A stretch of DNA of 64,000 bases from Calothrix sp. NIES-4105 (GTDB lineage Bacteria > Cyanobacteriota > Cyanobacteriia > Cyanobacteriales > Nostocaceae), in the NCBI RefSeq assembly GCF_002368415.1, contig NZ_AP018290.1:9787717-9851716 (forward strand), written 5' to 3'. Positions within the stretch are counted from its first letter, which is position 1, and each line of letters starts with the position of its first letter. The notes below the pieces were generated by a model. That model ran no database searches and was not told the DNA's origin. It saw only the letters and a list, made by a program, of their open reading frames with translations. This document shows, piece by piece, positions 1-64,000 of this stretch. The translations under genes and the position numbers were made by a program.

Positions 1-160
1 TAGCTGACCATATGCCCAAGTTGGTTGTCCTCAAGCTAGGGTTTATTTAATTCCGGAACGTTTTGTTTGTTAACTATGCTTATGTCTCACCTGCAAAAAA
101 CCTTAAAATAACCTATCCGTAAAATCCGTTGCCAAGATTGCAACCTACCAAAACTAAAAA

Positions 161-183
161 TTTGTGAACCAATGGTTCACAAA
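161..183. repeat. Perfect 11-bp inverted repeat
   Basis: The sequence TTTGTGAACCA, one base, then TGGTTCACAAA forms a perfect palindrome in a gene-free stretch. It could be a hairpin or an operator. No T-run follows, so I do not call it a terminator. Confidence 0.5.
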
Positions 184-217
184 CTCTAGTGCTTCATGTC
201 AAAAGTTTTGGCAGGTA

Positions 218-242
218 GTAGGGTGGGCACTGCCCACCTTAC
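218..242. repeat. Dispersed palindrome GTAGGGTGGGCA-family, copy 1
   Basis: A 25-bp palindrome with arms GTARGGTGGGCA / TGCCCACCNTAC. Further copies lie at 20772-20796, 38154-38178, 47236-47258 and 60946-60970, always between genes. It is a dispersed cyanobacterial hairpin repeat. The arms are nearly perfect, so it folds from either strand and may act as a transcription end or an RNA stability element. Confidence 0.75.
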
Positions 243-298
243 GAGAGACACCAACCTAACAAAATTAATGACATGGACTACTAGTACTTTATGTTATA

Positions 299-441
299 AG
301 TTTTGGGTGGTAGTGAAATTGGCAACGGATGATAAACGCATGTAGCGGATAGGTTATTTTAAACAATTCGGCTTTGTTTATAACAAATAAATCATCCGTT
401 ACATCCGTTGTATCCGTTGCTAACCCACCCACCAAAACTTT
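299..441. repeat. MITE-like inverted repeat built on CAACGGAT units, copy 1
   Basis: The left arm (ggcaacggat at 321) and right arm (atcatccgttacatccgttg, ending at 420) face each other across an AT-rich centre. An outer pair aagttttgggtgg / ccacccaccaaaactt extends the symmetry. Related elements are at 1527-1640 and 52271-52426, with half elements near 104-136 and 12984-13010. No transposase is present, so this is a non-autonomous palindromic repeat. The remainder of bases 1-484 holds no gene I can support. Confidence 0.65.
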
Positions 442-484
442 TGACATAGACTACTAGCACGTTATCTAAAAATCAAGTTGACTA

Positions 485-1432
485 TTAATTTTCAACCGAC
501 GTAAAAAGGCGCCTACGATATTCTTTTCTTAAAGCAAACTGGTTATATCCAGCGCGCCCAAAAGCTGCTACCATTGGTATATTATTTACATCAGCGTCAG
601 AACGAATACGGGTTGCACCATCGGATAAAAGAGTTTGAGTTGCTTGAGCTAACAATTCTTTTGCATAGCCATATCCTCGTTGTTCTGGAACTACACCAAG
701 GTATCCAATTATTGCTCCACCATCGTTTTCTGCTGGCATGACTAAACCAACTAAAGCCTTATCTAAAGTATAAGCTAATTGCCACCAAGTTGATTTATAT
801 TTAAGTGCTTTCATCCTTTTAAAGTATTCATCTGCGTATTCAAAGGCGCCCATTTCTTCCATTTCCTGCTTTATTGTTCTATCTAAAGAGCCAGAGGATA
901 CGCACTCTATTGCATCAATAAAAGTATCTTCGCCTACATCATCTAGCGTGCGGAACAATAACCGCTTAGATGGCATAATTTCTTGTGTTGTTGCTTGCAA
1001 CTCAAATCGACATGTTTCTCTGATAAGCGAAAATCCAAACTGTTCTAATAATTCAATGCTCGCTACAGAGTTGAAAGGTGTAGATATTGGGTAAGGTATA
1101 TCAAGCGTATGCTGAATAATAGTATTTGCTGGAAGATTCAGCATCTCTAAGCTGCGAACTAGCAATTCGGCGCCAACTTCAAGATAATTTGCACTTAAAG
1201 AAATTTCTAAAAAATCAATTTCCAGAAAGTTATTTAGAGAGGGTAACTTCCAATATACGATACGTCCAATAATTTCTCCTGCTTCTTCTGCAACAAAACA
1301 GAGTTCTGGACGAATATATCCCTCATTCCACATTTGAGTTAAATAAGCTAAAAATCTTTCGTTTGTCTGTGGCTTGTCGCTAAAAGCAGCAAAGACGTTA
1401 AGTTCTTCCGAGCAAATGGGGCGAATAAACAT
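485..1432 (-). CDS. GNAT-family N-acetyltransferase with two GNAT domains
   Basis: A 315-residue protein that transfers an acetyl group from acetyl-CoA to an amine; the substrate is unknown. The C-terminal half (about 165-310) has the acetyl-CoA loop, VPEQRGYGYAKELL, followed by the typical NIPMVAAFGRAGY segment. The N-terminal half is a degenerate GNAT-like fold, so the protein is a tandem GNAT in which probably only the second domain is active. The ATG at 1432 is the first methionine. It stands alone, flanked on both sides by CAACGGAT-type inverted repeats. Family is certain, substrate is not. Confidence 0.85.
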   Translation of the reverse strand: MFIRPICSEELNVFAAFSDKPQTNERFLAYLTQMWNEGYIRPELCFVAEEAGEIIGRIVYWKLPSLNNFLEIDFLEISLSANYLEVGAELLVRSLEMLNLPANTIIQHTLDIPYPISTPFNSVASIELLEQFGFSLIRETCRFELQATTQEIMPSKRLLFRTLDDVGEDTFIDAIECVSSGSLDRTIKQEMEEMGAFEYADEYFKRMKALKYKSTWWQLAYTLDKALVGLVMPAENDGGAIIGYLGVVPEQRGYGYAKELLAQATQTLLSDGATRIRSDADVNNIPMVAAFGRAGYNQFALRKEYRRRLFTSVEN

Positions 1433-1526
1433 AATGATAATCCTGTGATTGTAAGATTGTGTGGTTCATAGCGTCTTGTTTTTTGGTTATCATAATGTCT
1501 CACCCCCTAAGCCTGAATAATTACTC

Positions 1527-1640
1527 GCAACGGATTGAACAGATGTAACGGATAGTTGACTCGTTTTCGAGGTGCCTTTTAAAAATAAATCGCTGTTTGT
1601 AACTAATAAATCATCCGTTACATCCGTGACATCCGCTGCC
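1527..1640. repeat. MITE-like CAACGGAT inverted repeat, copy 2
   Basis: The left arm gcaacggattgaacagatgt and right arm tcatccgttacatccgtgac flank an AT-rich loop between the acetyltransferase and the reductase gene. It belongs to the same family as 299-441 and the oriC copy at 52271-52426. Confidence 0.65.
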
Positions 1641-1711
1641 AATTTTGCCACTTCTCATCATTAATGATATAACTACTAATGCGTTAAGTGTATTTTGGTA
1701 AGAAAAATATT

Positions 1712-2392
1712 TCAAGATAATGCCGAAGCTTGTCTCCCACCTAAACGCTGTTGTTCGGCTTTAGGTAACACATTAACCGAAATTGTCGCATAAGAACCCT
1801 GTTTTTGACCTATCATTATCATCCTAATAAAATCCCCCAACCCTTCTACTAACCGCGCGTTACGCAAAACTCCAGAATCTACTGGTGCAAATCCGATTAC
1901 AGTAGCAAGCTGCATTACTGTATTTCTAGCTTGCTCATCATCTCCAGCTACAAATACCGAAACTTGATAATCCTTGAGTGGTGCAGGCGCCAATTCAAAT
2001 AATTCTTGTGCCATTGTATTAAATGCTTTAACTACACGCGCGTTTGGTACATCCGAAGCAAGCTTTTCTGCCAAAGATTCTACTATCGCAGGATATGCAA
2101 ATCCTTCTGGAATGTCCTGATTATTACAATCAATAATGATTTTACCGTTCAGTACTTCTTTGTCGGATAGCAACTCTGATGGAGTAATTCCGCGCGCTGT
2201 CCACAACATCACATCCGCAAATGCTGCCGCTTCATCATTTGTACCTCCTTGTGTTCCTAGTCCTGCTTGTTCAGCAACCGCTTTACCTTTTTCAATATCG
2301 TGCGAGCCAAAAAACACTTGATGTCCTTGCTCTGCCCAAAGAATACCAAGTGAGCGACCCATGTTTCCACTACCGATAATTCCTATTTTCAT
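1712..2392 (-). CDS. NADPH-dependent F420-reductase-like oxidoreductase
   Basis: A 226-residue Rossmann-fold protein. It starts with a dinucleotide-binding motif (IGIIGSGNMGRSLG) and continues with the NADP-type loop GSHD. The middle carries VVKAFNTMAQE, typical of the F420-reductase/NADP oxidoreductase coenzyme-F420 family (NPDR-like). Such proteins in bacteria without F420 are predicted NAD(P)H oxidoreductases of unknown substrate. It is divergent from a TetR regulator, and two identical operator palindromes lie between them, so expression is probably repressed by that regulator and induced by a small molecule. Start at ATG 2392. Confidence 0.85.
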   Translation of the reverse strand: MKIGIIGSGNMGRSLGILWAEQGHQVFFGSHDIEKGKAVAEQAGLGTQGGTNDEAAAFADVMLWTARGITPSELLSDKEVLNGKIIIDCNNQDIPEGFAYPAIVESLAEKLASDVPNARVVKAFNTMAQELFELAPAPLKDYQVSVFVAGDDEQARNTVMQLATVIGFAPVDSGVLRNARLVEGLGDFIRMIMIGQKQGSYATISVNVLPKAEQQRLGGRQASALS

Positions 2393-2412
2393 GGCTTTGT
2401 TCCTTATTAAAT

Positions 2413-2464
2413 ACAGACAGGTCTGTCTTATTATCTCTAATTGAAATCTTACAGACAGGTCTGT
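2413..2464. promoter_or_regulatory. Double TetR-type operator
   Basis: Two identical copies of ACAGACAGGTCTGT at 2413-2426 and 2451-2464. Each is a 6-bp inverted repeat (ACAGAC/GTCTGT) around a 2-bp centre. They are 38 bp apart centre to centre in the gap between the divergent reductase and TetR genes. Placement, symmetry and duplication suggest autoregulation plus control of the reductase. The sequence shows the palindromes; binding is inferred. Confidence 0.8.
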
Positions 2465-2500
2465 ATCATGTCAATAGGGTTATGAAAAGCGGAGTAGTTA

Positions 2501-3103
2501 ATGCCAAAAACAGGCGCCAAAAAATTAGAGGATGGAACAAAACCCTCACTACGCGAGCATATTCTCAATATTGCGGATGAGTTGTTTTACACTGAAGGGA
2601 TTAGAGCGACAGGGGTAGATACGATTATTGCGAAGTCAGGAGTAGCTAAATCAACACTATATAGATACTTTCCATCAAAAGACGATTTAGTGGTTGCATA
2701 CCTAGAACAGCGTAACCAGCGTTTTTGGGATTTATTGGAAGCTGAAATTGCCAAGTATCCATTACACTCAGTAGAAAAGTTATTGGGGGTATTTAAATGG
2801 TTGGATGAGCTACTGGCAAAACCAGAATGTTTAGGATGTCCGTTTATTATTACAACCGCAGAATATGGAGAGTTAGATTATCCGGGACACCAAATAGCTG
2901 TAAAACATAAAGAAGCAGTGCTAGCACGTTTGACTCAACTAGCAGAAGCGAATGTAAATAATCCACGTCAGCTTGCAGCAGTATTATTATTACTAATAGA
3001 CGGCGCCTTCGTACAACGGCGCCTGTTTGGTAAAGTTCTAGAAGTATCTTTAGCAGAAGTTGCCCAAGAGTTGATAAGTAAACATGATATAAATTCCCTT
3101 TGA
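2501..3103 (+). CDS. TetR/AcrR-family transcriptional regulator
   Basis: A 200-residue repressor. Residues about 15-62 form the TetR DNA-binding domain, with the recognition helix region SGVAKSTLYRYFPSKDDLV. The C-terminal half is an all-helical ligand-binding domain with LGCPFIITTAEY. The start at 2501 is supported by GGAG six bases upstream. It is divergent from the F420-reductase-like gene and shares the operator region at 2413-2464, which is why I infer that it controls that gene and itself. The inducer is unknown. Confidence 0.9.
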   Translation: MPKTGAKKLEDGTKPSLREHILNIADELFYTEGIRATGVDTIIAKSGVAKSTLYRYFPSKDDLVVAYLEQRNQRFWDLLEAEIAKYPLHSVEKLLGVFKWLDELLAKPECLGCPFIITTAEYGELDYPGHQIAVKHKEAVLARLTQLAEANVNNPRQLAAVLLLLIDGAFVQRRLFGKVLEVSLAEVAQELISKHDINSL

Positions 3104-3120
3104 TATGTCGTATCGATATT

Positions 3121-3822
3121 TTATGTACAGCTACAATTATTTCTGAGATGCCACATAATAGGGGCAGAAAGACTGCTCCAAACAGGAGTATTGACATTAG
3201 CTATTCTTAAAGCTTCTGCTGTCCAGTTATTACAATTTCTGAGAATTGAATAATTACCAATGGCGCCATAAAATCCACCATAAGCGTTATAACCATTGGC
3301 AAGTCTAATCACACGACCTGTATTATCGAGTTGAAAGGTTTTTTGAATAAATTTTACTAGTCTTAGGTAATTATCATAACTAATGCGTACACACTTTATA
3401 TCAACATATTTTTTATCAGGTAAATTATTAAAACCTCTAACGTGCATTACCGAAGTATTATTTGGGTAAAACAAAGCTTTGATAACGGTATGAATTTGAA
3501 TATCCGCTATAGTTGGGGTGTTAATATAAAAGTCATGTTCTCCCCAACCAAAGCTAAGATACTGATATTGTTGGTTTGTATCGGTGCCAATTTGCTCTAA
3601 TGGAATAAAATCATCCCAGTTAAACTTTGAGGTTTTTACAGGGAGAACAAAATCACTATGCAAACCACCATTAATCACATAAATATTTACATCACAAGGA
3701 CTGCTTAAATCATAGAACCACTTGGTCGGAGTTAAGGCGCCAAGTAAAGTTATCATCACAGCAGATAAAATCGCAACTAACAACCAATTACACTTTTTCT
3801 GAATTTTTTGCTTGAAGTTCAT
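3121..3822 (-). CDS. DUF2459 / TIGR02117 family membrane-anchored protein
   Basis: A 233-residue protein with one N-terminal transmembrane helix (about 12-30), then an extracytoplasmic domain with the signature NGGLHSDFVLPV, FGWGEHDFYINTP and HVRGFNNLP. These match the DUF2459 family, sometimes listed as urease-region associated. No urease genes are visible here, so that label says little. The conserved His-Ser-Asp and Trp-Gly-Glu residues suggest an enzymatic or ligand-binding domain, but the function is unknown. It converges with the TetR gene with only 17 bases between stop codons. Confidence 0.75.
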   Translation of the reverse strand: MNFKQKIQKKCNWLLVAILSAVMITLLGALTPTKWFYDLSSPCDVNIYVINGGLHSDFVLPVKTSKFNWDDFIPLEQIGTDTNQQYQYLSFGWGEHDFYINTPTIADIQIHTVIKALFYPNNTSVMHVRGFNNLPDKKYVDIKCVRISYDNYLRLVKFIQKTFQLDNTGRVIRLANGYNAYGGFYGAIGNYSILRNCNNWTAEALRIANVNTPVWSSLSAPIMWHLRNNCSCT

Positions 3823-4149
3823 GAAATATAGTAGGTAGGCTATGCCTCACATATGATGGCTTTGGTGGGTGGCTGAAGCCACCTTACAAATTCCTATATT
3901 ATCCACTTGGCTTTGTCAATAGAAATTGACTTATGTAAAGCTAACATTACATTGAGCATTATATTGTTCATCTTGTGGAACAGGCATCCCTGCCTGTTCT
4001 ATATTTAGAGCATTCAGGGCGGGCAAGAGCTTGCGCTTGAGCGGAGCGAAGCGATGCCCACTCCACAAGATTGTCAAATTTAAGTAAAATAAAGTTGACA
4101 AAAAGTAAAACTATATTTACCATACTAATACAACCGTAGAAAGTAGTAG
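3823..4149. other. Intergenic region with dispersed hairpin repeats
   Basis: No gene. It holds a repeat beginning CTTGTGGAACAGGCATCCC near 3972, with a GAACAGGC/GCCTGTTC hairpin and closing arm TGCCCACTCCACAAG. A related copy is at 31875-31951. The last 60 bases are AT-rich and presumably carry the promoter of the downstream fusion gene. Confidence 0.5.
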
Positions 4150-5334
4150 ATGAAAAATCGTTTACGGATACTGAGAGTCGAGCGTAACTGGTCGCAAGCG
4201 GAGTTAGCGAAAAGTTTGGGAGTTAGTCGCCAAACTGTGAACGCATTGGAAATGGGTAAATATGACCCCAGTCTACCGCTTGCTTTCAAAGTTGCTCGAT
4301 TGTTTAACACATCAATTGAATCTGTTTTCTTTTCCCAACCATTGGAAACTCAAGAGAGGAAAGTCATGTTTGAGCGATTTACTCAAAAAGCAGTTCAGTC
4401 AATTATGCTTGCTCAGGAAGAATCACGGCGCCTGGGTCACAATTTTGTAGGGACAGAGCAAATTCTATTAGGACTGATTGCTGAAAATACGGCTTACGCG
4501 GCTCAAGTTCTTAAAGATGCAGGTGTTGAATTGGAGAGTGTGCGCGCGGAAGTAGAGAAACTAATTGGACGTGGTGATAATGTTTTTGATTTGGAGATAC
4601 CCTTTACTCCTAAAGGTCGGCTCGTATTGGAGTATGCTTCGGAAGAGTCTCGTAGATTTAGTCAAGATTTCATTGGGACAGAGCATTTATTGTTAGGTTT
4701 GCTTAGAATTACAGATGGTGTAGCAGTAAAAGCACTGTTCAATTTAGGATTTAATCTTCAAGACATAGTACAAAGAGTAGTTCAGAAAATAGGGATACAA
4801 CCAACGCAACCAGTAAGTACTGCTAGTAATCAAAGCGCAAGTAGTTCGAGTTTAAATGTTGAAGATGAATCAATACAATCTCCGCCAGACTTTACGTCAG
4901 GTGAAGTTAGCACCCGTTTTTGCGCTCATTTATTTTCTTGGGTTGAACCGCGCAAGCTTGGATATGTTCTTAGCTCGCGCGTTGGTTATCAGTTACCTAA
5001 CGGGGAGATTTTGCAACCCCATTGTTCGTTTATTTCACGCGAACGATTAAAACGCACACCTCGTACTTATCCAGAAATGGCGCCGGAACTTGTAATGGAA
5101 GTAAAATCAGCTTTCGACCGTTTACTGCCGTTACAGAAAAAAATGCAGGCTTTCCTACAATTACAATGGGGAATTAAATTTGGAATACTCATTGACCCAG
5201 ACCAACGTAATGTATCTATATATAAGCTTGGCGCCGCAGTTACTGTATTAGAAGATGGTGATACATTGACCCTTCCAGAATTATTACCAGATTGGTCGCT
5301 TAATGTATCTAGCTTATGGGCTACAAACGCATAA
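4150..5334 (+). CDS. XRE helix-turn-helix + tandem Clp-N + Uma2-like fusion protein
   Basis: A 394-residue three-part protein. Residues 1-62 are an XRE/Cro helix-turn-helix (WSQAELAKSLGVSRQTVNAL). Residues 74-140 and 151-215 are two Clp-N repeats, each with a form of GTEQILLGL, as in the N-terminal adaptor/substrate domain of ClpC. A Ser/Gln-rich linker follows. Residues about 247-394 resemble Uma2/DUF820, a PD-(D/E)XK nuclease fold very common in cyanobacteria. The expected Asp of the PD motif appears to be His291 (LQPHCSFIS); Glu317 is kept in ELVMEVKS. It may therefore be a catalytically weakened, DNA-bound protein that recruits Clp protease partners. Domain identities are strong, joint function is inference. 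Confidence 0.8.
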   Translation: MKNRLRILRVERNWSQAELAKSLGVSRQTVNALEMGKYDPSLPLAFKVARLFNTSIESVFFSQPLETQERKVMFERFTQKAVQSIMLAQEESRRLGHNFVGTEQILLGLIAENTAYAAQVLKDAGVELESVRAEVEKLIGRGDNVFDLEIPFTPKGRLVLEYASEESRRFSQDFIGTEHLLLGLLRITDGVAVKALFNLGFNLQDIVQRVVQKIGIQPTQPVSTASNQSASSSSLNVEDESIQSPPDFTSGEVSTRFCAHLFSWVEPRKLGYVLSSRVGYQLPNGEILQPHCSFISRERLKRTPRTYPEMAPELVMEVKSAFDRLLPLQKKMQAFLQLQWGIKFGILIDPDQRNVSIYKLGAAVTVLEDGDTLTLPELLPDWSLNVSSLWATNA

Positions 5335-5507
5335 AGACTTACCACGGTTGTAGCAATTACTCCCTTCACGCTCAAAAAATACCGAATGAACGAACCGCTG
5401 CATGACGCTGCATTACGCTAAGGAAGAAAAATTTATAGGTAATCTTCTAGCAGGAAGGGAGTAAGAATCTATAATCTATAATATAAAGCGACTACACAGA
5501 CCGTTGC
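5331..5507. repeat. Left boundary repeat (partner at 9805-9877)
   Basis: Bases 5331-5358 (ataaagacttaccacggttg then tagcaatt) match 9805-9832 with one mismatch. Bases 5468-5507 (ctataatctataatataaag and following) match 9840-9877 with a few changes. In the second copy the material between the two blocks is deleted. The direct repeats bracket a 4.5-kb stretch without any GGCGCC site. Confidence 0.6.
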
Positions 5508-5961
5508 TGCACTTTTTTGTACAACCTATTGGCAATAGCAGACATCTACCTTAAATTCAGCTAGGCTACTGAAAATAAATTAGGTAGTAAAATTCCATTT
5601 TCTTTTTTTGCTTACCTTTAATGAAGAATCTGCCGAAGTTTAGTAGCTAGATAAATCAAAAATTATTTAAGCTATAACAAAAGGTAATCATCAGCTTCAG
5701 AGTAAGTTATGACTCTATCGCTTTACTGCTATTAATTTAATAGTATACAGTAAATTCACGAACAAAAAACAAGAATTTTACGAAAGTCAACACCAAGAAT
5801 CATTGCTAATTGGTACGGAATTTGAAGCTATATGTATTGAGGTTACAGCAGTCACCCAGATAACGGGTTTTGAAAGTATGTCGTCCCAAGCTTGCAGTGG
5901 AATTATTATCGAACAATCGCACCATCATGCTGAAAATGTTCGGTTGAGGTAACCAAGGTTT
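5508..5961. other. Gene-free, apparently decayed stretch
   Basis: About 450 bases of AT-rich sequence with no supported gene. It leads directly into the ParB-like remnant and may hold degraded upstream parts of that gene, but I could not place any with confidence. Confidence 0.4.
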
Positions 5962-6356
5962 TTGCTTATGCTCATAATAAACATATTACAATGTAAAATT
6001 ATAACCTGTGAGGACAAAAGCCACGCTCGTTTAGCTGAGATTGATGAAAATTTAATTTGTAATGAATTAAGTCCCCTCGAACGTTCCCAACTTTGCCGAG
6101 AGCGAGACAAAATCCTGGAACGAATGGGATTGCGTGCTCAATCTGGCGACAACCAGTATACAAAAAAGGGGCTGAATTATTTTCATCCCCTCCTAAAACG
6201 ACAGAGAAAATAGTTCAAGAGATCGTCTCTACATTTTGTTCCAGGTTTATATCTAAAGTCTAAAGAAAAGTTAAAACTTTTATCTTCAGATTCGTTTGGT
6301 GATAGAAATAATATAGATAATTTTTATGAGCTTCTCGCAGCAATTAGAAATTAATA
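5962..6356 (+). pseudogene. ParB-like nuclease remnant, frameshifted
   Basis: One frame reads CEDKSHARLAEIDENLICNE then LSPLERSQLCRERDKILERM, which fits the central part of phage/plasmid-type ParB proteins. That frame stops at 6213. In another frame the sequence from about 6168 reads GAELFSSPPKTTEKIVQEI, the expected continuation of that family. A third frame from 6236 to 6356 encodes FVPGLYLKSKEKLKLLSSDS and ends NFYELLAAIRN, which I do not recognise. The N-terminal ParB catalytic part is absent. It is a decayed fragment, probably from a plasmid or phage. Confidence 0.6.
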
Positions 6357-6646
6357 CAATTGATAACTTTACTTAATGGTAAAGTTAAGATGTTCGCCTA
6401 AATAAGAGATTTGTATTTTAGCTATAAGATTAATTTGACTGCAAATTTAATCTTAATAGTTAAAAATTTGATTCAGAAAATTTCTTAAGAATACTAAGTA
6501 ATCAAATGGATTAATACATAAAATCCGTTTGATTTATTCTCGGAAAATTTTGACGAGGAGAGTGTATATTCCCATTTCTCGTCTGGCGATAGGAGAAGTT
6601 ATTCACCGGATTTGGCAATCATTTTTTCCTAGATGGGTTTTAAACA
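6357..6646. other. Upstream region of bicA
   Basis: 290 AT-rich bases without a gene. A GAGGAGAGTG segment at about 6554 and the stretch after it probably form the leader of bicA. I see no clear NtcA or LysR-type site. Confidence 0.35.
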
Positions 6647-8314
6647 ATGCGTGTATTTAACAGAATTCATTTTAGAAACTTACGCGGTGACATATTTGGC
6701 GGTATCACCAATGCGATTGTTTCTTTACCAATCGCTCTGGCGTTTGGAGTTGCTTCAGGTTTAGGAGCTGTATCGGGTCTTTATGGCTCTATCTGCGTCG
6801 GTTTTTTTGCATCTTTATTTGGGGGTACACCTACACAAATTTCCGAACCCACCGGTCCAACAACTGTATTTATGACAGCAATTATTGCTGCTACGGTAGC
6901 GAATAATCCGGAGAATGGGATAGCAATGGCATTTACAGTCGTCATGCTATCGGGGGTTTTTCAAATCCTTTTTGGTCTCCTGCGCTTGGGTAAATACATT
7001 ATCATGATGCCCTATAGCGTTATTTCCGGTTTTATGTCTGGAATTGGTGTGATTCTGATTATTTTGCAAATTCCTCCATTTTTGGGTCATGAAGCTCCCA
7101 AAGGTGGTTTGATAGGAACATTGCAAAACTTACCCCAACTTTTGGCAAAACTGAATCCGGTGGAAGTCGGATTAGCTGTTTTAACGATGGCTGTTATTTT
7201 GTTAATGCCCTACAGGCTCAAGCGCTATTTTCCACCGCAATTGGCAGCATTGATTATAGGTACAGTTGTTTCCTTCACCTTGCTGCACAATTTTGACCTC
7301 AGACGGATTGGCGATATTCCATCGGGATTACCATCTTTATACATGCCTACTTTTACTCCCAGCCAAACAGTACAAATGTTGATTGATGGAGCAATGCTGG
7401 GGATGTTGGGTTCGATAGACGCTTTGCTTACTTCTGTCATTGCTGACAGTATAACGCGCACCGAAACTTATGAAGACCAAGAGTTAATTGGTCAGGGTGT
7501 TGGAAATTTAGTTGCTGGTTTGTGCGGTGGAATTCCTGGTTCTGGTGCGACGATGGGAACGGTGATTAACGTTCAGGTTGGCGCGAGAACTGCTCTTGCT
7601 GGTTTGGTTCGAGCCGCGCTCATGTTGAGTATCGTTTTATGGTTTGCCGACTTAGCGGAAAATATTCCGATGGCTGTCTTAGCGGGGATTGCTCTTTCGG
7701 TGGGTTTGGAAATGCTCGATTGGAATTTCTTAAAGCGAGCCCATAAGGTTTCTTGGAAATCTTGCTTAATTATGTATGCGGTGCTGCTGATGACGGTTTT
7801 TCTTGACCTGATGGTTGCTGCAGGAGTGGGAATGTTTATCGCTAACTTGCTAACTATCGAACAATTGAGTAACGTACAGGCACAGCAAATTAAAGCTATC
7901 CGCGATGCTGATGATTCTATTCCTTTGAATTTGGAGGAGAAGGAGTTGCTCAATTTAGCACAGGGAAGAGTTTCTTTGTTCTATTTGGGCGGACCGATGA
8001 GCTTTGGGGTGGCGAAAGCGATTGCTAAAGAACATTTAAGTGTCAAGCATTGTGATACTTTAGTTATAGACTTGAGCGATGTTCCTTATTTGGATGAAAC
8101 CGCCGCGATCGCAATTGAAACTGCCATTAAAGATTCTCAAGAGAAGGGGTCTCAAGTGTTTATTGTTGCAGCAACTGGCAGAGTTAAGCATCTCTTGGAA
8201 AATATTGGCATACTTAATTTAGTACCGCGCAGCAATTTGTTTATAGAACGAGTTGATGCCCTCAAACAAGCTGTTATTGTCGATGGCTCTCTTATTGGTT
8301 TGCAAACAGGCTAA
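6647..8314 (+). CDS. bicA: BicA-type SulP sodium-dependent bicarbonate transporter
   Basis: A 555-residue inner-membrane transporter, close to the usual BicA length. The start MRVFNRIHFRNLRGDIFGGI and the FGGTPTQISEPTGP motif match the low-affinity, high-flux BicA branch of the SulP family. That branch brings bicarbonate into the cell for the CO2-concentrating mechanism. About a dozen hydrophobic segments lead to a C-terminal STAS domain (about 430-545) with VIDLSDVPYLDETAAIAIE. The transport core SIDALLTSVIADS is present. The gene contains the window's only GCGATCGC (8105-8112) and no GGCGCC. Alternative call: sulfate permease, less likely. Confidence 0.85.
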   Translation: MRVFNRIHFRNLRGDIFGGITNAIVSLPIALAFGVASGLGAVSGLYGSICVGFFASLFGGTPTQISEPTGPTTVFMTAIIAATVANNPENGIAMAFTVVMLSGVFQILFGLLRLGKYIIMMPYSVISGFMSGIGVILIILQIPPFLGHEAPKGGLIGTLQNLPQLLAKLNPVEVGLAVLTMAVILLMPYRLKRYFPPQLAALIIGTVVSFTLLHNFDLRRIGDIPSGLPSLYMPTFTPSQTVQMLIDGAMLGMLGSIDALLTSVIADSITRTETYEDQELIGQGVGNLVAGLCGGIPGSGATMGTVINVQVGARTALAGLVRAALMLSIVLWFADLAENIPMAVLAGIALSVGLEMLDWNFLKRAHKVSWKSCLIMYAVLLMTVFLDLMVAAGVGMFIANLLTIEQLSNVQAQQIKAIRDADDSIPLNLEEKELLNLAQGRVSLFYLGGPMSFGVAKAIAKEHLSVKHCDTLVIDLSDVPYLDETAAIAIETAIKDSQEKGSQVFIVAATGRVKHLLENIGILNLVPRSNLFIERVDALKQAVIVDGSLIGLQTG

Positions 8315-8701
8315 GACAGATGCTGTTGAGCCACTGCTCCCCACAAGTTTAGTTTAGTTATATCTTATCTGTTTCTCCTTCCTTTCCCTTCTGCCCTCTG
8401 CCATCTGCCCTCTGCCTTTTTTCGTGCCATTCCCCTTAATAAGGGGGGCTGTTTCATTCTTAGAAGGAAATTAAATTCAGTTCAAATTTGGTACATAATT
8501 ACTGACAACTCCCGTCTCTTCCTTTGTGACCTTTGTGACCTTTGTGGTTCTTATTTAATAAACCACGAAGAACACAAAGAACACAAAGAGTAATAGCCAT
8601 TTTTCTTTTTAGAATGAATCAGCCCTGTATTAAGGGGGGCCAGGGGGGATCGATTTCTAGAAAATGTCTTAACCGAGCAGTATTGACACCTGACCTTCTT
8701 G
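8315..8701. repeat. Intergenic repeats: CTGCCCTCTGCC tandem and ACAAAG inverted repeat
   Basis: No gene. It contains a tandem of TCTGCCCTCTGCCATCTGCC at about 8389-8418, a STRR-type short repeat common in cyanobacteria. An inverted repeat with arms CCTTTGTGACCTTTGTGG and CCACGAAGAACACAAAG follows at 8521-8590, then a GGGGGG-rich repeat ending at 8650. A relative of the ACAAAG repeat lies at 55537-55604. Confidence 0.6.
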
Positions 8702-9679
8702 TCAAATAGCACCAAAAGTTACACCTTGTTGTTTAAGCCACTTTCGATAAGCGATAGAACCACGGTCGCTTGGTAGTTGTAATTCTGTTTGTAAATCAAG
8801 AGGTAGGCATCGAGGTCGTTGTGATTCAATTATTCTAGCGTCTTGTTGGAAAACTTTAGCATCATTCTCTATTACTTGAAAATCGGTAACTTCTTCACCA
8901 AATGCTGCTCCGTAAAGAAACCATAACAAACATTCTTCTTCGTCAACTGGTGTAACTACAAAGTAAATAGTGAAATAACCTTCCGTATTTATCCCATTTT
9001 GTAAGTACGCAACTAGAGGATGATAAATATCGCACTGACAAGGAATGAGAGCTAAGGTATCCTCATTGTTTTCAACCGTGAAATCAATATACCAGTATTT
9101 AAACTGAAAGCATATTCCCGATAAACTTGATGTCAAATCACCTAATATAATTTCCGGATGGTTACGTGTCGCAAATATACCATTATGTACAAACGAAAAA
9201 TGTGCGGGGTCTATAAAATTTTCTAGCGCTCGCAAAGGGCTTGACTTCAGGTGAAAAGGGCCAGTTAAAATATTACGAAGATTTGGTTGTTTCCAATCGC
9301 TAAACAAAGGTATATCCCGCTGTGGTGTCCCCATGCAAACCCAAATCATTCCGTATTTTTCTTGTACATGGTAAGTCTTAACACATGCACGCACTGGTGG
9401 TGCTTGGTCTGGGGTGGCTGGAAGCAATATACATTCACCTTTGCTATTAAATTGTAGACCGTGATAAGGACAAATAATCGTATCTTCTTTGACCCATCCT
9501 AATGAAAAGCGCGCTCCCCTGTGTGGACATAAATCTTGCCAAGCTAACGTTTTTTCACCGTTATGCCACAAAACGATATCTTCGCCTAACAAACGTTTTT
9601 GCAATATTGAGCAATGTTGGAGTTCTGAAACTGCTGCTACAACATGCCAATCATTCAACAAAACTTGGTCTAGCACCAT
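8702..9679 (-). CDS. Rieske [2Fe-2S] non-heme iron oxygenase
   Basis: A 325-residue oxygenase component. The Rieske cluster ligands are Cys51, His53, Cys70 and His73 (CPHRG and CPYHG). The catalytic iron ligands His160 and His165 lie in NFIDPAHFSFVHNG, together with the bridging Asp157. This architecture belongs to ring-hydroxylating or chlorophyll-pathway monooxygenases (VanA/pheophorbide-oxygenase-like). It would insert oxygen using electrons from ferredoxin. Substrate cannot be read from sequence. No ferredoxin or reductase gene is adjacent. It lies in the GGCGCC-free island. Confidence 0.85.
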   Translation of the reverse strand: MVLDQVLLNDWHVVAAVSELQHCSILQKRLLGEDIVLWHNGEKTLAWQDLCPHRGARFSLGWVKEDTIICPYHGLQFNSKGECILLPATPDQAPPVRACVKTYHVQEKYGMIWVCMGTPQRDIPLFSDWKQPNLRNILTGPFHLKSSPLRALENFIDPAHFSFVHNGIFATRNHPEIILGDLTSSLSGICFQFKYWYIDFTVENNEDTLALIPCQCDIYHPLVAYLQNGINTEGYFTIYFVVTPVDEEECLLWFLYGAAFGEEVTDFQVIENDAKVFQQDARIIESQRPRCLPLDLQTELQLPSDRGSIAYRKWLKQQGVTFGAI

Positions 9680-9804
9680 AAATTTTTATGCCTGTGGTAA
9701 AAGCTGCTACAGAATTATACATCAAATATATCGGTGTTGCTTATACAACCTTATCACCTGCAATTGCTTGCTTACTATAATTTGGTTGATTTCTTTGCCC
9801 GCTT

Positions 9805-9877
9805 ATAAAGACTTACCACAGTTGTAGCAATTGAGAACCTATAATTTATAATATAAACGAGTACACGAACCGTTGCA
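9805..9877. repeat. Right boundary repeat (partner at 5331-5507)
   Basis: A shortened copy of the repeat at 5331-5507. Bases 9805-9832 match with one mismatch, and the ctataatttataatataaac block follows. It lies just upstream of the broken AbiEi-like gene. Confidence 0.6.
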
Positions 9878-9893
9878 TTCATTATATATATGT

Positions 9894-10955
9894 ATGAATG
9901 ATCAAAACAAACTATTGCAAAAGTGTCTAAATAATCTAAAAGTACTGCCTGATATTCGGGCTACCTTACATGAAAAATACAATATACCCGCTCAAACAAA
10001 TATTGATGGAGTTTTAACAATACATAGTCCTGTTCAGTCAGTTGATTACCCTTACACAATTCAGCCATATGTTACTTCTTCGGCTGCTAAATTAACTGTA
10101 GCCTATATAAAATTGCTTGAATAAAAAATAGGTCATAAGCCACTTCTCATCACACAAAATTTGTCTGAGCCAACTATTGATAAGTTAGTTCAGGAAAAGA
10201 TTGAGTTTATTGATAGCGTTGGTAATATATATTTAAATAATTCAGTTGTTTACATTTTCACTCACGGTAAGCATCGTCGCGAAAATAAACCAATAAGTTC
10301 TCAAAGTTTTCAGTTTACAAAGAAAATTTTAGAATTGATTTATATTTTACTTAAAAAGCCAAAGATTCTGAAAGCTTCTTTAGAAGAGTTAGCTCCTTTA
10401 GCTGATATGGCGCCAGAAAGTATAAGTGAGACTTTGAAACAATTATATAAATTAGGTTATCTTCAGCGACAGCGAGAAGGTAAATATTTCATCAATAAAT
10501 ATAACAAGCTTTTAGAACGTTGGGAAATTGGCTATGCTGAAACTCTTCGTCCAAAATTGTTTATTGGCGCCTATACTCCAGCACTACAAAGAGACTTTTC
10601 AGATATCAAAGAAAGTATTATTCAGTTGGCAAAAGAAGAAAATTTTTTAATTGGTGGTGAATTAGGCGCCGCACTAGCTACGTATTATCTAATTCCTAGA
10701 AGTGCTACATTACACGTCAACAAAAACCATAGCTTAATCGCAGCTAAACTAAAACTTAAACCAAGTCCTCAAGGAGAAATTATTTTTATTCAGCAATTTG
10801 GTAAGCAAAATGCTGGATGTTATAACCAACTTGACAAAATTGTTGACCCTTTATTACTTCACGCAGAATTATTACTTTTAGATAATGATAGGCTGCAAGA
10901 GACAGCAGAACGTATTTATGATAAATTTATTTTAGATAGGCAGCAAGATGTGTAA
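9894..10955 (+). pseudogene. AbiEi-like type IV antitoxin, interrupted by an in-frame stop
   Basis: ATG 9894 begins MNDQNKLLQKCLNNLKVLPD and runs to a TAA at 10122-10124. The same frame continues directly with KIGHKPLLITQNLSEPTIDK and stays open to 10955. The joined product is about 350 residues, as expected for cyanobacterial AbiEi-family antitoxins/transcriptional regulators. It includes a winged-helix part (LEELAPLADMAPESISETLK) and the family block GGELGAALATYYL. A single nonsense change therefore splits the gene. The downstream part could still be made from TTG 10161. It overlaps the remnant of its toxin partner by 8 bases. Confidence 0.7.
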
Positions 10956-11082
10956 AATAGAAGATAAACAAAAGCAAGTTTTACTTGATATTAAAAGAGT
11001 TGCTGATAGTTTACGATTATCTATCATGTTGGTAGGTGCAGGTGCTAGAATTTTAGATTTGACAATCAGTTTAAAATTCCAG
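10948..11082 (+). pseudogene. AbiEii-like nucleotidyltransferase toxin, N-terminal fragment
   Basis: Only about 45 residues survive (KQVLLDIKRVADSLRLSIML, then VGAGARILDLTISLKFQ). This matches the start of predicted nucleotidyltransferases of the AbiEii type that sit next to AbiEi genes. The helicase fragment in the opposite orientation begins at about 11071-11083, and the catalytic part is missing. The open frame to 11181 is accidental read-through into foreign sequence. Confidence 0.6.
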
Positions 11083-11690
11083 GTCGAGGCACATATGATG
11101 CGCGAGGGCAGCAGTGATAATCTTACTTGTAGCAGCTTGACGAAATACTTGTGTAAGTCTAACTACAGGCACTCTACCTGAATTTATTAAATCAGCTAGT
11201 ACATTTCCGGAACCTACCGATGGTAACTGGTCGATATCCCCTACTAATAATAACTGTGCATCTCCCAATGCTTGTACCAATGAGTGCGCTAAAAATAAAT
11301 CCAGCATACTCGCTTCGTCTACAATAATTGCAGAGTGCGGTAATGGATTATTTTTGTTGCGCTTAAACCCGCGCGTCTTGGGGTCAAATTCTAAAAGTCG
11401 GTGTAGAGTCTTTGCTTCTAAACCTGTGATTTCACCAAGTCGCTGTGCTGCACGTCCACTCTTGCGCCGCGAGAGCAATTGATTTACCCATTGCTTTCCA
11501 CAAGCTTACAATTGTATGGGTTGTAAAAGTTTTTCCCACACCTGGCCCACCTGTAATCACCATAAAATTAGAATAAGCAGCTATTTCTACTGCTTGCTGC
11601 TGTTGGGGTGATAAAGTGACTCTGCGACTATTGCAAAAACGTTCTAGCCAATTACGAACGCGCGGAATATCTATTTACACCTTCGTTATG
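11071..11690 (-). pseudogene. RecD-like (RecD2) DNA helicase fragment, frameshifted
   Basis: On the minus strand, 11690 to about 11480 encodes IPRVRNWLERFCNSRRVTLS and then the Walker A segment VITGGPGVGKTFTTHTIV. The frame changes near 11475 and continues with SGRAAQRLGEITGLEAKTLH, AIIVDEASMLD (Walker B) and DIDQLPSVGSGNVLADLI, then VFRQAATSKI. These are helicase motifs I to III of RecD/RecD2-type 5'-3' helicases. N- and C-terminal parts are missing, and a frameshift separates the two halves. It is a non-functional internal fragment that displaced the AbiEii-like toxin. Confidence 0.8.
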
Positions 11691-11981
11691 TTGCTTGCTC
11701 AGTAATCTGCTTACAAGCACGTATATTTAATCACTAAAAGCCGTGCTGCTAAAGGCTAAAACTTCTGAGCTATCTGTCTTTTCTTACTTCCTCCTAATGG
11801 GAGAAATGTATTTTAATTTATCAAAACTCATATAAACTTTTATTAATTAAAATAAATTAAAGCAATAATAGTGAACAAATAATTTATATTTCTTCAATAT
11901 CTGAGTTCTTAAACTAAAATTAATCAAAGCTTTGATATTCTTTTACTTCCAAAACATTTATTCTGTATTAGCGTTATTTAT
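11691..11981. other. AT-rich gap between helicase and phosphoesterase remnants
   Basis: 291 very AT-rich bases. I see no gene and no clear missing N-terminus of the downstream phosphoesterase. The downstream frame stays open only back to about 11913 and encodes unrelated residues. Confidence 0.4.
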
Positions 11982-12977
11982 GTGAGTGGTTTATTTTACC
12001 CCGGTCGAAATCGACCTTATGACTTTGAGGGTGGCAATTACGCTACATCACCTGGTACAGAGCCAACTGATGCCTTTATTTGGAATAAACTCAGCGATGC
12101 AGGCATTGACTACCGCAACTATGGCTTCCGGGTATTTGGTGGAAAGGTCGCAGCAAACACAACTACTGGAGAAACTACCGAACCTAGACTTGCAGCAAAC
12201 ACTGACCTTAACTTCCCAGGTTATGATTTGACAATCAGTGACCAAACTCGAATCAACGAGTGGCTCAACGAGTTCCAACAGTACGAAGCAGATGGAAAAC
12301 TACCAACGGTGGAATTTGTCCGACTTCCTAACGACCACACATCAGGAACAAGGGTAGGGGCGCCAACTCCTAGAGCTTATGTAGCTGATAATGACTTAGC
12401 CCTTGGTAAGCTTGTAGATGCTGTCTGTCACTCTCCATTCTGGAAGGATACTGCCATCTTTGTCGTTGAAGATGATGCTCAAAATGGTCCAGATCACGTT
12501 GATGCCCATCGAACAATTGCTCAGGTTATCAGTCCTTACACCCAAACAGGCAAAGTTGACTCGACATTCTACGACACATCCGCTATGTTACGTACAATGG
12601 AGCAAATCGTTGGCATCCCACCATTAAGCCAATTTGATGCAGCAGCAACACCAATGCTTAACAGCTTCACAAACAAACCAGATTTCACTCCTTATACAGC
12701 CATAACACCAACTCTACCTCTAGATGAACTAAACCCAGTTAATGCTCCTCTTGCAGTTCAAGCAGCAACCGCTGATTTCTCGCAAGAAGACCGAGTGCCA
12801 GATCAGTTACTAACTGAAATGGTTTGGAAGAGCGTTAAAGGTGCAGACAGCGAACCCCCAGCATCCCAGACCAGTTTCCGTACTTCAACAGGTATAGGCA
12901 GCGATGACGATGATGAGGAAATAAGTAATCCTAGCACTAGCTTACCTGGAAAACGAGTTGACGATGATGATGACTAA
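11982..12977 (+). pseudogene. Phosphoesterase (phospholipase C / alkaline phosphatase superfamily), lacking the N-terminus
   Basis: 331 codons from GTG 11982 cover the C-terminal half of a PF04185-type phosphoesterase of the kind often fused to an N-terminal beta-propeller. Visible parts include FYPGRNRPYDFEGGNY, EFVRLPNDHTSG and the metal-binding VEDDAQNGPDHVDAHRTI. It ends in an Asp-rich tail. The nucleophile and first metal-site region, normally upstream, are missing, and no signal peptide is present. I infer a 5'-deleted gene. A short active protein is possible but unlikely. A second phosphatase (PhoD) lies 1 kb away. Confidence 0.65.
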
Positions 12978-13026
12978 TTATTTGCAACGGATACAACGGA
13001 TGTAATGGATAATTTATCAAGTTGTA

Positions 13027-13047
13027 GCACAGGCATCCCGCCTGTGC
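13027..13047. repeat. Hairpin GCACAGGC/GCCTGTGC
   Basis: An 8-bp stem around ATCCC downstream of the phosphoesterase remnant. It belongs to the same GGCATCCC-loop hairpin type seen near 3981 and 31881. Upstream, at 12984-13010, is a half copy of the CAACGGAT repeat. Confidence 0.5.
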
Positions 13048-13257
13048 AATCATGTATTTATCTTTACCACAAAGGCACAGAGAACACAGAGCGAAGAGAA
13101 ATGAGCCACGCGCGCATATTGCCTGTTAGTACTATAAAATATATGTAAACTATAATTCATCAAACCTTTAATTTATAACTCTTACAGAACTAGTGCCTGA
13201 AATACTAAGATTTTTATAGCAGTAGGTACCAGAACAAGAAAATAAGCAAAAACAAAA

Positions 13258-13881
13258 ATGACAACAAACCAACCAGAATCAATTGAAACTCGATTAAGTC
13301 GCCTAGAAACCTTGTTCGCAAATGTAGGTGAAACAGTAGCAGCACAGAACAACGCTATTGATGCGTTGGCAGCGAATATGAGTCAACAGAACAACGCTAT
13401 CAATGTGTTGACAGCGAATATGAGTCAACAGAACAACGCCATCAATGTGTTGACAGCGAATATGAGTCAACAGAACAACGCTGTCAATATGTTGACAGCG
13501 AATATGAGTCAACAGAACAACGCTGTCAATATGTTGACAGCGAATATTAATCAACAGAGCGATACTATTGATGCGTTGGCAGCGAATATTAGTCAACAGA
13601 GCGACACTATTGATGTGTTGGTAGCAAATATTAGTCAGTTGACTGAAAATCTGAATAATTTAAGCGAACAGACTGACCGTAAAATAAACAACTTGGCAGA
13701 ACAAGCTGCCCAAGATAGACAGCAAGCAGCTATTGACCGCCAACAAACAGAGCTCGACAGAGAACAAGCAGCCCAGGACAGGCAACAAGCAGCGATTGAC
13801 AGACAAGCATGGCAAGCAGAGATACAAAGAATATGGGAGTATCTTTTACAACAGAGGGGAAACGGTAGGCAAGGTACATAA
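13258..13881 (+). CDS. Coiled-coil protein with seven 14-residue repeats
   Basis: A 207-residue soluble protein with no signal peptide. Seven near-identical 14-residue units (type NNAINVLTANMSQQ) fill residues 31-128. Each is two heptads with hydrophobic residues at coiled-coil spacing. A second charged repeat rich in DRQQAAIDRQ follows (about 155-190). Many cyanobacterial proteins of this type are hypothetical. It probably forms a long oligomeric rod. The DNA is a 42-bp minisatellite, so copy number is likely to vary between strains. Function unknown. Confidence 0.75.
   Translation: MTTNQPESIETRLSRLETLFANVGETVAAQNNAIDALAANMSQQNNAINVLTANMSQQNNAINVLTANMSQQNNAVNMLTANMSQQNNAVNMLTANINQQSDTIDALAANISQQSDTIDVLVANISQLTENLNNLSEQTDRKINNLAEQAAQDRQQAAIDRQQTELDREQAAQDRQQAAIDRQAWQAEIQRIWEYLLQQRGNGRQGT
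13348..13641 (+). repeat. 42-bp minisatellite, seven copies
   Basis: Seven tandem 42-bp units inside the coiled-coil gene. Units 2-5 are almost identical (ttgacagcgaatatgagtca core). Units 1, 6 and 7 are more divergent, as expected for expansion from the middle. The period is a multiple of 21, which keeps the heptad register. Confidence 0.9.
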
Positions 13882-13915
13882 TATAGATGAAAATTAACAG
13901 CCCCTCGCCGATGCT

Positions 13916-15502
13916 TTACACTTGCTGTACACCCGGACGACCGTTTTCCACCACAAATGAAGCACGCTTACTGATTGTACCAGACTGTGTTGTCACGTTT
14001 GACATGACGAGAAAGTCCGACTGCCAGTTTGTCGGAGTCAGCACACAACGGACATACCCCCGTTGATTGTTGAAAAACTTAATGTGTGGGTTATCTGGCA
14101 AGTAGGCTTGAACCGTGGCGTTCGTGTTTGACCCATCTCCACCGGAGGTAATCGAGGTACAAACAAATTCACTCCCAACCGTAGCGGATTCTGGGTTATT
14201 AAAGTCAGCCTTAAGATCCATTGCCCAGTGAGAATGCACATCACCAGCTAAGGCGACCGGATTAGAAGGCTTGCGCTCTGACAAGAAACGTATCAGTCGG
14301 TCGCGGTCAGCCACATACCCATCCCACTTATCCATGCTGAAAGTTCTGCCTTCCCCAGGTGTCATATCTCTCTGAGCAATTGGCACTTGTTGAGCTAGAA
14401 TGTTCCACTGAGCCTCCGAACTCTCTAAACCACGGAATAGCCAATCTTCTTGACGCTTGCCAAGAATCGTGGCATTGGGATCTAAATTCTCTGGGCAACG
14501 TTCCTTGGTACCATCTCCACAAGGCTGATCTGTGCGATACTGGCGGGTATCTAGTACATGGAAGGTCGCTAATTTACCGAAGGAAAGCCGACGGAAAAGT
14601 TGCAACTCTGATCCTCTGGGTCGTGAGGGGAATCGTAGCGGCATATGTTCATAGTAAGCCTGATAAGCAAGCGCCCGCCGCTGTAGGAAGACGGCGCGGT
14701 CTTGATCCGGTTCACTGTCAATTTCCGAGATGGCATCGGCGTAGTTGTTCTCCACCTCGTGGTCATCCCAGGTGACGATCCAGGGAAATGCCGCATGAGC
14801 AGCTTGCAGATTGGGATCTGTTTTGTAGAGGGCGTGACGGTTACGGTAATCATCCAAAGTCACAATTTCCGGACTATTATGCTGTCTGACAGCAGTTGTT
14901 GAGATTCCTCCCTCGTAGATGTAGTCACCCACATGCACCACCAGGTCTAGGTCTTCCTGAGCCATGTATTTGTATGCCGTGAAGTACCCTTGCTGATACT
15001 GCTGGCAGGAGGCTAGAGCAAAGGTAAATTTACTTACGTCGCTACGTGGTTTAGGCGCTGTACGAGTGCGACCAATTGGGCTTTCTTCAGTACCTGAGAT
15101 GAATTGATACCAGTACCAGGTTTCGGGTTTGAGTCGATTAACCTCAACTCGAACAGAGTGAGCCAGTTCTGGGATTGCAGTCTCAGTGCCTTTTGCCACA
15201 ATGTTTCTCATGTCGGCATCAGTTGCTACTTGCCAATGAATTGGCACATTGACAGCTGGCATCCCACCGCCATTTAAGGGATCGGGAGCCAGACGAGTCC
15301 AGAGTACCACGCTGGTTGCAAAGGGTTCACCCGATGCCACACCAAGCGTAAAAGGATAACTAGGAAAATGGACTTGAGCGAGCGCTCGTTGATGGAACTG
15401 GTTGGCGATCAAAAAACCACTCAATGCCCCAGCTCCAATGATCAGGTTGCGTCGTTTAATTGGACTGTACAAAAACTGCTCGAAATTACTGTAATCTGAC
15501 AT
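13916..15502 (-). CDS. phoD: PhoD-type alkaline phosphatase, Tat-exported
   Basis: A 528-residue exported phosphodiesterase/phosphomonoesterase that releases phosphate from organic esters outside the cytoplasm. It has a twin-arginine signal (IKRRNLIIGAGALSGFLIAN), a fibronectin-like N-domain and the PhoD metal-site motifs VVHVGDYIYEGG, TWDDHEVENNY and LAGDVHSHW. I prefer ATG 15502 over TTG 15553 because the Tat motif then lies near the N-terminus. The gene is visibly more G+C-rich than its neighbours and has no GGCGCC site, which suggests a recent arrival. The family usually belongs to the phosphate-starvation regulon. Confidence 0.9.
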   Translation of the reverse strand: MSDYSNFEQFLYSPIKRRNLIIGAGALSGFLIANQFHQRALAQVHFPSYPFTLGVASGEPFATSVVLWTRLAPDPLNGGGMPAVNVPIHWQVATDADMRNIVAKGTETAIPELAHSVRVEVNRLKPETWYWYQFISGTEESPIGRTRTAPKPRSDVSKFTFALASCQQYQQGYFTAYKYMAQEDLDLVVHVGDYIYEGGISTTAVRQHNSPEIVTLDDYRNRHALYKTDPNLQAAHAAFPWIVTWDDHEVENNYADAISEIDSEPDQDRAVFLQRRALAYQAYYEHMPLRFPSRPRGSELQLFRRLSFGKLATFHVLDTRQYRTDQPCGDGTKERCPENLDPNATILGKRQEDWLFRGLESSEAQWNILAQQVPIAQRDMTPGEGRTFSMDKWDGYVADRDRLIRFLSERKPSNPVALAGDVHSHWAMDLKADFNNPESATVGSEFVCTSITSGGDGSNTNATVQAYLPDNPHIKFFNNQRGYVRCVLTPTNWQSDFLVMSNVTTQSGTISKRASFVVENGRPGVQQV

Positions 15503-16063
15503 TTTTTTGACCCTGATAACAAGTGAATCAAAGCAGAGAAACAGGTGATCCAAGAAAGGCAGGGTGATGGCAGAAAAACCACATAACTAATCCCCTAACC
15601 GCCGAAATCAGGCTTGAACCACGTAGCGTTTTGTAAATAAAAAAACCTCGTTGCAAATTACACTAGTAGAGGGGATATCTTCCTGTAATCCAAAACATGG
15701 ATGCCAGATTTTACTGCCAGATCCAAAGTGTCAACTGTTGCTTTGCCCACATCAGCTTACCATTGACACATTAATTTTTTACAAAGGAACAGTTAATATT
15801 AGCTTAATCATCTGATACCGCACGCCTGAATCGCACTTTAGTTGTCTGTAGATATATCATCACAGTGGCGCTATTGCACTCAATTGAGCAATATTTTTAT
15901 ATTGATGAGCAAGAATCGGCCGAAAGTTTTTGTTTTATTTGATAATCAAATGTTAAATTTGTGTAGAGACTAAACATGTTTAGTCTCTACAGCTATCAAT
16001 CATAAAATTTATTAAAACGTAATTCACGCACCCTACGTTTAATATTCTGTTTTTAGAACATGG
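15503..16063. other. Gene-free region with one dispersed palindrome
   Basis: 560 bases with no gene. Bases 15962-15991 form a perfect 30-bp palindrome (TGTAGAGACTAAACA/TGTTTAGTCTCTACA), a member of the TGTAGAGAC family. Other members are at 18039-18066, 60341-60366, 60381-60406 and 60901-60928. The rest presumably holds the phoD promoter. Confidence 0.6.
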
Positions 16064-16678
16064 TTAATAGGTGGCTTGAATTTGCTGCGATAGGTTTCGC
16101 AATAAATAGGTTTGTCCGTTGGCGCCTTTTATTTGTACGACTACATCTACTTTGGCACCTGGTTGCCATTGTGGACCGCTTCTGGTATTTGGGGTATTGG
16201 TTTCCCAAATTTCTGTGCCGTTAATTACCCATAGTTTATCTACTCTAAGACTAGCTAGTACTGGATTACCATCGTCGGGTACTAAATTTACGTTTGCCAT
16301 TAAGCCTTTGTTGGATGTACCAACACTCGGCATGAAGTCACGCCAGACATATGCATTTAATGTGTAAGTACGTCCATCGATGGTAACTTTTGTCGGCGCC
16401 GTTTGTAGTTGACTCGTTGGCGCCGTTGCAAAAATACCTCTAGATTTGCAGTAATAAAGTGAAGCTACTGCTGAATATGCCCAATGGTTTCTAGGCACGT
16501 CGGTGTAAGGTGACGGAAGTTTATCAAGTTGTCTTGTTTTACAAGCTTCGCGAATTTCTGCTTCGTTGCTCGTTCCTTGAGCAATTGTATAAATAGGTTG
16601 ATTTTGAATGGCGTTTGATGGTGTGATTACCCAAACGGGGGAAACGAATGATGTAAGAATTAGTATTTTTGTTAGCAT
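16064..16678 (-). CDS. Secreted protein with an SLH-like segment
   Basis: About 204 residues from ATG 16678. The upstream ATG 16714 adds 12 residues before the signal peptide and is less likely. An N-terminal hydrophobic signal sequence (LTKILILTSFVSPVW) is followed by SPYTDVPRNHWAYSAVASLY, the core of an S-layer-homology motif in a single partial copy. The C-terminal part is beta-rich with no recognised family. It is presumably periplasmic or outer-envelope. The exact role is unknown. Confidence 0.7.
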   Translation of the reverse strand: MLTKILILTSFVSPVWVITPSNAIQNQPIYTIAQGTSNEAEIREACKTRQLDKLPSPYTDVPRNHWAYSAVASLYYCKSRGIFATAPTSQLQTAPTKVTIDGRTYTLNAYVWRDFMPSVGTSNKGLMANVNLVPDDGNPVLASLRVDKLWVINGTEIWETNTPNTRSGPQWQPGAKVDVVVQIKGANGQTYLLRNLSQQIQATY

Positions 16679-16772
16679 AGTCAATATCAAATTCTGGTGT
16701 GATAGGAATAACACTTAAATTAAATAGACGAAAAGTATAAACGTATTAGTTTCAATCATATATCTATAATTT

Positions 16773-17888
16773 ATGATTAACACTGCTAATCATCCTTTGC
16801 TGCCGATTAATTTATTTGAGTACGAACAACGTGCGAAAAGCCATCTATCTCAAATGGCATTTGATTATTACAGTAGTGGCGCCTGGGATGAGGTAACATT
16901 ACGTGATAATCGCACGGCATTTGATCGGATAAAATTATTACCTCGAATGCTCGTAGATGTAAGTAAACGTGATTTGAAAGTAACTGTTTTAGGGCAAACT
17001 TTACAGCTACCTCTAATAGTTGCTCCGATGGCTTTTCAGTGTCTTGCTCATGAGTCAGGCGAAGTTGCAACCGCAAAAGCGGCAGCATACTCTGGAGCAG
17101 GAATGATACTCAGTACTCTGTCTACTAAGAGCATTGAGGAAGTTGCAGCTACTAATAATTCTACTGATTCTCTACGCTGGTTTCAACTTTACATTCATAA
17201 AGATAAAGGTTTAACTCGCGCTTTGGTTGAACGCGCGTTTGCCGCAGGTTACAAAGCGTTATGTTTAACTGTTGACGCACCAATGTTAGGACAACGCGAA
17301 CGCGATAAGCGCAATGAGTTCGTTTTACCGAGTGGGTTACATTTGGCAAATTTAACAAATATGTCCGGTCTGGATATCCCCCATTATTCAGGAGAGTCGG
17401 GGTTATTTGCTTATTTTGCTGAACAACTCAGCCCGTCTGTTACTTGGCATGATTTAGAATGGTTACAATCTTTGTCTCCACTACCTTTAGTTGTGAAAGG
17501 TATCTTACGTGCGGATGATGCAGCGAATGCAGCTAAATGCGGTGCCAAAGCAATAATAGTATCAAATCATGGTGGGCGCCAGTTGGATAGTGCTATTGCA
17601 TCGATTGAAGCATTGCCTGATATCGTCGCAGCAGTTGATAATGATGCAGCTGTTCTTGTTGACGGTGGTATTCGTCGAGGTGTTGATATACTCAAAGCTT
17701 TGGCTTATGGCGCCGATTGCGTATTAATCGGAAGACCTATATTATGGGGACTAGCTTTAAACGGTGAAGCGGGTGTTGTCCATGTTATTGAATTGCTGCG
17801 CGCGGAGCTTGATTTAGCAATGGCACTTAGCGGATGTACATGTATACAAGATATTGACTCTAGTTTAGTTCGTTACAATCATTCTTAA
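16773..17888 (+). CDS. FMN-dependent alpha-hydroxy-acid oxidase (lactate/glycolate oxidase type)
   Basis: A 371-residue TIM-barrel flavoenzyme that oxidises an L-2-hydroxy acid to the 2-oxo acid. Visible features are the N-terminal DYYSSGAWDE active-site Tyr segment, APMAFQCLAH, the LTVDAPMLGQRERD loop, the catalytic SNHGGRQLD (His and Arg) and the FMN phosphate site VDGGIRRG/LIGRP. In nitrogen-fixing cyanobacteria a close relative is an L-lactate oxidase used as an oxygen scavenger, while plant relatives oxidise glycolate. Sequence alone does not settle lactate versus glycolate. ATG 16773 is the first in-frame start. Confidence 0.9.
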   Translation: MINTANHPLLPINLFEYEQRAKSHLSQMAFDYYSSGAWDEVTLRDNRTAFDRIKLLPRMLVDVSKRDLKVTVLGQTLQLPLIVAPMAFQCLAHESGEVATAKAAAYSGAGMILSTLSTKSIEEVAATNNSTDSLRWFQLYIHKDKGLTRALVERAFAAGYKALCLTVDAPMLGQRERDKRNEFVLPSGLHLANLTNMSGLDIPHYSGESGLFAYFAEQLSPSVTWHDLEWLQSLSPLPLVVKGILRADDAANAAKCGAKAIIVSNHGGRQLDSAIASIEALPDIVAAVDNDAAVLVDGGIRRGVDILKALAYGADCVLIGRPILWGLALNGEAGVVHVIELLRAELDLAMALSGCTCIQDIDSSLVRYNHS

Positions 17889-18038
17889 TTCATAAACTTT
17901 CTTCACAAAAATTCAAATTATACTCAGGTGGTACTTTAACCATTACTCACAAATTAATAACACGGCAGTATTACATAAGCCATTTGAGAGAAAATTTATA
18001 TAGTATTCCGTGCAAAAATTGTAAAAAATGCCGTTTTG

Positions 18039-18066
18039 GTAGAGACGTTACATGTTTAGTCTCTAC
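18039..18066. repeat. TGTAGAGAC-family palindrome
   Basis: GTAGAGACGTTACATGTTTA followed by GTCTCTAC, a near-perfect palindrome upstream of the carbonic anhydrase. The open frame from 18052 starts inside it, which argues that the real gene starts later, at 18136. Confidence 0.6.
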
Positions 18067-18135
18067 AATTTGGTGTTTTACAAACGATACACGAATTGCT
18101 ATATTACAGTCTCTAGCTGGAAAATTTTAATCATA

Positions 18136-18948
18136 ATGAAGAAATTAATCAAAGGGCTGCGCGAGTTTAAGACTACATATGTTAGTAGCCATCAACAACT
18201 TTTTGAACAACTTTCTCAAGGTCAAAAACCGAGGGTATTATTTATTACTTGCTCCGATTCGCGCGTAGACCCAAACTTAATCACACAAGCTCAATTAGGT
18301 GAATTGTTTGTGATTCGCAATGCTGGCAATATTATCCCACCTTATGGAGCAACTAATGGGGGTGAAGGCGCCACGATTGAATATGCTATACAAGCTTTGG
18401 GTATCAGACAAATTATTGTTTGCGGTCACTCACACTGCGGCGCCATGAAAGGGTTGACTAAGTTGCATAGTCTGGATGAAGAAATGCCACTTGTGCATGA
18501 CTGGCTGAAGTACACAGAAGCAACTCGACTTTTAGCGAAAGAACATTACAGTCACTACAAGGGAGAAGAATTACTAGAAATTATCACTGCTGAAAATGTA
18601 TTGACTCAAATTGAAAACCTGAGAACTTATCCGGTCATTCGCTCGAAGCTTTATCAAAATCAACTATACATTTACGCCTGGATTTATCAAATTGAGACAG
18701 GAGAAGTTTTAGCATATGACCCTGAAACTCATTCTTACGTCTCACCTCAAAGTCTGCTTTCATACCTACCAGATGATGAAATAGTACTTGGTTATCATTC
18801 AAATGGTAATGGCACAAAAACATCCTCAGATGGGCAAACCACAACTGAGTCCGAAGAAGTTGTTTTTGACACATATCAAGGATTCCCAATGACGCGACTT
18901 TCAAAAGCCCAAATTGAACGAATTTATAGAGGTTCTGCAACAAACTAA
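18136..18948 (+). CDS. ccaA: Beta-class carbonic anhydrase (CcaA-like)
   Basis: A 270-residue zinc enzyme interconverting CO2 and bicarbonate. The zinc and catalytic residues are Cys39, Asp41, Arg43 (CSDSRVD), His98 and Cys101 (CGHSHCGAM). Length and the C-terminal extension (about 215-270) resemble carboxysomal CcaA/IcfA, whose tail contacts CcmM. It would supply CO2 to Rubisco and pairs functionally with the BicA transporter 10 kb away. ATG 18136 is chosen because residues upstream of it derive from a palindromic repeat and do not fit the family. Carboxysome targeting is inferred. Confidence 0.9.
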   Translation: MKKLIKGLREFKTTYVSSHQQLFEQLSQGQKPRVLFITCSDSRVDPNLITQAQLGELFVIRNAGNIIPPYGATNGGEGATIEYAIQALGIRQIIVCGHSHCGAMKGLTKLHSLDEEMPLVHDWLKYTEATRLLAKEHYSHYKGEELLEIITAENVLTQIENLRTYPVIRSKLYQNQLYIYAWIYQIETGEVLAYDPETHSYVSPQSLLSYLPDDEIVLGYHSNGNGTKTSSDGQTTTESEEVVFDTYQGFPMTRLSKAQIERIYRGSATN

Positions 18949-19326
18949 TAAAATCGACTGCCAATTTATACGAAACGCTGGTGAAACTTTAAGTGCATGT
19001 ATGCGATAATACTAACCATCAGCTATGTATCTTTCTGGGTCGGTTGATATTTGTAGAAAGTTAGTACCATACATGCCTGTTTTTTCTTCTATCGACCGAA
19101 TTAAGTCTATTTATATATTCATCAACTTAAGTTTATAAATCTATCTCTCGATAGAGGTATTTGCTTTTGCATAAGTATCTAGAGAAGGAACGATGAAGCA
19201 AGCACTTAATATATGTTAATAATTTGATAGCAAACTAAGTGTAAAGACGAATCGCAAAGAAACGAATTTATCGCTGGGTTTTGCGAGTGAAGCCTAAAAT
19301 AGGGCTTTCAAAGTAACGTATGTGGT
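18949..19326. other. Intergenic region upstream of cysC
   Basis: 378 bases with no gene. A few weak hairpins are visible (CTTTCT...AGAAAG at about 19031-19060 and CTATCTCTCGATAG at about 19140). I see no recognised riboswitch or promoter motif. Confidence 0.4.
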
Positions 19327-19926
19327 GTGGCTGGTATGATGAGATTAGAACAAAAGGGTTTAACAGTATGGTTTACTGGCTTGAGTGGTGCTGGTAAAAC
19401 AACGATTAGTCGTGTTGTTGAAAATGAATTACGCTCTCAAGGGTATAAAGTCGAGCTTCTTGATGGTGACGTGTTGAGACAATCCTTAACAAAAGGACTA
19501 GGTTTTAGTAAAGAAGACCGTGATGAAAATATTCGTCGCATTGGTTATGTGGCTAATTTACTAACACGCAATGATGTAATTGTACTAGTGTCAGCTATTT
19601 CACCTTATCGACAAATTCGCACTCAAATGCGTTTAGATATCGCTGACTTTCTAGAAGTCTATGTTAATGCACCTCTTGAAGTATGCTCCGAGCGCGATGT
19701 TAAAGGTTTATACAAAAAAGCGCGCGCTGGTGAAATACAAAACTTTACTGGTATTGATGACCCTTACGAGGCGCCTCTTTTTCCGGAGGTTACTTGTAAT
19801 ACACATCTAGAGACTATTGCTGAGAGTGCAGGTAAAGTTTTGAGGAAAATGGAAGAGTTAGGATACTACTTCCCTCTTGTTTATAGTCAAAACGGTTGTA
19901 GTAACCACCATAAGACCGATGTATGA
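19327..19926 (+). CDS. cysC: Adenylylsulfate kinase
   Basis: About 195 residues, phosphorylating APS to PAPS with ATP. It shows the P-loop GLSGAGKTT, LLDGDVLRQSLTKGLGFSKE and the ENIRRIGYVA motif, complete for the CysC family. GTG 19327 and ATG 19336/19339 are all possible starts; the family normally begins shortly before the P-loop, favouring one of the ATGs. Its stop overlaps the start of cheR in ATGA, so the two are translated together. No other sulfate-assimilation gene is near, which suggests a signalling or sulfation role instead of bulk assimilation. Confidence 0.9.
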   Translation: MAGMMRLEQKGLTVWFTGLSGAGKTTISRVVENELRSQGYKVELLDGDVLRQSLTKGLGFSKEDRDENIRRIGYVANLLTRNDVIVLVSAISPYRQIRTQMRLDIADFLEVYVNAPLEVCSERDVKGLYKKARAGEIQNFTGIDDPYEAPLFPEVTCNTHLETIAESAGKVLRKMEELGYYFPLVYSQNGCSNHHKTDV

Positions 19927-20759
19927 TAATTCATCTTTCATCAATGATGTTAGAAGATATAGAAATCAATTTACTACTTGAGGGAATATATCGTTACTAC
20001 GGTTTTGATTTTCGTAATTATTCTCGTGTTTCGATTACACGCAGAATTTGGCATATTGCTTACATCGAGGGAGTAAAAAGTATTTCTGCACTTCAAGATA
20101 AAGTCTTACATGACCGCGAGTGTATGAAACGCTTTTTACTCAATGTCTCGGTTAATGTTACCTCAATGTTTCGCGACCCTAGTTTTTATCTAGCTTTGCG
20201 CTCCTCAGTAATTCCTATTTTACGAACTTATCCATTTATCAGAATTTGGCACGCTGGATGTTCAAGTGGTGAAGAAGTTTACTCGATGGCAATTTTACTT
20301 CAAGAAGAAGGTTTATATCATCGCTGTCGCCTTTATGCAACTGATATCAACGAAAGAGTATTATCTCAAGCTAAAGCTGGTATTTTTCCTCTAAAATTTA
20401 TGCAGGGATATACGCAAAATTATCTTCAAGCCGGCGGTAAAAAGTCTTTTTCTGAATATTATTTAGTTGCTGATAATTATGCAACATTTAATACTTCATT
20501 ACGTGAGAATATGATTTTTTCCTTACATAACTTAGTTAGCGATAATTCTTTCAATGAATTTAATGTAATTATATGTCGTAATGTTTTGATATACTTTGAC
20601 AAAACCCTGCAAACGCGCGTTCATAAATTATTTTATGAAAGCTTAACTAAATTTGGTATATTAACATTAGGTAAACAGGAATCGATAGGATTTTCGGATT
20701 ATGAAAGTAAATATAAAAGTCTAGATAAAACCGAAAAAATATATCGCCGCATCGATTAA
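19923..20759 (+). CDS. cheR: CheR-type protein-glutamate O-methyltransferase
   Basis: A 278-residue methyltransferase. It has an N-terminal helical CheR domain (about 10-65), then a SAM-binding Rossmann domain with WHAGCSSGEEVYSMAI, ATDINERVLSQA and ICRNVLIYFDK. Such enzymes methylate glutamates of chemoreceptors. No chemoreceptor, CheB or CheA gene lies in the window, so it is an orphan and may modify another sensor. The 4-bp ATGA overlap with cysC indicates translational coupling. Confidence 0.88.
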   Translation: MIIHLSSMMLEDIEINLLLEGIYRYYGFDFRNYSRVSITRRIWHIAYIEGVKSISALQDKVLHDRECMKRFLLNVSVNVTSMFRDPSFYLALRSSVIPILRTYPFIRIWHAGCSSGEEVYSMAILLQEEGLYHRCRLYATDINERVLSQAKAGIFPLKFMQGYTQNYLQAGGKKSFSEYYLVADNYATFNTSLRENMIFSLHNLVSDNSFNEFNVIICRNVLIYFDKTLQTRVHKLFYESLTKFGILTLGKQESIGFSDYESKYKSLDKTEKIYRRID

Positions 20760-20771
20760 AGACCTAACGTA

Positions 20772-20796
20772 GTAGGGTGGGCACTGCCCACCTTAC
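20772..20796. repeat. GTAGGGTGGGCA-family palindrome between cheR and argJ
   Basis: The same 25-bp palindrome as 218-242, followed by a partial second copy (AGGTGGGCACTGTCCAC). It sits between the convergent stop codons of cheR and argJ and may serve as a bidirectional transcription end. Confidence 0.65.
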
Positions 20797-20833
20797 TAAG
20801 CTAACTCCAGGTGGGCACTGTCCACTAACGTTA

Positions 20834-22147
20834 TTAAGTTGTGTACTCGGCATTAATTTTCACGTAGTCGTAACTTAAGTCACAACCCCAAGCTTTACCT
20901 GAACCGTGACCGTTACCAATACTGACTTTAATTATTACTGGATTATCAACTCGTTGTGGTGCTACAGTACTGCGGTCAACTGTAAGGTCGTTGCTCATGT
21001 TAGTTGCTGTAAAATCACCAGCTACACTTGAGTTTTCTGCGATATGCTTCAAATAATTACTGGCGCCCAAGCGGTCAAATGGTAATGGTTGTCCATTTTC
21101 CATCAGTAAAAAATCACCCAGTTGAATTCGCAAGTTTTCCTGTTCAAATACAACTCCCGCGCGTCCTGCTGCTGCTCCTATTCTTCCCCAATTTGGATCA
21201 CGTCCAAATATTGCAGATTTTACTAGCGATGAACCAGCAATTGTTTTGGCTACAGTACGCGCCCCCGAATCATCTGGCGCCCCTTCTACTTGCACTTCTA
21301 TCAAGCAAGTAGCACCCTCACCATCACGGGCAATAGATTTTGCTAAATGTTGACATACTGCTGTTAACATCGCTTCTAACTTTTCTGCCTCGGCGCCCAT
21401 TTCTGTAATAGCAGGAGTTCGCGATTGACCATTGGCAAGGGCAATCAAACTATCATTAGTACTAGTATCACCATCTACGGTAATTGCATTAAAACTTTTA
21501 TCAGCAGCGCGCGAAAGCATTTGCTGCCATAAATGCGGTGAAACAGCTGCATCACACGTTACAAATGCAAGTAGTGTTGCCATGTTTGGATGAATCATCC
21601 CTGAACCTTTAGCTATTCCACCAACTCGTACTGCCCTATCACCAATAGTTGTCTCCAACGCGATTGATTTTGGCACCAAATCAGTAGTAATAATTGCTCC
21701 TGCTGCTGCATCTGAACCAGTTTCCGAAAGTGCCGCAACAAGTTTGGGAATTCCGCTTCGCATCGCATCCATTTTAATACGCTGCCCAATTACACCCGTT
21801 GATGCCAACAATATTGATTCTGAGGAAATATTTAATACTTTTGCCAAAATTTCCGCACTTTCAAGCGCATCACGCATTCCTTGTTCACCTGTTGCTGCGT
21901 TCGCTTGTCCCGCATTACAAAGAATCGCGCGCGACCCAGGCTTCGTCTGCAATCGCTCTCGACAATAATCTACACATGCTGCCTTAACGTGACTTGTAGT
22001 AAATACCCCTGCTGCAATTGCATCTACATCTGATAGTATCAACGCTAAATCTGGCAACCCCGAAGGTTTTAACCCAGCTTTGATACCCGCTGCCCGATAT
22101 CCTCTAGGCGCCGTGACTCCACCACTAATTTCATGCCAGTCTGTCAT
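20834..22147 (-). CDS. argJ: Bifunctional ArgJ, glutamate/ornithine acetyltransferase
   Basis: About 437 residues. ArgJ transfers acetyl from N-acetylornithine to glutamate and usually also acetylates glutamate from acetyl-CoA, giving the cyclic arginine pathway. The autocleavage site is in KGSGMIHPNMATLL, where the Thr becomes the nucleophile of the beta chain. I place the start at ATG 22147 (MTDWHEISGGVTAPRGYRAA). The open frame extends upstream to 22309, but those 54 codons come from the first small-RNA unit and do not belong to ArgJ. Gene lies just downstream of the small-RNA array. Confidence 0.93.
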   Translation of the reverse strand: MTDWHEISGGVTAPRGYRAAGIKAGLKPSGLPDLALILSDVDAIAAGVFTTSHVKAACVDYCRERLQTKPGSRAILCNAGQANAATGEQGMRDALESAEILAKVLNISSESILLASTGVIGQRIKMDAMRSGIPKLVAALSETGSDAAAGAIITTDLVPKSIALETTIGDRAVRVGGIAKGSGMIHPNMATLLAFVTCDAAVSPHLWQQMLSRAADKSFNAITVDGDTSTNDSLIALANGQSRTPAITEMGAEAEKLEAMLTAVCQHLAKSIARDGEGATCLIEVQVEGAPDDSGARTVAKTIAGSSLVKSAIFGRDPNWGRIGAAAGRAGVVFEQENLRIQLGDFLLMENGQPLPFDRLGASNYLKHIAENSSVAGDFTATNMSNDLTVDRSTVAPQRVDNPVIIKVSIGNGHGSGKAWGCDLSYDYVKINAEYTT

Positions 22148-22259
22148 GACCTTCCCTGCAATTATGACTCGACTCGCGATTATATCAATAATAGTGTCAC
22201 CACTAAATGGTATTTTATTATTTAAGTAGTTAATATCTAAGTACAAATGCTTTATAGAT

Positions 22260-22312
22260 AAAAAAAACAGAGAGCTACTTTGGCAGCTCTCCAGATCATC
22301 AGGGTGCATCTA
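22260..22312 (-). ncRNA. Tandem small RNA unit 1 (closest to argJ)
   Basis: The -10-like TATTAT is at 22323-22318. The 15-nt ATGCACCCTGATGAT is at 22309-22295. The terminator stem (GAGAGCT, then AGCTCTC at 22276-22270) is followed by a T-run. This most divergent unit has a 7-bp outer stem where the others have 5 bp plus an inner 3 bp, so pairing is kept while bases change. Ends are estimated. Confidence 0.65.
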
Positions 22313-22423
22313 TTAACATAATACACCATTTTTGGGATGCCGTGCATTACCCCCTATCTAATTTTATAAAAATTTTATAAAATTTATATCTAATTGTTAG
22401 CTATTACACAACGAAAAAAACAG

Positions 22424-22476
22424 ACAAAAAAAAGAGAGCCACTTGCGTAACTCTCCGAATCATCAGGGTGCATCTA
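22424..22476 (-). ncRNA. Tandem small RNA unit 2
   Basis: The -10-like TATATTATG is at about 22490-22482. The invariant 15-mer starts at 22473. Hairpin arms are 22455-22451 and 22438-22434, followed by eight T on the minus strand. The upstream palindrome AGGGGTGCCACCCCT is at 22519-22505, near the -35 position. Confidence 0.7.
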
Positions 22477-22605
22477 CTTAACATAATATATCACGTTTGC
22501 TATGAGGGGTGGCACCCCTTAAACGGATTTTTCATAAAGATATTGTAATAAATGCATGAAGCTAAATTAAAAAAATCTATGGTTTATTAGTACTAATAGG
22601 AAGAC

Positions 22606-22657
22606 AAATAAAAAGAGAGCTACTTGCGTAACTCTCCGAATCATCAGGGTGCATCTA
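22606..22657 (-). ncRNA. Tandem small RNA unit 3
   Basis: Nearly identical to unit 2. The invariant 15-mer starts at 22654, hairpin arms are 22636-22632 and 22619-22615, and a T-rich tail follows. The upstream palindrome AGGGGTGTCACCCCT is at 22700-22686. The stem TAC/GTA inner pairs are intact. Confidence 0.7.
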
Positions 22658-22786
22658 CTTAACATAATATATCACGTTTGCCATGAGGGGTGACACCCCT
22701 TAAGCGGATTTTTCATAAAGATATTGTAATAAATGCATAAAGCTAAATTAATAAAATCTATGGTTTATTAGTACTAATGAGGAGAC

Positions 22787-22838
22787 AAATAAAAAGAGAG
22801 CTACTGGCGTAACTCTCCGAATCATCAGGGTGCATCTA
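22787..22838 (-). ncRNA. Tandem small RNA unit 4
   Basis: The invariant 15-mer starts at 22835. Hairpin arms are 22817-22813 and 22800-22796, with the loop changed from TTGC to TGGC on the plus strand. The -10 reads TATAGTATG. The upstream palindrome is degenerate (AGGGGTGTTACACCT, 22880-22866). Confidence 0.7.
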
Positions 22839-22944
22839 ATAACATACTATATCAGATTTGGCATGAGGTGTAACACCCCTTACAGGATTTTTTCTGAATA
22901 AATCGTTAAGAAAATTTTATAGCGGCTAAATAAACAGGGGTTAT

Positions 22945-23015
22945 TACGTAGGGTGTGTGACGCAACCAGAAATCTCAAGCCATAACAAAGAATCATATAG
23001 CGTCACGCACCATCG
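22945..23015. repeat. GTAGGGTGYGTGACG inverted repeat inside the array
   Basis: Arms gtagggtgtgtgacgc and gcgtcacgcacc flank a 40-base centre. A second copy is at 61703-61770. It is a dispersed hairpin element that interrupts the spacing between small-RNA units 4 and 5. Confidence 0.6.
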
Positions 23016-23046
23016 CGCTCTCTTCAACAAATTTCTTAAAAGTAGA

Positions 23047-23098
23047 TAAAAAAAGGAGAGCTACTTACGTAACTCTCCGAATCATCAGGGTGCATCTA
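23047..23098 (-). ncRNA. Tandem small RNA unit 5 (closest to gatB)
   Basis: The invariant 15-mer starts at 23095. Hairpin arms are 23077-23073 and 23060-23056, with a seven-T tail. The -10 region is weaker (GATATTGTGCG). The upstream palindrome GGGGTGGCGCACC is at about 23140-23127. The gap to unit 4 is longer because a GTAGGGTG-type repeat lies between them. Confidence 0.65.
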
Positions 23099-23207
23099 CT
23101 TGACGCACAATATCATTATAGGGATGAGGTGCGCCACCCCCTATTCAGTATTTTTTTGTAAATTTTTGATGAAGAAATAAATAAAGTTAAAAGTTAAAGT
23201 TAAAAGT

Positions 23208-23314
23208 GCGCTCGTGCGCTCGTGCTGAGTCAGAAGATAGAAGTTATGAGGGGCAAAGTTAAAAGTGAGGATAATAGCTTTTCACTTCAATACTCAGCAC
23301 GAGCGCACGAGCGC
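23208..23314. repeat. 23-bp perfect inverted repeat downstream of gatB
   Basis: GCGCTCGTGCGCTCGTGCTG plus AGT at 23208-23230 is exactly mirrored at 23292-23314. It lies 13 bases after the gatB stop codon and contains the GCTGAGT heptamer also seen at 38757-38800, 50872-50925 and 60308-60340. It may end gatB transcription before the small-RNA array. Confidence 0.75.
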
Positions 23315-23326
23315 GCTCATTACTGT

Positions 23327-24799
23327 TTAAGCGTTTAGCTTTTTCTCGACCAATTCATTAGTGAGACGGGGTTCAGCGAGTTTGTTGGTTTTTTTGAGGA
23401 CTTGCCCGACAAAGAAACCCTTGAGATTAACATTACCACCTTTGTACTTCTCGTATTCTTTGGGGTTAGCGGCAATAACTTCGTCAATAATAGATTCGAG
23501 GGTAGCGGGGTCGCTAATGAGTTCCTTGCCTGCGAACGCTTTTTCGGGTGGCACACCATTAAGTAAATCGGTTAGCTTTTCTTTGGCGATGGCATTGCTA
23601 ATTTTACCGCTTTCGATTCGAGTAATAACATCCGCTAAGTTTTTTGGAGTTAAACCAATGTCGGTGATAGCGAGTTTTTGTTTGTTGAGGTAAGCTGCAA
23701 TATCTTGTGTAATCCAGTTTGCCGCAGCTTTGGCATTGGCGCCACAATTAATTACTGTTTCAAAATATTCAGAAACAGTGCGCTCTTCAGTAAGAACGCG
23801 CGCATCGTATGCAGAAAGTCCTAACTTTTCGTAGCGTTGACGTTTTTGGGCAGGAAGTTCGGGTAACTCGCTTTTCCAAGTATCCAACTGTTCGCTAGTA
23901 ACTTCGATAGGTCCTAAGTCAGGTTCGGGGAAATAGCGGTAATCGCTAGAACCTTCTTTTTTCCGCATACTAATAGTACGTTGTGAACCTTCTTCCCACA
24001 ACCGGGTTTCTTGGATAATCGGTTCACCAGCTTCAACAGCAGCAATTTGTCGTTCAATTTCATACTCAATTGCTCTTTGTATTGCGTTGAACGAGTTCAT
24101 GTTTTTGATTTCGACTTTAACGCCAAATTCTTTTTGTCCAACTGGACGAACAGATATATTAACGTCACAGCGCAGCGAACCTTCTTGCATGTTACCGTCG
24201 CTGACACCTAAATAACGCATTATTCGACGCAGTTCTTGCGCGTATTCTGCAGCTTCTTGTCCAGAACGTAAGTCAGGTTCAGATACTATTTCTACTAACG
24301 GAACACCCGCGCGGTTGTAGTCTACAAGTGAGTAAGTCGAACCAGATAATCTTTCGCTACCTGCGTGAACAAGCTTACCAGCATCTTCTTCCATGTGGAG
24401 ACGAGTAACACCAATCTTCTTACGAGTTGGATTACCATCTTTATCGATTAACTCGATTTCTAACCAACCATGTTCAGCAATAGGTAAATCGTACTGTGAT
24501 ATTTGGTAGTTTTTAGGTAAATCAGGATAAAAGTACTGCTTACGGTCAAACTTACTATATTTTGCAATTTGGCAATTAAGCGCTAAACCTGCCTTAACGG
24601 CATATTCTAAAACTTTTTGGTTGAGTACTGGCAACACTCCGGGTAAACCCATACAAACCGGGTCAATGTTCGTGTTGGGGTCGGCGCCGAATGCAGTCGA
24701 ACTATCGGAGAAAATTTTAGTGTTGGTACTAAGCTGACAGTGGGTTTCTAGCCCAATAATCGCTTCATACTCTGTTTTAACTGGAGTAGCAGTAGTCAT
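23327..24799 (-). CDS. gatB: Asp-tRNA(Asn)/Glu-tRNA(Gln) amidotransferase subunit B
   Basis: A 490-residue subunit of the GatCAB complex, which amidates misacylated Glu-tRNA(Gln) and Asp-tRNA(Asn) in the cytoplasm. It has the N-terminal GLETHCQL, FSDSSTAFGADPN and RKQYFYPDLPKNYQISQYD motifs, the LHMEEDAGKL signature, and a C-terminal GatB/Yqey tail domain (about 340-490). Full length with ATG 24799 as start. No gatA or gatC is adjacent, which is usual in cyanobacteria. Confidence 0.97.
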   Translation of the reverse strand: MTTATPVKTEYEAIIGLETHCQLSTNTKIFSDSSTAFGADPNTNIDPVCMGLPGVLPVLNQKVLEYAVKAGLALNCQIAKYSKFDRKQYFYPDLPKNYQISQYDLPIAEHGWLEIELIDKDGNPTRKKIGVTRLHMEEDAGKLVHAGSERLSGSTYSLVDYNRAGVPLVEIVSEPDLRSGQEAAEYAQELRRIMRYLGVSDGNMQEGSLRCDVNISVRPVGQKEFGVKVEIKNMNSFNAIQRAIEYEIERQIAAVEAGEPIIQETRLWEEGSQRTISMRKKEGSSDYRYFPEPDLGPIEVTSEQLDTWKSELPELPAQKRQRYEKLGLSAYDARVLTEERTVSEYFETVINCGANAKAAANWITQDIAAYLNKQKLAITDIGLTPKNLADVITRIESGKISNAIAKEKLTDLLNGVPPEKAFAGKELISDPATLESIIDEVIAANPKEYEKYKGGNVNLKGFFVGQVLKKTNKLAEPRLTNELVEKKLNA

Positions 24800-24875
24800 A
24801 GTATTATATAGATAAAGTAAATTTACTCTCTTAGCATTTTAGAGGCAAGTTGGACTGGCGGGAAGGGGGATTAAT

Positions 24876-25592
24876 ATGACGATTGCATTTCCAGCTTGGT
24901 ACTACGATGAAATCAAACAAGTAGGTGTAGATTTTGAAGATACTGCACAAGTTGAAGCATATGATAGAAAGCAAAAGTCGAATACTCCTGAAGTTAACCA
25001 AGCACTAATACAACGACTTGGTATTAATAAAGGACACAAAGTCATTGAAATTGGCTGTGGTACGGGTACTTTTTCTATTCAAGCTGCACTAACTGGCGCC
25101 AAAGTACATGCAGTGGATGTATCAGAGTCTATGCTGTCGTATGCTGAAAATAAAGCTAAGGCAGCTGGCGCCACAAATATTGAATTTCATCATGCTGGAT
25201 TTTTGAGCTATGAGCATAAAGATGAGCCAGTGGACTTTATTATAACAAAAGCCGCATTCCATCACCTGCCTGATTTTTGGAAAACGGTAGGGTTATTACG
25301 AATGTGGGAGATGTTGAAACCCGAAGGAATTCTTTACCTACAGGATGCGATATTCTCATTTGATGCAGCAGAGTGGCAATATAGAATCGATGATTGGATA
25401 ACGCGCGCAGCAAAACCCACAGGTGAAGGGTTTAGTAAAGCAGATTTTGAGATGCATGTGCGTGAAGAATACAGCACTTTTGCTTGGATTATTGAAGGGA
25501 TGTTGAAACGTACTGGGCTTGAAGTCGTTGAAGTTAATTATATAACCCCAGAAATTACAGAATTTATTAGCAAGAAAAGATCTCACCAATAG
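24876..25592 (+). CDS. Class I SAM-dependent methyltransferase
   Basis: A 238-residue protein with a canonical SAM-binding fold: VIEIGCGTGTFSIQA (motif I), AVDVSESMLSYAE (motif II) and ITKAAFHHLPDFWKTVG (motif post-II). The C-terminal part gives no substrate hint. It is divergent from gatB with about 75 bases between the starts. It carries two GGCGCC sites, so it is native in composition. Confidence 0.85.
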   Translation: MTIAFPAWYYDEIKQVGVDFEDTAQVEAYDRKQKSNTPEVNQALIQRLGINKGHKVIEIGCGTGTFSIQAALTGAKVHAVDVSESMLSYAENKAKAAGATNIEFHHAGFLSYEHKDEPVDFIITKAAFHHLPDFWKTVGLLRMWEMLKPEGILYLQDAIFSFDAAEWQYRIDDWITRAAKPTGEGFSKADFEMHVREEYSTFAWIIEGMLKRTGLEVVEVNYITPEITEFISKKRSHQ

Positions 25593-25738
25593 ACGGTTTT
25601 GATTACCGTCAAGTCCGATGTGGACAGTATCTAACTGCAATCGCAGTATTGTAATAAAAACTTATACTTACATTTGGCTGCAATTGGTGTAGGTAGGAGA
25701 AAATAGAAGTGTTGCCTCCTGTGAGATAATAACCAACC

Positions 25739-26056
25739 ATGACTGAAACCAAAACAACTCGTACCGTGCGTCGAGGACGCATTTTCCCTGAAATCGAGTG
25801 GACAGAAGAACAATTTGACCAATGGGATGCTGAACATGAGGAATTTTATCAACGCTGTCTACCCATTTTTGATAAAGTTAAAGCTCAATTGATTGAAACT
25901 CATTACAATTGGTTTGTTGCGGTTGAACCAGATAGTGGGGAATATTTTGTTGATAAAGATTTAGAAGTTGCTTCACGGGTGTGTCGTGACAAACATCCTG
26001 ATAAAATACATTATGCTTTCCGAATTAATGAAACAGGAGCTTGCGGTACGATATGA
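25739..26056 (+). CDS. Small conserved hypothetical protein paired with a clan-AA protease
   Basis: A 105-residue acidic protein (WTEEQFDQWDAEHEEFYQRC near residue 20). I do not recognise a characterised family. Its stop overlaps the ATG of the next gene in ATGA, so the two form a translationally coupled pair. Such two-gene units of a small protein plus an aspartyl-protease-like protein recur in cyanobacteria and look like an accessory or toxin-antitoxin-like module, but this is inference. Confidence 0.7.
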   Translation: MTETKTTRTVRRGRIFPEIEWTEEQFDQWDAEHEEFYQRCLPIFDKVKAQLIETHYNWFVAVEPDSGEYFVDKDLEVASRVCRDKHPDKIHYAFRINETGACGTI

Positions 26057-26418
26057 CGATTGAAGGTAGATTTGGTGATGAGGATGCTTTAATTTTTGAG
26101 ATAGCGCTTATTGATGACCAGGGATTAGAACTGCAAATTGATGCAATGTTTGATACTGGCTTTTCGTATTGGTTAGCAGTTGATAGCCAAGATGTAAATG
26201 CTTTTAATTGGGTCTTCATACGACGGCAAATAATGCAAACTGCACGGGGAAATTTTAGGTTTAATATTTACGCAGGTAAGATTAAACTTGATGGTACTGA
26301 ATATGACATCCCCGTTCATGTTGGCAAAGGTTTATCTGAAGTTTTACTTGGGCGCCAATGGCTGACAACTCGACAGTTGTTGGTTGATATGCCCAACCGC
26401 TTGCTTACATTGGGATAA
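26053..26418 (+). CDS. Clan-AA (retropepsin-like) aspartic protease
   Basis: 121 residues from ATG 26053. The catalytic motif is MFDTGFSYWLA (D-T-G), followed by the second conserved stretch GLSEVLLGRQWL, typical of single-domain retropepsin-like proteases. These act as homodimers with one Asp from each subunit. Coupled to the upstream small gene by ATGA overlap. The substrate is unknown; the partner may be substrate or inhibitor. Confidence 0.75.
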   Translation: MTIEGRFGDEDALIFEIALIDDQGLELQIDAMFDTGFSYWLAVDSQDVNAFNWVFIRRQIMQTARGNFRFNIYAGKIKLDGTEYDIPVHVGKGLSEVLLGRQWLTTRQLLVDMPNRLLTLG

Positions 26419-26478
26419 TTATCAAGGTGTAGATAACTTATAGCAAAAAAACGTGATAATTTATTTCTTGCATTACTC

Positions 26479-29346
26479 TTACTCCCCCCTGACACGCGGG
26501 GGTTGGGGGGGATCAAAACCTAACTTACTCAATAATTCATCAAACCGCACGACTGGCAAACTGCCTCCAGAAGCAAAATCATGTCCATGTCCATAACTAC
26601 CTTCTCCTTCAGGCAAACCAACATTACGTAAAAAATCTAATACGTTAATTCCCGAATCAGTTCTAGCACTAAAGTTAACTCTACCAGGTATATATCCTTC
26701 ATTTGCCACAATTACAATATATTTTGGCAGCCTTGTACGCCAACTTTGAGCAATGAGAGGATGAATTTGACAAGGTGAGTTAATGCGAATTAAAGCAACA
26801 TTACCAGCAAAAGTAGGCGCCGCTTTTCTAGCTTGTTCCATTTCAGCTTTAACTTGTTCGCGCGCTGTTCGCAGTTGTTCGACTTCGGGTGTGGTGGAGT
26901 TAACTATATCGCGCGGGGAATTATGTGTAAGCAAAACTTTGGCTGCTACTTCTGGATTATAATCAGCCGCGCGTCGCGATGCGTTAATAAGAGTTGTAGC
27001 TTCTTTGAGGTATTTAGCTGTGTACTTGCTTTTCGCAATAGCTAGTATTTCAAAGGGAGCTTTTTCTCCTAAGTCACTAATTGTGCCAATAGCTGCTATC
27101 CAATCTATATCAGATATATCTGTAATAATATTGCACAACAAGTAAACAATAAGTGATGTATTGGGAATCGGCGCCCAGGTATATGCTGTAATTAAAGTAC
27201 TTAATGGTGGTGTACCTTCAGGACGGTGATGGTCTATAAAACAAGTTGGAATACCAGGAATTACAGGTTCAGGTTGACAGCCTAAATCAAGAACAAATAA
27301 ATAATCGGGTGCAGCAGCTTTAATTTTATCACGGTTACTCGGTGCCCATGCATTGCGTTCACGGTCTGGAATTAACCGGGTTACTTGAGTAAACCCAGTA
27401 CGCTGTAATGTTTTTTGTAATATTACTCCTGCTGTCACTCCGTCAGCATCAGAGTCATGCAGTATTACTATATGTTGATTCTTTTCTAGACTTGAAATTA
27501 TATTTTTAAAGATTCCTTGTGCAGTTTCTAAGTCAGGTGGAACACTGATTTCAGTAAATACTACTGTAGATACTACTTCAGTAGTATCACTTGGTATTTG
27601 AGGTGTTTCAGCTAAACGCTGTACTGTTTCTAAAGTATCAATTTCCTCAACTGGTTTATCCGCGCGTATTCGCAAAATCCTAGGAAACCGCAATGCAAAA
27701 CCACTATTATGACGTGATGATGGTTGTACACGGTCGAAAGTAACTTCTAGTATAAGTTTTGGTTCAACTATACATACTCGACCATGCTCTAGTTCCTGTA
27801 TCGTATGCGCGCGACACCAATTACTAATTTCTGTAACTTCAACGTCGGTAAGTCCTGAATAAGCTTTACCAATATTTAGTAATGTTGATTCAGTTTCGCT
27901 TTTACGAACAGCAAATGTATAATCTGACAAAAACCGCGCACGTCTCCCCGTTCCTACTTCTGCTGCGGTAATTACAACATCAAGTGTGGCAATAGCACGC
28001 TTAATTTTCAACCACTCTTTACCACGACGACCAGGTTTATATGTTGAATTAAGGTCTTTGACCATCAATCCTTCGTTTCCTCGTGCGCGCGCTGCTGAAA
28101 ATTCAGCATCTAAACCAGAAATATCGCCAAACTGTTTATGAAGTCCAAGCTTTATTGCTCCTTGAAGTGGAAGCGAATCTAAAATGCTTCTACGTGTTGA
28201 AAGCGGTTCGTTAATTAACACCTGTCCTTTATGGTATAAAACATCGTAAACAATAAATGCTACAGGCACTTCATCAATTAACTCTTGTTTAACTTGCTTG
28301 CGTCCGAGTCGCTTTTGTAGTTCCTGAAAAGGTAATATCTTGGCGCCTCGAACGGGTACAATTTCCCCATCTAAAATCAAACCGTTATCAGCATCGTTGT
28401 CCTGTGAAGATTCTAGGAGTTGTGCAAGCGATTCAATTAAATCGGGAAACGTCTCTGTAATTTCATCTAAAGTTCGTGAAAACAAAGCTACACGCCGATT
28501 ATTAAAAATAGTTCCATGTAAACTACCCCCTTCGTTTCCCCCTCCTCCGATATGTACCTGCGCGCGGATACCATCATATTTATCTTCAACAGCAAAACCA
28601 TCCGGGAATTGTTTTGTAATCTCCGTTAAATCAGCCGCAGGACTAGCAAGCATAAACTTGATAGGATGAAAAAGTCGCATTTGCGCTTGTTCAAGTCGTT
28701 GATGACGAGCAAGAATTGCAGTTTCACCAATATCACCAGTTAACATATTTGCCCACTGCACTTTAGCAACTGGGACTTTGAACGAACGAGCAAGAGCATC
28801 TTCAACTGCTCCCTCTTTTAACCCAATTCGCAAATCACCTGTTAGAAGTTTGACGATATACTTAGCTTCAAGTGGAGTACTTATTGTCAATAATTCGGTA
28901 ACGAGCGAAGTTTTGCGCTTCGTTCCATTGACCGCAGCCAGTTGTTCGAGAGAATCGAATAATTTTTGTAGAGTTAGAGTAGATTGGATATGTTCAAATT
29001 TAGGATTATTGCTCAAAACTTCAAAAGCCACATCTCCTGGGTCGCCAAGTTTAACCAAACGTTCTTGAAATATAGATTTTTCAATATTGGCGATAGTTGT
29101 AATAGCTGTCAGTAACGCTGCTCCACCAATGTTGATTGTGCGTTGGTCGCGTAGTGGAAAAATGTAACCAGCAAAAAAGCGCGCGGCAATTACTAAATCT
29201 TCATCTACTAGTTTATTAAAATAATCGCCAAGTAATGAAGCTTTTATAGTCCGCTTTGAAGTAGCTGCAATACATTCTGCTGTCTGGGCAAATTCAATTA
29301 AAGCTGATGATAGATGTATTGATATAGACATCATAAATTTAATCAA
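26479..29346 (-). CDS. ATP-dependent DNA ligase fused to a DHH/RecJ-like phosphoesterase
   Basis: A 955-residue two-enzyme protein. Residues about 1-215 are the ATP-ligase N-domain. About 228-450 form the adenylation domain with nucleotidyl Lys256 in EDKYDG and motif V WLKIKR. About 455-565 form the OB domain. Residues about 605-945 are a DHH phosphoesterase with DSDADG (631-636), Asp687 and DHHRPE (705-710), then a DHHA1-like C-terminal part with ASGGSLP. The ligase seals nicks, while RecJ/NrnA-type DHH proteins degrade or process DNA or small nucleotides. The last residues (PPQPPRVRG) come from a GGGGG-rich repeat. ATGs at codons 5 and 6 are alternative starts. Confidence 0.85.
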   Translation of the reverse strand: MIKFMMSISIHLSSALIEFAQTAECIAATSKRTIKASLLGDYFNKLVDEDLVIAARFFAGYIFPLRDQRTINIGGAALLTAITTIANIEKSIFQERLVKLGDPGDVAFEVLSNNPKFEHIQSTLTLQKLFDSLEQLAAVNGTKRKTSLVTELLTISTPLEAKYIVKLLTGDLRIGLKEGAVEDALARSFKVPVAKVQWANMLTGDIGETAILARHQRLEQAQMRLFHPIKFMLASPAADLTEITKQFPDGFAVEDKYDGIRAQVHIGGGGNEGGSLHGTIFNNRRVALFSRTLDEITETFPDLIESLAQLLESSQDNDADNGLILDGEIVPVRGAKILPFQELQKRLGRKQVKQELIDEVPVAFIVYDVLYHKGQVLINEPLSTRRSILDSLPLQGAIKLGLHKQFGDISGLDAEFSAARARGNEGLMVKDLNSTYKPGRRGKEWLKIKRAIATLDVVITAAEVGTGRRARFLSDYTFAVRKSETESTLLNIGKAYSGLTDVEVTEISNWCRAHTIQELEHGRVCIVEPKLILEVTFDRVQPSSRHNSGFALRFPRILRIRADKPVEEIDTLETVQRLAETPQIPSDTTEVVSTVVFTEISVPPDLETAQGIFKNIISSLEKNQHIVILHDSDADGVTAGVILQKTLQRTGFTQVTRLIPDRERNAWAPSNRDKIKAAAPDYLFVLDLGCQPEPVIPGIPTCFIDHHRPEGTPPLSTLITAYTWAPIPNTSLIVYLLCNIITDISDIDWIAAIGTISDLGEKAPFEILAIAKSKYTAKYLKEATTLINASRRAADYNPEVAAKVLLTHNSPRDIVNSTTPEVEQLRTAREQVKAEMEQARKAAPTFAGNVALIRINSPCQIHPLIAQSWRTRLPKYIVIVANEGYIPGRVNFSARTDSGINVLDFLRNVGLPEGEGSYGHGHDFASGGSLPVVRFDELLSKLGFDPPQPPRVRGE

Positions 29347-29883
29347 ATATTTATTAATAATAGCTATTTCAGTTCAGATTAACTTCTACCTAAAGAGCAA
29401 AGCAGCAATTATTACTTTTGATTTGATTATTCCCAAAAAATATCTACCTTATGCTAGAGGCAAAAGTAGAATTTTTAAATATTTTTTTGATAATTTATAG
29501 ATTAAATTAATATTTTCTGTCTAATATTTAATCATAATGTGTATTATATTTAGCTTTTTTAGCGTAACAAAAAAAAATTTTTGTTCAAGAAAGTTATTAA
29601 TATTAAGCACTTGAGGTTAATTGTGATAAGTACAACAAGATTTGCTAACCTCAAGAAATACCAGCAAAATATAAAAATTTACCTATTGATAGAGTTATTA
29701 TTTGGTTGTTATTTAATACAACATAAGATATAAGCAGGTAGAGAAGAGCAGAATTTGAGAAAAACGAAGCCTAGCTCGCACGCTGAATTGCTGAGATTCA
29801 ATCATAAGCTCTCTATAACTGTAAAGAGAAGTTAGTTGTATCTCCAGTCTTTTCACTTTGCTATTAAATTTAAGGAGTAATGT
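29347..29883. other. AT-rich gap with a 10-bp stem-loop
   Basis: 537 bases without a supported gene, strongly AT-rich. CTTGAGGTTA at 29610-29619 pairs perfectly with TAACCTCAAG at 29646-29655 around a 26-base loop. It lies about 230 bases upstream of the next gene. It could be a leader structure or an operator pair. Confidence 0.5.
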
Positions 29884-30141
29884 ATGTCCGGACAAATGTG
29901 TTGGCTTGCAAGCTTTGGAAGTGATGAAGCTTTAATCTTGCATCTTCGCCTTAATGAAAGCCAGCCTTGGAAACCTTATACACTCTGTCGAGAGTATGCA
30001 GTTCCAGATTATCGAGAACCTGGAGGTTCTAAGGGTTGGGCAACTTACCAAAAATTATTGAAAGCAGGTTGGAAAATTCTGCCTACTCCTGAAAAAGAGC
30101 CTTTACCTTACGTTGGCGCTTTACAATTCGCGCGCTTGTAA
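29884..30141 (+). CDS. Small conserved hypothetical protein
   Basis: An 85-residue protein rich in Trp, Pro and Tyr (WATYQKLLKAGWKILPTPEK), start ATG 29884 with AAGGAG nine bases upstream. No transmembrane segment or recognised domain. The good ribosome binding site and the in-frame GCGCGC palindrome suggest a native gene. Function unknown. Confidence 0.6.
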   Translation: MSGQMCWLASFGSDEALILHLRLNESQPWKPYTLCREYAVPDYREPGGSKGWATYQKLLKAGWKILPTPEKEPLPYVGALQFARL

Positions 30142-30217
30142 TTGATATAAGCAAGTTAACTAGATGTAAGCGCTTGTTTTTAGAATTTGGACTAATGATA
30201 CGCAAATACGGCTGTAT

Positions 30218-31250
30218 ATGAATGATACGCAATTAAAACCTACAACATGCCTTGAACAGCAGAAATTAGTCTGTAATTCACCCAAACATGGATTCTTCGT
30301 TCAAGCACCTGCATCTAGTCGCAATCAGAACTCTAAAACAAATTCCAAGATAACTTATACAAAGTTTGATGGTGAGTTTGGTGAATGAATATGGCGAGGT
30401 TGGAAAATCCGCTACGCTTACATAAGCAATCCAAAATCTCCAGTTCCAGTGCTGTTAGTGCATGGTTTTGGAGGTTCTATTGGACACTGGCGCCAGAATA
30501 TATCAGAATTAGCGAAACAACGAGCGCGTTTATGCAGTTGATTTGCTAGGCTTTGGTGCTTCTGCTAAACCTGCTACACCATATACAATTAAGCTTTGGG
30601 TAGACCAAATTCACGAATTTTGGCAGACATTTGTGGGAGTTCCAACAGTTTTAGTTGGTAACTCAATTGGGTCACTGACCTGTTTACAAGCAGCTGCAAC
30701 TTATCCAGAGATGGTGCGAGGTGTGGCAATGATTAGCTTACCTGATATGTCGGAATCGCCAAATAAGAAGTTAAACATTTTACGTTTCCTGCAAGATAAA
30801 ATTTTAGATGTGCTGACATCACCAATAGTATTGAAACCGCTATTTTATCTGCTACGACAACCATATATCGTGAAACGCTGGGCAAGACTTGCTTATGCTT
30901 GTAAAGAAGCTGTAACAGAAGAATTATTGGAAATTCTAATGACACCAGCGCGCGAAATTGGCGCCGCTCCTGCTTTTTGTGCAATCCTAAAAAGTATGAT
31001 GAGTAAAGGATTTAGCCCTTGTATCCGCTCGATTGTAACTGACCTCAAACTACCATCTCTTTTGATGTGGGGGACTCTTGACCGAATGATTCCTTTATCT
31101 TTAGCTCATAGTTTGTTAAAGCTAAATCCACAATTACGGTTAGTCGAATTAGAAAATGCTGGACATTGCGCGCACGATGAATGTCCGGAACGAGTCAATT
31201 TTGAACTTTTAGACTGGATTCGTAGTCAAGTACTGGTGCCTGCTGTTTAA
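30218..31250 (+). pseudogene. Alpha/beta hydrolase broken by a nonsense codon and a frameshift
   Basis: The frame from ATG 30218 has a TGA at 30386-30388. Beyond it, the same frame continues with IWRGWKIRYAYISNPKSPVP and LLVHGFGGSIGHWRQNISEL, the oxyanion-hole region of alpha/beta hydrolases. At about 30521-30525 the frame shifts by one base and continues as RVYAVDLLGFGASAKPATPY to 31250. The nucleophile elbow GNSIGS, a late Asp (GTLDRM) and the catalytic His (NAGHCAHDE) are all kept. Two independent lesions in an otherwise well-conserved gene point to recent inactivation, unless sequencing errors are responsible. Confidence 0.8.
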
Positions 31251-31402
31251 TCAAGATAAATTTATGGCTGCGGGTTGCGCTTGCACTCCAACAAGCGCTA
31301 GAATCTGTAAGTTTCAGGCTATATATAGCTAGCTAGGATGAAGCCGACTAACCAGCTGCTCCTAACAAATGAGATTTTACACGGAAGAGAAAACGAAAGA
31401 CA

Positions 31403-31861
31403 ATGGCAAAACGTATACAGTTAGTATTAAATCAAGATGTCAGCAAATTGGGCAAGCTGGGCGATTTAGTCGAAGTTGCTCCCGGTTACGCGCGCAATTA
31501 CCTAGTTCCCAAAAAACTAGCTTCTCCTGCAACTCCAGGTATTCTAAAACAAGTAGAACGGCGCCGTGAACTCGAACGTCAGCGTCAAGCTGAATTCAAG
31601 CAACAAGCGCTCGAACAAAAAGCAGCGATAGAAAAAGTTACAACTTACAGCGTATCAGTGCAAGCCGGCGAAAATGATGCAATCTTTGGTACAGTAACTA
31701 CCCAAGACCTAGCTGATGTTATCAAACAAGCTACAAATATCGAAATCGATAAGCGCAGCATTACTATTCCCGATATCAGTAAGCTAGGTACTTACGAAGC
31801 AGAACTTAAGCTGTTCTCAGAAGTTAGCGCGCGCGTCAGCTTCCAAGTTGTTGCTAGCTAG
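31403..31861 (+). CDS. rplI: Ribosomal protein bL9
   Basis: A 152-residue large-subunit protein that binds 23S rRNA at the L1 stalk base. The N-terminal domain shows [20 protein letters not shown] and the [13 protein letters not shown] signature. A long connecting helix (about 50-75) and a C-terminal domain follow. It is full length. In cyanobacteria rplI is commonly next to dnaB. Here they are separated by 2.1 kb holding a methyltransferase and a toxin-antitoxin pair. Confidence 0.97.
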
Positions 31862-31874
31862 ATATTACTGTTTT

Positions 31875-31951
31875 CTTGTGGAATGGGCATCCTTGCCCGT
31901 TCCTATCAGAAATATTTTGCATAGGCGGGCGAGGACGCCCGCTCCACAAGA
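31875..31951. repeat. CTTGTGGA...TCCACAAG inverted repeat after rplI
   Basis: Outer arms CTTGTGGA and TCCACAAG enclose a GGGCATCC-type hairpin and GCGGGCG...CGCCCGC arms. It is related to the element at 3972-4069. Placed between convergent rplI and the CmcI-like gene, it probably ends both transcripts. Confidence 0.65.
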
Positions 31952-31960
31952 ATTAAGAAT

Positions 31961-32671
31961 TTACATCTTTTTCAAATAACCATTGGGATTAAAAGTTGTC
32001 AGAAACTTGTGACAATCTTTATCAATATAAAATTCAGATTGAATAGCTAAAAACTCTTCTACCGCTTCCATTGGTCCTAAACCGTACTCCGGGTATACTG
32101 GATGACCGTTTATATTAGTATCTTCAACTATTAAATAACCACCAGATGGAACTAATTTACTATATATCATAAGTTCCTGTAACACATGGTCTTTAGTATG
32201 GTCTGAGTCTAAAATTACTAACGTGTTATTATTTTCTACTATTTCAAATACTTGTTGAGTTATCTGTATATCAACAGAACTTCCTTCAATTAAGTGAACA
32301 TTTTGATACTTTGCTAAACTCGCACGGGTTTGTGGTTGAATTTCAATATCAACACCAATTACTTCTCCAGTACCCACTAATTTACACATATCAGCCAAAT
32401 AAGCTGTTGTTCCCCCAAACGCTACACCACACTCAACAATAAAATCAGGTTTTTGGTTAAAAATAATTTCTTGATAAAGCCATAAGTCTAACGGACATTT
32501 TAATACTGGTATCCCCTGCCAATATGTACTTGTCCATACAGGTTGATTATTAAACACTGGCGCATGATAATAAGCTTTAGAGAACTCGTTGATTATTTCT
32601 ATATAACCCGCAACTGTATCGTTAACGGGTATTTGATTATGAAGATTATTTGCAGCCATAGAGTCAGTCAT
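31961..32671 (-). CDS. CmcI-type SAM-dependent methyltransferase
   Basis: A 236-residue protein of the cephalosporin-hydroxylase/CmcI family (PF04989 type), most members of which are O-methyltransferases. The SAM region is FIVECGVAFGGTTAYLADMC with VIGVDIEI, then LVILDSDHTKDHVLQEL and YLIVEDTNI. These often act on sugars or secondary metabolites, but no such cluster is nearby. It has no GGCGCC site and sits in the rplI-dnaB gap, consistent with insertion. Confidence 0.8.
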   Translation of the reverse strand: MTDSMAANNLHNQIPVNDTVAGYIEIINEFSKAYYHAPVFNNQPVWTSTYWQGIPVLKCPLDLWLYQEIIFNQKPDFIVECGVAFGGTTAYLADMCKLVGTGEVIGVDIEIQPQTRASLAKYQNVHLIEGSSVDIQITQQVFEIVENNNTLVILDSDHTKDHVLQELMIYSKLVPSGGYLIVEDTNINGHPVYPEYGLGPMEAVEEFLAIQSEFYIDKDCHKFLTTFNPNGYLKKM

Positions 32672-33076
32672 AGTTTATCAAAAATACTTTAATCTAGATT
32701 TATTTCTGTCTGAAGATTATTTACTATTATTGTTCCAAATTTTATTGATGAGAAAATAAATTTTATATTAACTTTCATTTTGATGGTATGTGAAATACTC
32801 CTTGGGTCACGGTGTCTCGCCTAACCTTTGCACAAGTAATTATTTTTACCACAGAGACGCTCTTGACACAGAGGAGGGTTTTTGTGTTTCACTCAATACG
32901 CCCTTGATGGCAGGGTTTTTTCGTTTAACAAAATTTAATATTCAATATTTTATACGGCTTTGCAATATACGTGTAACCAAGAGCAAGTCATGCCCGACCA
33001 AATTCCTTTGTTAGCTTGCGATATTATAGTTTTATATACTAGACAATGCTTGGATAGATATCAAGGTAAGATAATC
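32672..33076. other. Gap upstream of the VapBC-type pair
   Basis: 405 bases with no supported gene. The open frame that starts at 32960 is an extension of the antitoxin gene into non-conserved sequence. I see fragments of the CACAGAG repeat type but nothing definite. Confidence 0.4.
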
Positions 33077-33313
33077 ATGGATAAAACAGCTACTCTTGAA
33101 GACGCATTAGAATTGGTTAATCAGCTATCACCTGTAGACAAAATACGTTTAATCGAGCAAATTGCACCTCAAATTGAGCGAGCGCTAGCGGACACTTCAC
33201 CGAAACCGCGAAAATCTTTGCGGGGGTTATGGCGCGGTAGTAATATTAGTGAATCAGATATAACTCAAATGCGTCAAGAAGTTTGGGGTAATTTCCCTCG
33301 TGAGGATATATAA
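33077..33313 (+). CDS. Type II antitoxin, partner of a PIN toxin
   Basis: 78 residues from ATG 33077. The N-terminal half (ALELVNQLSPVDKIRLIEQI) is the helical segment common in cyanobacterial antitoxins paired with PIN-domain toxins. The C-terminal half (SLRGLWRGSNISESDITQMR) would wrap the toxin. The stop codon overlaps the toxin ATG by one base. It would neutralise the toxin and repress the operon. Confidence 0.8.
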   Translation: MDKTATLEDALELVNQLSPVDKIRLIEQIAPQIERALADTSPKPRKSLRGLWRGSNISESDITQMRQEVWGNFPREDI

Positions 33314-33714
33314 TGTCAAATTTGGTAACAGATACTCATGCACTGATTTGGTATTTGGAGGATAGTCCGAACCTCAGCACTACTGCAAACAAAGCATTTG
33401 ATAAGTGTGATAGAGGTGAGATTGTAATTTATATACCAACGATCTGTTTAGTAGAAATAATTTATTTGCAGGAAAGAAGGCGCATCTCGGCTAATATGAA
33501 ATCTCAACTTGACGCGGCACTATCAACTGAGAATACTGGATTGGCTGTTGTTAATCTAACACCCGGTATCGTCAACACCCTAGCTACAATACCGCGCGAT
33601 ACTATCCCAGATATGCCTGACAGAATTATTGCAGCGACGGCAAAGCATATGAATTTATCTTTAATTAGTCGAGATGCTAAAATAGTTTCATCCGGAATTA
33701 GTATTCTTTGGTGA
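33313..33714 (+). CDS. VapC-type PIN-domain ribonuclease toxin
   Basis: A 133-residue PIN nuclease. The four acidic metal ligands are Asp7 (TDTHALIWYL), Glu48, Asp103 (DMPDRIIAATA) and Asp121 (SRDAKIVS). All are present, so it should be active. VapC toxins cleave tRNA or rRNA when the antitoxin is degraded. It overlaps the antitoxin gene by one base. The pair lies between rplI and dnaB, a plausible insertion site for an addiction module. Confidence 0.87.
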   Translation: MSNLVTDTHALIWYLEDSPNLSTTANKAFDKCDRGEIVIYIPTICLVEIIYLQERRRISANMKSQLDAALSTENTGLAVVNLTPGIVNTLATIPRDTIPDMPDRIIAATAKHMNLSLISRDAKIVSSGISILW

Positions 33715-34004
33715 AAAGTAATGTTTGTAGGACAGGTGCCTAGTCTATTCGCAGGGATTATATTTTGTTTTACGGCACCTACATTTTCGATTTCATAATG
33801 TCTGATAAGTATCAATCACTTCATACTGAAAAAGCAAGTTTTATTTTGGCGCCTCTGCTTACCGTAGCCTCACGGTGTCCTGCCTGACCGAGCGCATACA
33901 GCTACATTATTCTTAAACTATGTCTAGTAGCCAAATGAATACATGAATACTATTATAGATGTCGGGGGTTAACGCTTCCAGGGACATTTAAACAAAAAGC
34001 CTTT

Positions 34005-37000
34005 ATGTCAGAAGAATTAAATTTTCAAAATTCTAGTGTAGACCGCTTACCACCGCAAATTATTGAGGCAGAGGAAGCTGTATTAGGCGGTATATTATTA
34101 GACCCAGAAGCAATCAGTAGAGTTAATGACCGTCTGAAACCAGAAGCGTTTTATATTAGTGCCCATAAAGAAATCTACCAAGCCACTTTAAATCTACACC
34201 TGCAAGGTAAACCAACTGATTTACTTACTGTCACAAGTTGGCTTTCTGACCACAATTTACTTACGCGCGTAGGTGGCAGAAATAAACTCGCATCATTAAT
34301 TGAGTCCACAGTATCAGCTGTGAACATTGATGCCTTAGCACAATTGATTGTAGACAAATACCAGCGGCGCCGATTAATCAAAGCTGGAAATGAAATCGTC
34401 CAGCTAGGATACGAGACAGAAACGGATATAAATAAAGTTATAGACCAAGCAGAGCAAAAAGTTTTTAATATTGCGGAAGAACGTTCAAATTCAGGTTTAG
34501 TCCATATTAGTGACTCTTTAATTAGTAATTTTAAAGATATTGAAAATCGAAACCAGGGTATTGCCTTACCAGGTATTTCCTCTGGTTACTACGACTTGGA
34601 CGCAATGATAAACGGTGGTTTTCAGCGTTCTGACTTAGTTATTGTTGCTGGCAGACCCGCAATGGGAAAATGTGTAGCCTACGACACAGAAATTTTGTTA
34701 GCAGATGGTTCTATTTGTTCTATAGAAGAAATATATCATCGTCAACAAGCTGATTTAGTCACTTTAGGAAACGATTGGAAGTTTAAAGTAACTCAGCCAT
34801 CAGCATATGTAGACGATGGTCATAAGCCAGTATTCGGTGTAACTACTCGTCTAGGAAGGTACGTAGAAACAACTATTACTCATCCATATTTAACCATTAA
34901 TGGATGGCGCCCGCTTTCTGAGTTGAAAGCAGGTGATAAAGTCGCAGTGCCCAGAAAGTACGATGTATTTGGTACAGAAACAATCACCGATAGTGAAGTG
35001 AAATTGCTAGCGTATTTTATTGGTGATGGTTGCTTAACTCGAACAAATCCCCAATTTACAAATACCAATCCTCTACTGCAAGAAGATTTCTCTCATGCTG
35101 TAACAAATTTTGTAGGGATGAAAGTTAGATTTGAGACTAGTTCAGGAACGCGCGCTCCATCATTTTATGTGGCTAAAAATTACGAGTTTGTTTCTACCCA
35201 AAGGCAGATTTTTGCTGAACGTTTAAAAGCAGCTATTTCTTCGTCATGTTTATCGAGTAGGCAAATAAGCTTCATATTGGGAGTTTCACCTGCTTTACTC
35301 TGTATGTGGCAACAAGGAAAAAGTGTACCGAATGCTCAAAGTTTTGAATTACTCTGTAAAACCCTTAAAGTTACACCAGAACAACTAGCTCCTCTAGGAT
35401 TTGCAACAATTCGTAAGAGCAGCGAGAATTTATTAACGCTATGGTTACAAGAACAGGGTCTATGGGGCAAAAATGCTCACACTAAAAGTATTCCACCAGT
35501 TGTATTTAAATTGACGCGAGCGCAAATTGCCCTGTTTTTAAACCGTTTATTTGCGACTGATGGATGGGCATCATTATTAAAATCAGGTCAAGCACAATTA
35601 GGATATTGTTCCGTTAGTGAAAAACTTGCTAGGCAAATTCAACATCTCCTTCTGAGATTTGGAATTATTGCAAATTTGAAAAGAAAATCAGTTAAATATA
35701 AAGAAGCTCGTCGAGAAGCTTGGCAATTAGATATTACTGATGCTTACTCTATTAAAACTTTTGTTTCAGAAGTAGGTATCTTTGGTAAAGAGAAAGCAAT
35801 AGCTAATATAGAGTTAGCTTTAGAAGGCAGAGTTTATCAAACTAACAATGACACAATTCCTATAGACATTTGGCAACAACTGGCAATTGTTAAAGGAAGT
35901 GAACCTTGGACTGTATTAGCAAAGCGTGCTGGTATAAAAGGCTATTCTAATATACATGTTGGTAAGCGGTCTTTATCACGAGAAAGACTTTATGTTCTTG
36001 CTACTGCTTTGGAAAGCTTACCATTTCAACGGTTAGCTAATAGTGATGTATATTGGGACGAAATTGTTTCTATTGAGTCAATGGGAGAAAAACAAGTTTA
36101 TGACTTGACTATTCCAGATACTCACAACTTTGTCGCTAATGATATATGTGTACACAACACCAGTTTCGCGATTAATATAGCTCATTATATTGCTGGTTCG
36201 ATGCGAATGCCAGTAGCAATATTTAGTTTAGAAATGTCAAAAGAGCAATTGGCATTACGTATGTTATCGAGTGAGGCAAGAATTGAAAGTACTTATTTAC
36301 GAAGTGGACGTATTAGCCAAAATCAATGGGAAGATTTAACGCGCGGGATTAGTTTATTACAGGATATGCCTATCTATATAGATGATACACCTGGTATTAC
36401 TGTAACTGAAATGCGGAGCCAAGCGCGCCGTTTACAAGCAGAAGCAGGCGCCGATTTAGGATTAATCTTGATAGATTATTTACAATTAATGGAAGGTGCA
36501 GGTGATAACCGCGTTCAAGAGTTATCAAGAATTACTCGTAGCATTAAAGGTTTAGCAAGGGAATTAAATGTACCTGTTATTGCGCTTTCGCAGTTGAGTA
36601 GAGGCGTAGAATCACGTACAAATAAGCGACCAATGTTAGCAGATTTACGCGAGTCCGGCTGTTTAACAGGTGATAGCTTAGTTACGTTAGCTGATACTGG
36701 TGTGCAAGTGCCAATTCGAGAATTAGCTGGTAAATCTGGTTTTGCTGTTTGGGCACTGAACGAAGCGACAATGAAGTTGGAAAAAGCTATTGTTAGTAAT
36801 GCTTTTTGTACAGGAGTTAAACCAGTATTCAAGTTAACAACTCGTTTAGGACGCAGAATTCGAGCAACAGGAAATCATAAGTTTTTGACAATTGAAGGTT
36901 GGTGTAGGCTCGATGAGTTAGAACCTTCTTCACGTATTGCTTTACCTAGACATTTACCCAGTTGTTCATTAGAACAGTCGATAAGCAATGCAAAAATCGC

Positions 37001-38138
37001 ATTGCTTGGACATCTAATAGGTGACGGGTGTACTTTACCAAAACATGCTATTCAGTACACAACGAGAGAGACAGACTTAGCTAACATAGTTAAAAATTTA
37101 GCAACTGAAGCCTTTGGAGAATTAATCGTACCTCGTATTAACCAAGAGCATGGATGGTACCAAGTTTATTTGACTGCTGGTTATCATCTAACTCATAATG
37201 TTAGAAATCCTGTAGCTGAATGGCTTAGTTCATTAGATATATTTGGTTTAAGGTCTTATGAAAAATTCGTCCCATACCAAATATTTACACAGCCGAAAGA
37301 AGCCATCGCTTTGTTTTTACGGCACCTTTGGTGTACTGACGGATGTATTCGACCAAGTAAAGGTAAATGCGTCTATCCAGCGATATATTACACTTCAAGC
37401 AGTGAAAGGTTATCACGCGATGTTCAATTACTATTGCTAAGATTGGGTATTAATGCAAGGTTATCTATAGTTCCTCAAGTTAATAAGGGACGTGAACAAT
37501 ACCAAGTTTGGGTAAGTGGTAAATCTGACATAGAAAAATTTGCCGAACTAATTGGTGCAGTAGGTAATTATAAACAGCAAGCGCTTATGGATATTTCAGA
37601 AAATATTGCTATGCATCCTGCAAATACCAACAGAGATGTAATACCTTTTCATGTCTGGAAAATTTATGCAGTTCCAGCCATGCAGCTTTACGGAATTACT
37701 ACACGCCAAATGCAAGCTCAATTAGGTAATGCCTACTGCGGTACTACATTATACAAACAGAATATAAGCCGTGATAGGGCAGCAAGATTAGCTGCTGTTG
37801 TACAATCCGATAACCTAACTCGTTTATCAGTAAGTGATGTTTACTGGGATGAAATTGTCTCTATCGAACCAGATGGAGAGACTGATGTTTATGATTTAAC
37901 AGTTCCTGGGCTGCATAATTTTGTAGTTAACGGTATAATTGCTCACAACTCGATTGAACAAGATGCTGATTTGGTGATGATGTTATATCGCGATGAGTAT
38001 TATTCTCCTGATACTCCTGAGCGAGGTTTGGCTGAAGTTATTGTTGCTAAACACCGTCATGGTCCAACTGGAACTATTAAGCTTTTGTTTGACCCACAAT
38101 TTACTCAGTTTAAAAATTTGGCACGGGGTAGTTATTAA
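34005..38138 (+). CDS. dnaB: Replicative DNA helicase DnaB with two inteins
   Basis: 1377 codons. After removal of two inteins the extein is 451 residues, the normal DnaB size. Extein 1 (1-222) holds the N-terminal primase-interacting domain and ends in the Walker A GRPAMGK. Extein 2 (719-885) holds SLEMSKEQLALRML and the Walker B LILIDYLQLM. Extein 3 (1316-1377) begins SIEQDADLVMMLYRDE. DnaB unwinds DNA at the fork as a hexamer. Both inteins interrupt ATPase-site motifs, so no active helicase can form without splicing. Start ATG 34005. Confidence 0.97.
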   Translation: MSEELNFQNSSVDRLPPQIIEAEEAVLGGILLDPEAISRVNDRLKPEAFYISAHKEIYQATLNLHLQGKPTDLLTVTSWLSDHNLLTRVGGRNKLASLIESTVSAVNIDALAQLIVDKYQRRRLIKAGNEIVQLGYETETDINKVIDQAEQKVFNIAEERSNSGLVHISDSLISNFKDIENRNQGIALPGISSGYYDLDAMINGGFQRSDLVIVAGRPAMGKCVAYDTEILLADGSICSIEEIYHRQQADLVTLGNDWKFKVTQPSAYVDDGHKPVFGVTTRLGRYVETTITHPYLTINGWRPLSELKAGDKVAVPRKYDVFGTETITDSEVKLLAYFIGDGCLTRTNPQFTNTNPLLQEDFSHAVTNFVGMKVRFETSSGTRAPSFYVAKNYEFVSTQRQIFAERLKAAISSSCLSSRQISFILGVSPALLCMWQQGKSVPNAQSFELLCKTLKVTPEQLAPLGFATIRKSSENLLTLWLQEQGLWGKNAHTKSIPPVVFKLTRAQIALFLNRLFATDGWASLLKSGQAQLGYCSVSEKLARQIQHLLLRFGIIANLKRKSVKYKEARREAWQLDITDAYSIKTFVSEVGIFGKEKAIANIELALEGRVYQTNNDTIPIDIWQQLAIVKGSEPWTVLAKRAGIKGYSNIHVGKRSLSRERLYVLATALESLPFQRLANSDVYWDEIVSIESMGEKQVYDLTIPDTHNFVANDICVHNTSFAINIAHYIAGSMRMPVAIFSLEMSKEQLALRMLSSEARIESTYLRSGRISQNQWEDLTRGISLLQDMPIYIDDTPGITVTEMRSQARRLQAEAGADLGLILIDYLQLMEGAGDNRVQELSRITRSIKGLARELNVPVIALSQLSRGVESRTNKRPMLADLRESGCLTGDSLVTLADTGVQVPIRELAGKSGFAVWALNEATMKLEKAIVSNAFCTGVKPVFKLTTRLGRRIRATGNHKFLTIEGWCRLDELEPSSRIALPRHLPSCSLEQSISNAKIALLGHLIGDGCTLPKHAIQYTTRETDLANIVKNLATEAFGELIVPRINQEHGWYQVYLTAGYHLTHNVRNPVAEWLSSLDIFGLRSYEKFVPYQIFTQPKEAIALFLRHLWCTDGCIRPSKGKCVYPAIYYTSSSERLSRDVQLLLLRLGINARLSIVPQVNKGREQYQVWVSGKSDIEKFAELIGAVGNYKQQALMDISENIAMHPANTNRDVIPFHVWKIYAVPAMQLYGITTRQMQAQLGNAYCGTTLYKQNISRDRAARLAAVVQSDNLTRLSVSDVYWDEIVSIEPDGETDVYDLTVPGLHNFVVNGIIAHNSIEQDADLVMMLYRDEYYSPDTPERGLAEVIVAKHRHGPTGTIKLLFDPQFTQFKNLARGSY
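34671..36158 (+). other. DnaB intein 1, 496 residues, LAGLIDADG endonuclease, with XRE-like HTH
   Basis: It begins at Cys223 right after the Walker A Lys and ends in VHN before a Thr. Splicing blocks are CVAYDTEILLADGS, the THPYL histidine block and VYDLTIPDTHNFVAND...HN. The two LAGLIDADG helices are LLAYFIGDGCL and LFLNRLFATDGWA, both with their Asp, so the homing endonuclease should be active. Between them lies an unusual segment, LSSRQISFILGVSPALLCMW with LCKTLKVTPEQLAPLG, that resembles an XRE helix-turn-helix. A second HTH-like stretch (WTVLAKRAGIKGYS) lies near the C-terminus. Confidence 0.93.
36660..37949 (+). other. DnaB intein 2, 430 residues, at the Synechocystis DnaB intein site
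   Basis: It begins at Cys886 after RESG and ends in IIAHN before SIEQDAD. This is the same insertion point as the well-known Synechocystis DnaB intein. Splicing blocks are CLTGDSLVTLADTG, ATGNHKFLT and VYDLTVPGLHNFVVNG. The LAGLIDADG helices LLGHLIGDGCT and LFLRHLWCTDGCI keep both Asp residues. The C-terminal parts of the two inteins share SDVYWDEIVSIE, so they are related to each other. Confidence 0.94.
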
Positions 38139-38153
38139 AGTTATCGGTTCCTC

Positions 38154-38178
38154 GTAAGGTGGGCAGTGCCCACCCTAC
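38154..38178. repeat. GTAGGGTGGGCA-family palindrome after dnaB
   Basis: GTAAGGTGGGCAGTGCCCAC then CCTAC, lying between the convergent stops of dnaB and the FKBP gene. Probably acts as a bidirectional hairpin. Confidence 0.65.
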
Positions 38179-38195
38179 AACTAATTCCGCGCTTA

Positions 38196-38729
38196 TTAGC
38201 CGACTCCTAATAGTTCTACGTCAAAGATTAGGGTCGCGTTGGGTGGAATTACGCCACCAGCACCGCGCGCGCCGTAACCTAGTTCGGCTGGGATGATTAA
38301 TTTACGGCGCCCACCAACTTTCATTGTGCTGAGTCCTTCGTCCCAACCTTTGATAACTTGCCCACGACCAATATTAAATTTGAAGGGTTGACCACGGTCG
38401 CGCGAGCTATCAAACTTGGTGCCATCTTCTAAAGTACCCGTATAGTGTACTTTTACTGTTTGTCCAGTTTGAGGAGTATCACCATCACCCTCTTTGATTT
38501 CTACATATTTTAGTCCAGAGGGAGTAGTGATCATATTTTCGTCTGACATATCTTTGCTCGCTATTAAAGTGTTGTTTTCTATGCTCGGTGTAGTTTGTGT
38601 GACAACAGATGTAAGTTCTTGACTGATTTGAGCAGCGTTAGCTTCTGTCTTATCGCCACCAATTTGCGCTAGTACTAGAACGACTACGCAAACCATCATA
38701 ATACCCACACTAAGAAAAATCGCTTTCAA
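38196..38729 (-). CDS. FKBP-type peptidyl-prolyl isomerase, exported
   Basis: A 177-residue foldase. Residues 1-22 are a hydrophobic signal or anchor. The FKBP domain (about 75-177) shows [32 protein letters not shown] and the [19 protein letters not shown] core. It catalyses cis-trans isomerisation of Xaa-Pro bonds, here in the periplasm or thylakoid lumen. The domain is complete. An alternative start is not needed. Confidence 0.92.
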
Positions 38730-38756
38730 CTTAGAAACCCTCCTTTTGAAGTAACG

Positions 38757-38805
38757 AGTGCGCTCGTGCTGAGTGCTGAGTGCTGAGTTGTGAGTTGTGA
38801 GTTAT
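38757..38805. repeat. GCTGAGT heptamer tandem repeat
   Basis: Tandem GTGCTGA/GAGTTGT units (tgctgagtgctgagtgctga, then gttgtgagttgtgagttatg) upstream of the FKBP gene. A STRR-type heptamer repeat, also present at 50872-50925 and 60308-60340. Confidence 0.65.
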
Positions 38806-38936
38806 GAGTACGACAAAATTAAGTTTAAATCAGAAATGGTATCTTATTCTATAGAAAAAACTTCCCCCTCCTCTATAAAAGCGAAGGGGGTATAACTAAC
38901 TTCCAACAGCTATTACTCAGCACTCAGCACTAAATA

Positions 38937-39260
38937 CTACTTCCACATTTTGTTTTCTAAATCGCGTACTTGCCGCTCTAAACGGTCAATTCTACCGCGC
39001 AACTCGTCTACTTCTGATTGACGCGCGACACCTAAATCTTGCATCATATTTCGCATTTGACGCTGCATCGTCGCATCCCAGTTGCCCTGCTCAGACTTCA
39101 TTTGCTGCACCATATCGTCCATTACTGCTCTAGCTTGCTCTGGGTCGAGCTTACCGTCTTTGACTAATTTATCACCAGCTTCCTTGATTTTTTCCGCCAT
39201 TACCGAAGTTGTGCCGATACCTAGCATTAATAGCTGCTGCATCCAATTGTTGTTATCCAT
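38937..39260 (-). CDS. Phasin-like small helical protein
   Basis: 107 residues, mostly helix. The N-terminal MLGIGTTSVMAEKIKEAGDK resembles the amphipathic start of phasin-family proteins. The C-terminal DELRGRIDRLERQVRDLENK is a coiled coil. Phasins coat polyhydroxyalkanoate granules. Cyanobacterial members of this size are widespread and may have other roles. No PHA synthase gene is in the window. Confidence 0.7.
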   Translation of the reverse strand: MDNNNWMQQLLMLGIGTTSVMAEKIKEAGDKLVKDGKLDPEQARAVMDDMVQQMKSEQGNWDATMQRQMRNMMQDLGVARQSEVDELRGRIDRLERQVRDLENKMWK

Positions 39261-39385
39261 ACCTTCTTCCTATTGTTTTTTTTAAACTAGCTGGTTATCT
39301 GTAACTACCGTCAAGTTATGCTAATCGCTAGTCTCTATAGACTACAACTCTATTGTGGCAAACTAAAACAGCTAAACGTAGGCTT

Positions 39386-39694
39386 ATGATTATCGAGTTA
39401 CTCAAGTTTAAAGTCCCAAGAGAACAACGAGAAATATTCATTCAAAAGGATGATGAAATATGGACTGTAGCGCTGGCTAAGTATCCTGGGTTTCTTGGTA
39501 AAGAAGTATGGATTAATCCAAATGCACCTGAAGAAGTAACCTTGGTGATACAGTGGGCTACGCGCGAACAGTGGAAAGCCATATCAGAAAAGGATTTGGA
39601 GGTTGTTTATAAGCAATTTGACACTGCACTTGGCTTTGCTTACCAAATGGTGGAGTCATCCGAATATCAGGTTCGGAAATTTCCACAGACGTGA
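39386..39694 (+). CDS. TIGR03792-type small protein (ABM-like)
   Basis: 102 residues from ATG 39386. The frame continues upstream to 39353 but the family begins MIIELLKFKVP. It has the ferredoxin-like fold of antibiotic-biosynthesis-monooxygenase relatives (IFIQKDDEIWTVALAKYPGF) and is almost restricted to cyanobacteria. No catalytic residue can be named; function unknown. Confidence 0.75.
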   Translation: MIIELLKFKVPREQREIFIQKDDEIWTVALAKYPGFLGKEVWINPNAPEEVTLVIQWATREQWKAISEKDLEVVYKQFDTALGFAYQMVESSEYQVRKFPQT

Positions 39695-39699
39695 CCCCC

Positions 39700-40257
39700 T
39701 TACTTAACAAATTTTCTTTGGGCGTTATTAGACGTAATAGCGCCTATATTTGGTAAAGTAATTCGTGCAGTTGTGTCTATTCTGCCAATGACTTGGTACC
39801 CTAAGTCGATAACTAATAGTTCATTAATTCTAGAAGGCACCCTAAAATTATAAGAAAGTCTGGTAGGAATTCCAGGAGCTAGCTCGATTAATACTCTTTG
39901 TGTCCCTCTCTGAAGTTGATTCAACTGTAAACTGTTAGCTGAGTAAACATTACCTTCACTGTCTACAAGACGTGTTTGATAAGCTTGGTAGTCGGCGCCG
40001 AAGCTAATTTGTCGGTGCGAGTCAGTAAAATTTGTAACCAGAACTTCACAAGTAACCCTTGAGCTACTAGTACGCTGACAACCACGGGGTTCAAAAGAGA
40101 TGTTAAATCTTCTATCAACTTGTCGCGCGGTAGATTGTGCTGGTGTATTTTGCACTGGTATGTTTTGCGTTGCCCCTGGAGATGTATACCCAATTGCAAT
40201 CAAACTTGTAAATAACGTACCGACTATTAGATTTTTGGCTAGGTTTTTAGCGTGCAT
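39700..40257 (-). CDS. Secreted hypothetical protein
   Basis: 185 residues with an N-terminal signal peptide (LIVGTLFTSLIAIGYTSPGA). The mature part has two Cys (GCQRTSSSRVTCEV) likely to form a disulfide, and beta-rich sequence. It resembles no characterised family I know. The stop lies 6 bases from the convergent TIGR03792 gene. Confidence 0.6.
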   Translation of the reverse strand: MHAKNLAKNLIVGTLFTSLIAIGYTSPGATQNIPVQNTPAQSTARQVDRRFNISFEPRGCQRTSSSRVTCEVLVTNFTDSHRQISFGADYQAYQTRLVDSEGNVYSANSLQLNQLQRGTQRVLIELAPGIPTRLSYNFRVPSRINELLVIDLGYQVIGRIDTTARITLPNIGAITSNNAQRKFVK

Positions 40258-40358
40258 GGCAATTTTCCGATATATAACAAAGCAACACTATTTTTACATA
40301 CGTTTATAAAAACATATGTATAGATTATTAAGGGTTTAATTAAGTATTTGCTTTGTTA

Positions 40359-41045
40359 TCACTCTAAACGTATTTCATCATACTTCGCGCGCACGGCTTG
40401 AATATCTTGCCACATCTGCCATTTAGGAGCGCCTCGCTCACGCGAAGGGTTACGCAATAAATAAGATGGGTGGAAAATCGGCATACATAACCTTCCTTCC
40501 CACTCTATCCATTGACCGCGAATACTTGTCATTGAACCTTTATCACCAATTAAACCCTTGACTGCTGTTGCACCTGTCAAAAGAATGATTTTTGGATTAA
40601 CAAGGCGGATTTGCTCGAATATATAGGGTTTACAAGCTGCCGTTTCTTTTGCACTCGGCACTCGGTTATTAGGTGGTCGGCATTTAATAATGTTACAAAT
40701 ATAAACATCTTTCTCAGTATCAAGCCGAACTGATTCCAAGATTTTATCCAAAAGTTGTCCCGAACGACCGACAAACGGTAAACCTGTCTCGTCTTCGTTT
40801 TGCCCTGGCGCCTCTCCCACAATCATAATTTTGGCGTTGAGATTTCCACGTCCGACAACTGCATGAGTTCGGCTGTCTCCTAACCCACAACGGTGACACT
40901 GATTACAGTGTTGTGCTAATTCAACCATGCTGGGATATGTACCAGCAGGTATAGGAATTTTGACATCGGTTGGAATTAAGTCATTAATTCCAGGACTAAG
41001 GCTTGGTTCGTCGAGGTTGAAGAGGTTGAGTTGATCACTACTCAT
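40359..41045 (-). CDS. Family 4 uracil-DNA glycosylase (Fe-S)
   Basis: A 228-residue repair enzyme that removes uracil from DNA. The [4Fe-4S] ligands are Cys50, Cys53 (CNQCHRCGLG), Cys122 (KCRPPNNR) and Cys138. Active-site motifs are GEAPGQNEDETG and the HPSYLLR loop. These match UdgA/family 4. The first 40 residues form a non-conserved extension. ATG 41045 is the start. Confidence 0.93.
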   Translation of the reverse strand: MSSDQLNLFNLDEPSLSPGINDLIPTDVKIPIPAGTYPSMVELAQHCNQCHRCGLGDSRTHAVVGRGNLNAKIMIVGEAPGQNEDETGLPFVGRSGQLLDKILESVRLDTEKDVYICNIIKCRPPNNRVPSAKETAACKPYIFEQIRLVNPKIILLTGATAVKGLIGDKGSMTSIRGQWIEWEGRLCMPIFHPSYLLRNPSRERGAPKWQMWQDIQAVRAKYDEIRLE

Positions 41046-41249
41046 GAAATTTTATTCTACGGGCAAAAGCACCGGGTATCGAATTATAGTTTGATTGTTT
41101 GATCGCTTGTGAATTTAACACGCGCGCAGCAAATATGCCGATTTGTTGTATCTATAACAATTTTAAATCTTTTCGGTCAAAGAATGACAACTATCTCAAA
41201 AATCCGTCATTATAAAAGTAATGGCATCTTGAATTACGGGGGTTAACAG

Positions 41250-41942
41250 ATGACAGATGCCCCACTCTTTCGTGACCGCATACAAGCTGGTGAAAAGTTA
41301 GCAGCGCTTATTCAAACTGAGTTGATGCTTCCTGAAGTGGATAGTACACCTTCTAAGATTGTTTATGCCCTACCGCGCGGAGGTCTACCAGTTGCCTCTC
41401 CAATTGCAAATTCACTTCAATGTCCTCTAACGGTGTTGGTTGCTAAGAAAATTAGTCATCCAAACAACCCAGAGTTAGCAATAGGCGCCGTCACTGCATC
41501 AGGCGAAGTATTGTGGATGCAGCAAAAATTATTCAGCTTTCAAGCATCTGGGTTGCGAGAACAAGCTTCAAAAGCAGCTATCGAAAAAGCTAGGTCGCTA
41601 GAAGCGCAGTTTCTTCCATTCTGTCCACAAGTTAATCCTAAAGGCGCCATACTGATTTTGGTCGATGATGGTATTGCAACGGGAATGACTATTGCTGTTG
41701 CTGTTAAAGCTTTAGCGCAGCTTGCACCCGCACAAATTTGGTTAGTGGCGCCGCTCGCACCACCAACAATGTTACCTTGGCTACAAGATTGGTGCGACAG
41801 CGTTCTACGTGAGTTTAAAATAAGCTATCGCATTTTGGTTCTTGCTACACCCGAACCATTTGTCAGTGTTAGCAGCTTTTATTCCAAATTTCCTCAAGTC
41901 GCAACATTTGAAGCATTAGATTATTTAAAAGTCAAAAGCTAG
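41250..41942 (+). CDS. Phosphoribosyltransferase-family protein
   Basis: A 230-residue type I PRTase fold. The PRPP-binding loop is ILILVDDGIATGMTIAVAVK, and the earlier conserved YALPRGGLPVASPIA and KKISHPNNPELAIGA are present. This matches the stand-alone predicted phosphoribosyltransferases found beside hydrolases or stress genes. The base or substrate it uses is unknown. A hairpin CGGGGCGGGTTAACCTA / TAGGTTAACCCGCCCG follows (41944-42000) and serves as terminator toward the convergent TPR gene. Confidence 0.85.
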   Translation: MTDAPLFRDRIQAGEKLAALIQTELMLPEVDSTPSKIVYALPRGGLPVASPIANSLQCPLTVLVAKKISHPNNPELAIGAVTASGEVLWMQQKLFSFQASGLREQASKAAIEKARSLEAQFLPFCPQVNPKGAILILVDDGIATGMTIAVAVKALAQLAPAQIWLVAPLAPPTMLPWLQDWCDSVLREFKISYRILVLATPEPFVSVSSFYSKFPQVATFEALDYLKVKS

Positions 41943-41943
41943 T

Positions 41944-42001
41944 CGGGGCGGGTTAACCTATATCCTGGTAAATAATCGGAAATTTAGGTTAACCCGCCCG
42001 T
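41944..42001. terminator. Bidirectional hairpin between convergent genes
   Basis: GGCGGGTTAACCTA pairs with TAGGTTAACCCGCC across a 27-base loop. It sits between the PRTase stop (41942) and the TPR stop (41984), and the right arm includes the last codons of the TPR gene. Confidence 0.55.
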
Positions 42002-43090
42002 ACTGGTTTCTTTAATCATTTGCTCGTATTTCATTGCTTTATTGTAGTCTCCTGCTGCATAGCAAGCTGCTTTTAGACTCTTTAGTGCTTGTTCTTCACA
42101 TCGTAAGTCTTTCATTTCTCTTGATAATTGCAAACGTTGCTCATAGTATTTAATTGCATTTGAGTAATCAGCTACTGCCTCACAAGCAACTCCCAAACTT
42201 CCTAAAGATTGTTCTTGGCTGCGTTTGTCTTTCGCTAACAAAGCAGCTTTTAAACGTTCTTCATAAAATTTAATTGCTTGCGGGTAGTTGTTTAATGCAT
42301 ATGAAGCGTTACCTAAATGTTTAAGAATTTGAATAACGTTACCGTAGTCATTAAAGGAGCGTGCAATTTCTACACTAGTAGTGTAATACTCAATTGCTTT
42401 GTGATAATCTCCTAAAGTATACCAAGTATTACCTAGGTTCTTTAATACTTGTTCTTCTGCACGACTATCTTTAAGTTCGCGTACAAGTTCAAGACTTTGC
42501 TCTTTGTATTTTATTGCTTGCTGTAAATTTCCATGTGCCTTGTACACAAGCCCTAAGTTATTCAGTGCTGCCACTTGACTTTTTTTATCACCACAAGAAC
42601 GCGCGATATCTAAACATTCTAGTAAAAATTTAGTAGCTTGCTCATAGTTACCTAAATGACGGTGTGAATTGCCTATGTGCGACAATGCTTGTAGGCGCAA
42701 ACGCTCGTCGTGTAGTTCGCTCGCCAAAGATAAACATTGTTGCGAATAGGAGATGGCGCCTTTATAGTCACCCGAATTATATGCAACAAGTATCAAAGAC
42801 TCAATTGTTTGTGCTTGTAGTTTTAAGTTGCCAAAAGCCTGGAACAATGCTAATGACTGTTGTAAAGATTTTGTTGCGGCAACAAACTCTCTTGCTTGCT
42901 GGTGTTCAATACCTTCGCGCAATAGTGTGTATGCTTCTGATGAATAATCTTCTTGTATTAGCATTTCTGCCTGTAAATCTTTTTGATAGTCATGCACAAT
43001 TGTGCCAAGGCGTTTAAGATTCAGATGTGTAGCCTTTTGCTCCTGAATATCATCTTCTGCAACGTTGTTACATCCGCTTTCCACATTCAA
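41984..43090 (-). CDS. Tetratricopeptide-repeat protein
   Basis: A 368-residue soluble scaffold. About seven 40-residue LGN-type TPR units run from residue 60 to 350 (for example ALSHIGNSHRHLGNYEQATK and VLKNLGNTWYTLGDYHKAIE). The first 55 residues are unrelated. Such repeats bind partner proteins. No enzymatic domain is attached, so its partner is unknown. Confidence 0.88.
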   Translation of the reverse strand: MNVESGCNNVAEDDIQEQKATHLNLKRLGTIVHDYQKDLQAEMLIQEDYSSEAYTLLREGIEHQQAREFVAATKSLQQSLALFQAFGNLKLQAQTIESLILVAYNSGDYKGAISYSQQCLSLASELHDERLRLQALSHIGNSHRHLGNYEQATKFLLECLDIARSCGDKKSQVAALNNLGLVYKAHGNLQQAIKYKEQSLELVRELKDSRAEEQVLKNLGNTWYTLGDYHKAIEYYTTSVEIARSFNDYGNVIQILKHLGNASYALNNYPQAIKFYEERLKAALLAKDKRSQEQSLGSLGVACEAVADYSNAIKYYEQRLQLSREMKDLRCEEQALKSLKAACYAAGDYNKAMKYEQMIKETSTGGLT

Positions 43091-43321
43091 CTCCCTGATA
43101 ACTGTTCTGTCTTAGTTTTCCCAGAAGTTGCAATTTTCTCTCACACAAAAGAAAAATACCTGTCTTGAGGTATACTGAAGCGCATGAAGGATAAGCAGTT
43201 TAGTACAATAACACTGCTTGAGATAACACTTTGGGCGGACGACGGCGCCTATTTGAGAATAATATTTATTTTTAAAGTACCCTTAAATTCTTATTTCTTT
43301 TTCAATCACACACGCCAATTA

Positions 43322-43627
43322 CTATCTATTCATTGGAATATTTTCACGCCAAACATGCTCAAACTCAGCTTCAGTAATTTCAAACTCTTCAAGATTATCA
43401 TCTTGCATTGGTTTGTCACTCAAGCGACCATAGTCATCACTAAAATGCTTTTTGTCATAAAACAAAACATTTCCGTTTTCATAAACCTCTATTTGCCTGT
43501 ACGTATAAGCATTTTCACCTATCTCCAGGAAGTAAGTACTTGTACCCCATGCATCAAAATCTCCGCCTAACGGTACAGCCCAAAACCACTTATAATATCG
43601 CATATACTCTACGTCCATTAGCATCAC
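43322..43627 (-). CDS. Hypothetical protein, DUF6881-like
   Basis: About 93 to 101 residues. ATG 43603 (MRYYKWFWAVPLGGDFDAWG) is the more likely start than 43627. It has aromatic-rich beta strands and an acidic C-terminus (MQDDNLEEFEITEAEFEHVW). The layout resembles DUF6881, a small single-domain family of unknown function; I am only moderately sure. Confidence 0.55.
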   Translation of the reverse strand: MMLMDVEYMRYYKWFWAVPLGGDFDAWGTSTYFLEIGENAYTYRQIEVYENGNVLFYDKKHFSDDYGRLSDKPMQDDNLEEFEITEAEFEHVWRENIPMNR

Positions 43628-43779
43628 TTTAACAATTTTACCCTAGATGTCAGTTAGAAACCTTAGTTCTAAATGTTTATTAAGTTTTATATATATTGTT
43701 AAGACATTATACTTTAATAATCTAGTTAACACGAACATTAAAATTGCTAATTTTTTTTGAAATTATCTATAAATTGAAA

Positions 43780-44232
43780 TTAATTCTTGAGTACACGCTC
43801 ACGCAATAATTCTCTCACTTCCATTAGTATTTTGCCTAGCATGTTTTTCCCGCTACCGTCTTTACCGCAACCCCAATAGTAATCACCTGGCGCCTCTTCA
43901 ACTATTTCTTCATCTTTGGTACTTAGTAAAACTTCACGTATTTGCTCGTGAGCCTCAAATTTACGTAACACCGCTGCACGCATAATATCATCTTTAACTA
44001 ATTCCCAATCTGGACGTAGTGGGCGAGTACGTTTACGTCCTTCATTTGCTGCATATGAAGGCGTTTTGCAGTTACGGATTTCTTCCAAATGTGGAGTTCC
44101 AACAAACTTTTGCGCTTGAAAATAATGTTCGCTTGTTTGCCAATACACTCCGTCCATTTCAAATCCATGACGTGAAAAGTTGGAAAAACAGCCATACTCT
44201 CCTTGAATACTATAAAAATATATTGTCATCAT
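43780..44232 (-). CDS. NADAR / YbiA-like N-glycosidase
   Basis: A 150-residue protein. NADAR family marks are GCFSNFSRHGF, TSEHYFQAQKF, RAAVLRKFEAH and YYWGCGKDGSGKNMLGKIL. Members hydrolyse N-glycosidic bonds of riboflavin intermediates (YbiA) or of ADP-ribosyl-guanine and related compounds, and some serve in phage or toxin conflicts. All conserved residues I can check are present. No ADP-ribosyltransferase partner is adjacent. Confidence 0.87.
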   Translation of the reverse strand: MMTIYFYSIQGEYGCFSNFSRHGFEMDGVYWQTSEHYFQAQKFVGTPHLEEIRNCKTPSYAANEGRKRTRPLRPDWELVKDDIMRAAVLRKFEAHEQIREVLLSTKDEEIVEEAPGDYYWGCGKDGSGKNMLGKILMEVRELLRERVLKN

Positions 44233-44322
44233 CCACCCTTAGAAATATTTATTTGTGTAATTATGTTAAGATTGAAAACTATATTAATTCAATATAACCA
44301 GGCGCCACCTGAAGTGTCACTA

Positions 44323-44652
44323 TTAAATGCTGTTTTCACGGCATGAAACTTCTTTAGATTCATAAAAACGACACCCTTGACATGGACCACTAGGATTAAC
44401 GGCGCAGCGAACGTAACCTGAGCGGGCATTATACTTACAGCTAATATCGCCAATCAAATAACCTACACCCTCAAGATAATAACGGTCATGTTCTAAATGT
44501 CTTGGCTGCTGCCCAGCGCGATGTCGCGGAGTAAATGTATTAGCTGCTTGTCGAATCCGCATCCGTGTCCCTAATTGAGCTTTACGGATTATCCATAATG
44601 AAAACAATGACGGCAAACAGCCAACAATAAGGACTAAAAGTGTTTTAAACAC
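44323..44652 (-). CDS. DUF6464-type membrane-anchored protein
   Basis: 109 residues with one N-terminal membrane segment (LLVLIVGCLPSLFSLWII). A C-terminal cysteine-rich domain follows: ISCKYNARSGYVRCAVNPSG, then CQGCRFYE. The four clustered cysteines suggest metal binding or disulfides. It is a cyanobacteria-specific family of unknown function. Confidence 0.7.
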   Translation of the reverse strand: MFKTLLVLIVGCLPSLFSLWIIRKAQLGTRMRIRQAANTFTPRHRAGQQPRHLEHDRYYLEGVGYLIGDISCKYNARSGYVRCAVNPSGPCQGCRFYESKEVSCRENSI

Positions 44653-44978
44653 TGTAACTTTACCTCTAAAGTATGCTATTAACGCGCTCTGGTTACGCCT
44701 CTAACTTTAAAGCAGGCGCCTCAAGAGGGCGATATGGTGCATTCGCTTGCTTAATAATTATACAAACAAGCTTAAACTCTCCATTTTACCTAGCATAACT
44801 TTTACACCCTAGAGGGTGGGCAATTCTGCAAAAAGAGTTAAACATTCATTATTTTTGTCTACGCTTTACCTGTGGCAAGCGCTTTCTACTATTTTTCTCA
44901 CTTGAAGGCCATTACTTTAGGTAGTTTCTCCCTGACTCAGGTGCGATACGCTAATTTAAGGAGTACAAAACACCGATT
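44653..44978. other. Divergent intergenic region
   Basis: 326 bases with no gene between the DUF6464 gene (minus) and the next plus-strand gene. AAGGAG about 20 bases before ATG 44979 is the only clear signal. Confidence 0.4.
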
Positions 44979-45542
44979 ATGACACCTGAGAATATTGCAA
45001 GCACTTTAAGTGAATTATTTGATACTACTGTGAATGCTGTGGCGCCTGGTTCTTGGCAAGTGGAAACACCTGAATTTCGCTTGCTGGTACTACTTTCGGA
45101 TGATGGAAGTTGGTTGCGTGTATTGTTGCCAATAATACCAATTCAAGAAGCGCAGCCTTTTTTCGAGCAGTTGCTTGAGGCCAACTTCGACGATACACAT
45201 GCATGTCGCTATGCTTTACACCAAAACGTTGTGTGGGGAGTGTTTCAGCATTTCAGCGATAGTTTAACAACAGAAGATTTTAAAGACGCGATATCAAAAC
45301 TCCTTTCGCTTCATAAAACAGGTTTGAACAATGTTTTTGGTAATTTGGTTGAAAGTCGTATTCAGCTAATTATCAAAGCTGCTAAACAGCAAGGGCAAAC
45401 TTTAGAGGCAACGATGCAAAACCTTGACCGCTTTTATGCTGAAGGTATGATGGGTGATATTGATGAATCACCCGAAGCGCGCTCCTCTACTCTTACTGCG
45501 TGGCGCCGTCAACTTGAGCGTTTATGGGATGAAGTTGCATAG
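44979..45542 (+). CDS. Conserved cyanobacterial protein, YbjN/CesT-like
   Basis: 187 residues. The first 130 (LLVLLSDDGSWLRVLLPIIP, ANFDDTHACRYALHQNVVWG) resemble the YbjN/type III secretion chaperone-like fold. The C-terminal part is helical. These proteins are common in cyanobacteria and presumed to be chaperones or binding proteins. It precedes a DUF2358 gene by 23 bases, probably co-transcribed. Confidence 0.65.
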   Translation: MTPENIASTLSELFDTTVNAVAPGSWQVETPEFRLLVLLSDDGSWLRVLLPIIPIQEAQPFFEQLLEANFDDTHACRYALHQNVVWGVFQHFSDSLTTEDFKDAISKLLSLHKTGLNNVFGNLVESRIQLIIKAAKQQGQTLEATMQNLDRFYAEGMMGDIDESPEARSSTLTAWRRQLERLWDEVA

Positions 45543-45565
45543 TTTTAAATAATAGTAATAAATCA

Positions 45566-45958
45566 ATGGACATCATAGAAACTTTAAAGTCAGATTATCA
45601 AAGATTTCCTGATAATCAAACTTATTCTATTTATACTCCAGATGTTTTTTTTCAAGACCCTTTGAATAAGTTTAATGGTCTTTGGCGTTACAAGCTGATG
45701 ATTAGATTTATCAATACTTTTTTTCTCAATTGCAAGATGGATTTGCATAATATCTATCTTCATGAAGATACTATCAAAATGGAGTGGACTTTGAGTTGGA
45801 ATACTCCTTTACCTTGGAAGCCGCATATCGCAATCAATGGATGGAGTGAATTACGGCTCAATGCTGAAGGTTTGATTTGCTCGCATATCGACTATTGGAA
45901 TACTTCGCGCGTCTCGGTCATCAAACAACACTTTCAGTTAAACCCTAAGTCAAGTTAA
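45566..45958 (+). CDS. DUF2358 protein
   Basis: 130 residues. The motif YTPDVFFQDPLNKFNGLWRY is characteristic of DUF2358, a SnoaL-like alpha+beta fold found in cyanobacteria and plastids. Function unknown. It lies 23 bases after the previous gene and 73 bases before the ArsA-type gene. Confidence 0.8.
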   Translation: MDIIETLKSDYQRFPDNQTYSIYTPDVFFQDPLNKFNGLWRYKLMIRFINTFFLNCKMDLHNIYLHEDTIKMEWTLSWNTPLPWKPHIAINGWSELRLNAEGLICSHIDYWNTSRVSVIKQHFQLNPKSS

Positions 45959-46031
45959 TTCAATCTATTCTCATAAAACAGTTCATAATGTAAATAAATG
46001 TAAACATACCTAAAGCAGGACAGAATCATCG

Positions 46032-47222
46032 ATGCGTGTAATTTTGATGACAGGCAAAGGCGGCGTAGGCAAAACATCTGTCGCTGCTGCTACAGGGCTT
46101 CGCTGCGCGGAACTTGGCTACCGTACCTTAGTTTTAAGTACAGACCCTGCTCATTCGTTAGCAGACAGCTTTGATATTGAGTTGGGACATGAAAGAAAGC
46201 AAATTCGTCCGAATTTATGGGGCGCCGAACTAGATGCGTTAATGGAACTGGAGGCAAACTGGGGAAGTGTAAAGCGTTATATTACTCAGGTTTTACAAGC
46301 GCGCGGTTTGGACGGAGTGCAAGCTGAGGAGTTGGCGATATTACCAGGTATGGATGAAATTTTCGGCTTGGTAAGAATGAAGCGCCATTATGATGAAGGT
46401 GAGTATGACGTTTTGATTATTGACTCGGCGCCGACTGGTACAGCGTTGCGACTACTAAGTTTACCTGAAGTTAGCGGTTGGTATATGCGCCGCTTTTATA
46501 AACCATTCCAAAATATCTCAGTTGCGCTTCGACCTTTGGTAGAACCTATATTTAGACCAATTGCAGGTTTTTCGTTACCAGATAGGGAAGTAATGGATGC
46601 TCCGTATGAATTTTATCAGCAAATCGAGGCTTTGGAGAAAGTCTTAACTGATAATACGCAAACCTCAGTACGGTTAGTGGCAAATCCAGAGAAAATGGTT
46701 ATCAAAGAATCGCTGCGCGCTCATGCATATCTAAGCTTATATAATGTGGCGACAGATTTAATAATCGCAAACCGTATTATTCCGGATGAAGTCCAAGACC
46801 CATTTTTCCAACGTTGGAAAGATAATCAAAAACAGTATCGTCAAGAAATTCACGATAATTTTCACCCTTTACCAGTAAAAGAGGTGCCTTTATTCTCTGA
46901 GGAAATGTGTGGATTGCAGGCTCTTGAGCGTCTTAAAGATACACTCTATAAAGATGAAGACCCTGCTCAAGTTTACTATAAAGAGAATACGATTCGTGTC
47001 GTTCAAGAACCGAATCAGCAGTATAGTCTAGAGTTATACTTACCAGGGATACCAAAAAATCAAGTTCAATTGAGTAAAAATGCTGATGAGTTAAATATAC
47101 GGATTGGCAACCATCGCCGCAATTTAGTCTTACCCCAAGCACTCGCAGCACTACAACCTGTCGGCGCCAAAATGGAAGACGATTATCTCAAAATTCGCTT
47201 TGCAGACGGCGCCAAAGTTTAA
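46032..47222 (+). CDS. ArsA/Get3-type ATPase with C-terminal HSP20-like domain
   Basis: 396 residues. The deviant Walker A is [15 protein letters not shown] and the switch region is [16 protein letters not shown]. The C-terminal 85 residues ([20 protein letters not shown] and following) form a small alpha-crystallin-like domain, the ArsA_HSP20 type. Get3 relatives move tail-anchored membrane proteins, and ArsA energises arsenite export. The HSP20 domain and absence of ArsB favour a protein-targeting or chaperone role. Confidence 0.88.
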
Positions 47223-47235
47223 TAAATTACACAAT

Positions 47236-47258
47236 GTAGGGTGGGCAGTGCCCACCAT
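47236..47258. repeat. GTAGGGTGGGCA-family palindrome after the ArsA gene
   Basis: GTAGGGTGGGCAGTGCCCAC then CAT, lying 14 bases after the stop codon of the ArsA-type gene. Confidence 0.6.
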
Positions 47259-47379
47259 CACAAAATATAGAAAGTAAACAAATAGCAAAGCGTTGCTAAA
47301 TTTTTGATGAAGTGAATAGCCGATAATTAATATTTTGTTGTAAAAAATATGTATTAAATAGCGGTTAATTACGAAACCA

Positions 47380-48522
47380 ATGTTTCAAATACAAAATAGT
47401 ATTAAGCATCACTATCTAGAGAACGATAATTTGCGTAATGAGTACTATCTAATACCGAGAGGAGAAAAAACTCCTGTACCCTGGAATATCTATAAATCTG
47501 AGCAGTTAAAAGGTTTATTTAATGCAGCTTATTTAGCTCGCGCGTTCCAAGTAATGGAAAAAGACTTGAGAATAAGCGGTTTAACCTTCTATATGACTTT
47601 TGAGCAACTTGATGAACTACCAACATATGGGCAAAACGTAGTGGTAGTAATTGCTGGAGATGAATGGTATCGAATACCTAGGTATATTCATCGTGTTGGC
47701 GCCGTTTTCAAATGCGTTGGTACAAATCCAATTTTGGGTTGTAATCCTTTCACGACACCTACTATACTTAGCTTGTTAACTTTAATTCAGTTTTTGCGAA
47801 TATTGGTAGTTCGGATTCCGGGCGTAGTACACTATCAGTTCCATAAACTTAAAGATTTATTTTTAGGAACTAATACAGTTGCTCCGATTTTAGATATTCC
47901 TTTAGGCTATGTAAATTCTAAAGATTTACCTATCAAAAAAATTGAGGAACGTTTATACGATGCTTATTTTTCAGGTAGTGTTGCTCATGTAGAGTATCCT
48001 ATTTGGTCATTCAAGCGCTGGTTAGGAACTCCAAAAATGCTGTCTCGGAGTCAAATGGTAGTTAATGTCGAAGAACTTAAAAAGCAACGTCCTGATTTAA
48101 AACTTGAAACTGATTTAACAAACGGTTTCCATACGCGAACAGCGCAGCAAGAAAAGACATATTCAGAAATCATGATGGATACAAAAATATGTCTTGTCCC
48201 GCGCGGTACTTCGTTTGAGACAACACGTTTGTTTGAGGCAATGCGTTATGGCAGCATCGTCATTACTGAAGCTTTGCCTTCACGGTGGTATCTTGAGGGT
48301 GCCCCAATCATTCAAGTAAACAACTGGCGCCAACTTCAAGGAGTACTCCAAACATTGTTAGACAATCCAGAATTGATGGAAGAATTACACCAAGAAACGC
48401 TGCACTGGTGGGAAATGAGGTGTTCAGAAGCGGTTATTGGTAATTACTTTGCTGCACAATTAAACGCTGTAAGACGCGCTTCGTTGCTTCAGCCAACCTT
48501 ACAAATGTTAGCAGTGCAGTAG
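47380..48522 (+). CDS. Exostosin-like glycosyltransferase
   Basis: 380 residues. The C-terminal half has KICLVPRGTSFETTRLFEAM and YGSIVITEALPSRWYLEG, the exostosin/GT47-type donor-binding region. The N-terminal half is less conserved. It would transfer a sugar to a surface or extracellular polysaccharide. No transmembrane helix is evident. No other polysaccharide genes are adjacent. Confidence 0.75.
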   Translation: MFQIQNSIKHHYLENDNLRNEYYLIPRGEKTPVPWNIYKSEQLKGLFNAAYLARAFQVMEKDLRISGLTFYMTFEQLDELPTYGQNVVVVIAGDEWYRIPRYIHRVGAVFKCVGTNPILGCNPFTTPTILSLLTLIQFLRILVVRIPGVVHYQFHKLKDLFLGTNTVAPILDIPLGYVNSKDLPIKKIEERLYDAYFSGSVAHVEYPIWSFKRWLGTPKMLSRSQMVVNVEELKKQRPDLKLETDLTNGFHTRTAQQEKTYSEIMMDTKICLVPRGTSFETTRLFEAMRYGSIVITEALPSRWYLEGAPIIQVNNWRQLQGVLQTLLDNPELMEELHQETLHWWEMRCSEAVIGNYFAAQLNAVRRASLLQPTLQMLAVQ

Positions 48523-48582
48523 GTTGGGTGGAACCCAACGTATTGGTAATGTTGGGTTTCGCTGAAGCGAAGCCAACCTACA
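48519..48582. repeat. GTAGGTTGGGTGG...CCAACCTA inverted repeat
   Basis: Arms TAGGTTGGGTGGAACCCAAC and GTTGGGTTTCGCTGAAGCGA...CCAACCTA form a compound hairpin after the glycosyltransferase stop. It is a common type of cyanobacterial intergenic repeat and a likely transcription end. Confidence 0.6.
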
Positions 48583-48707
48583 TATTTATTTTTAATAAAG
48601 AATAAATATTTTTTGATTTAGTACTTGTACTGAAGACAAATTTACTCAAAAAATCTGACAATAGTAGTCTGATTTTTTGTTGTTACCTTTTAATCTCAGT
48701 ACAGTCA

Positions 48708-50873
48708 ATGACTCTAGCTAGTGATTCAGATTTACGTTTTAATCTCGAACCTCATGAAGTGCTGTATTCTATTAATGATAGGATTCGCAGGCTTTTAGAG
48801 TTGCCAGATATTCTCAAAGCAGCAGTAGAAGAGCTACGTATATTTCTTGCTACTGATAGAGTAATGGTTTACAAGTTTCATGCGGATGGTAACGGTCAAG
48901 TCATCGCTGAATCTATAAATGAGAATAAATTACCTTCACTGCTGAATTTAAATTTTCCTGCGGATGATATTCCTAGTCACGCGCGTGAATTATTTATAAA
49001 GTCAAGGGTTCGCTCGATTGTCAATGTAGATACACGACAAATTGCTCAGAACGCTGTCGCCTTTAATGGAATGAGTAGCCATCGTCCTGTTGACCCTTGT
49101 CACATTGAATATTTAACTGCGATGGGGGTACAGTCTTCTATAGTCGTGCCCATACTTTATCATGAAAAGCTGTGGGGATTGCTTGTATCTCATCATTCTC
49201 AACCTCGGACAATTTCTAATGCTGAAGTTGACACAGTGCAAATAGTTGCCGATTTACTTGCTTTGGCTGTCGCTTATATTACTCCATTACAAGACGTGCG
49301 TTTGAAAGCACATCGTGAAACGATAATTAATCGCATTGCCGACCGACTTCATTCGTTGCCAGATATGGATTTGCAGACAGCTTTAGAAGAAACGGTTGCT
49401 GCTTTTGGTGGTTGTGGAGGTAGATTGTGTATTCGTTCAGAAGCTACTTATCAAGTTGACACACCACAAAGCTTTATTGAATGCTTGACAGACAATACAA
49501 GAATTGAAGTTTACCAATTTGGTAAGCAACCAGTTGTTCCAAAGACTGCAAAATATAACTTAATCGAACAATACAGTGTTTGGGAAGAATACTACAAAGG
49601 GGATTACGGTGTCTGGGCAATATCAGATATATATCAAACTCCTGAACTACGAAACGTACAAGTAGCATTTCAAGGCACTAATATCCGTAGTATTTTAATG
49701 ATACCGTTGTTGTATCGTTCGCAGCTACAGGGTTATCTTAGTATTTTTTGTGATAGCTATGACTCTGAAACTTTGTGGGCAGGTGAGCTTAACCCTGACG
49801 AGCGACAACTTTATCCTCGACAATCGTTTGAAATTTGGCGCTCTATTAAGCAGCGACAGGCAAAACAATGGACTCGCGAAGAAATTGCACTTGCAACGAG
49901 TATAGGACATCAGTTTGCCACAGCAACTTATGAATATGAGCTTTATCAAAAAGTTAATTATTTTAATCTGAATTTAGAATCTCAAGTTCGCAAACGTACA
50001 TCAGAACTAACGACAACGTTAGAGGAGCTACAAAAAACCCAAACTCAACTTATTCAAACTGAGAAAATGTCAAGTTTGGGTCAACTTGTAGCAGGAATTG
50101 CTCATGAAATTAATAATCCTGTCAATTTTATATATGGTAATATAAATCACGTCAATGAATATATCAATGATATAATTAGTATCTTAGATTTATACCAGCA
50201 AAATTGCTCATGTCAAATACCAGAAGTAATTGAGCGCGCCCAAGAAGTTGATTTAGATTTTATCGTTGAAGACCTACCTAAAATGTTGTCTTCCATCAAG
50301 TTGGGAACAGACCGTATACGCCAAATAGTTTTATCACTGCGTAATTTTTCTAGACTTGACCAAGCAGAAATTAAACCCGTAAATATTCATGAAGGTATTG
50401 ACAGCACACTAGTTATTTTGCAGCACCGTCTCAAAGCTAAACCAGAAAGTCCAGCAATTAACATCATTAAAGAATATGGAGATTTACCATTAGTCGAGTG
50501 CTACGCAGGGCAAATAAATCAAGTTTTTATGAACGTTTTGAGTAATGCCATTGATGCTCTTGAAGACCTAAGCGTGAAGTCAGAGCAAACACAGCAAAAC
50601 AGAATTTCGATTACCACCAACGTTAGCAAATTACCAGATAATAGACCCAGCGTATTAATTAGCATTGCTGATAATGGATGCGGAATGCCGCAAAATGTAC
50701 TCAAGAAAATCTTTGACCCTTTTTTCACAACCAAACAAGTTGGTCAAGGTACTGGTTTAGGTTTATCGATTAGTTACCAAATTATTGTCGATAAACACAA
50801 CGGTACTTTTAAATGTGAATCACATCCAGGAGAAGGTACAGAATTTTTAATTGAAATTCCAATAAAAGTGTAA
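48708..50873 (+). CDS. PAS-less phytochrome histidine kinase (GAF-PHY-HisKA-HATPase)
   Basis: 721 residues. The GAF domain (25-192) has FPADDIPSHARELF and PVDPCHIEYLTAMGV, where Cys131-His132 is the bilin attachment pair of cyanobacterial phytochromes. The second domain (about 205-410) carries LYPRQSFEIW, the PRxSF tongue motif of PHY domains. Then come a coiled coil, HisKA with His466 (GIAHEINNPVNF) and a HATPase with NAIDAL, ISIADNGCGM and GTGLGLSIS. No N-terminal PAS or knot is present, so it is of the compact SyB-Cph1-like type. It probably senses red/far-red light. No response regulator gene follows. Confidence 0.87.
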   Translation: MTLASDSDLRFNLEPHEVLYSINDRIRRLLELPDILKAAVEELRIFLATDRVMVYKFHADGNGQVIAESINENKLPSLLNLNFPADDIPSHARELFIKSRVRSIVNVDTRQIAQNAVAFNGMSSHRPVDPCHIEYLTAMGVQSSIVVPILYHEKLWGLLVSHHSQPRTISNAEVDTVQIVADLLALAVAYITPLQDVRLKAHRETIINRIADRLHSLPDMDLQTALEETVAAFGGCGGRLCIRSEATYQVDTPQSFIECLTDNTRIEVYQFGKQPVVPKTAKYNLIEQYSVWEEYYKGDYGVWAISDIYQTPELRNVQVAFQGTNIRSILMIPLLYRSQLQGYLSIFCDSYDSETLWAGELNPDERQLYPRQSFEIWRSIKQRQAKQWTREEIALATSIGHQFATATYEYELYQKVNYFNLNLESQVRKRTSELTTTLEELQKTQTQLIQTEKMSSLGQLVAGIAHEINNPVNFIYGNINHVNEYINDIISILDLYQQNCSCQIPEVIERAQEVDLDFIVEDLPKMLSSIKLGTDRIRQIVLSLRNFSRLDQAEIKPVNIHEGIDSTLVILQHRLKAKPESPAINIIKEYGDLPLVECYAGQINQVFMNVLSNAIDALEDLSVKSEQTQQNRISITTNVSKLPDNRPSVLISIADNGCGMPQNVLKKIFDPFFTTKQVGQGTGLGLSISYQIIVDKHNGTFKCESHPGEGTEFLIEIPIKV

Positions 50874-50925
50874 AGTGCTGAGTGCTGAGTGCTGAGTAGT
50901 TCTTTTACTCAGCACTCAGCACTTT
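50872..50925. terminator. Bidirectional GCTGAGT hairpin between kinase and dnaN
   Basis: AAAGTGCTGAGTGCTGAGT (50872-50890) pairs perfectly with ACTCAGCACTCAGCACTTT (50907-50925). It overlaps the kinase stop codon and lies 10 bases before the dnaN stop on the other strand. It is made of GCTGAGT heptamers. Confidence 0.75.
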
Positions 50926-50935
50926 CTACTCATAA

Positions 50936-52096
50936 CTAATTTCTTAACTGTACAGGCATTGCTAGATAAGTCATCTTTACACCACTAAGAGGTGTAAAAA
51001 TTACTGGTGTCAAATTTGAGTTTAGTTGCATTACTATCTCGGATGCTGGCAATGCTTTTAAACCTTCCATTAAATATTTAACGTTAAAGGCAATATCAAT
51101 ATCATCTCCTGATATTTGCGCTGGCATTGGCTCTACTGCACTCCCAACATCAGCCGCTTCTACTGATAATGTTATTTCTTGGGCGCCGCTATCAATGCTA
51201 ACTTTGACGATGTTGTTTTTCTGGTCGGCTAAAACTGCAATTCGCTCTAAAGTACTCAAAAGTTGCTTTCTATCTAAAGTTAGTTCGCGTTGAAAGGTGC
51301 GCGGTAATAATTGGCGATATTGGGGATATTGCCCGTCTAAAGTCCGACTCGTTAAACGTTGGTTTTGCCACTCAAATACAGCTTGTCCTTGGTCGAAGTG
51401 CAAAGCAATAGCTTCTTCTGATTGGGCACTATGCGCTAACATCCGCTCAAGCTCACGTAAAGCGCGCGCTGGTACTGTCACCTCTAACTCAGCATCACTA
51501 TTATCATCTGAACCTTCATTCATTGTTTCTACAACTGCTAAACGGTGTCCATCAGTTGCAGCAAACTCAAGAGCATTAGGTAAAACTTTTAAGTGAACTC
51601 CTGTTAATACTTGCTTGGTTTCATCAGCACTAGTAGCAAATAAAGTACCGCGTAACCCTTCAATTAATGATGCTGCACTTAAATATATTGGCTGAGTATC
51701 TTCGATTACTGGTAATTCGGGAAATTCCTCACCACCCATTGCTCGAACTTCATACCTTCCTCTTGGAGGAGTTAAAGTTACAACTATACCCTCACCTGTG
51801 TTTTCTTCTGTATTAGTTTCATCTTCAAGAGTAATTTCTCCCTCTGGCAACCGCGATACTATATCATTAAGCAATTTGGCTGGCATTGCAATTGTGCCAC
51901 TTTGAATAACTTCCGCACTAAAGCTGGTACGAATTCCTAAACTCAGGTCAAAAGCTGTAATTGTCACTTGATTTGTGTCAGCATCTGCTACTAGCAGCAC
52001 ATTCGCTAGTACCGGATGCGTAGGACGTGAAGGTACTGCACGGCTCGTCAGGGAAAGATTTGTGTTAAGGTCGCTTTGGTTACAAACTAGTTTCAT
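50936..52096 (-). CDS. dnaN: DNA polymerase III beta subunit (sliding clamp)
   Basis: 386 residues from ATG 52096 (MKLVCNQSDLNTNLSLTSRA). The frame runs upstream to 52138, but those 14 residues are not conserved. Three clamp domains are present, with PTHPVLANVLL in domain 1 and the C-terminal YLAMPVQLRN. It encircles DNA as a dimer and tethers the polymerase. It lies downstream of dnaA with the origin between them, as in many bacteria. Confidence 0.97.
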   Translation of the reverse strand: MKLVCNQSDLNTNLSLTSRAVPSRPTHPVLANVLLVADADTNQVTITAFDLSLGIRTSFSAEVIQSGTIAMPAKLLNDIVSRLPEGEITLEDETNTEENTGEGIVVTLTPPRGRYEVRAMGGEEFPELPVIEDTQPIYLSAASLIEGLRGTLFATSADETKQVLTGVHLKVLPNALEFAATDGHRLAVVETMNEGSDDNSDAELEVTVPARALRELERMLAHSAQSEEAIALHFDQGQAVFEWQNQRLTSRTLDGQYPQYRQLLPRTFQRELTLDRKQLLSTLERIAVLADQKNNIVKVSIDSGAQEITLSVEAADVGSAVEPMPAQISGDDIDIAFNVKYLMEGLKALPASEIVMQLNSNLTPVIFTPLSGVKMTYLAMPVQLRN

Positions 52097-52270
52097 ATGA
52101 TTGAGTGAAAATGAGCGCGCGTTTTTGTGATGCCGCAATAGGTAAGACTAGGGTAAGTATTGCATCGAAATCAACTAACCTTACATAATGTCACAGCAAC
52201 TAAAGAATAATAGCATTGTATTCCAGTGCGATGAAACTCATGTACTAATATGTAATAATTAATGATGCTT

Positions 52271-52426
52271 GGCAACGGATGCAACGGATGTAACGGATGT
52301 CAATGCTGATCGACGATAGCTCAAAAAGCAAAAATTAGAAATATTTTAGACGTAATACTAGACGTGCTGGCAAAGATTTGTTAGATAAAATAAATTATCC
52401 GTTACATCCTAGAGTCATCCGTTGCC
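52271..52426. repeat. MITE-like CAACGGAT inverted repeat, copy 3, next to oriC
   Basis: The left arm is ggcaacggatgcaacggatg then taacggatgt (52271-52300), and the right arm is attatccgttacatcctaga then gtcatccgttgcc (52394-52426). It belongs to the same family as 299-441 and 1527-1640. It sits immediately beside the DnaA-box cluster. Confidence 0.7.
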
Positions 52427-52432
52427 AGGAGC

Positions 52433-52590
52433 TGTGGAAAACTTGTGGAAAATATGCGGGTTTTTCCACAGAGTATATATACTTAGCTATTGAGTTTTCC
52501 ACAGTTTTGCTCTAAATTTTCCACAAATTAAGTTGTTCTTAATCAAAAATTAGAGATTTTTTAGATTCTAAGATAATAATCTGTGGAAAA
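52433..52590. other. Chromosomal replication origin (oriC) with six DnaA boxes
   Basis: TGTGGAAAA occurs at 52433-52441, 52444-52452 and 52582-52590. The reverse form TTTTCCACA occurs at 52462-52470, 52495-52503 and 52517-52525. All six match one 9-mer close to the DnaA box TTWTNCACA. AT-rich sequence (gagtatatatacttagctat) lies between boxes and could be the unwinding element. The position between dnaA and dnaN is typical of an origin. Confidence 0.9.
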
Positions 52591-52614
52591 CTTGTTGAAA
52601 ACAGTTGTTTAGAT

Positions 52615-53973
52615 TTACGATAAGCCGCGCGGATTGTTTATTTGGATTTGGTCGGTCAACTGGTATAGTTTTTGTTTGAGCGAAGCGTCTTTTTTGCGTA
52701 GCTGAGTAATTTTCTCGCAACTGTAGAGTACTGTAGTGTGGTCTTTGCCACCAAATTCTTCACCTATTCTAGGTAGACTTAAGTCTGTGTATTGACGCAT
52801 CAAATACATACCTATTTGACGTGCCCAGCTTATTTCCCGGCGCCGTGAGTTGCTTTTCATATCATCGATTGAAACATTAAAGGCATCAGCAACTACGGTT
52901 AAAATAGCTCCTGGTGTAGCGGCAATTTTTTCTCTAGGCTCTTCTAAAACAGGTGTAATATTTTCTACCGTCATTGGCAAACCCCAAATTGAAACATATG
53001 CCAACGCGCGTATCAAGGCGCCTTCGAGTTCACGAATGTTATTCGTATAATTTGATGCAATATACTCGATTACATCTCTAGGCAAACGAATATTATCATA
53101 CTCAGCTTTCTTGTGTAAAATTGCCATACGTGTTTCTAAGTCAGGTATTTGAATGTCGGCAATTAACCCCATCGAAAACCGTGAGCATAAGCGGTCTTGA
53201 AGCTGAGGAATTTGTTTAGGAGGACGGTCTGAAGCAATAACTACCTGTTTGCCTGCTTCATGTAAAGTATTAAACGTGTGAAAAAATTCTTCTTGAAAAC
53301 CCTCTTTTCCTTCGATAAACTGGATATCATCTACTAAAAGCACATCTGCAGTTCGGTAATGCTCGCGAAAGCTTTGCATTCCTGTATTTATCGCTGTAAT
53401 AAAGTCGTTGATAAACTTCTCGGTTGAAACATAGAAAATTTTCGAGCGCTTAATATCTAAACGGTAATGACCAATAGCTTGCATTAGGTGCGTTTTCCCC
53501 AAACCCACACCACCACACAAAAATAAAGGGTTAAATTCGCGTCCTGGTGACTCAGCGACAGCTAACGCTGCTGCGTGTGCCATCCGGTTATTGGCGCCAA
53601 CGACGAACCGAGAGAATAAATATTTGGGATTTAGGTTATTAGTTTTTGGACTATCTACAGTTAGGACAGGTGGTGCTGTTCTGACTTCCTGTGAAGCTTC
53701 ATTTTCATAGGAGTGAGAATCATCACCAGATATAATATAAATTTCTATATTATAACCTGCTATGTCACTCACAACATTGGCTATCGTCTTGATGTAATAT
53801 TTTTGCAGCCAGTTGCGCGCGAAAGGGTTTGGGGTGCGGATGAAGAGACAGTTATTTTCTAACCGTTCTGCGCTGGCTGTCTTTATCCAAGTTTCAAACG
53901 TGGGACGTGATAGTTCTAGCTGTAAACGAGCTAAAACTTGGCGCCACAGGTTGTCGTAAGAAATAGACATCAT
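52615..53973 (-). CDS. dnaA: Chromosomal replication initiator DnaA
   Basis: 452 residues. Domain I is at the N-terminus, followed by a short linker and the AAA+ domain with [16 protein letters not shown] and [12 protein letters not shown]. The C-terminal DNA-binding domain has the DnaA signature [15 protein letters not shown]. It opens oriC and loads DnaB. Two adjacent Met codons make the start ambiguous by one residue. The intergenic region after its stop holds the boxes it binds. Confidence 0.98.
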
Positions 53974-54221
53974 CTACACCTTTGGATAAAGGTTTTAAGA
54001 GAGAAAATGTAAGAAGTACTTACAAATGTAAACAAAACGCTAACTATACGCTATACCTAGGACGTGTAGGCGTAAGTTTTAATCTTGACATCGACATGTC
54101 CCAGTAGGCAATATCCTAGCATTACTGACTCGCAATCGAGAAGCATATACATTAAAAGGCTCAAAGATACTTACCTAGAAACAAACTCAGTTTCCCATAG
54201 TTCAATATTGAGTAAGAGGAT

Positions 54222-55466
54222 ATGAATAAGCACCCTGACACAATCAAATCAATTATTATGTCTATCTATACAAAAAATTATCTGCGTTCTTTGTTGCTGT
54301 GCGGCGCCGCATATGTATCACTGAGTGGCTGTACCCAGCTTGCCAACAGTCTTAGCACTTCGAGAAATGCTCAAGGAACAACAGAACAGCCAACAGTTGC
54401 AGCATCACCACTTACTGCCGTTGCTCCACCAATTATTTCCGCAACTGGAGGTGATCCCAACTTTGTTGTTGGTGTAGTACAAAAAGTTGGACCTGCGGTA
54501 GTACGTATTGACTCATCGCGCACAGTGTCGCAAAGCCCAGAACAGTTAGAAGACCCATTTTTCCGACGTTTTTTTGGTGAAAACGCTCCTGAACCTCGTC
54601 AACGTGTCGAACGTGGTAGCGGTTCAGGGTTTATTATTAATGCGAACGGTCAAATATTAACGAATTCTCATGTGGTAGATGGTGCGGACTCGGTAACTAT
54701 TACGCTCAAAGATGGTCGAACTCTTAAAGGTAAGGTAATGGGTGAAGACCAAGTAACCGACGTTGCAGTAGTTCAAATCGAAGCGAATAATTTACCAACG
54801 GTAGCATTAGGTAATTCTGAGAAACTACAACCGGGTGAAGCTGTTATTGCTATTGGGAACCCCCTTGGCTTAAATAATACGGTTACTTCTGGAATACTTA
54901 GCGCTACTGGTCGCTCGAGCAGTGATATTGGCGCCACCGATAAGCGCGTTGATTATATTCAAACTGATGCGGCAATTAATCCAGGAAATTCGGGTGGTCC
55001 TTTACTTAATGCGCGCGGCGAAGTTATTGGAATGAATACAGCTATTATTAAGGGCGCCCAAGGTTTAGGATTTGCAATTCCGATTAATACAGCACAACGT
55101 ATAGCACAAGAACTAATTACTAAGGGTAGGGTTGACCACCCATATTTAGGTATTCAAATGGTGACTCTCACCCCAGAAATTCGCGAACGAGTTAATGCAC
55201 GATTAGGTATTAATTTATCAACTGATAAAGGTGTTTTACTAATTGACATTGTTCCTCGCTCACCCGCAGCAGCAGCAGGTCTTAGAGCCGGTGACGTAAT
55301 TCAATCAATTAATAATCAACCAGTAAGTAAAATAGAAGAAGTTCAAAAAATTGTTGAAGGCAGTAAAATAGGAAGTCCGTTACAAGTACAAGTTCAGCGT
55401 AACAATCAAGTTACCCAAGTCGCTGTCAGTCCCGCTGCTTTTCCCGTGCAACAAGCTAGAAATTGA
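54222..55466 (+). CDS. HtrA/Deg-family serine protease, lipoprotein-like signal
   Basis: 414 residues. The N-terminal signal ends in SLSGC, which looks like a lipobox. The trypsin-like domain has [10 protein letters not shown] (His), VTDVAVVQI (Asp) and [11 protein letters not shown] (Ser). One PDZ domain follows (about 315-400, [18 protein letters not shown]). It degrades or refolds damaged envelope proteins, like cyanobacterial HhoA/HhoB/HtrA. ATG 54222 follows an AGAGGA sequence very closely; ATG 54258 is an alternative. Confidence 0.93.
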
Positions 55467-55536
55467 TCCCCCCCTAACCCCCCCGCGTGGAAGGCTGCCG
55501 TGTACACACATCTTTAATAACCCCTTCTTTTCCCCC

Positions 55537-55658
55537 CTTTGTGCCCTTTGTGTTCTTTGTGGTTTATCTTTTTAAAGAACCACAAAGGCACAAAGGACAC
55601 AAAGAAAGAGAAGAAAGAGAAGAAAGAGAAGAAAGAGAAGAAAGAGAAGAAAAAGAGA
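55537..55658. repeat. ACAAAGG inverted repeat plus GAAAGAGAA tandem repeat
   Basis: CTTTGTGCCCTTTGTGTTCT and following (55537-55564) is mirrored by AACCACAAAGGCACAAAGGA and following (55578-55604). A 9-bp tandem GAAAGAGAA repeat runs on from there to about 55658. The open frame across it (55487-55747) has only repeat-derived Glu/Arg residues and is not a gene. The family is related to 8521-8590. Confidence 0.75.
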
Positions 55659-55822
55659 CTTGTGTGTACACTGTTGCCGCGTGGAAGGGGGAGAACAAGA
55701 GGGTACTAAAGTCCCCTTACCAAGGGGAGTTGGGGGGATCAAATTAGACGAAAATCTAATTTATTTTTCATCAAAATATCTTTATTAAGGTGTATATCTA
55801 AAGTTTTAAGGAGTTTATTAAG

Positions 55823-56383
55823 ATGAGCGAGTCTTTACCAGTTATTAAATTAGGTAATCCAACTTTACGTCAATCATCGTCTTTCATTACGAATGTTAAA
55901 GATGCTCACATTCAAAAACTAATTAATGATTTAATGATAACCGTTAAAGAAACAAACGGCGTTGGCATTGCGGCGCCTCAAGTTGCAGAATTGCATCGTT
56001 TGTTTATTGTGGCTTCTCGTCCTAACCCTCGGTATCCAAATGCTCCATTAATGGAACCAATCGCTATGATTAATCCCAAAATAATCGAGCATTCTATGGA
56101 AACTGTAAAAGGTTGGGAAGGCTGTTTGAGCGTTCCTGGTATTCGAGGTAAGGTTCCTAGATATCAATCTATTATTGTGGAATATACGGATATAAATGGT
56201 GATTTAAAAAATGTACAGCTAGTAGATTTTGTCGCGCGTATTTTTCAACACGAGTATGACCATCTCGATGGCGTCGTCTTTATAGACCGTGTGGAAAGCA
56301 CAAAAGATCTAATATCGGAAGAAGAGTATCAGAAACTACAGAATTATAATGCTACATCATTCCAAAATAATTCTCAAAAGTAA
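55823..56383 (+). CDS. def: Peptide deformylase
   Basis: 186 residues. It removes the N-formyl group from nascent proteins. All three metal-site motifs are present: GVGIAAPQVA, GWEGCLSVPG (Cys ligand) and QHEYDHLDG (two His ligands and catalytic Glu). ATG 55823 follows AAGGAG by 10 bases. Complete and probably active. Confidence 0.96.
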   Translation: MSESLPVIKLGNPTLRQSSSFITNVKDAHIQKLINDLMITVKETNGVGIAAPQVAELHRLFIVASRPNPRYPNAPLMEPIAMINPKIIEHSMETVKGWEGCLSVPGIRGKVPRYQSIIVEYTDINGDLKNVQLVDFVARIFQHEYDHLDGVVFIDRVESTKDLISEEEYQKLQNYNATSFQNNSQK

Positions 56384-56463
56384 TGACAATTACAGACTTA
56401 TTAAGCTACACTTAATAAGTTGTTAACCTAATTAAATACAGGGTTGTCGGGTAATAGCGTAAA

Positions 56464-57708
56464 ATGACACAAACCATTAGTAGTCGCGAATTGAGTTATC
56501 AGAGAGATAGACCTCCTGATGTAGTCTCAATGGAGGTGCAAAGCGATGAATCTTATCAAACCATACAAAAAGAGGCACAGGCAGTGCAGCAAGGTGTGGC
56601 AGGGTTGGAAATAGTTCATGTAACAGCGGAACGAATCAGAATTCGTGCGAATGACAGTGGTACAGAACTGTTACGTGTATTGGTAGAAGAGTTAGGACGA
56701 TTGAAAGGAATAAAGCAAGTCACCTGGAACGAGGAAACGCGAAATTTAGTAATTGCGTTTGACAAAGAGGTGCTACCGCAGTCGCAGCTATTAGAAATCT
56801 TAAAGGAACACGGCATTAGTCGTTTGACTGAAGCTAATAATAAAGTAGACCCCTTCGCAGCATGGAAGTCTGCTGAATTTTGGAAAGAGCAAGGGATCGA
56901 CTTAATACCTCTACTCACAGGTTTAGCCATTACTTCGAGACTTGGAGTCACTGGTTTAGCATCGATTCCAATTTGTATGTTGACATCAGATGTAACTAGG
57001 CGTACAATAAGTAGTTTCCGAGAAGCTTTAAAAGCTGAAGCTACAGAAAATAAAAGCGAAGGTAAATCAACCAATCGTACATCTCAACCTTTGGTGTCAA
57101 AAGTGGACAAAACATCTACTATTGAACGGAAGAGTCTTAACGATGTTGTACGCAAGGCAGATGAATTCAATATTCAGACTGCTAGCATAGATTACAGCAT
57201 TGTGCATTCGATTCCAGGAAGAATTCGATTCAACGTACCTCGAATAGGCAAAGATAAAGCTTACGCGCGGCGCCTAGAGAAAATGTTGAATGCTGAATCT
57301 TACGCAACCAATGTGCGACTAAAAACTGACGCAGCATCAATCGCAATTTCATATCAACCAGCATCATTAGATGTGTCTTATTGGGTCGATTTGATTCAGT
57401 CGGCTTCAGAAGCGCTTAGTGTAGTTCCAACTGTAGTTTCAACTTCAGCTGAAACTAAAAAAACAGTTGAACAGCAAATAGAAAACAAAATTGACAATAA
57501 AAATATAGCGCTGTCGCAACCGTCTTCCTGTGAACCAGAAGTTGCCACCCAGTCGGTAAATCAGTCACACAATAGGATAAGTCAGCAAGCTACATCCGAA
57601 GCAACGAACGGAGCAACAAGCGACGGATTAAGCAGTTTGATTGCTGATCTAAAGCCACCTTTCATTAACGTTTTAATAGACGTAGTAGCTCATTTTCCGA
57701 TTAATTAG
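56464..57708 (+). CDS. Protein with two HMA_2-type domains and a membrane segment
   Basis: 414 residues. Residues about 48-120 and 240-300 (IVHSIPGRIRFNVPRIGKD) are HMA_2-like ferredoxin folds, relatives of heavy-metal-binding domains but without the CxxC pair. A hydrophobic stretch (IDLIPLLTGLAITSRLGVTG) lies between them. The C-terminus is Ser/Thr/Gln-rich. It is first in a cluster with a P-type ATPase and two related proteins and may be a docking subunit or regulator of that transporter. Confidence 0.75.
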   Translation: MTQTISSRELSYQRDRPPDVVSMEVQSDESYQTIQKEAQAVQQGVAGLEIVHVTAERIRIRANDSGTELLRVLVEELGRLKGIKQVTWNEETRNLVIAFDKEVLPQSQLLEILKEHGISRLTEANNKVDPFAAWKSAEFWKEQGIDLIPLLTGLAITSRLGVTGLASIPICMLTSDVTRRTISSFREALKAEATENKSEGKSTNRTSQPLVSKVDKTSTIERKSLNDVVRKADEFNIQTASIDYSIVHSIPGRIRFNVPRIGKDKAYARRLEKMLNAESYATNVRLKTDAASIAISYQPASLDVSYWVDLIQSASEALSVVPTVVSTSAETKKTVEQQIENKIDNKNIALSQPSSCEPEVATQSVNQSHNRISQQATSEATNGATSDGLSSLIADLKPPFINVLIDVVAHFPIN

Positions 57709-58083
57709 CTTTAATTTAAACTTCACTAACCCAAGAACAAATCAGAAATGGCAGGTTTGTACTTTTTCAAAGTTCGATTACACGACATCTCAAGGCTTCT
57801 GCTTTGAGGGAAATCGAATATATTCGCGTTATTTTTACAATTCAATACGACAACTAAATACGACTAGTTTGATTGAGTCCCAAGTAAGTATAGCTGAGAA
57901 ATCAGCGATTTATACTGCTTCCAATTGTCGTCCAAAATCTATCCTCGCTGGATAGATGATAATTTATTTTCGTTGCTGTTTGTTATTAACCAAATCTAAA
58001 CCGCGCGCTTCCGTTGCGATTAGCCATTGGTTTATAACATGCGGTCAAACTGTTCACCCAATTTTTATGCGAGTAATAGAGCA
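57709..58083. other. Gap before the P-type ATPase
   Basis: 375 bases. A small hairpin CTCAAGGCTTCTGCTTTGAG lies at about 57790-57809. The ATPase open frame begins at TTG 58027, so part of this gap could be coding if an earlier start is used. Confidence 0.4.
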
Positions 58084-60321
58084 ATGGTTCAAGCAAAGAT
58101 ACTACCCTCCACCGTTCAATCATTGAACGTAACGGTTCAGGGGGCGCCGGATGACCGTTTACAATCTGGAAAAGTAACTTTAGTTCAAAATTCGACCAAT
58201 TCGCGACGGCTGAGAGTATATTACAGTGTTGTCCATGAAACTCCAGGAAGACTGCGCTTACGAGTTCCATATCTAAAAGAAGATGCAGAATACGCGCAAA
58301 GATTGCTGAGTTTAATTGAGGCAGATAAATATGTGACAAGCGTTCGGATAAAGCCAGCAGCAGCATCGCTAACTGTAACTTACGAACCGAACTTTGGAAA
58401 TGCAGCTTTGATGCGCGCGCACATTGGTCATATAATCCAAGCTGCTACTGATGTTGCTGTTCTCAAGACCAAAAAAGCTTTACCGAAAGAAGAAGAAAGC
58501 AAAATTCCAAGCTGGAAGTTTTCACTCCTCTCGGCAACTCTAGCTGTTCTAGGTGGACCTCTAGGCTTATCAATATCACCGCTATTAACCGCTTCAACCA
58601 TTGCTTTAGCGACATTACCAGTAGCCAAGCGCGCGTTTTCAGCAATCTACAACGAGCGTAAATTCAATATTGAATTTCTCGATTTTATGGCAATTGCCAT
58701 AACTACCGTGCAAGGTCAATTTCTGACCCCAGCGCTAATGCTTGGGTTGATTGAAATTGGAGAGAATATTCGTGACCGTACCGCGCGTTCCTCTGCACAG
58801 CAAACTCTCGACTTACTCGCATCGTTAGGGCAATTTGCGTGGGTAGAACGTGATGGTGAAAAGGTACAAATTCCGATTGAAGAAGTAGAGAAGGGTGACA
58901 CCGTTATTGTTTATCCTGGTGAACAAGTACCTGTAGACGGTACAATCTTACGTGGTCAAGCTTTATTCGATGAGCAAAAGCTTACAGGTGAGTCAATGCC
59001 TGTAAATAAGCGTGAAGGACAAACTGTTTACGCATCAAGCTTAGTTCGTGAAGGGCAAATATATATTGTGGCAGAGCGCGTAGGAAATGATACTTGCGTA
59101 GGTAAGAGTATCGAGCTTATGCAACAGGCGCCTGTTCACGATACCCGTATGGAGAATTACGCAGCGAAAATAGCAGAAAAAGCAGTTGTACCAACTTTAT
59201 TACTTAGTGGCACAGTATTTGCACTGACGAGAAACCCAGCGCGCGCTGCTAGTATTCTCACGCTTGATTTTGCAACAGGTATTCGTGTATGCGTCCCCAC
59301 AACAGTTTTAGCAGCACTTACATACGCAGCACGTCGAGGTATTTTAATTCGCAGTGGACGCGCGTTAGAACAGCTAGCAAGCGTTGATACAATAGTATTT
59401 GATAAAACAGGTACTTTAACAAAAGGTGAAATTGGTGTCACTCAAGTTAGAAGTTTTAATCCAGAAGTATCAGCCAATTATGTACTTGCTTTAGCTGCAA
59501 CTGCCGAAATGCGTTTAACACACCCTGTTGCGGAAGCAGTAGTTCGTCACGCAGAACAAGAGCAAATAGATTTTCTCACCCGTGAAAAGTGGGAATATCA
59601 ACTTGGTTTGGGCGTAGAAGCTATTATTGACGGAAAACTAGTATATGTAGGCAGCGAGCGTTTCTTACGTCAAGAAGATGTTGATATGTCAGCACTTGAC
59701 GCTTTAGAAGAACGTCCAGCATCTGCAATATTTGTTGCTACAAATGGAGAATTACAGGGTATAATAGAACATAGTGATGTAGTTCGTCCTGAAAGCAAAA
59801 AAGTAGTTCAATCGCTGTTAACAGTTGAAGGTATAGATGTTCACATGCTTACCGGAGACAATAAACGGACGGCAAGTGCTGTAGCAGCAGAATTAGGCAT
59901 TTCTCCGAAAAATACCCATGCCGAAGCATTCCCAGAGCAGAAAGCCGATGTAGTTCGGCAGTTGCACTCGTCTGGTAAAACAGTCGCATTCGTTGGTGAT
60001 GGGGTCAACGACTCACCCGCATTAGCATACGCGGATGTTTCGGTGTCCTTCGCTAACGGTTCCGATATTGCGCGCGAGACAGCAGACTTAGTGTTAATGA
60101 ATAACGACTTGCAAGGTTTACTCGAAGCCATCGAAGTCGCTCGTAAAGCCAAGCAATTAATTCAGCAAAACACAAGTATCATCGCCGTACCCAACCTTGC
60201 AGCTTTGGTAGTAGCTGCAATATTTGGACTTAACCCCCTAACAGCCACTGTTGTAAACAATGGTTCAACAGTTGTTGCAGGTGTTAATGCCTTACGTCCA
60301 ATGCTTAAGAGTGCTGAGTAA
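58084..60321 (+). CDS. P1B-like P-type ATPase with HMA_2 domain, no CPC motif
   Basis: About 745 residues from ATG 58084; TTG 58027 or ATG 58039 are possible earlier starts. An N-terminal HMA_2 domain (VVHETPGRLRLRVPYLKED) has no CxxC. The catalytic core is complete: LTGES, FDKTGTLTKGE, MLTGDNKRT and GDGVNDSPALA. In the sixth membrane helix the usual Cys-Pro-Cys site aligns with Phe-Ala-Thr (LDFATGIRVCVPTT), so this is not a standard copper or zinc pump. The transported ion is unknown. Flanked by HMA_2 and DUF5132 genes on the same strand. Confidence 0.87.
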   Translation: MVQAKILPSTVQSLNVTVQGAPDDRLQSGKVTLVQNSTNSRRLRVYYSVVHETPGRLRLRVPYLKEDAEYAQRLLSLIEADKYVTSVRIKPAAASLTVTYEPNFGNAALMRAHIGHIIQAATDVAVLKTKKALPKEEESKIPSWKFSLLSATLAVLGGPLGLSISPLLTASTIALATLPVAKRAFSAIYNERKFNIEFLDFMAIAITTVQGQFLTPALMLGLIEIGENIRDRTARSSAQQTLDLLASLGQFAWVERDGEKVQIPIEEVEKGDTVIVYPGEQVPVDGTILRGQALFDEQKLTGESMPVNKREGQTVYASSLVREGQIYIVAERVGNDTCVGKSIELMQQAPVHDTRMENYAAKIAEKAVVPTLLLSGTVFALTRNPARAASILTLDFATGIRVCVPTTVLAALTYAARRGILIRSGRALEQLASVDTIVFDKTGTLTKGEIGVTQVRSFNPEVSANYVLALAATAEMRLTHPVAEAVVRHAEQEQIDFLTREKWEYQLGLGVEAIIDGKLVYVGSERFLRQEDVDMSALDALEERPASAIFVATNGELQGIIEHSDVVRPESKKVVQSLLTVEGIDVHMLTGDNKRTASAVAAELGISPKNTHAEAFPEQKADVVRQLHSSGKTVAFVGDGVNDSPALAYADVSVSFANGSDIARETADLVLMNNDLQGLLEAIEVARKAKQLIQQNTSIIAVPNLAALVVAAIFGLNPLTATVVNNGSTVVAGVNALRPMLKSAE

Positions 60322-60340
60322 TGAGTGCTGAGTTCTGAGT

Positions 60341-60406
60341 GTAGAGACGTAACATGTTACGTCTGTGCTGAGTTCTAAGTGTAGAGACGTAACATGTTAC
60401 GTCTGT
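60341..60406. repeat. Two tandem TGTAGAGAC-family palindromes
   Basis: GTAGAGACGTAACATGTTAC then GTCTGT occurs at 60341-60366 and again at 60381-60406, separated by a GCTGAGT heptamer. GCTGAGT heptamers also precede them from 60310. This follows the P-ATPase stop. Confidence 0.65.
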
Positions 60407-60517
60407 ACGAGTGCAAAGTTCATTTAATCAGCATTTAGAGAGATGAAATAGTTGTTTCAACGACTATACACTAGAAAACTTTATCACAATTTATAAATCG
60501 ATTGGAGGAAAATCGAA

Positions 60518-60823
60518 ATGGCTAAAATCACAGATTTCGTTGAAGATGCAGGCGCCCCTGGAATTATCGCTGGTATTGGTGCAGTATTACTGGCGCCCGT
60601 AGTTATTCCAGTAGTAGCAAACGTAGGTAAACCCATTGCTAAAACCTTAATCAAAGGTGGCATCGTACTGTACGAAAAAAGCAAAGGCGCCTTTGCAGAA
60701 CTCGGCGAAACTTGGGAAGACATGGTAGCTGAAGCAAGAGCAGAAATTGCAGACGATAAACAACTCCCTGCTTTTGAAGCAAGTGGTCATCCCGAAAATA
60801 CACACGACCACGACCACGGTTAG
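60518..60823 (+). CDS. DUF5132 membrane protein with His-rich tail
   Basis: 101 residues. A glycine/alanine-rich hydrophobic segment (GIIAGIGAVLLAPVVIPVVA) is followed by an amphipathic helix and the C-terminal HPENTHDHDHG. The His/Asp cluster suggests metal binding. DUF5132 proteins commonly sit beside HMA_2 proteins and P-type ATPases, as here. Three GGCGCC sites fall in this short gene. Confidence 0.8.
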   Translation: MAKITDFVEDAGAPGIIAGIGAVLLAPVVIPVVANVGKPIAKTLIKGGIVLYEKSKGAFAELGETWEDMVAEARAEIADDKQLPAFEASGHPENTHDHDHG

Positions 60824-60900
60824 GTAAAAGGGTAAAGGGGAAAATCTCTTCCCCTCGCCTTTGTCTCATTTCTTAATATTAAAAAATGTAACAGCGTGTT

Positions 60901-60928
60901 GTAGAGACGCGAAATTTCGCGTCTCTAC
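60901..60928. repeat. GTAGAGACGCGAAATTTCGC palindrome
   Basis: A perfect 28-bp palindrome (GTAGAGACGCGAAA/TTTCGCGTCTCTAC) of the TGTAGAGAC family. A GTAAGGTGGGCA-type palindrome follows at 60946-60970. Confidence 0.7.
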
Positions 60929-61020
60929 ATTTATCAAAAATTAAAGTAAGGTGGGCATTGCCCACCATACGTATAATTCATTTTTATATCAAACAAAAAA
61001 TCATTATAGAGGGCAACACA

Positions 61021-61635
61021 GTGTCAAAAAACGGATTCGTCAACACAGCAAAACCAGCAAAAATAAAACAATCAAGACCTGTCAAACTCGACCAAACTCC
61101 CGTCTTAGATATTACTGCGAAAAACATTCAAAAAACACCTCAAATCACAGCAAAATTAGTTAGTGACACACCAGGAAGACTGCGCTTGCGAGTAGGCAAC
61201 AAACATCGCAAAGCAGAAGAAATGCAGCGTATTGCCAACGCATTACAGCATCCCAACATTAAACAAGTACGTACAAACGTTTCACAAGGCAGTATAACTA
61301 TTCAGCACGAAGGTGAAAATAGTTTAGAGAACGTACACACAGCACTTAAAGACATAGGAATAACCTTCGGAGATATTGGAGAAGGAAAATCCGAAGTAGC
61401 AAATGGAGTAGCAAGCTCAGTAATTGGTTTAAACAAGCGAGTCAAACAATCAACAGATGGAATAGTTGACCTGCGCTTTCTTTTTCCATTAGGACTAGGT
61501 TTTTTATCAATCCGCAAACTAATGCTCCAAGGATTGCAATTAGACATTATTCCTTGGTACGTACTAGCATGGTATTCATTCGATAGCTTTCTGAAATTGC
61601 ACGCTTCTAGCTTGGCAGCGAAAGAAGAACAATAA
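61021..61635 (+). CDS. HMA_2 domain membrane protein
   Basis: 204 residues from GTG 61021, preceded by AGAGGG at a proper distance. The longer frame from 60958 begins in a repeat and is less likely. Residues about 45-110 are an HMA_2 domain (VSDTPGRLRLRVGNKHRKAE). The C-terminal part has two hydrophobic segments (LRFLFPLGLGFLSIRKLM and DIIPWYVLAWYSFDSFL). It is the last gene of the HMA_2/ATPase/DUF5132 cluster and a likely membrane partner. Confidence 0.75.
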   Translation: MSKNGFVNTAKPAKIKQSRPVKLDQTPVLDITAKNIQKTPQITAKLVSDTPGRLRLRVGNKHRKAEEMQRIANALQHPNIKQVRTNVSQGSITIQHEGENSLENVHTALKDIGITFGDIGEGKSEVANGVASSVIGLNKRVKQSTDGIVDLRFLFPLGLGFLSIRKLMLQGLQLDIIPWYVLAWYSFDSFLKLHASSLAAKEEQ

Positions 61636-61661
61636 GTCAACTTATTAAACCTCTCCCCCAA

Positions 61662-61694
61662 CCCCTCTCCTACAAGGAGAGGGGAGCTTTTTTT
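61662..61694 (+). terminator. Intrinsic terminator of the HMA_2 cluster
   Basis: CCCCTCTCC and GGAGAGGGG form a perfect 9-bp stem around TACAA, followed by AGC and a run of seven T. It lies 27 bases after the stop codon. Confidence 0.85.
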
Positions 61695-61702
61695 ATTAAG
61701 GC

Positions 61703-61770
61703 GTAGGGTGCGTGACTGCAATGAAAAAAACCAGAACAAAAACGAATAATCTATACGCAGTCACGCACCA
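61703..61770. repeat. GTAGGGTGCGTGACTGC inverted repeat
   Basis: Arms GTAGGGTGCGTGACTGC and GCAGTCACGCACC flank a short centre. It is a second copy of the element inside the small-RNA array (22945-23015). Confidence 0.65.
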
Positions 61771-61861
61771 TCAACAAATTAAAATAACCCAATAAATAGG
61801 CGCCCCCGTAATCAATAACCATCATGTTAATATATCCGATATATAGATATCTTAGATTAAA

Positions 61862-62059
61862 ATGGGTAGAAAAAAGCTTGAACGCACAACTATGCTCGCA
61901 CGGGTTGCGTCCAGCACCCCGGAAAAAGTAAAGGAAATTGCTGCTAAACTAGGTTATATTTATGGCGAAGAAGGTTCTGCTGGACAACTTTTAGATGCTG
62001 TTGCCTCTGGGGAATTGATTCTTGTTCAACGTAGCAAAAATATTGAAACCTGTAGATAA
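61862..62059 (+). CDS. Small basic protein, possible ribbon-helix-helix regulator
   Basis: 65 residues, basic at the N-terminus (MGRKKLERTTMLARVASSTP), with one predicted helix pair (KVKEIAAKLGYIYGEEGSAG). The layout is compatible with a small DNA-binding antitoxin-like protein, but no partner toxin follows. I do not recognise the family. Confidence 0.55.
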   Translation: MGRKKLERTTMLARVASSTPEKVKEIAAKLGYIYGEEGSAGQLLDAVASGELILVQRSKNIETCR

Positions 62060-62118
62060 GTGATATACACTTATTTGATGAGGGAAAAAAATTAGCCCTC
62101 AAAAGCAGGTGTAAACAG

Positions 62119-62337
62119 TTGACTCAAGTAGAAGGCAATAACAGCGGTAGCGAACCGAAGCTTAACCCCGAAGACATAATTGTCTACGAACCAGTTTTTC
62201 CAGCAGGTTCCGAAGAAGAGGAAGAGGCAATCGGTTGGCTTGAAACCGATGTTAAAGGCGAAGAGGGAAGAGTTTTAGATAGCGATGACCTCCCTCCTGA
62301 ACTGCGGTCTACTGAACCACACTCGCCAAATGCCTAA
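62119..62337 (+). CDS. Small acidic hypothetical protein
   Basis: 72 residues, TTG start preceded by CAGGTG. Strongly acidic (GSEEEEEAIGWLETDVKGEE) and without hydrophobic segments, so probably disordered in part. A clear hairpin terminator follows. Function unknown. Confidence 0.55.
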   Translation: MTQVEGNNSGSEPKLNPEDIIVYEPVFPAGSEEEEEAIGWLETDVKGEEGRVLDSDDLPPELRSTEPHSPNA

Positions 62338-62349
62338 CAGTTAAAGTCC

Positions 62350-62379
62350 AAGCCTCAAGCCTTCTTGAGGCTTTCCTTA
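62350..62379 (+). terminator. Hairpin terminator
   Basis: AAGCCTCAAG and CTTGAGGCTT form a 10-bp perfect stem around CCTT, followed by TCCTT, 13 bases after the acidic protein stop. Confidence 0.75.
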
Positions 62380-62400
62380 CGTCCACTAGGTCTATAAATT

Positions 62401-62703
62401 ATGTTAATTCATCCAGATTATTTTCGTGTATTGTTGCGCCAAAATGGTAAGTGGATTTTAAAAAAATCACGAACTTTTTATAATCGACTTCCGATACAGG
62501 TCGATTTTGATGATTTGCAGTTGCTATATGGTATTTCCGAAAAGCAACTGACTAATGAATTATTTAATCTGGCGAACGGGGAAGCTGGCTATTACCTCGC
62601 GGACTTACGTCATAAACAGTATTATTATTGCGGCGTAGAGCCAATTAGCGTGAAAGCTAAATTGTTAGACTTAGGTATTGGGCGCCTAGACCCAGTAGCA
62701 TAA
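62401..62703 (+). CDS. Conserved hypothetical protein
   Basis: 100 residues with no recognised domain, mostly helix and strand (FDDLQLLYGISEKQLTNELF, GYYLADLRHKQYYYCGVEPI). It carries an in-frame GGCGCC site near its end and looks native. It lies 93 bases before the HigA-like antitoxin but is not a HigB toxin by sequence. Confidence 0.6.
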   Translation: MLIHPDYFRVLLRQNGKWILKKSRTFYNRLPIQVDFDDLQLLYGISEKQLTNELFNLANGEAGYYLADLRHKQYYYCGVEPISVKAKLLDLGIGRLDPVA

Positions 62704-62795
62704 CCAAAATCCTGTATTCTGGTTAGGTACAAAGGCGCCTAATGAGCAATAATTATCTCGTGCAGTTACATTACGCGCCCTTGTATATTAGAGAT

Positions 62796-63143
62796 ATGCT
62801 AACTCCTAAAAAACGTCCTCCATCACACCCTGGTGAAATATTACTCAAAGATTTCCTAGAGCCAATGGGAATATCACACCAAGAACTCGCAGATGCACTC
62901 CACGTACCTCAAGAGCGAATTAATGAAATTGTAAATGAAAAGCGTGGTATTACGATAAGCACAGCATTAAGATTATCAAAGTTTTTTGGAAATAGTTTAC
63001 AGTTCTGGTTAAATCTTCAGCAAAACTGGGAGCTTTTTTATGTGCTTAAGGAAGAAAAACATGACATTGAAACAATTGCTAGTTTATCTTTAGCAAATCA
63101 TGAACACGGCATTAATAATGAGGAATATAAAAATCACATGTAG
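62796..63143 (+). CDS. HigA-family antitoxin (orphan)
   Basis: 115 residues from ATG 62796; the frame opens at 62742 but the family begins near PPSHPGEILLKDFLEPMG. It has the XRE-type helix-turn-helix SHQELADALHVPQERINEIV and the HigA signature GITISTALRLSKFFGNSLQFWLNLQ (residues about 52-76). HigA normally represses and neutralises HigB, whose gene usually lies just upstream. No HigB is visible on either side, so it is a solitary antitoxin or regulator. Confidence 0.82.
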   Translation: MLTPKKRPPSHPGEILLKDFLEPMGISHQELADALHVPQERINEIVNEKRGITISTALRLSKFFGNSLQFWLNLQQNWELFYVLKEEKHDIETIASLSLANHEHGINNEEYKNHM

Positions 63144-63165
63144 TTAATAATTTTTATAAAATCTT

Positions 63166-64000
63166 ATGGATAAAAATTTAAAAGAAGAAGCAGCAAATAA
63201 AAATACATCTGGAGAACGCTTAGAAGAATTAACCAAGATTAATAAAGAACTAGCAGCAATTGTTGCTCAAAATCATGCTGCTCCACCACAGTTATTAGCT
63301 CAATTATATTCTATTCCAAATCAAAGCATTAGAAAAAGTCTCGCACAAAATCCTAATACACCTATCAAGCTTTTGTGGCAGTTAGGAATTGATTTTCCCC
63401 AAGCTTTATTGTCTAATCCTATTTTGATTACTTTACGTATAGAAAACCCTGATTCATTAAAACAAATTCCAGTTGAAACTTTAATACAGCTTTTAAAATA
63501 CGAACAAGTACCAACTTTGTGGTTAGACTTTGCATCCGAACAAGCGGATAAAAAAATAGCTTTGTCGATGCTAATGAATCCTAAAACTTCTTTAAACCAA
63601 TTAAATAACTTATTTAAATTATTTGATGAAGCTTCTGAATTATATTATGATCGTCATGAATACAAGAAAGCATATCAAGATGCATGGGAAGTTTTATATA
63701 GTATTGATTATCACATTAACTGGGGACAAGAACTGAAAGAGGAATGGCAAGAAGAAGCTGTCTGTAATATCATTGACACTCACTATTGTGATAGAGGATA
63801 TGGAAAGTACTTAAAGAGCATCTTCCAGTTTGAAATTGATAATTTATTAATAAATATAGTTAATAATTCATCTTTTAATCATCCTATTTATAAAAATGTT
63901 TGTAGTGAAATTTTAAAGAAACTTTTAAAATTTTTACAAAAAGAAAGTAAATTTTCATTAGCTAGAAATAGCGTGGATGTCAAAATACTAACAGAATTAT
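63166..64000 (+). CDS. LRV-like helical repeat protein, truncated by the window end
   Basis: At least 278 residues, open to the last base. It starts MDKNLKEEAANKNTSGERLE, then repeats such as AAIVAQNHAAPPQLLAQLYS and RKSLAQNPNTPIKLLWQLGI. Each has the N-x-x-x-P-x-x-L-L-x-x-L pattern of leucine-rich variant (LRV)-type alpha solenoids. These are binding scaffolds of mostly unknown role. The DNA is strongly AT-rich with no GGCGCC, unlike most neighbours. Confidence 0.7.
   Translation, partial: MDKNLKEEAANKNTSGERLEELTKINKELAAIVAQNHAAPPQLLAQLYSIPNQSIRKSLAQNPNTPIKLLWQLGIDFPQALLSNPILITLRIENPDSLKQIPVETLIQLLKYEQVPTLWLDFASEQADKKIALSMLMNPKTSLNQLNNLFKLFDEASELYYDRHEYKKAYQDAWEVLYSIDYHINWGQELKEEWQEEAVCNIIDTHYCDRGYGKYLKSIFQFEIDNLLINIVNNSSFNHPIYKNVCSEILKKLLKFLQKESKFSLARNSVDVKILTEL

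Follow-up and report, generated by a model that had tools for sequence, protein, structure and literature searches.

The closest described system to the locus reported here is NsiR1 of Nostoc sp. PCC 7120, a small RNA encoded in a tandem array upstream of hetF. According to the accessible text of the source, each copy is about 50-60 nt long with one terminator hairpin and an individual promoter, and NsiR1.4 binds the start region of the alr3234 mRNA and lowers its product (PMC9045159). The regulator HetR recognizes a short inverted repeat; in the accessible part of PMC4192349, crystal structures define GGGnnnnnCCC as the HetR site, the inverted repeat GAGGGGTCTAACCCCTC of hetP is a binding site for HetR, and the hetZ site is related to GGGTCTAgCCCagCA. 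The HetR site of Nodularia hetZ is placed 56-17 nt upstream of its start (PMC3610870), and hetP and hetZ have both been described as genes that HetR activates (PMC7377430), again as given in the accessible portions of these papers. Here we describe an array of five small-RNA genes in Calothrix sp. NIES-4105, of which the best reading is a HetR-site sister of NsiR1, with HetR control as a prediction from sequence. The literature searched, in main texts without supplements, yielded no published description of this array, and the accessible main text of a HetR ChIP study, whose table goes by gene number, does not mention argJ or gatB.

The window, meaning the whole 64,000-nt stretch of DNA analysed, carries the array on the minus strand at 22260-23140, between gatB and argJ. 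Both neighbours, named in a preliminary description of this DNA, were verified by Pfam: gatB lies upstream at 23327-24799 (minus strand; PF02934 and PF02637) and argJ downstream at 20834-22147 (minus strand; PF01960), the argJ start codon being our choice, with the mechanically called open reading frame starting further upstream, at 22309. Unit A, farthest from argJ, occupies 23048-23100 (seed 23084-23098), followed by unit B at 22791-22840 (seed 22824-22838), unit C at 22610-22659 (seed 22643-22657), unit D at 22426-22478 (seed 22462-22476) and unit E, which adjoins argJ, at 22260-22314 (seed 22298-22312). The predicted transcripts of units A to E are 53, 50, 50, 53 and 55 nt, their start being a guess from the -10 box, in agreement with the approximately 52 nt proposed earlier. 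The earlier picture of five tandem minus-strand units, each with a -10-like box, a constant 5' segment and a terminator hairpin, was borne out in all five. This anatomy supports, at the level of prediction, an array of five small-RNA genes, each with its own promoter-like sequence and terminator.

The invariant part of the array is the 5' segment, which we call the seed. The 15-mer noted earlier (ATGCACCCTGATGAT) is present in all five units, the seed TAGATGCACCCTGAT being exact in each on the minus strand, and no further match to it with up to 3 mismatches was found in the window beyond the five units. The sequence TATATTATG, which had been given as common to the array, is exact only in units C (22657) and D (22476); at the same position unit E (22312) has TGTATTATG, unit B (22838) has TATAGTATG and unit A (23098) has GATATTGTG. 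The same 3' hairpin is predicted for every unit, with fold z-scores against shuffles of -3.8, -4.0, -2.7, -2.0 and -2.9, and a terminator scan of the window returned all five units (minus strand) and one other site (plus strand) compared with 0.8 expected. The seed had been described as unpaired; it is open in the consensus fold of 83 sequences, and single-sequence folds place 4-6 weak pairs within it (5 in unit B at 22838), so that the description holds for the consensus and not strictly for individual units. Units C and D lie within a 181-nt direct repeat whose copies are 94% identical. Inside this repeat a 12-nt palindrome, ATTAGTACTAAT, is found at 22586-22598, in the gap between units C and D, and again at 22766-22778, in the gap between units B and C. 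Just after gatB, at 23198-23324, there is a 33-nt inverted repeat with 88% complementary arms and a 61-nt spacer, which may be an interspersed repeat. Sub-threshold Rfam matches to MIR173, on this inverted repeat, and to sbrA were taken as chance.

At the gathering threshold, no Rfam family matched anywhere in the window. The NsiR1 model RF02399 did find all five units below threshold, with 32.7, 31.7, 30.9, 28.5 and 21.4 bits against a gathering cut-off of 39. The alignments account for these scores: the NsiR1 5' segment UAGAUGCACCCUGAU is identical in all five units, preceded by a G only in units A, C and D, and the hairpin is different. Thus the array shares with NsiR1 an identical 15-nt 5' segment, a length of roughly 50-60 nt, a single terminator hairpin and tandem copies with individual promoters, those of the array being predicted (PMC9045159, accessible text). 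It differs in lying between gatB and argJ rather than beside hetF, in carrying a -10 box and a HetR-like palindrome where NsiR1 has DIF, in its hairpin, which leaves it below the Rfam cut-off, and in its presence in HetR-negative lineages. The suggestion that the units may form a separate family therefore stands with respect to hairpin, promoter, locus and RF02399 score, and does not stand for the 5' segment.

The two types of RNA could be compared within one genome, since RF02399 exceeded its cut-off at 15 places in the 12.04-Mb genome from which the window comes. Twelve loci around these matches were read outside the window. Seven seeds form an array at C1:9371893-9372986 beside a CHAT-domain open reading frame, which we take to be hetF, twelve seeds are spread over eight other loci, and three loci have no seed. 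Among these 19 seeds in nine loci, 18 have TCC[GT]GA at -42 to -34 and none has a HetR-like palindrome. In the window the counts are reversed: TCC[GT]GA precedes none of the five units, as the preliminary description had recognized, and four of the five match at least 8/10 positions of GGGGTnnnACCCC, the fifth matching 7/10. One genome thus carries one seed behind two types of promoter. The twelve dispersed NsiR1-type seeds (L042-L049), 11 of them with the DIF-like TCC[GT]GA, lie far from the hetF-side array, and by sequence NsiR1 in this genome is a multi-locus family.

The palindrome over the -35 region matches GGGGTnnnACCCC, the published HetR-binding core, at 10/10 positions in units C and D, 9 in unit B, 8 in unit A and 7 in unit E. 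The individual minus-strand sites are GGGTGGCGCACCTCA in unit A (23125-23139), GGGTGTTACACCTCA in unit B (22864-22878), GGGTGTCACCCCTCA in unit C (22684-22698), GGGTGCCACCCCTCA in unit D (22503-22517) and GGGTAATGCACGGCA in unit E (22338-22352). Compared with the pattern GGGTNNNNCCCNNCA, the sites of units C and D are exact, and are the only exact ones in the window, and those of A, B and E have one mismatch each; allowing one mismatch, the window holds 17 matches, including all five units, compared with 3.81 expected. GGGN5CCC is likewise exact in units C and D, with a single mismatch (CAC for CCC) in A, B and E. Across the genome, GAGGGGTNNNACCCCTC with at most one mismatch occurs at 6 places, 2 of them in the array, the reversed-pattern control giving 3. 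Its sole exact occurrence lies about 1.2 kb upstream of a gene that we presume to be a hetP homologue, another open reading frame lying between. Like the hetP and hetZ sites, the array sites have the form GGGTN4CCC with a trailing CA (PMC4192349 and PMC3610870, accessible text). They differ in preceding small RNAs and in position, being centred at about -34 from the guessed start as compared with about -45, by our count, for Nodularia hetZ, one turn further up (PMC3610870, accessible text). The match to published HetR sites was overlooked in the preliminary description and makes a link to differentiation likely despite the missing DIF motif.

Conservation of the units in relatives is extensive. 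A 151-nt probe around unit D had matches in 47 of 60 genomes, its own included, and a model built from 83 units was found in 282 of 388 genomes of the order at an E-value of 1e-3; in the same 388 genomes HetR (PF03574) was found in 236 and RF02399 in 256. A seed-plus-stem pattern run over named genomes returned at least 116 stretches, and among the matches listed are Symplocastrum, Coleofasciculus, Microseira, Argonema and Limnofasciculus, none of which is known to form heterocysts. For further analysis a family set of 247 non-redundant units in 124 loci was used (1 to 8 units per locus), leaving aside 12 hairpin-less seed-like matches, duplicates over 120 nt and seeds with less than 70 nt of flank. 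The seed is exact in 195 of the 247 units, a conservation that is partly by construction because 178 units come from loci found by the seed-plus-stem pattern; for the 69 units from loci found by DNA similarity, it is exact in 59. Across 83 sequences the hairpin is 95.9% paired. Cells of the alignment in which both sides of a pair had changed numbered 12, above all 500 shuffles; the number of pairs with changes on both sides (2) was not above the shuffles, 423 of 500 being as high. A single unit (L008 1586, L071 4962) combines a remodelled hairpin, GGAGAGAGAGCCACTTGGGCTTCTCTC, with an unaltered seed. The genomic position is also conserved, gatB being upstream and argJ downstream in 60 of the 124 loci and one of the two in 47 more (107 in total).

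The promoter features extend to the family. GGGN5CCC is found in the -35 region of 123 of the 247 units (shuffle mean 0.06) and the longer form GGGTN4CCCN2CA in 92 (shuffles 0), the shuffles preserving base composition only. The register is tight, with 110 of 126 strict matches centred exactly at -36 from the first T of the seed. An extended -10 element is even more common, TAnnnT being found at -14 in 221 units and TG at -17 in 199, and TCC[GT]GA was absent from the 60 nt upstream of the seed in all 247. In units of Nostoc-type loci, such as L063, L069, L077, L079 and L080, the seed and hairpin are kept and the HetR-like site has decayed, as in CTGGTGACAACCCGCATA; Nostoc punctiforme-like units are among those with a degenerate site.

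The relation of the palindrome to HetR was examined using promoters from 79 of the 282 model-positive genomes, each genome being scored by its best unit. This promoter set omits nine strong-match HetR-negative genomes of family f8 along with weak-match genomes, and omits units without a T-run or hairpin match, such as the second units of G145 and G395. A palindrome of at least 8/10 was found in 50 of 51 HetR-positive genomes compared with 4 of 28 HetR-negative ones; among genomes that are at least 90% complete the counts are 50/51 and 2/24, and for strict GGGN5CCC they are 41/51 and 4/28. The HetR-negative genomes with a palindrome are the near-complete G043 and G176 and the incomplete G288 (89%) and G230 (82%), and the one HetR-positive exception, G012, has a palindrome of only 7/10. 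Some units of HetR-positive genomes lack the site, G145 and G395 each having one such unit out of two. The palindrome-less HetR-negative genomes fall in two families, f18 and f8. In 24 genomes of these families (12 each) there is one seed RNA per genome, with the seed exact in 24/24 and the palindrome present in 0/24; gatB or argJ is alongside in 20, the remaining four being of genus g102. RF02399 at an E-value of 1e-5 had no match in 23 of the 24, G325 having one. By eye, HetR-negative lineages have a similar extended -10 without the palindrome. Members of f18 (probably Gloeocapsopsis crepidinum and a Chroococcidiopsidaceae MAG) and of g102 (probably Microcystis aeruginosa NIES-843) are unicellular. 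In a GatB tree of 52 rows, made after removing loci without a GatB of more than 250 residues, there are 3 supported independent contrasts, with a mean of 1.8 concordant, 0 discordant and 1.2 showing no difference; with only 3 independent contrasts, the co-occurrence cannot be significant on the tree. A Fisher test of the genome counts takes no account of kinship and does not suffice by itself.

We consider it reasonably probable that the five small-RNA genes use the 5' seed of NsiR1 under direct control by HetR and act in trans through this shared seed. HetR would bind the GGGGTnnnACCCC palindrome, whose centre is 36 nt upstream of the seed and at about -34 from the guessed start; there it would cover the -35 region of a promoter with an extended -10 element and alter the activity of this promoter. 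On the direction of this effect our opinion is divided almost evenly, leaning slightly to activation because of the fixed register and the precedent of hetP and hetZ, with repression favoured by the strength of the extended -10 and its persistence where HetR is absent. Each promoter would yield an RNA of 50-55 nt ending at its own hairpin and T-run, a step that the anatomy supports. By analogy with NsiR1, the 5' seed AGAUGCACCCUGAU would then pair with the translation-start regions of distant mRNAs and block their translation. Several copies would raise the dose of seed RNA. From its DIF promoters, NsiR1 proper would supply this seed in a different cell or at a different time. The position between gatB and argJ is best explained as a conserved address, with the target elsewhere. 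Concerning origin, we suggest tentatively, and with less than even confidence, that an old seed RNA at gatB/argJ, also present in HetR-less cyanobacteria, came under the control of HetR in filamentous lineages, some of them without heterocysts, and that the same seed stands separately behind DIF as NsiR1. In that case HetR would set the level of seed directly and a second time, one tier further down, via HetZ and DIF, and two promoter logics would feed one post-transcriptional signal in cell-fate choice. We had entertained the gatB-argJ form as the ancestor of NsiR1 and dropped this idea; ancestry is not claimed because family f32, which is HetR-negative, also has DIF-like copies. The f32 loci (G066, G089, G108, G125 and G158, among L257-L275) contain NsiR1-type RNAs in genomes without a HetR match, several of them with the DIF-like TCCTGA, TCCGGA or TCCCGA, and these are not beside gatB or argJ in the loci read.

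The same RNAs could instead be repressed by HetR, the extended -10 running by itself until HetR shuts it in differentiating cells and DIF-driven NsiR1 takes over the seed. The strong -10 consensus speaks for this possibility, as do the similar -10 elements, judged by eye, of palindrome-less HetR-negative lineages and a site nearer the start than that of hetZ (PMC3610870, accessible text). The tight register would be expected of an activator, though it may stem from common ancestry, and hetP and hetZ are HetR-activated in the accessible text of PMC7377430; on balance we consider the repressor model possible and somewhat unlikely. It is less likely still that the palindrome belongs to another transcription factor common to filamentous cyanobacteria, with HetR merely correlated. 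Other genes missing from the two families of site-less HetR-negative genomes would correlate equally, and the site persists in G043 and G176, which have no HetR match, but the palindrome resembles the published HetR site beyond its core, in GGGT, N4, CCC, N2 and CA.

We also weighed explanations that dispense with a distinct promoter or with a trans-acting RNA. A true NsiR1 array that had drifted, giving extra copies without distinct control, would account for the identical seed and for the sub-threshold detection by RF02399, but is improbable given scores under the cut-off, another hairpin, the lack of TCC[GT]GA throughout the family and the occurrence of units in the 24 f18 and f8 genomes, 23 of them without an RF02399 match. 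The hairpins might act in cis as a leader or attenuator of argJ, which lies on the same strand, starts about 110 nt after the last terminator and is downstream in 85 of the 124 loci. Each unit, however, is equipped with a promoter-like sequence and a terminator of its own, argJ is missing downstream from 27 loci in which more than 1.2 kb is available, and 7 loci with space for both neighbours have neither, so we treat cis control of argJ as a weak candidate and very improbable. Finally, the ATG in the seed is nearly invariant and could begin a small peptide gene (MHPDD...), the frame of unit E continuing into argJ. We rejected this reading because one-base indels and varied loop lengths break the frame between units; there is also little space ahead of the ATG for a ribosome site, and hairpin pairing is kept instead, leaving a peptide with hardly any probability.

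Two other RNAs can be compared with the array by description only. The sRNA 4547237r of Nostoc 7120 resembles the array RNA in being about 51 nt, conserved and represented by few reads, and differs in being described as exclusive to heterocystous strains and in having been detected in both the wild type and a hetR mutant; it comes from a study whose starting set was 627 segments predicted in strain 7120, among which the array RNA may be (PMC4734099, accessible text). RNA162 of Limnospira indica, 57 nt and said to be NsiR1-like, is from a non-heterocystous strain with hetR, an example of the occurrence of HetR in filamentous cyanobacteria without heterocysts (PMC8400943, accessible text). RNA162 could be of either type, NsiR1 or array RNA. 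For filamentous cyanobacteria that do not form heterocysts, a conserved small RNA preceded at a constant distance by a HetR-like site offers a concrete candidate for a HetR target. Our data also suggest that a second set of RNAs, under a different switch, may read the targets of NsiR1, so that studies in which the NsiR1 seed was titrated or over-expressed may have registered both sets.

Candidate targets were sought with the pattern CAGGGTGCATN{0,14}ATG over 37 genomes, which returned antisense matches to the seed RNAs themselves and scattered sites. The site common to four genomes of the window's own genus (L290 and L307-L309) lies inside an open frame and not at its start. The start of a hetP-like paralogue (L256), which has no Pfam match, showed no complementarity to the seed (-4.4 kcal/mol, a value equalled or undercut by all 300 shuffles). 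Among loci L277-L331, the sole repeated match at the start of a long open reading frame is at a gene that we read as glycosyltransferase-like, in two Fischerella genomes (G010 and G014). The duplex predicted between the window's seed and this start has an energy of -23.5 kcal/mol; two genomes are too few to claim the gene as a target. In these loci (L321 and L330), CAGGGTGCATCTCATG, the complement of the seed, overlaps the glycosyltransferase-like gene at its start codon.
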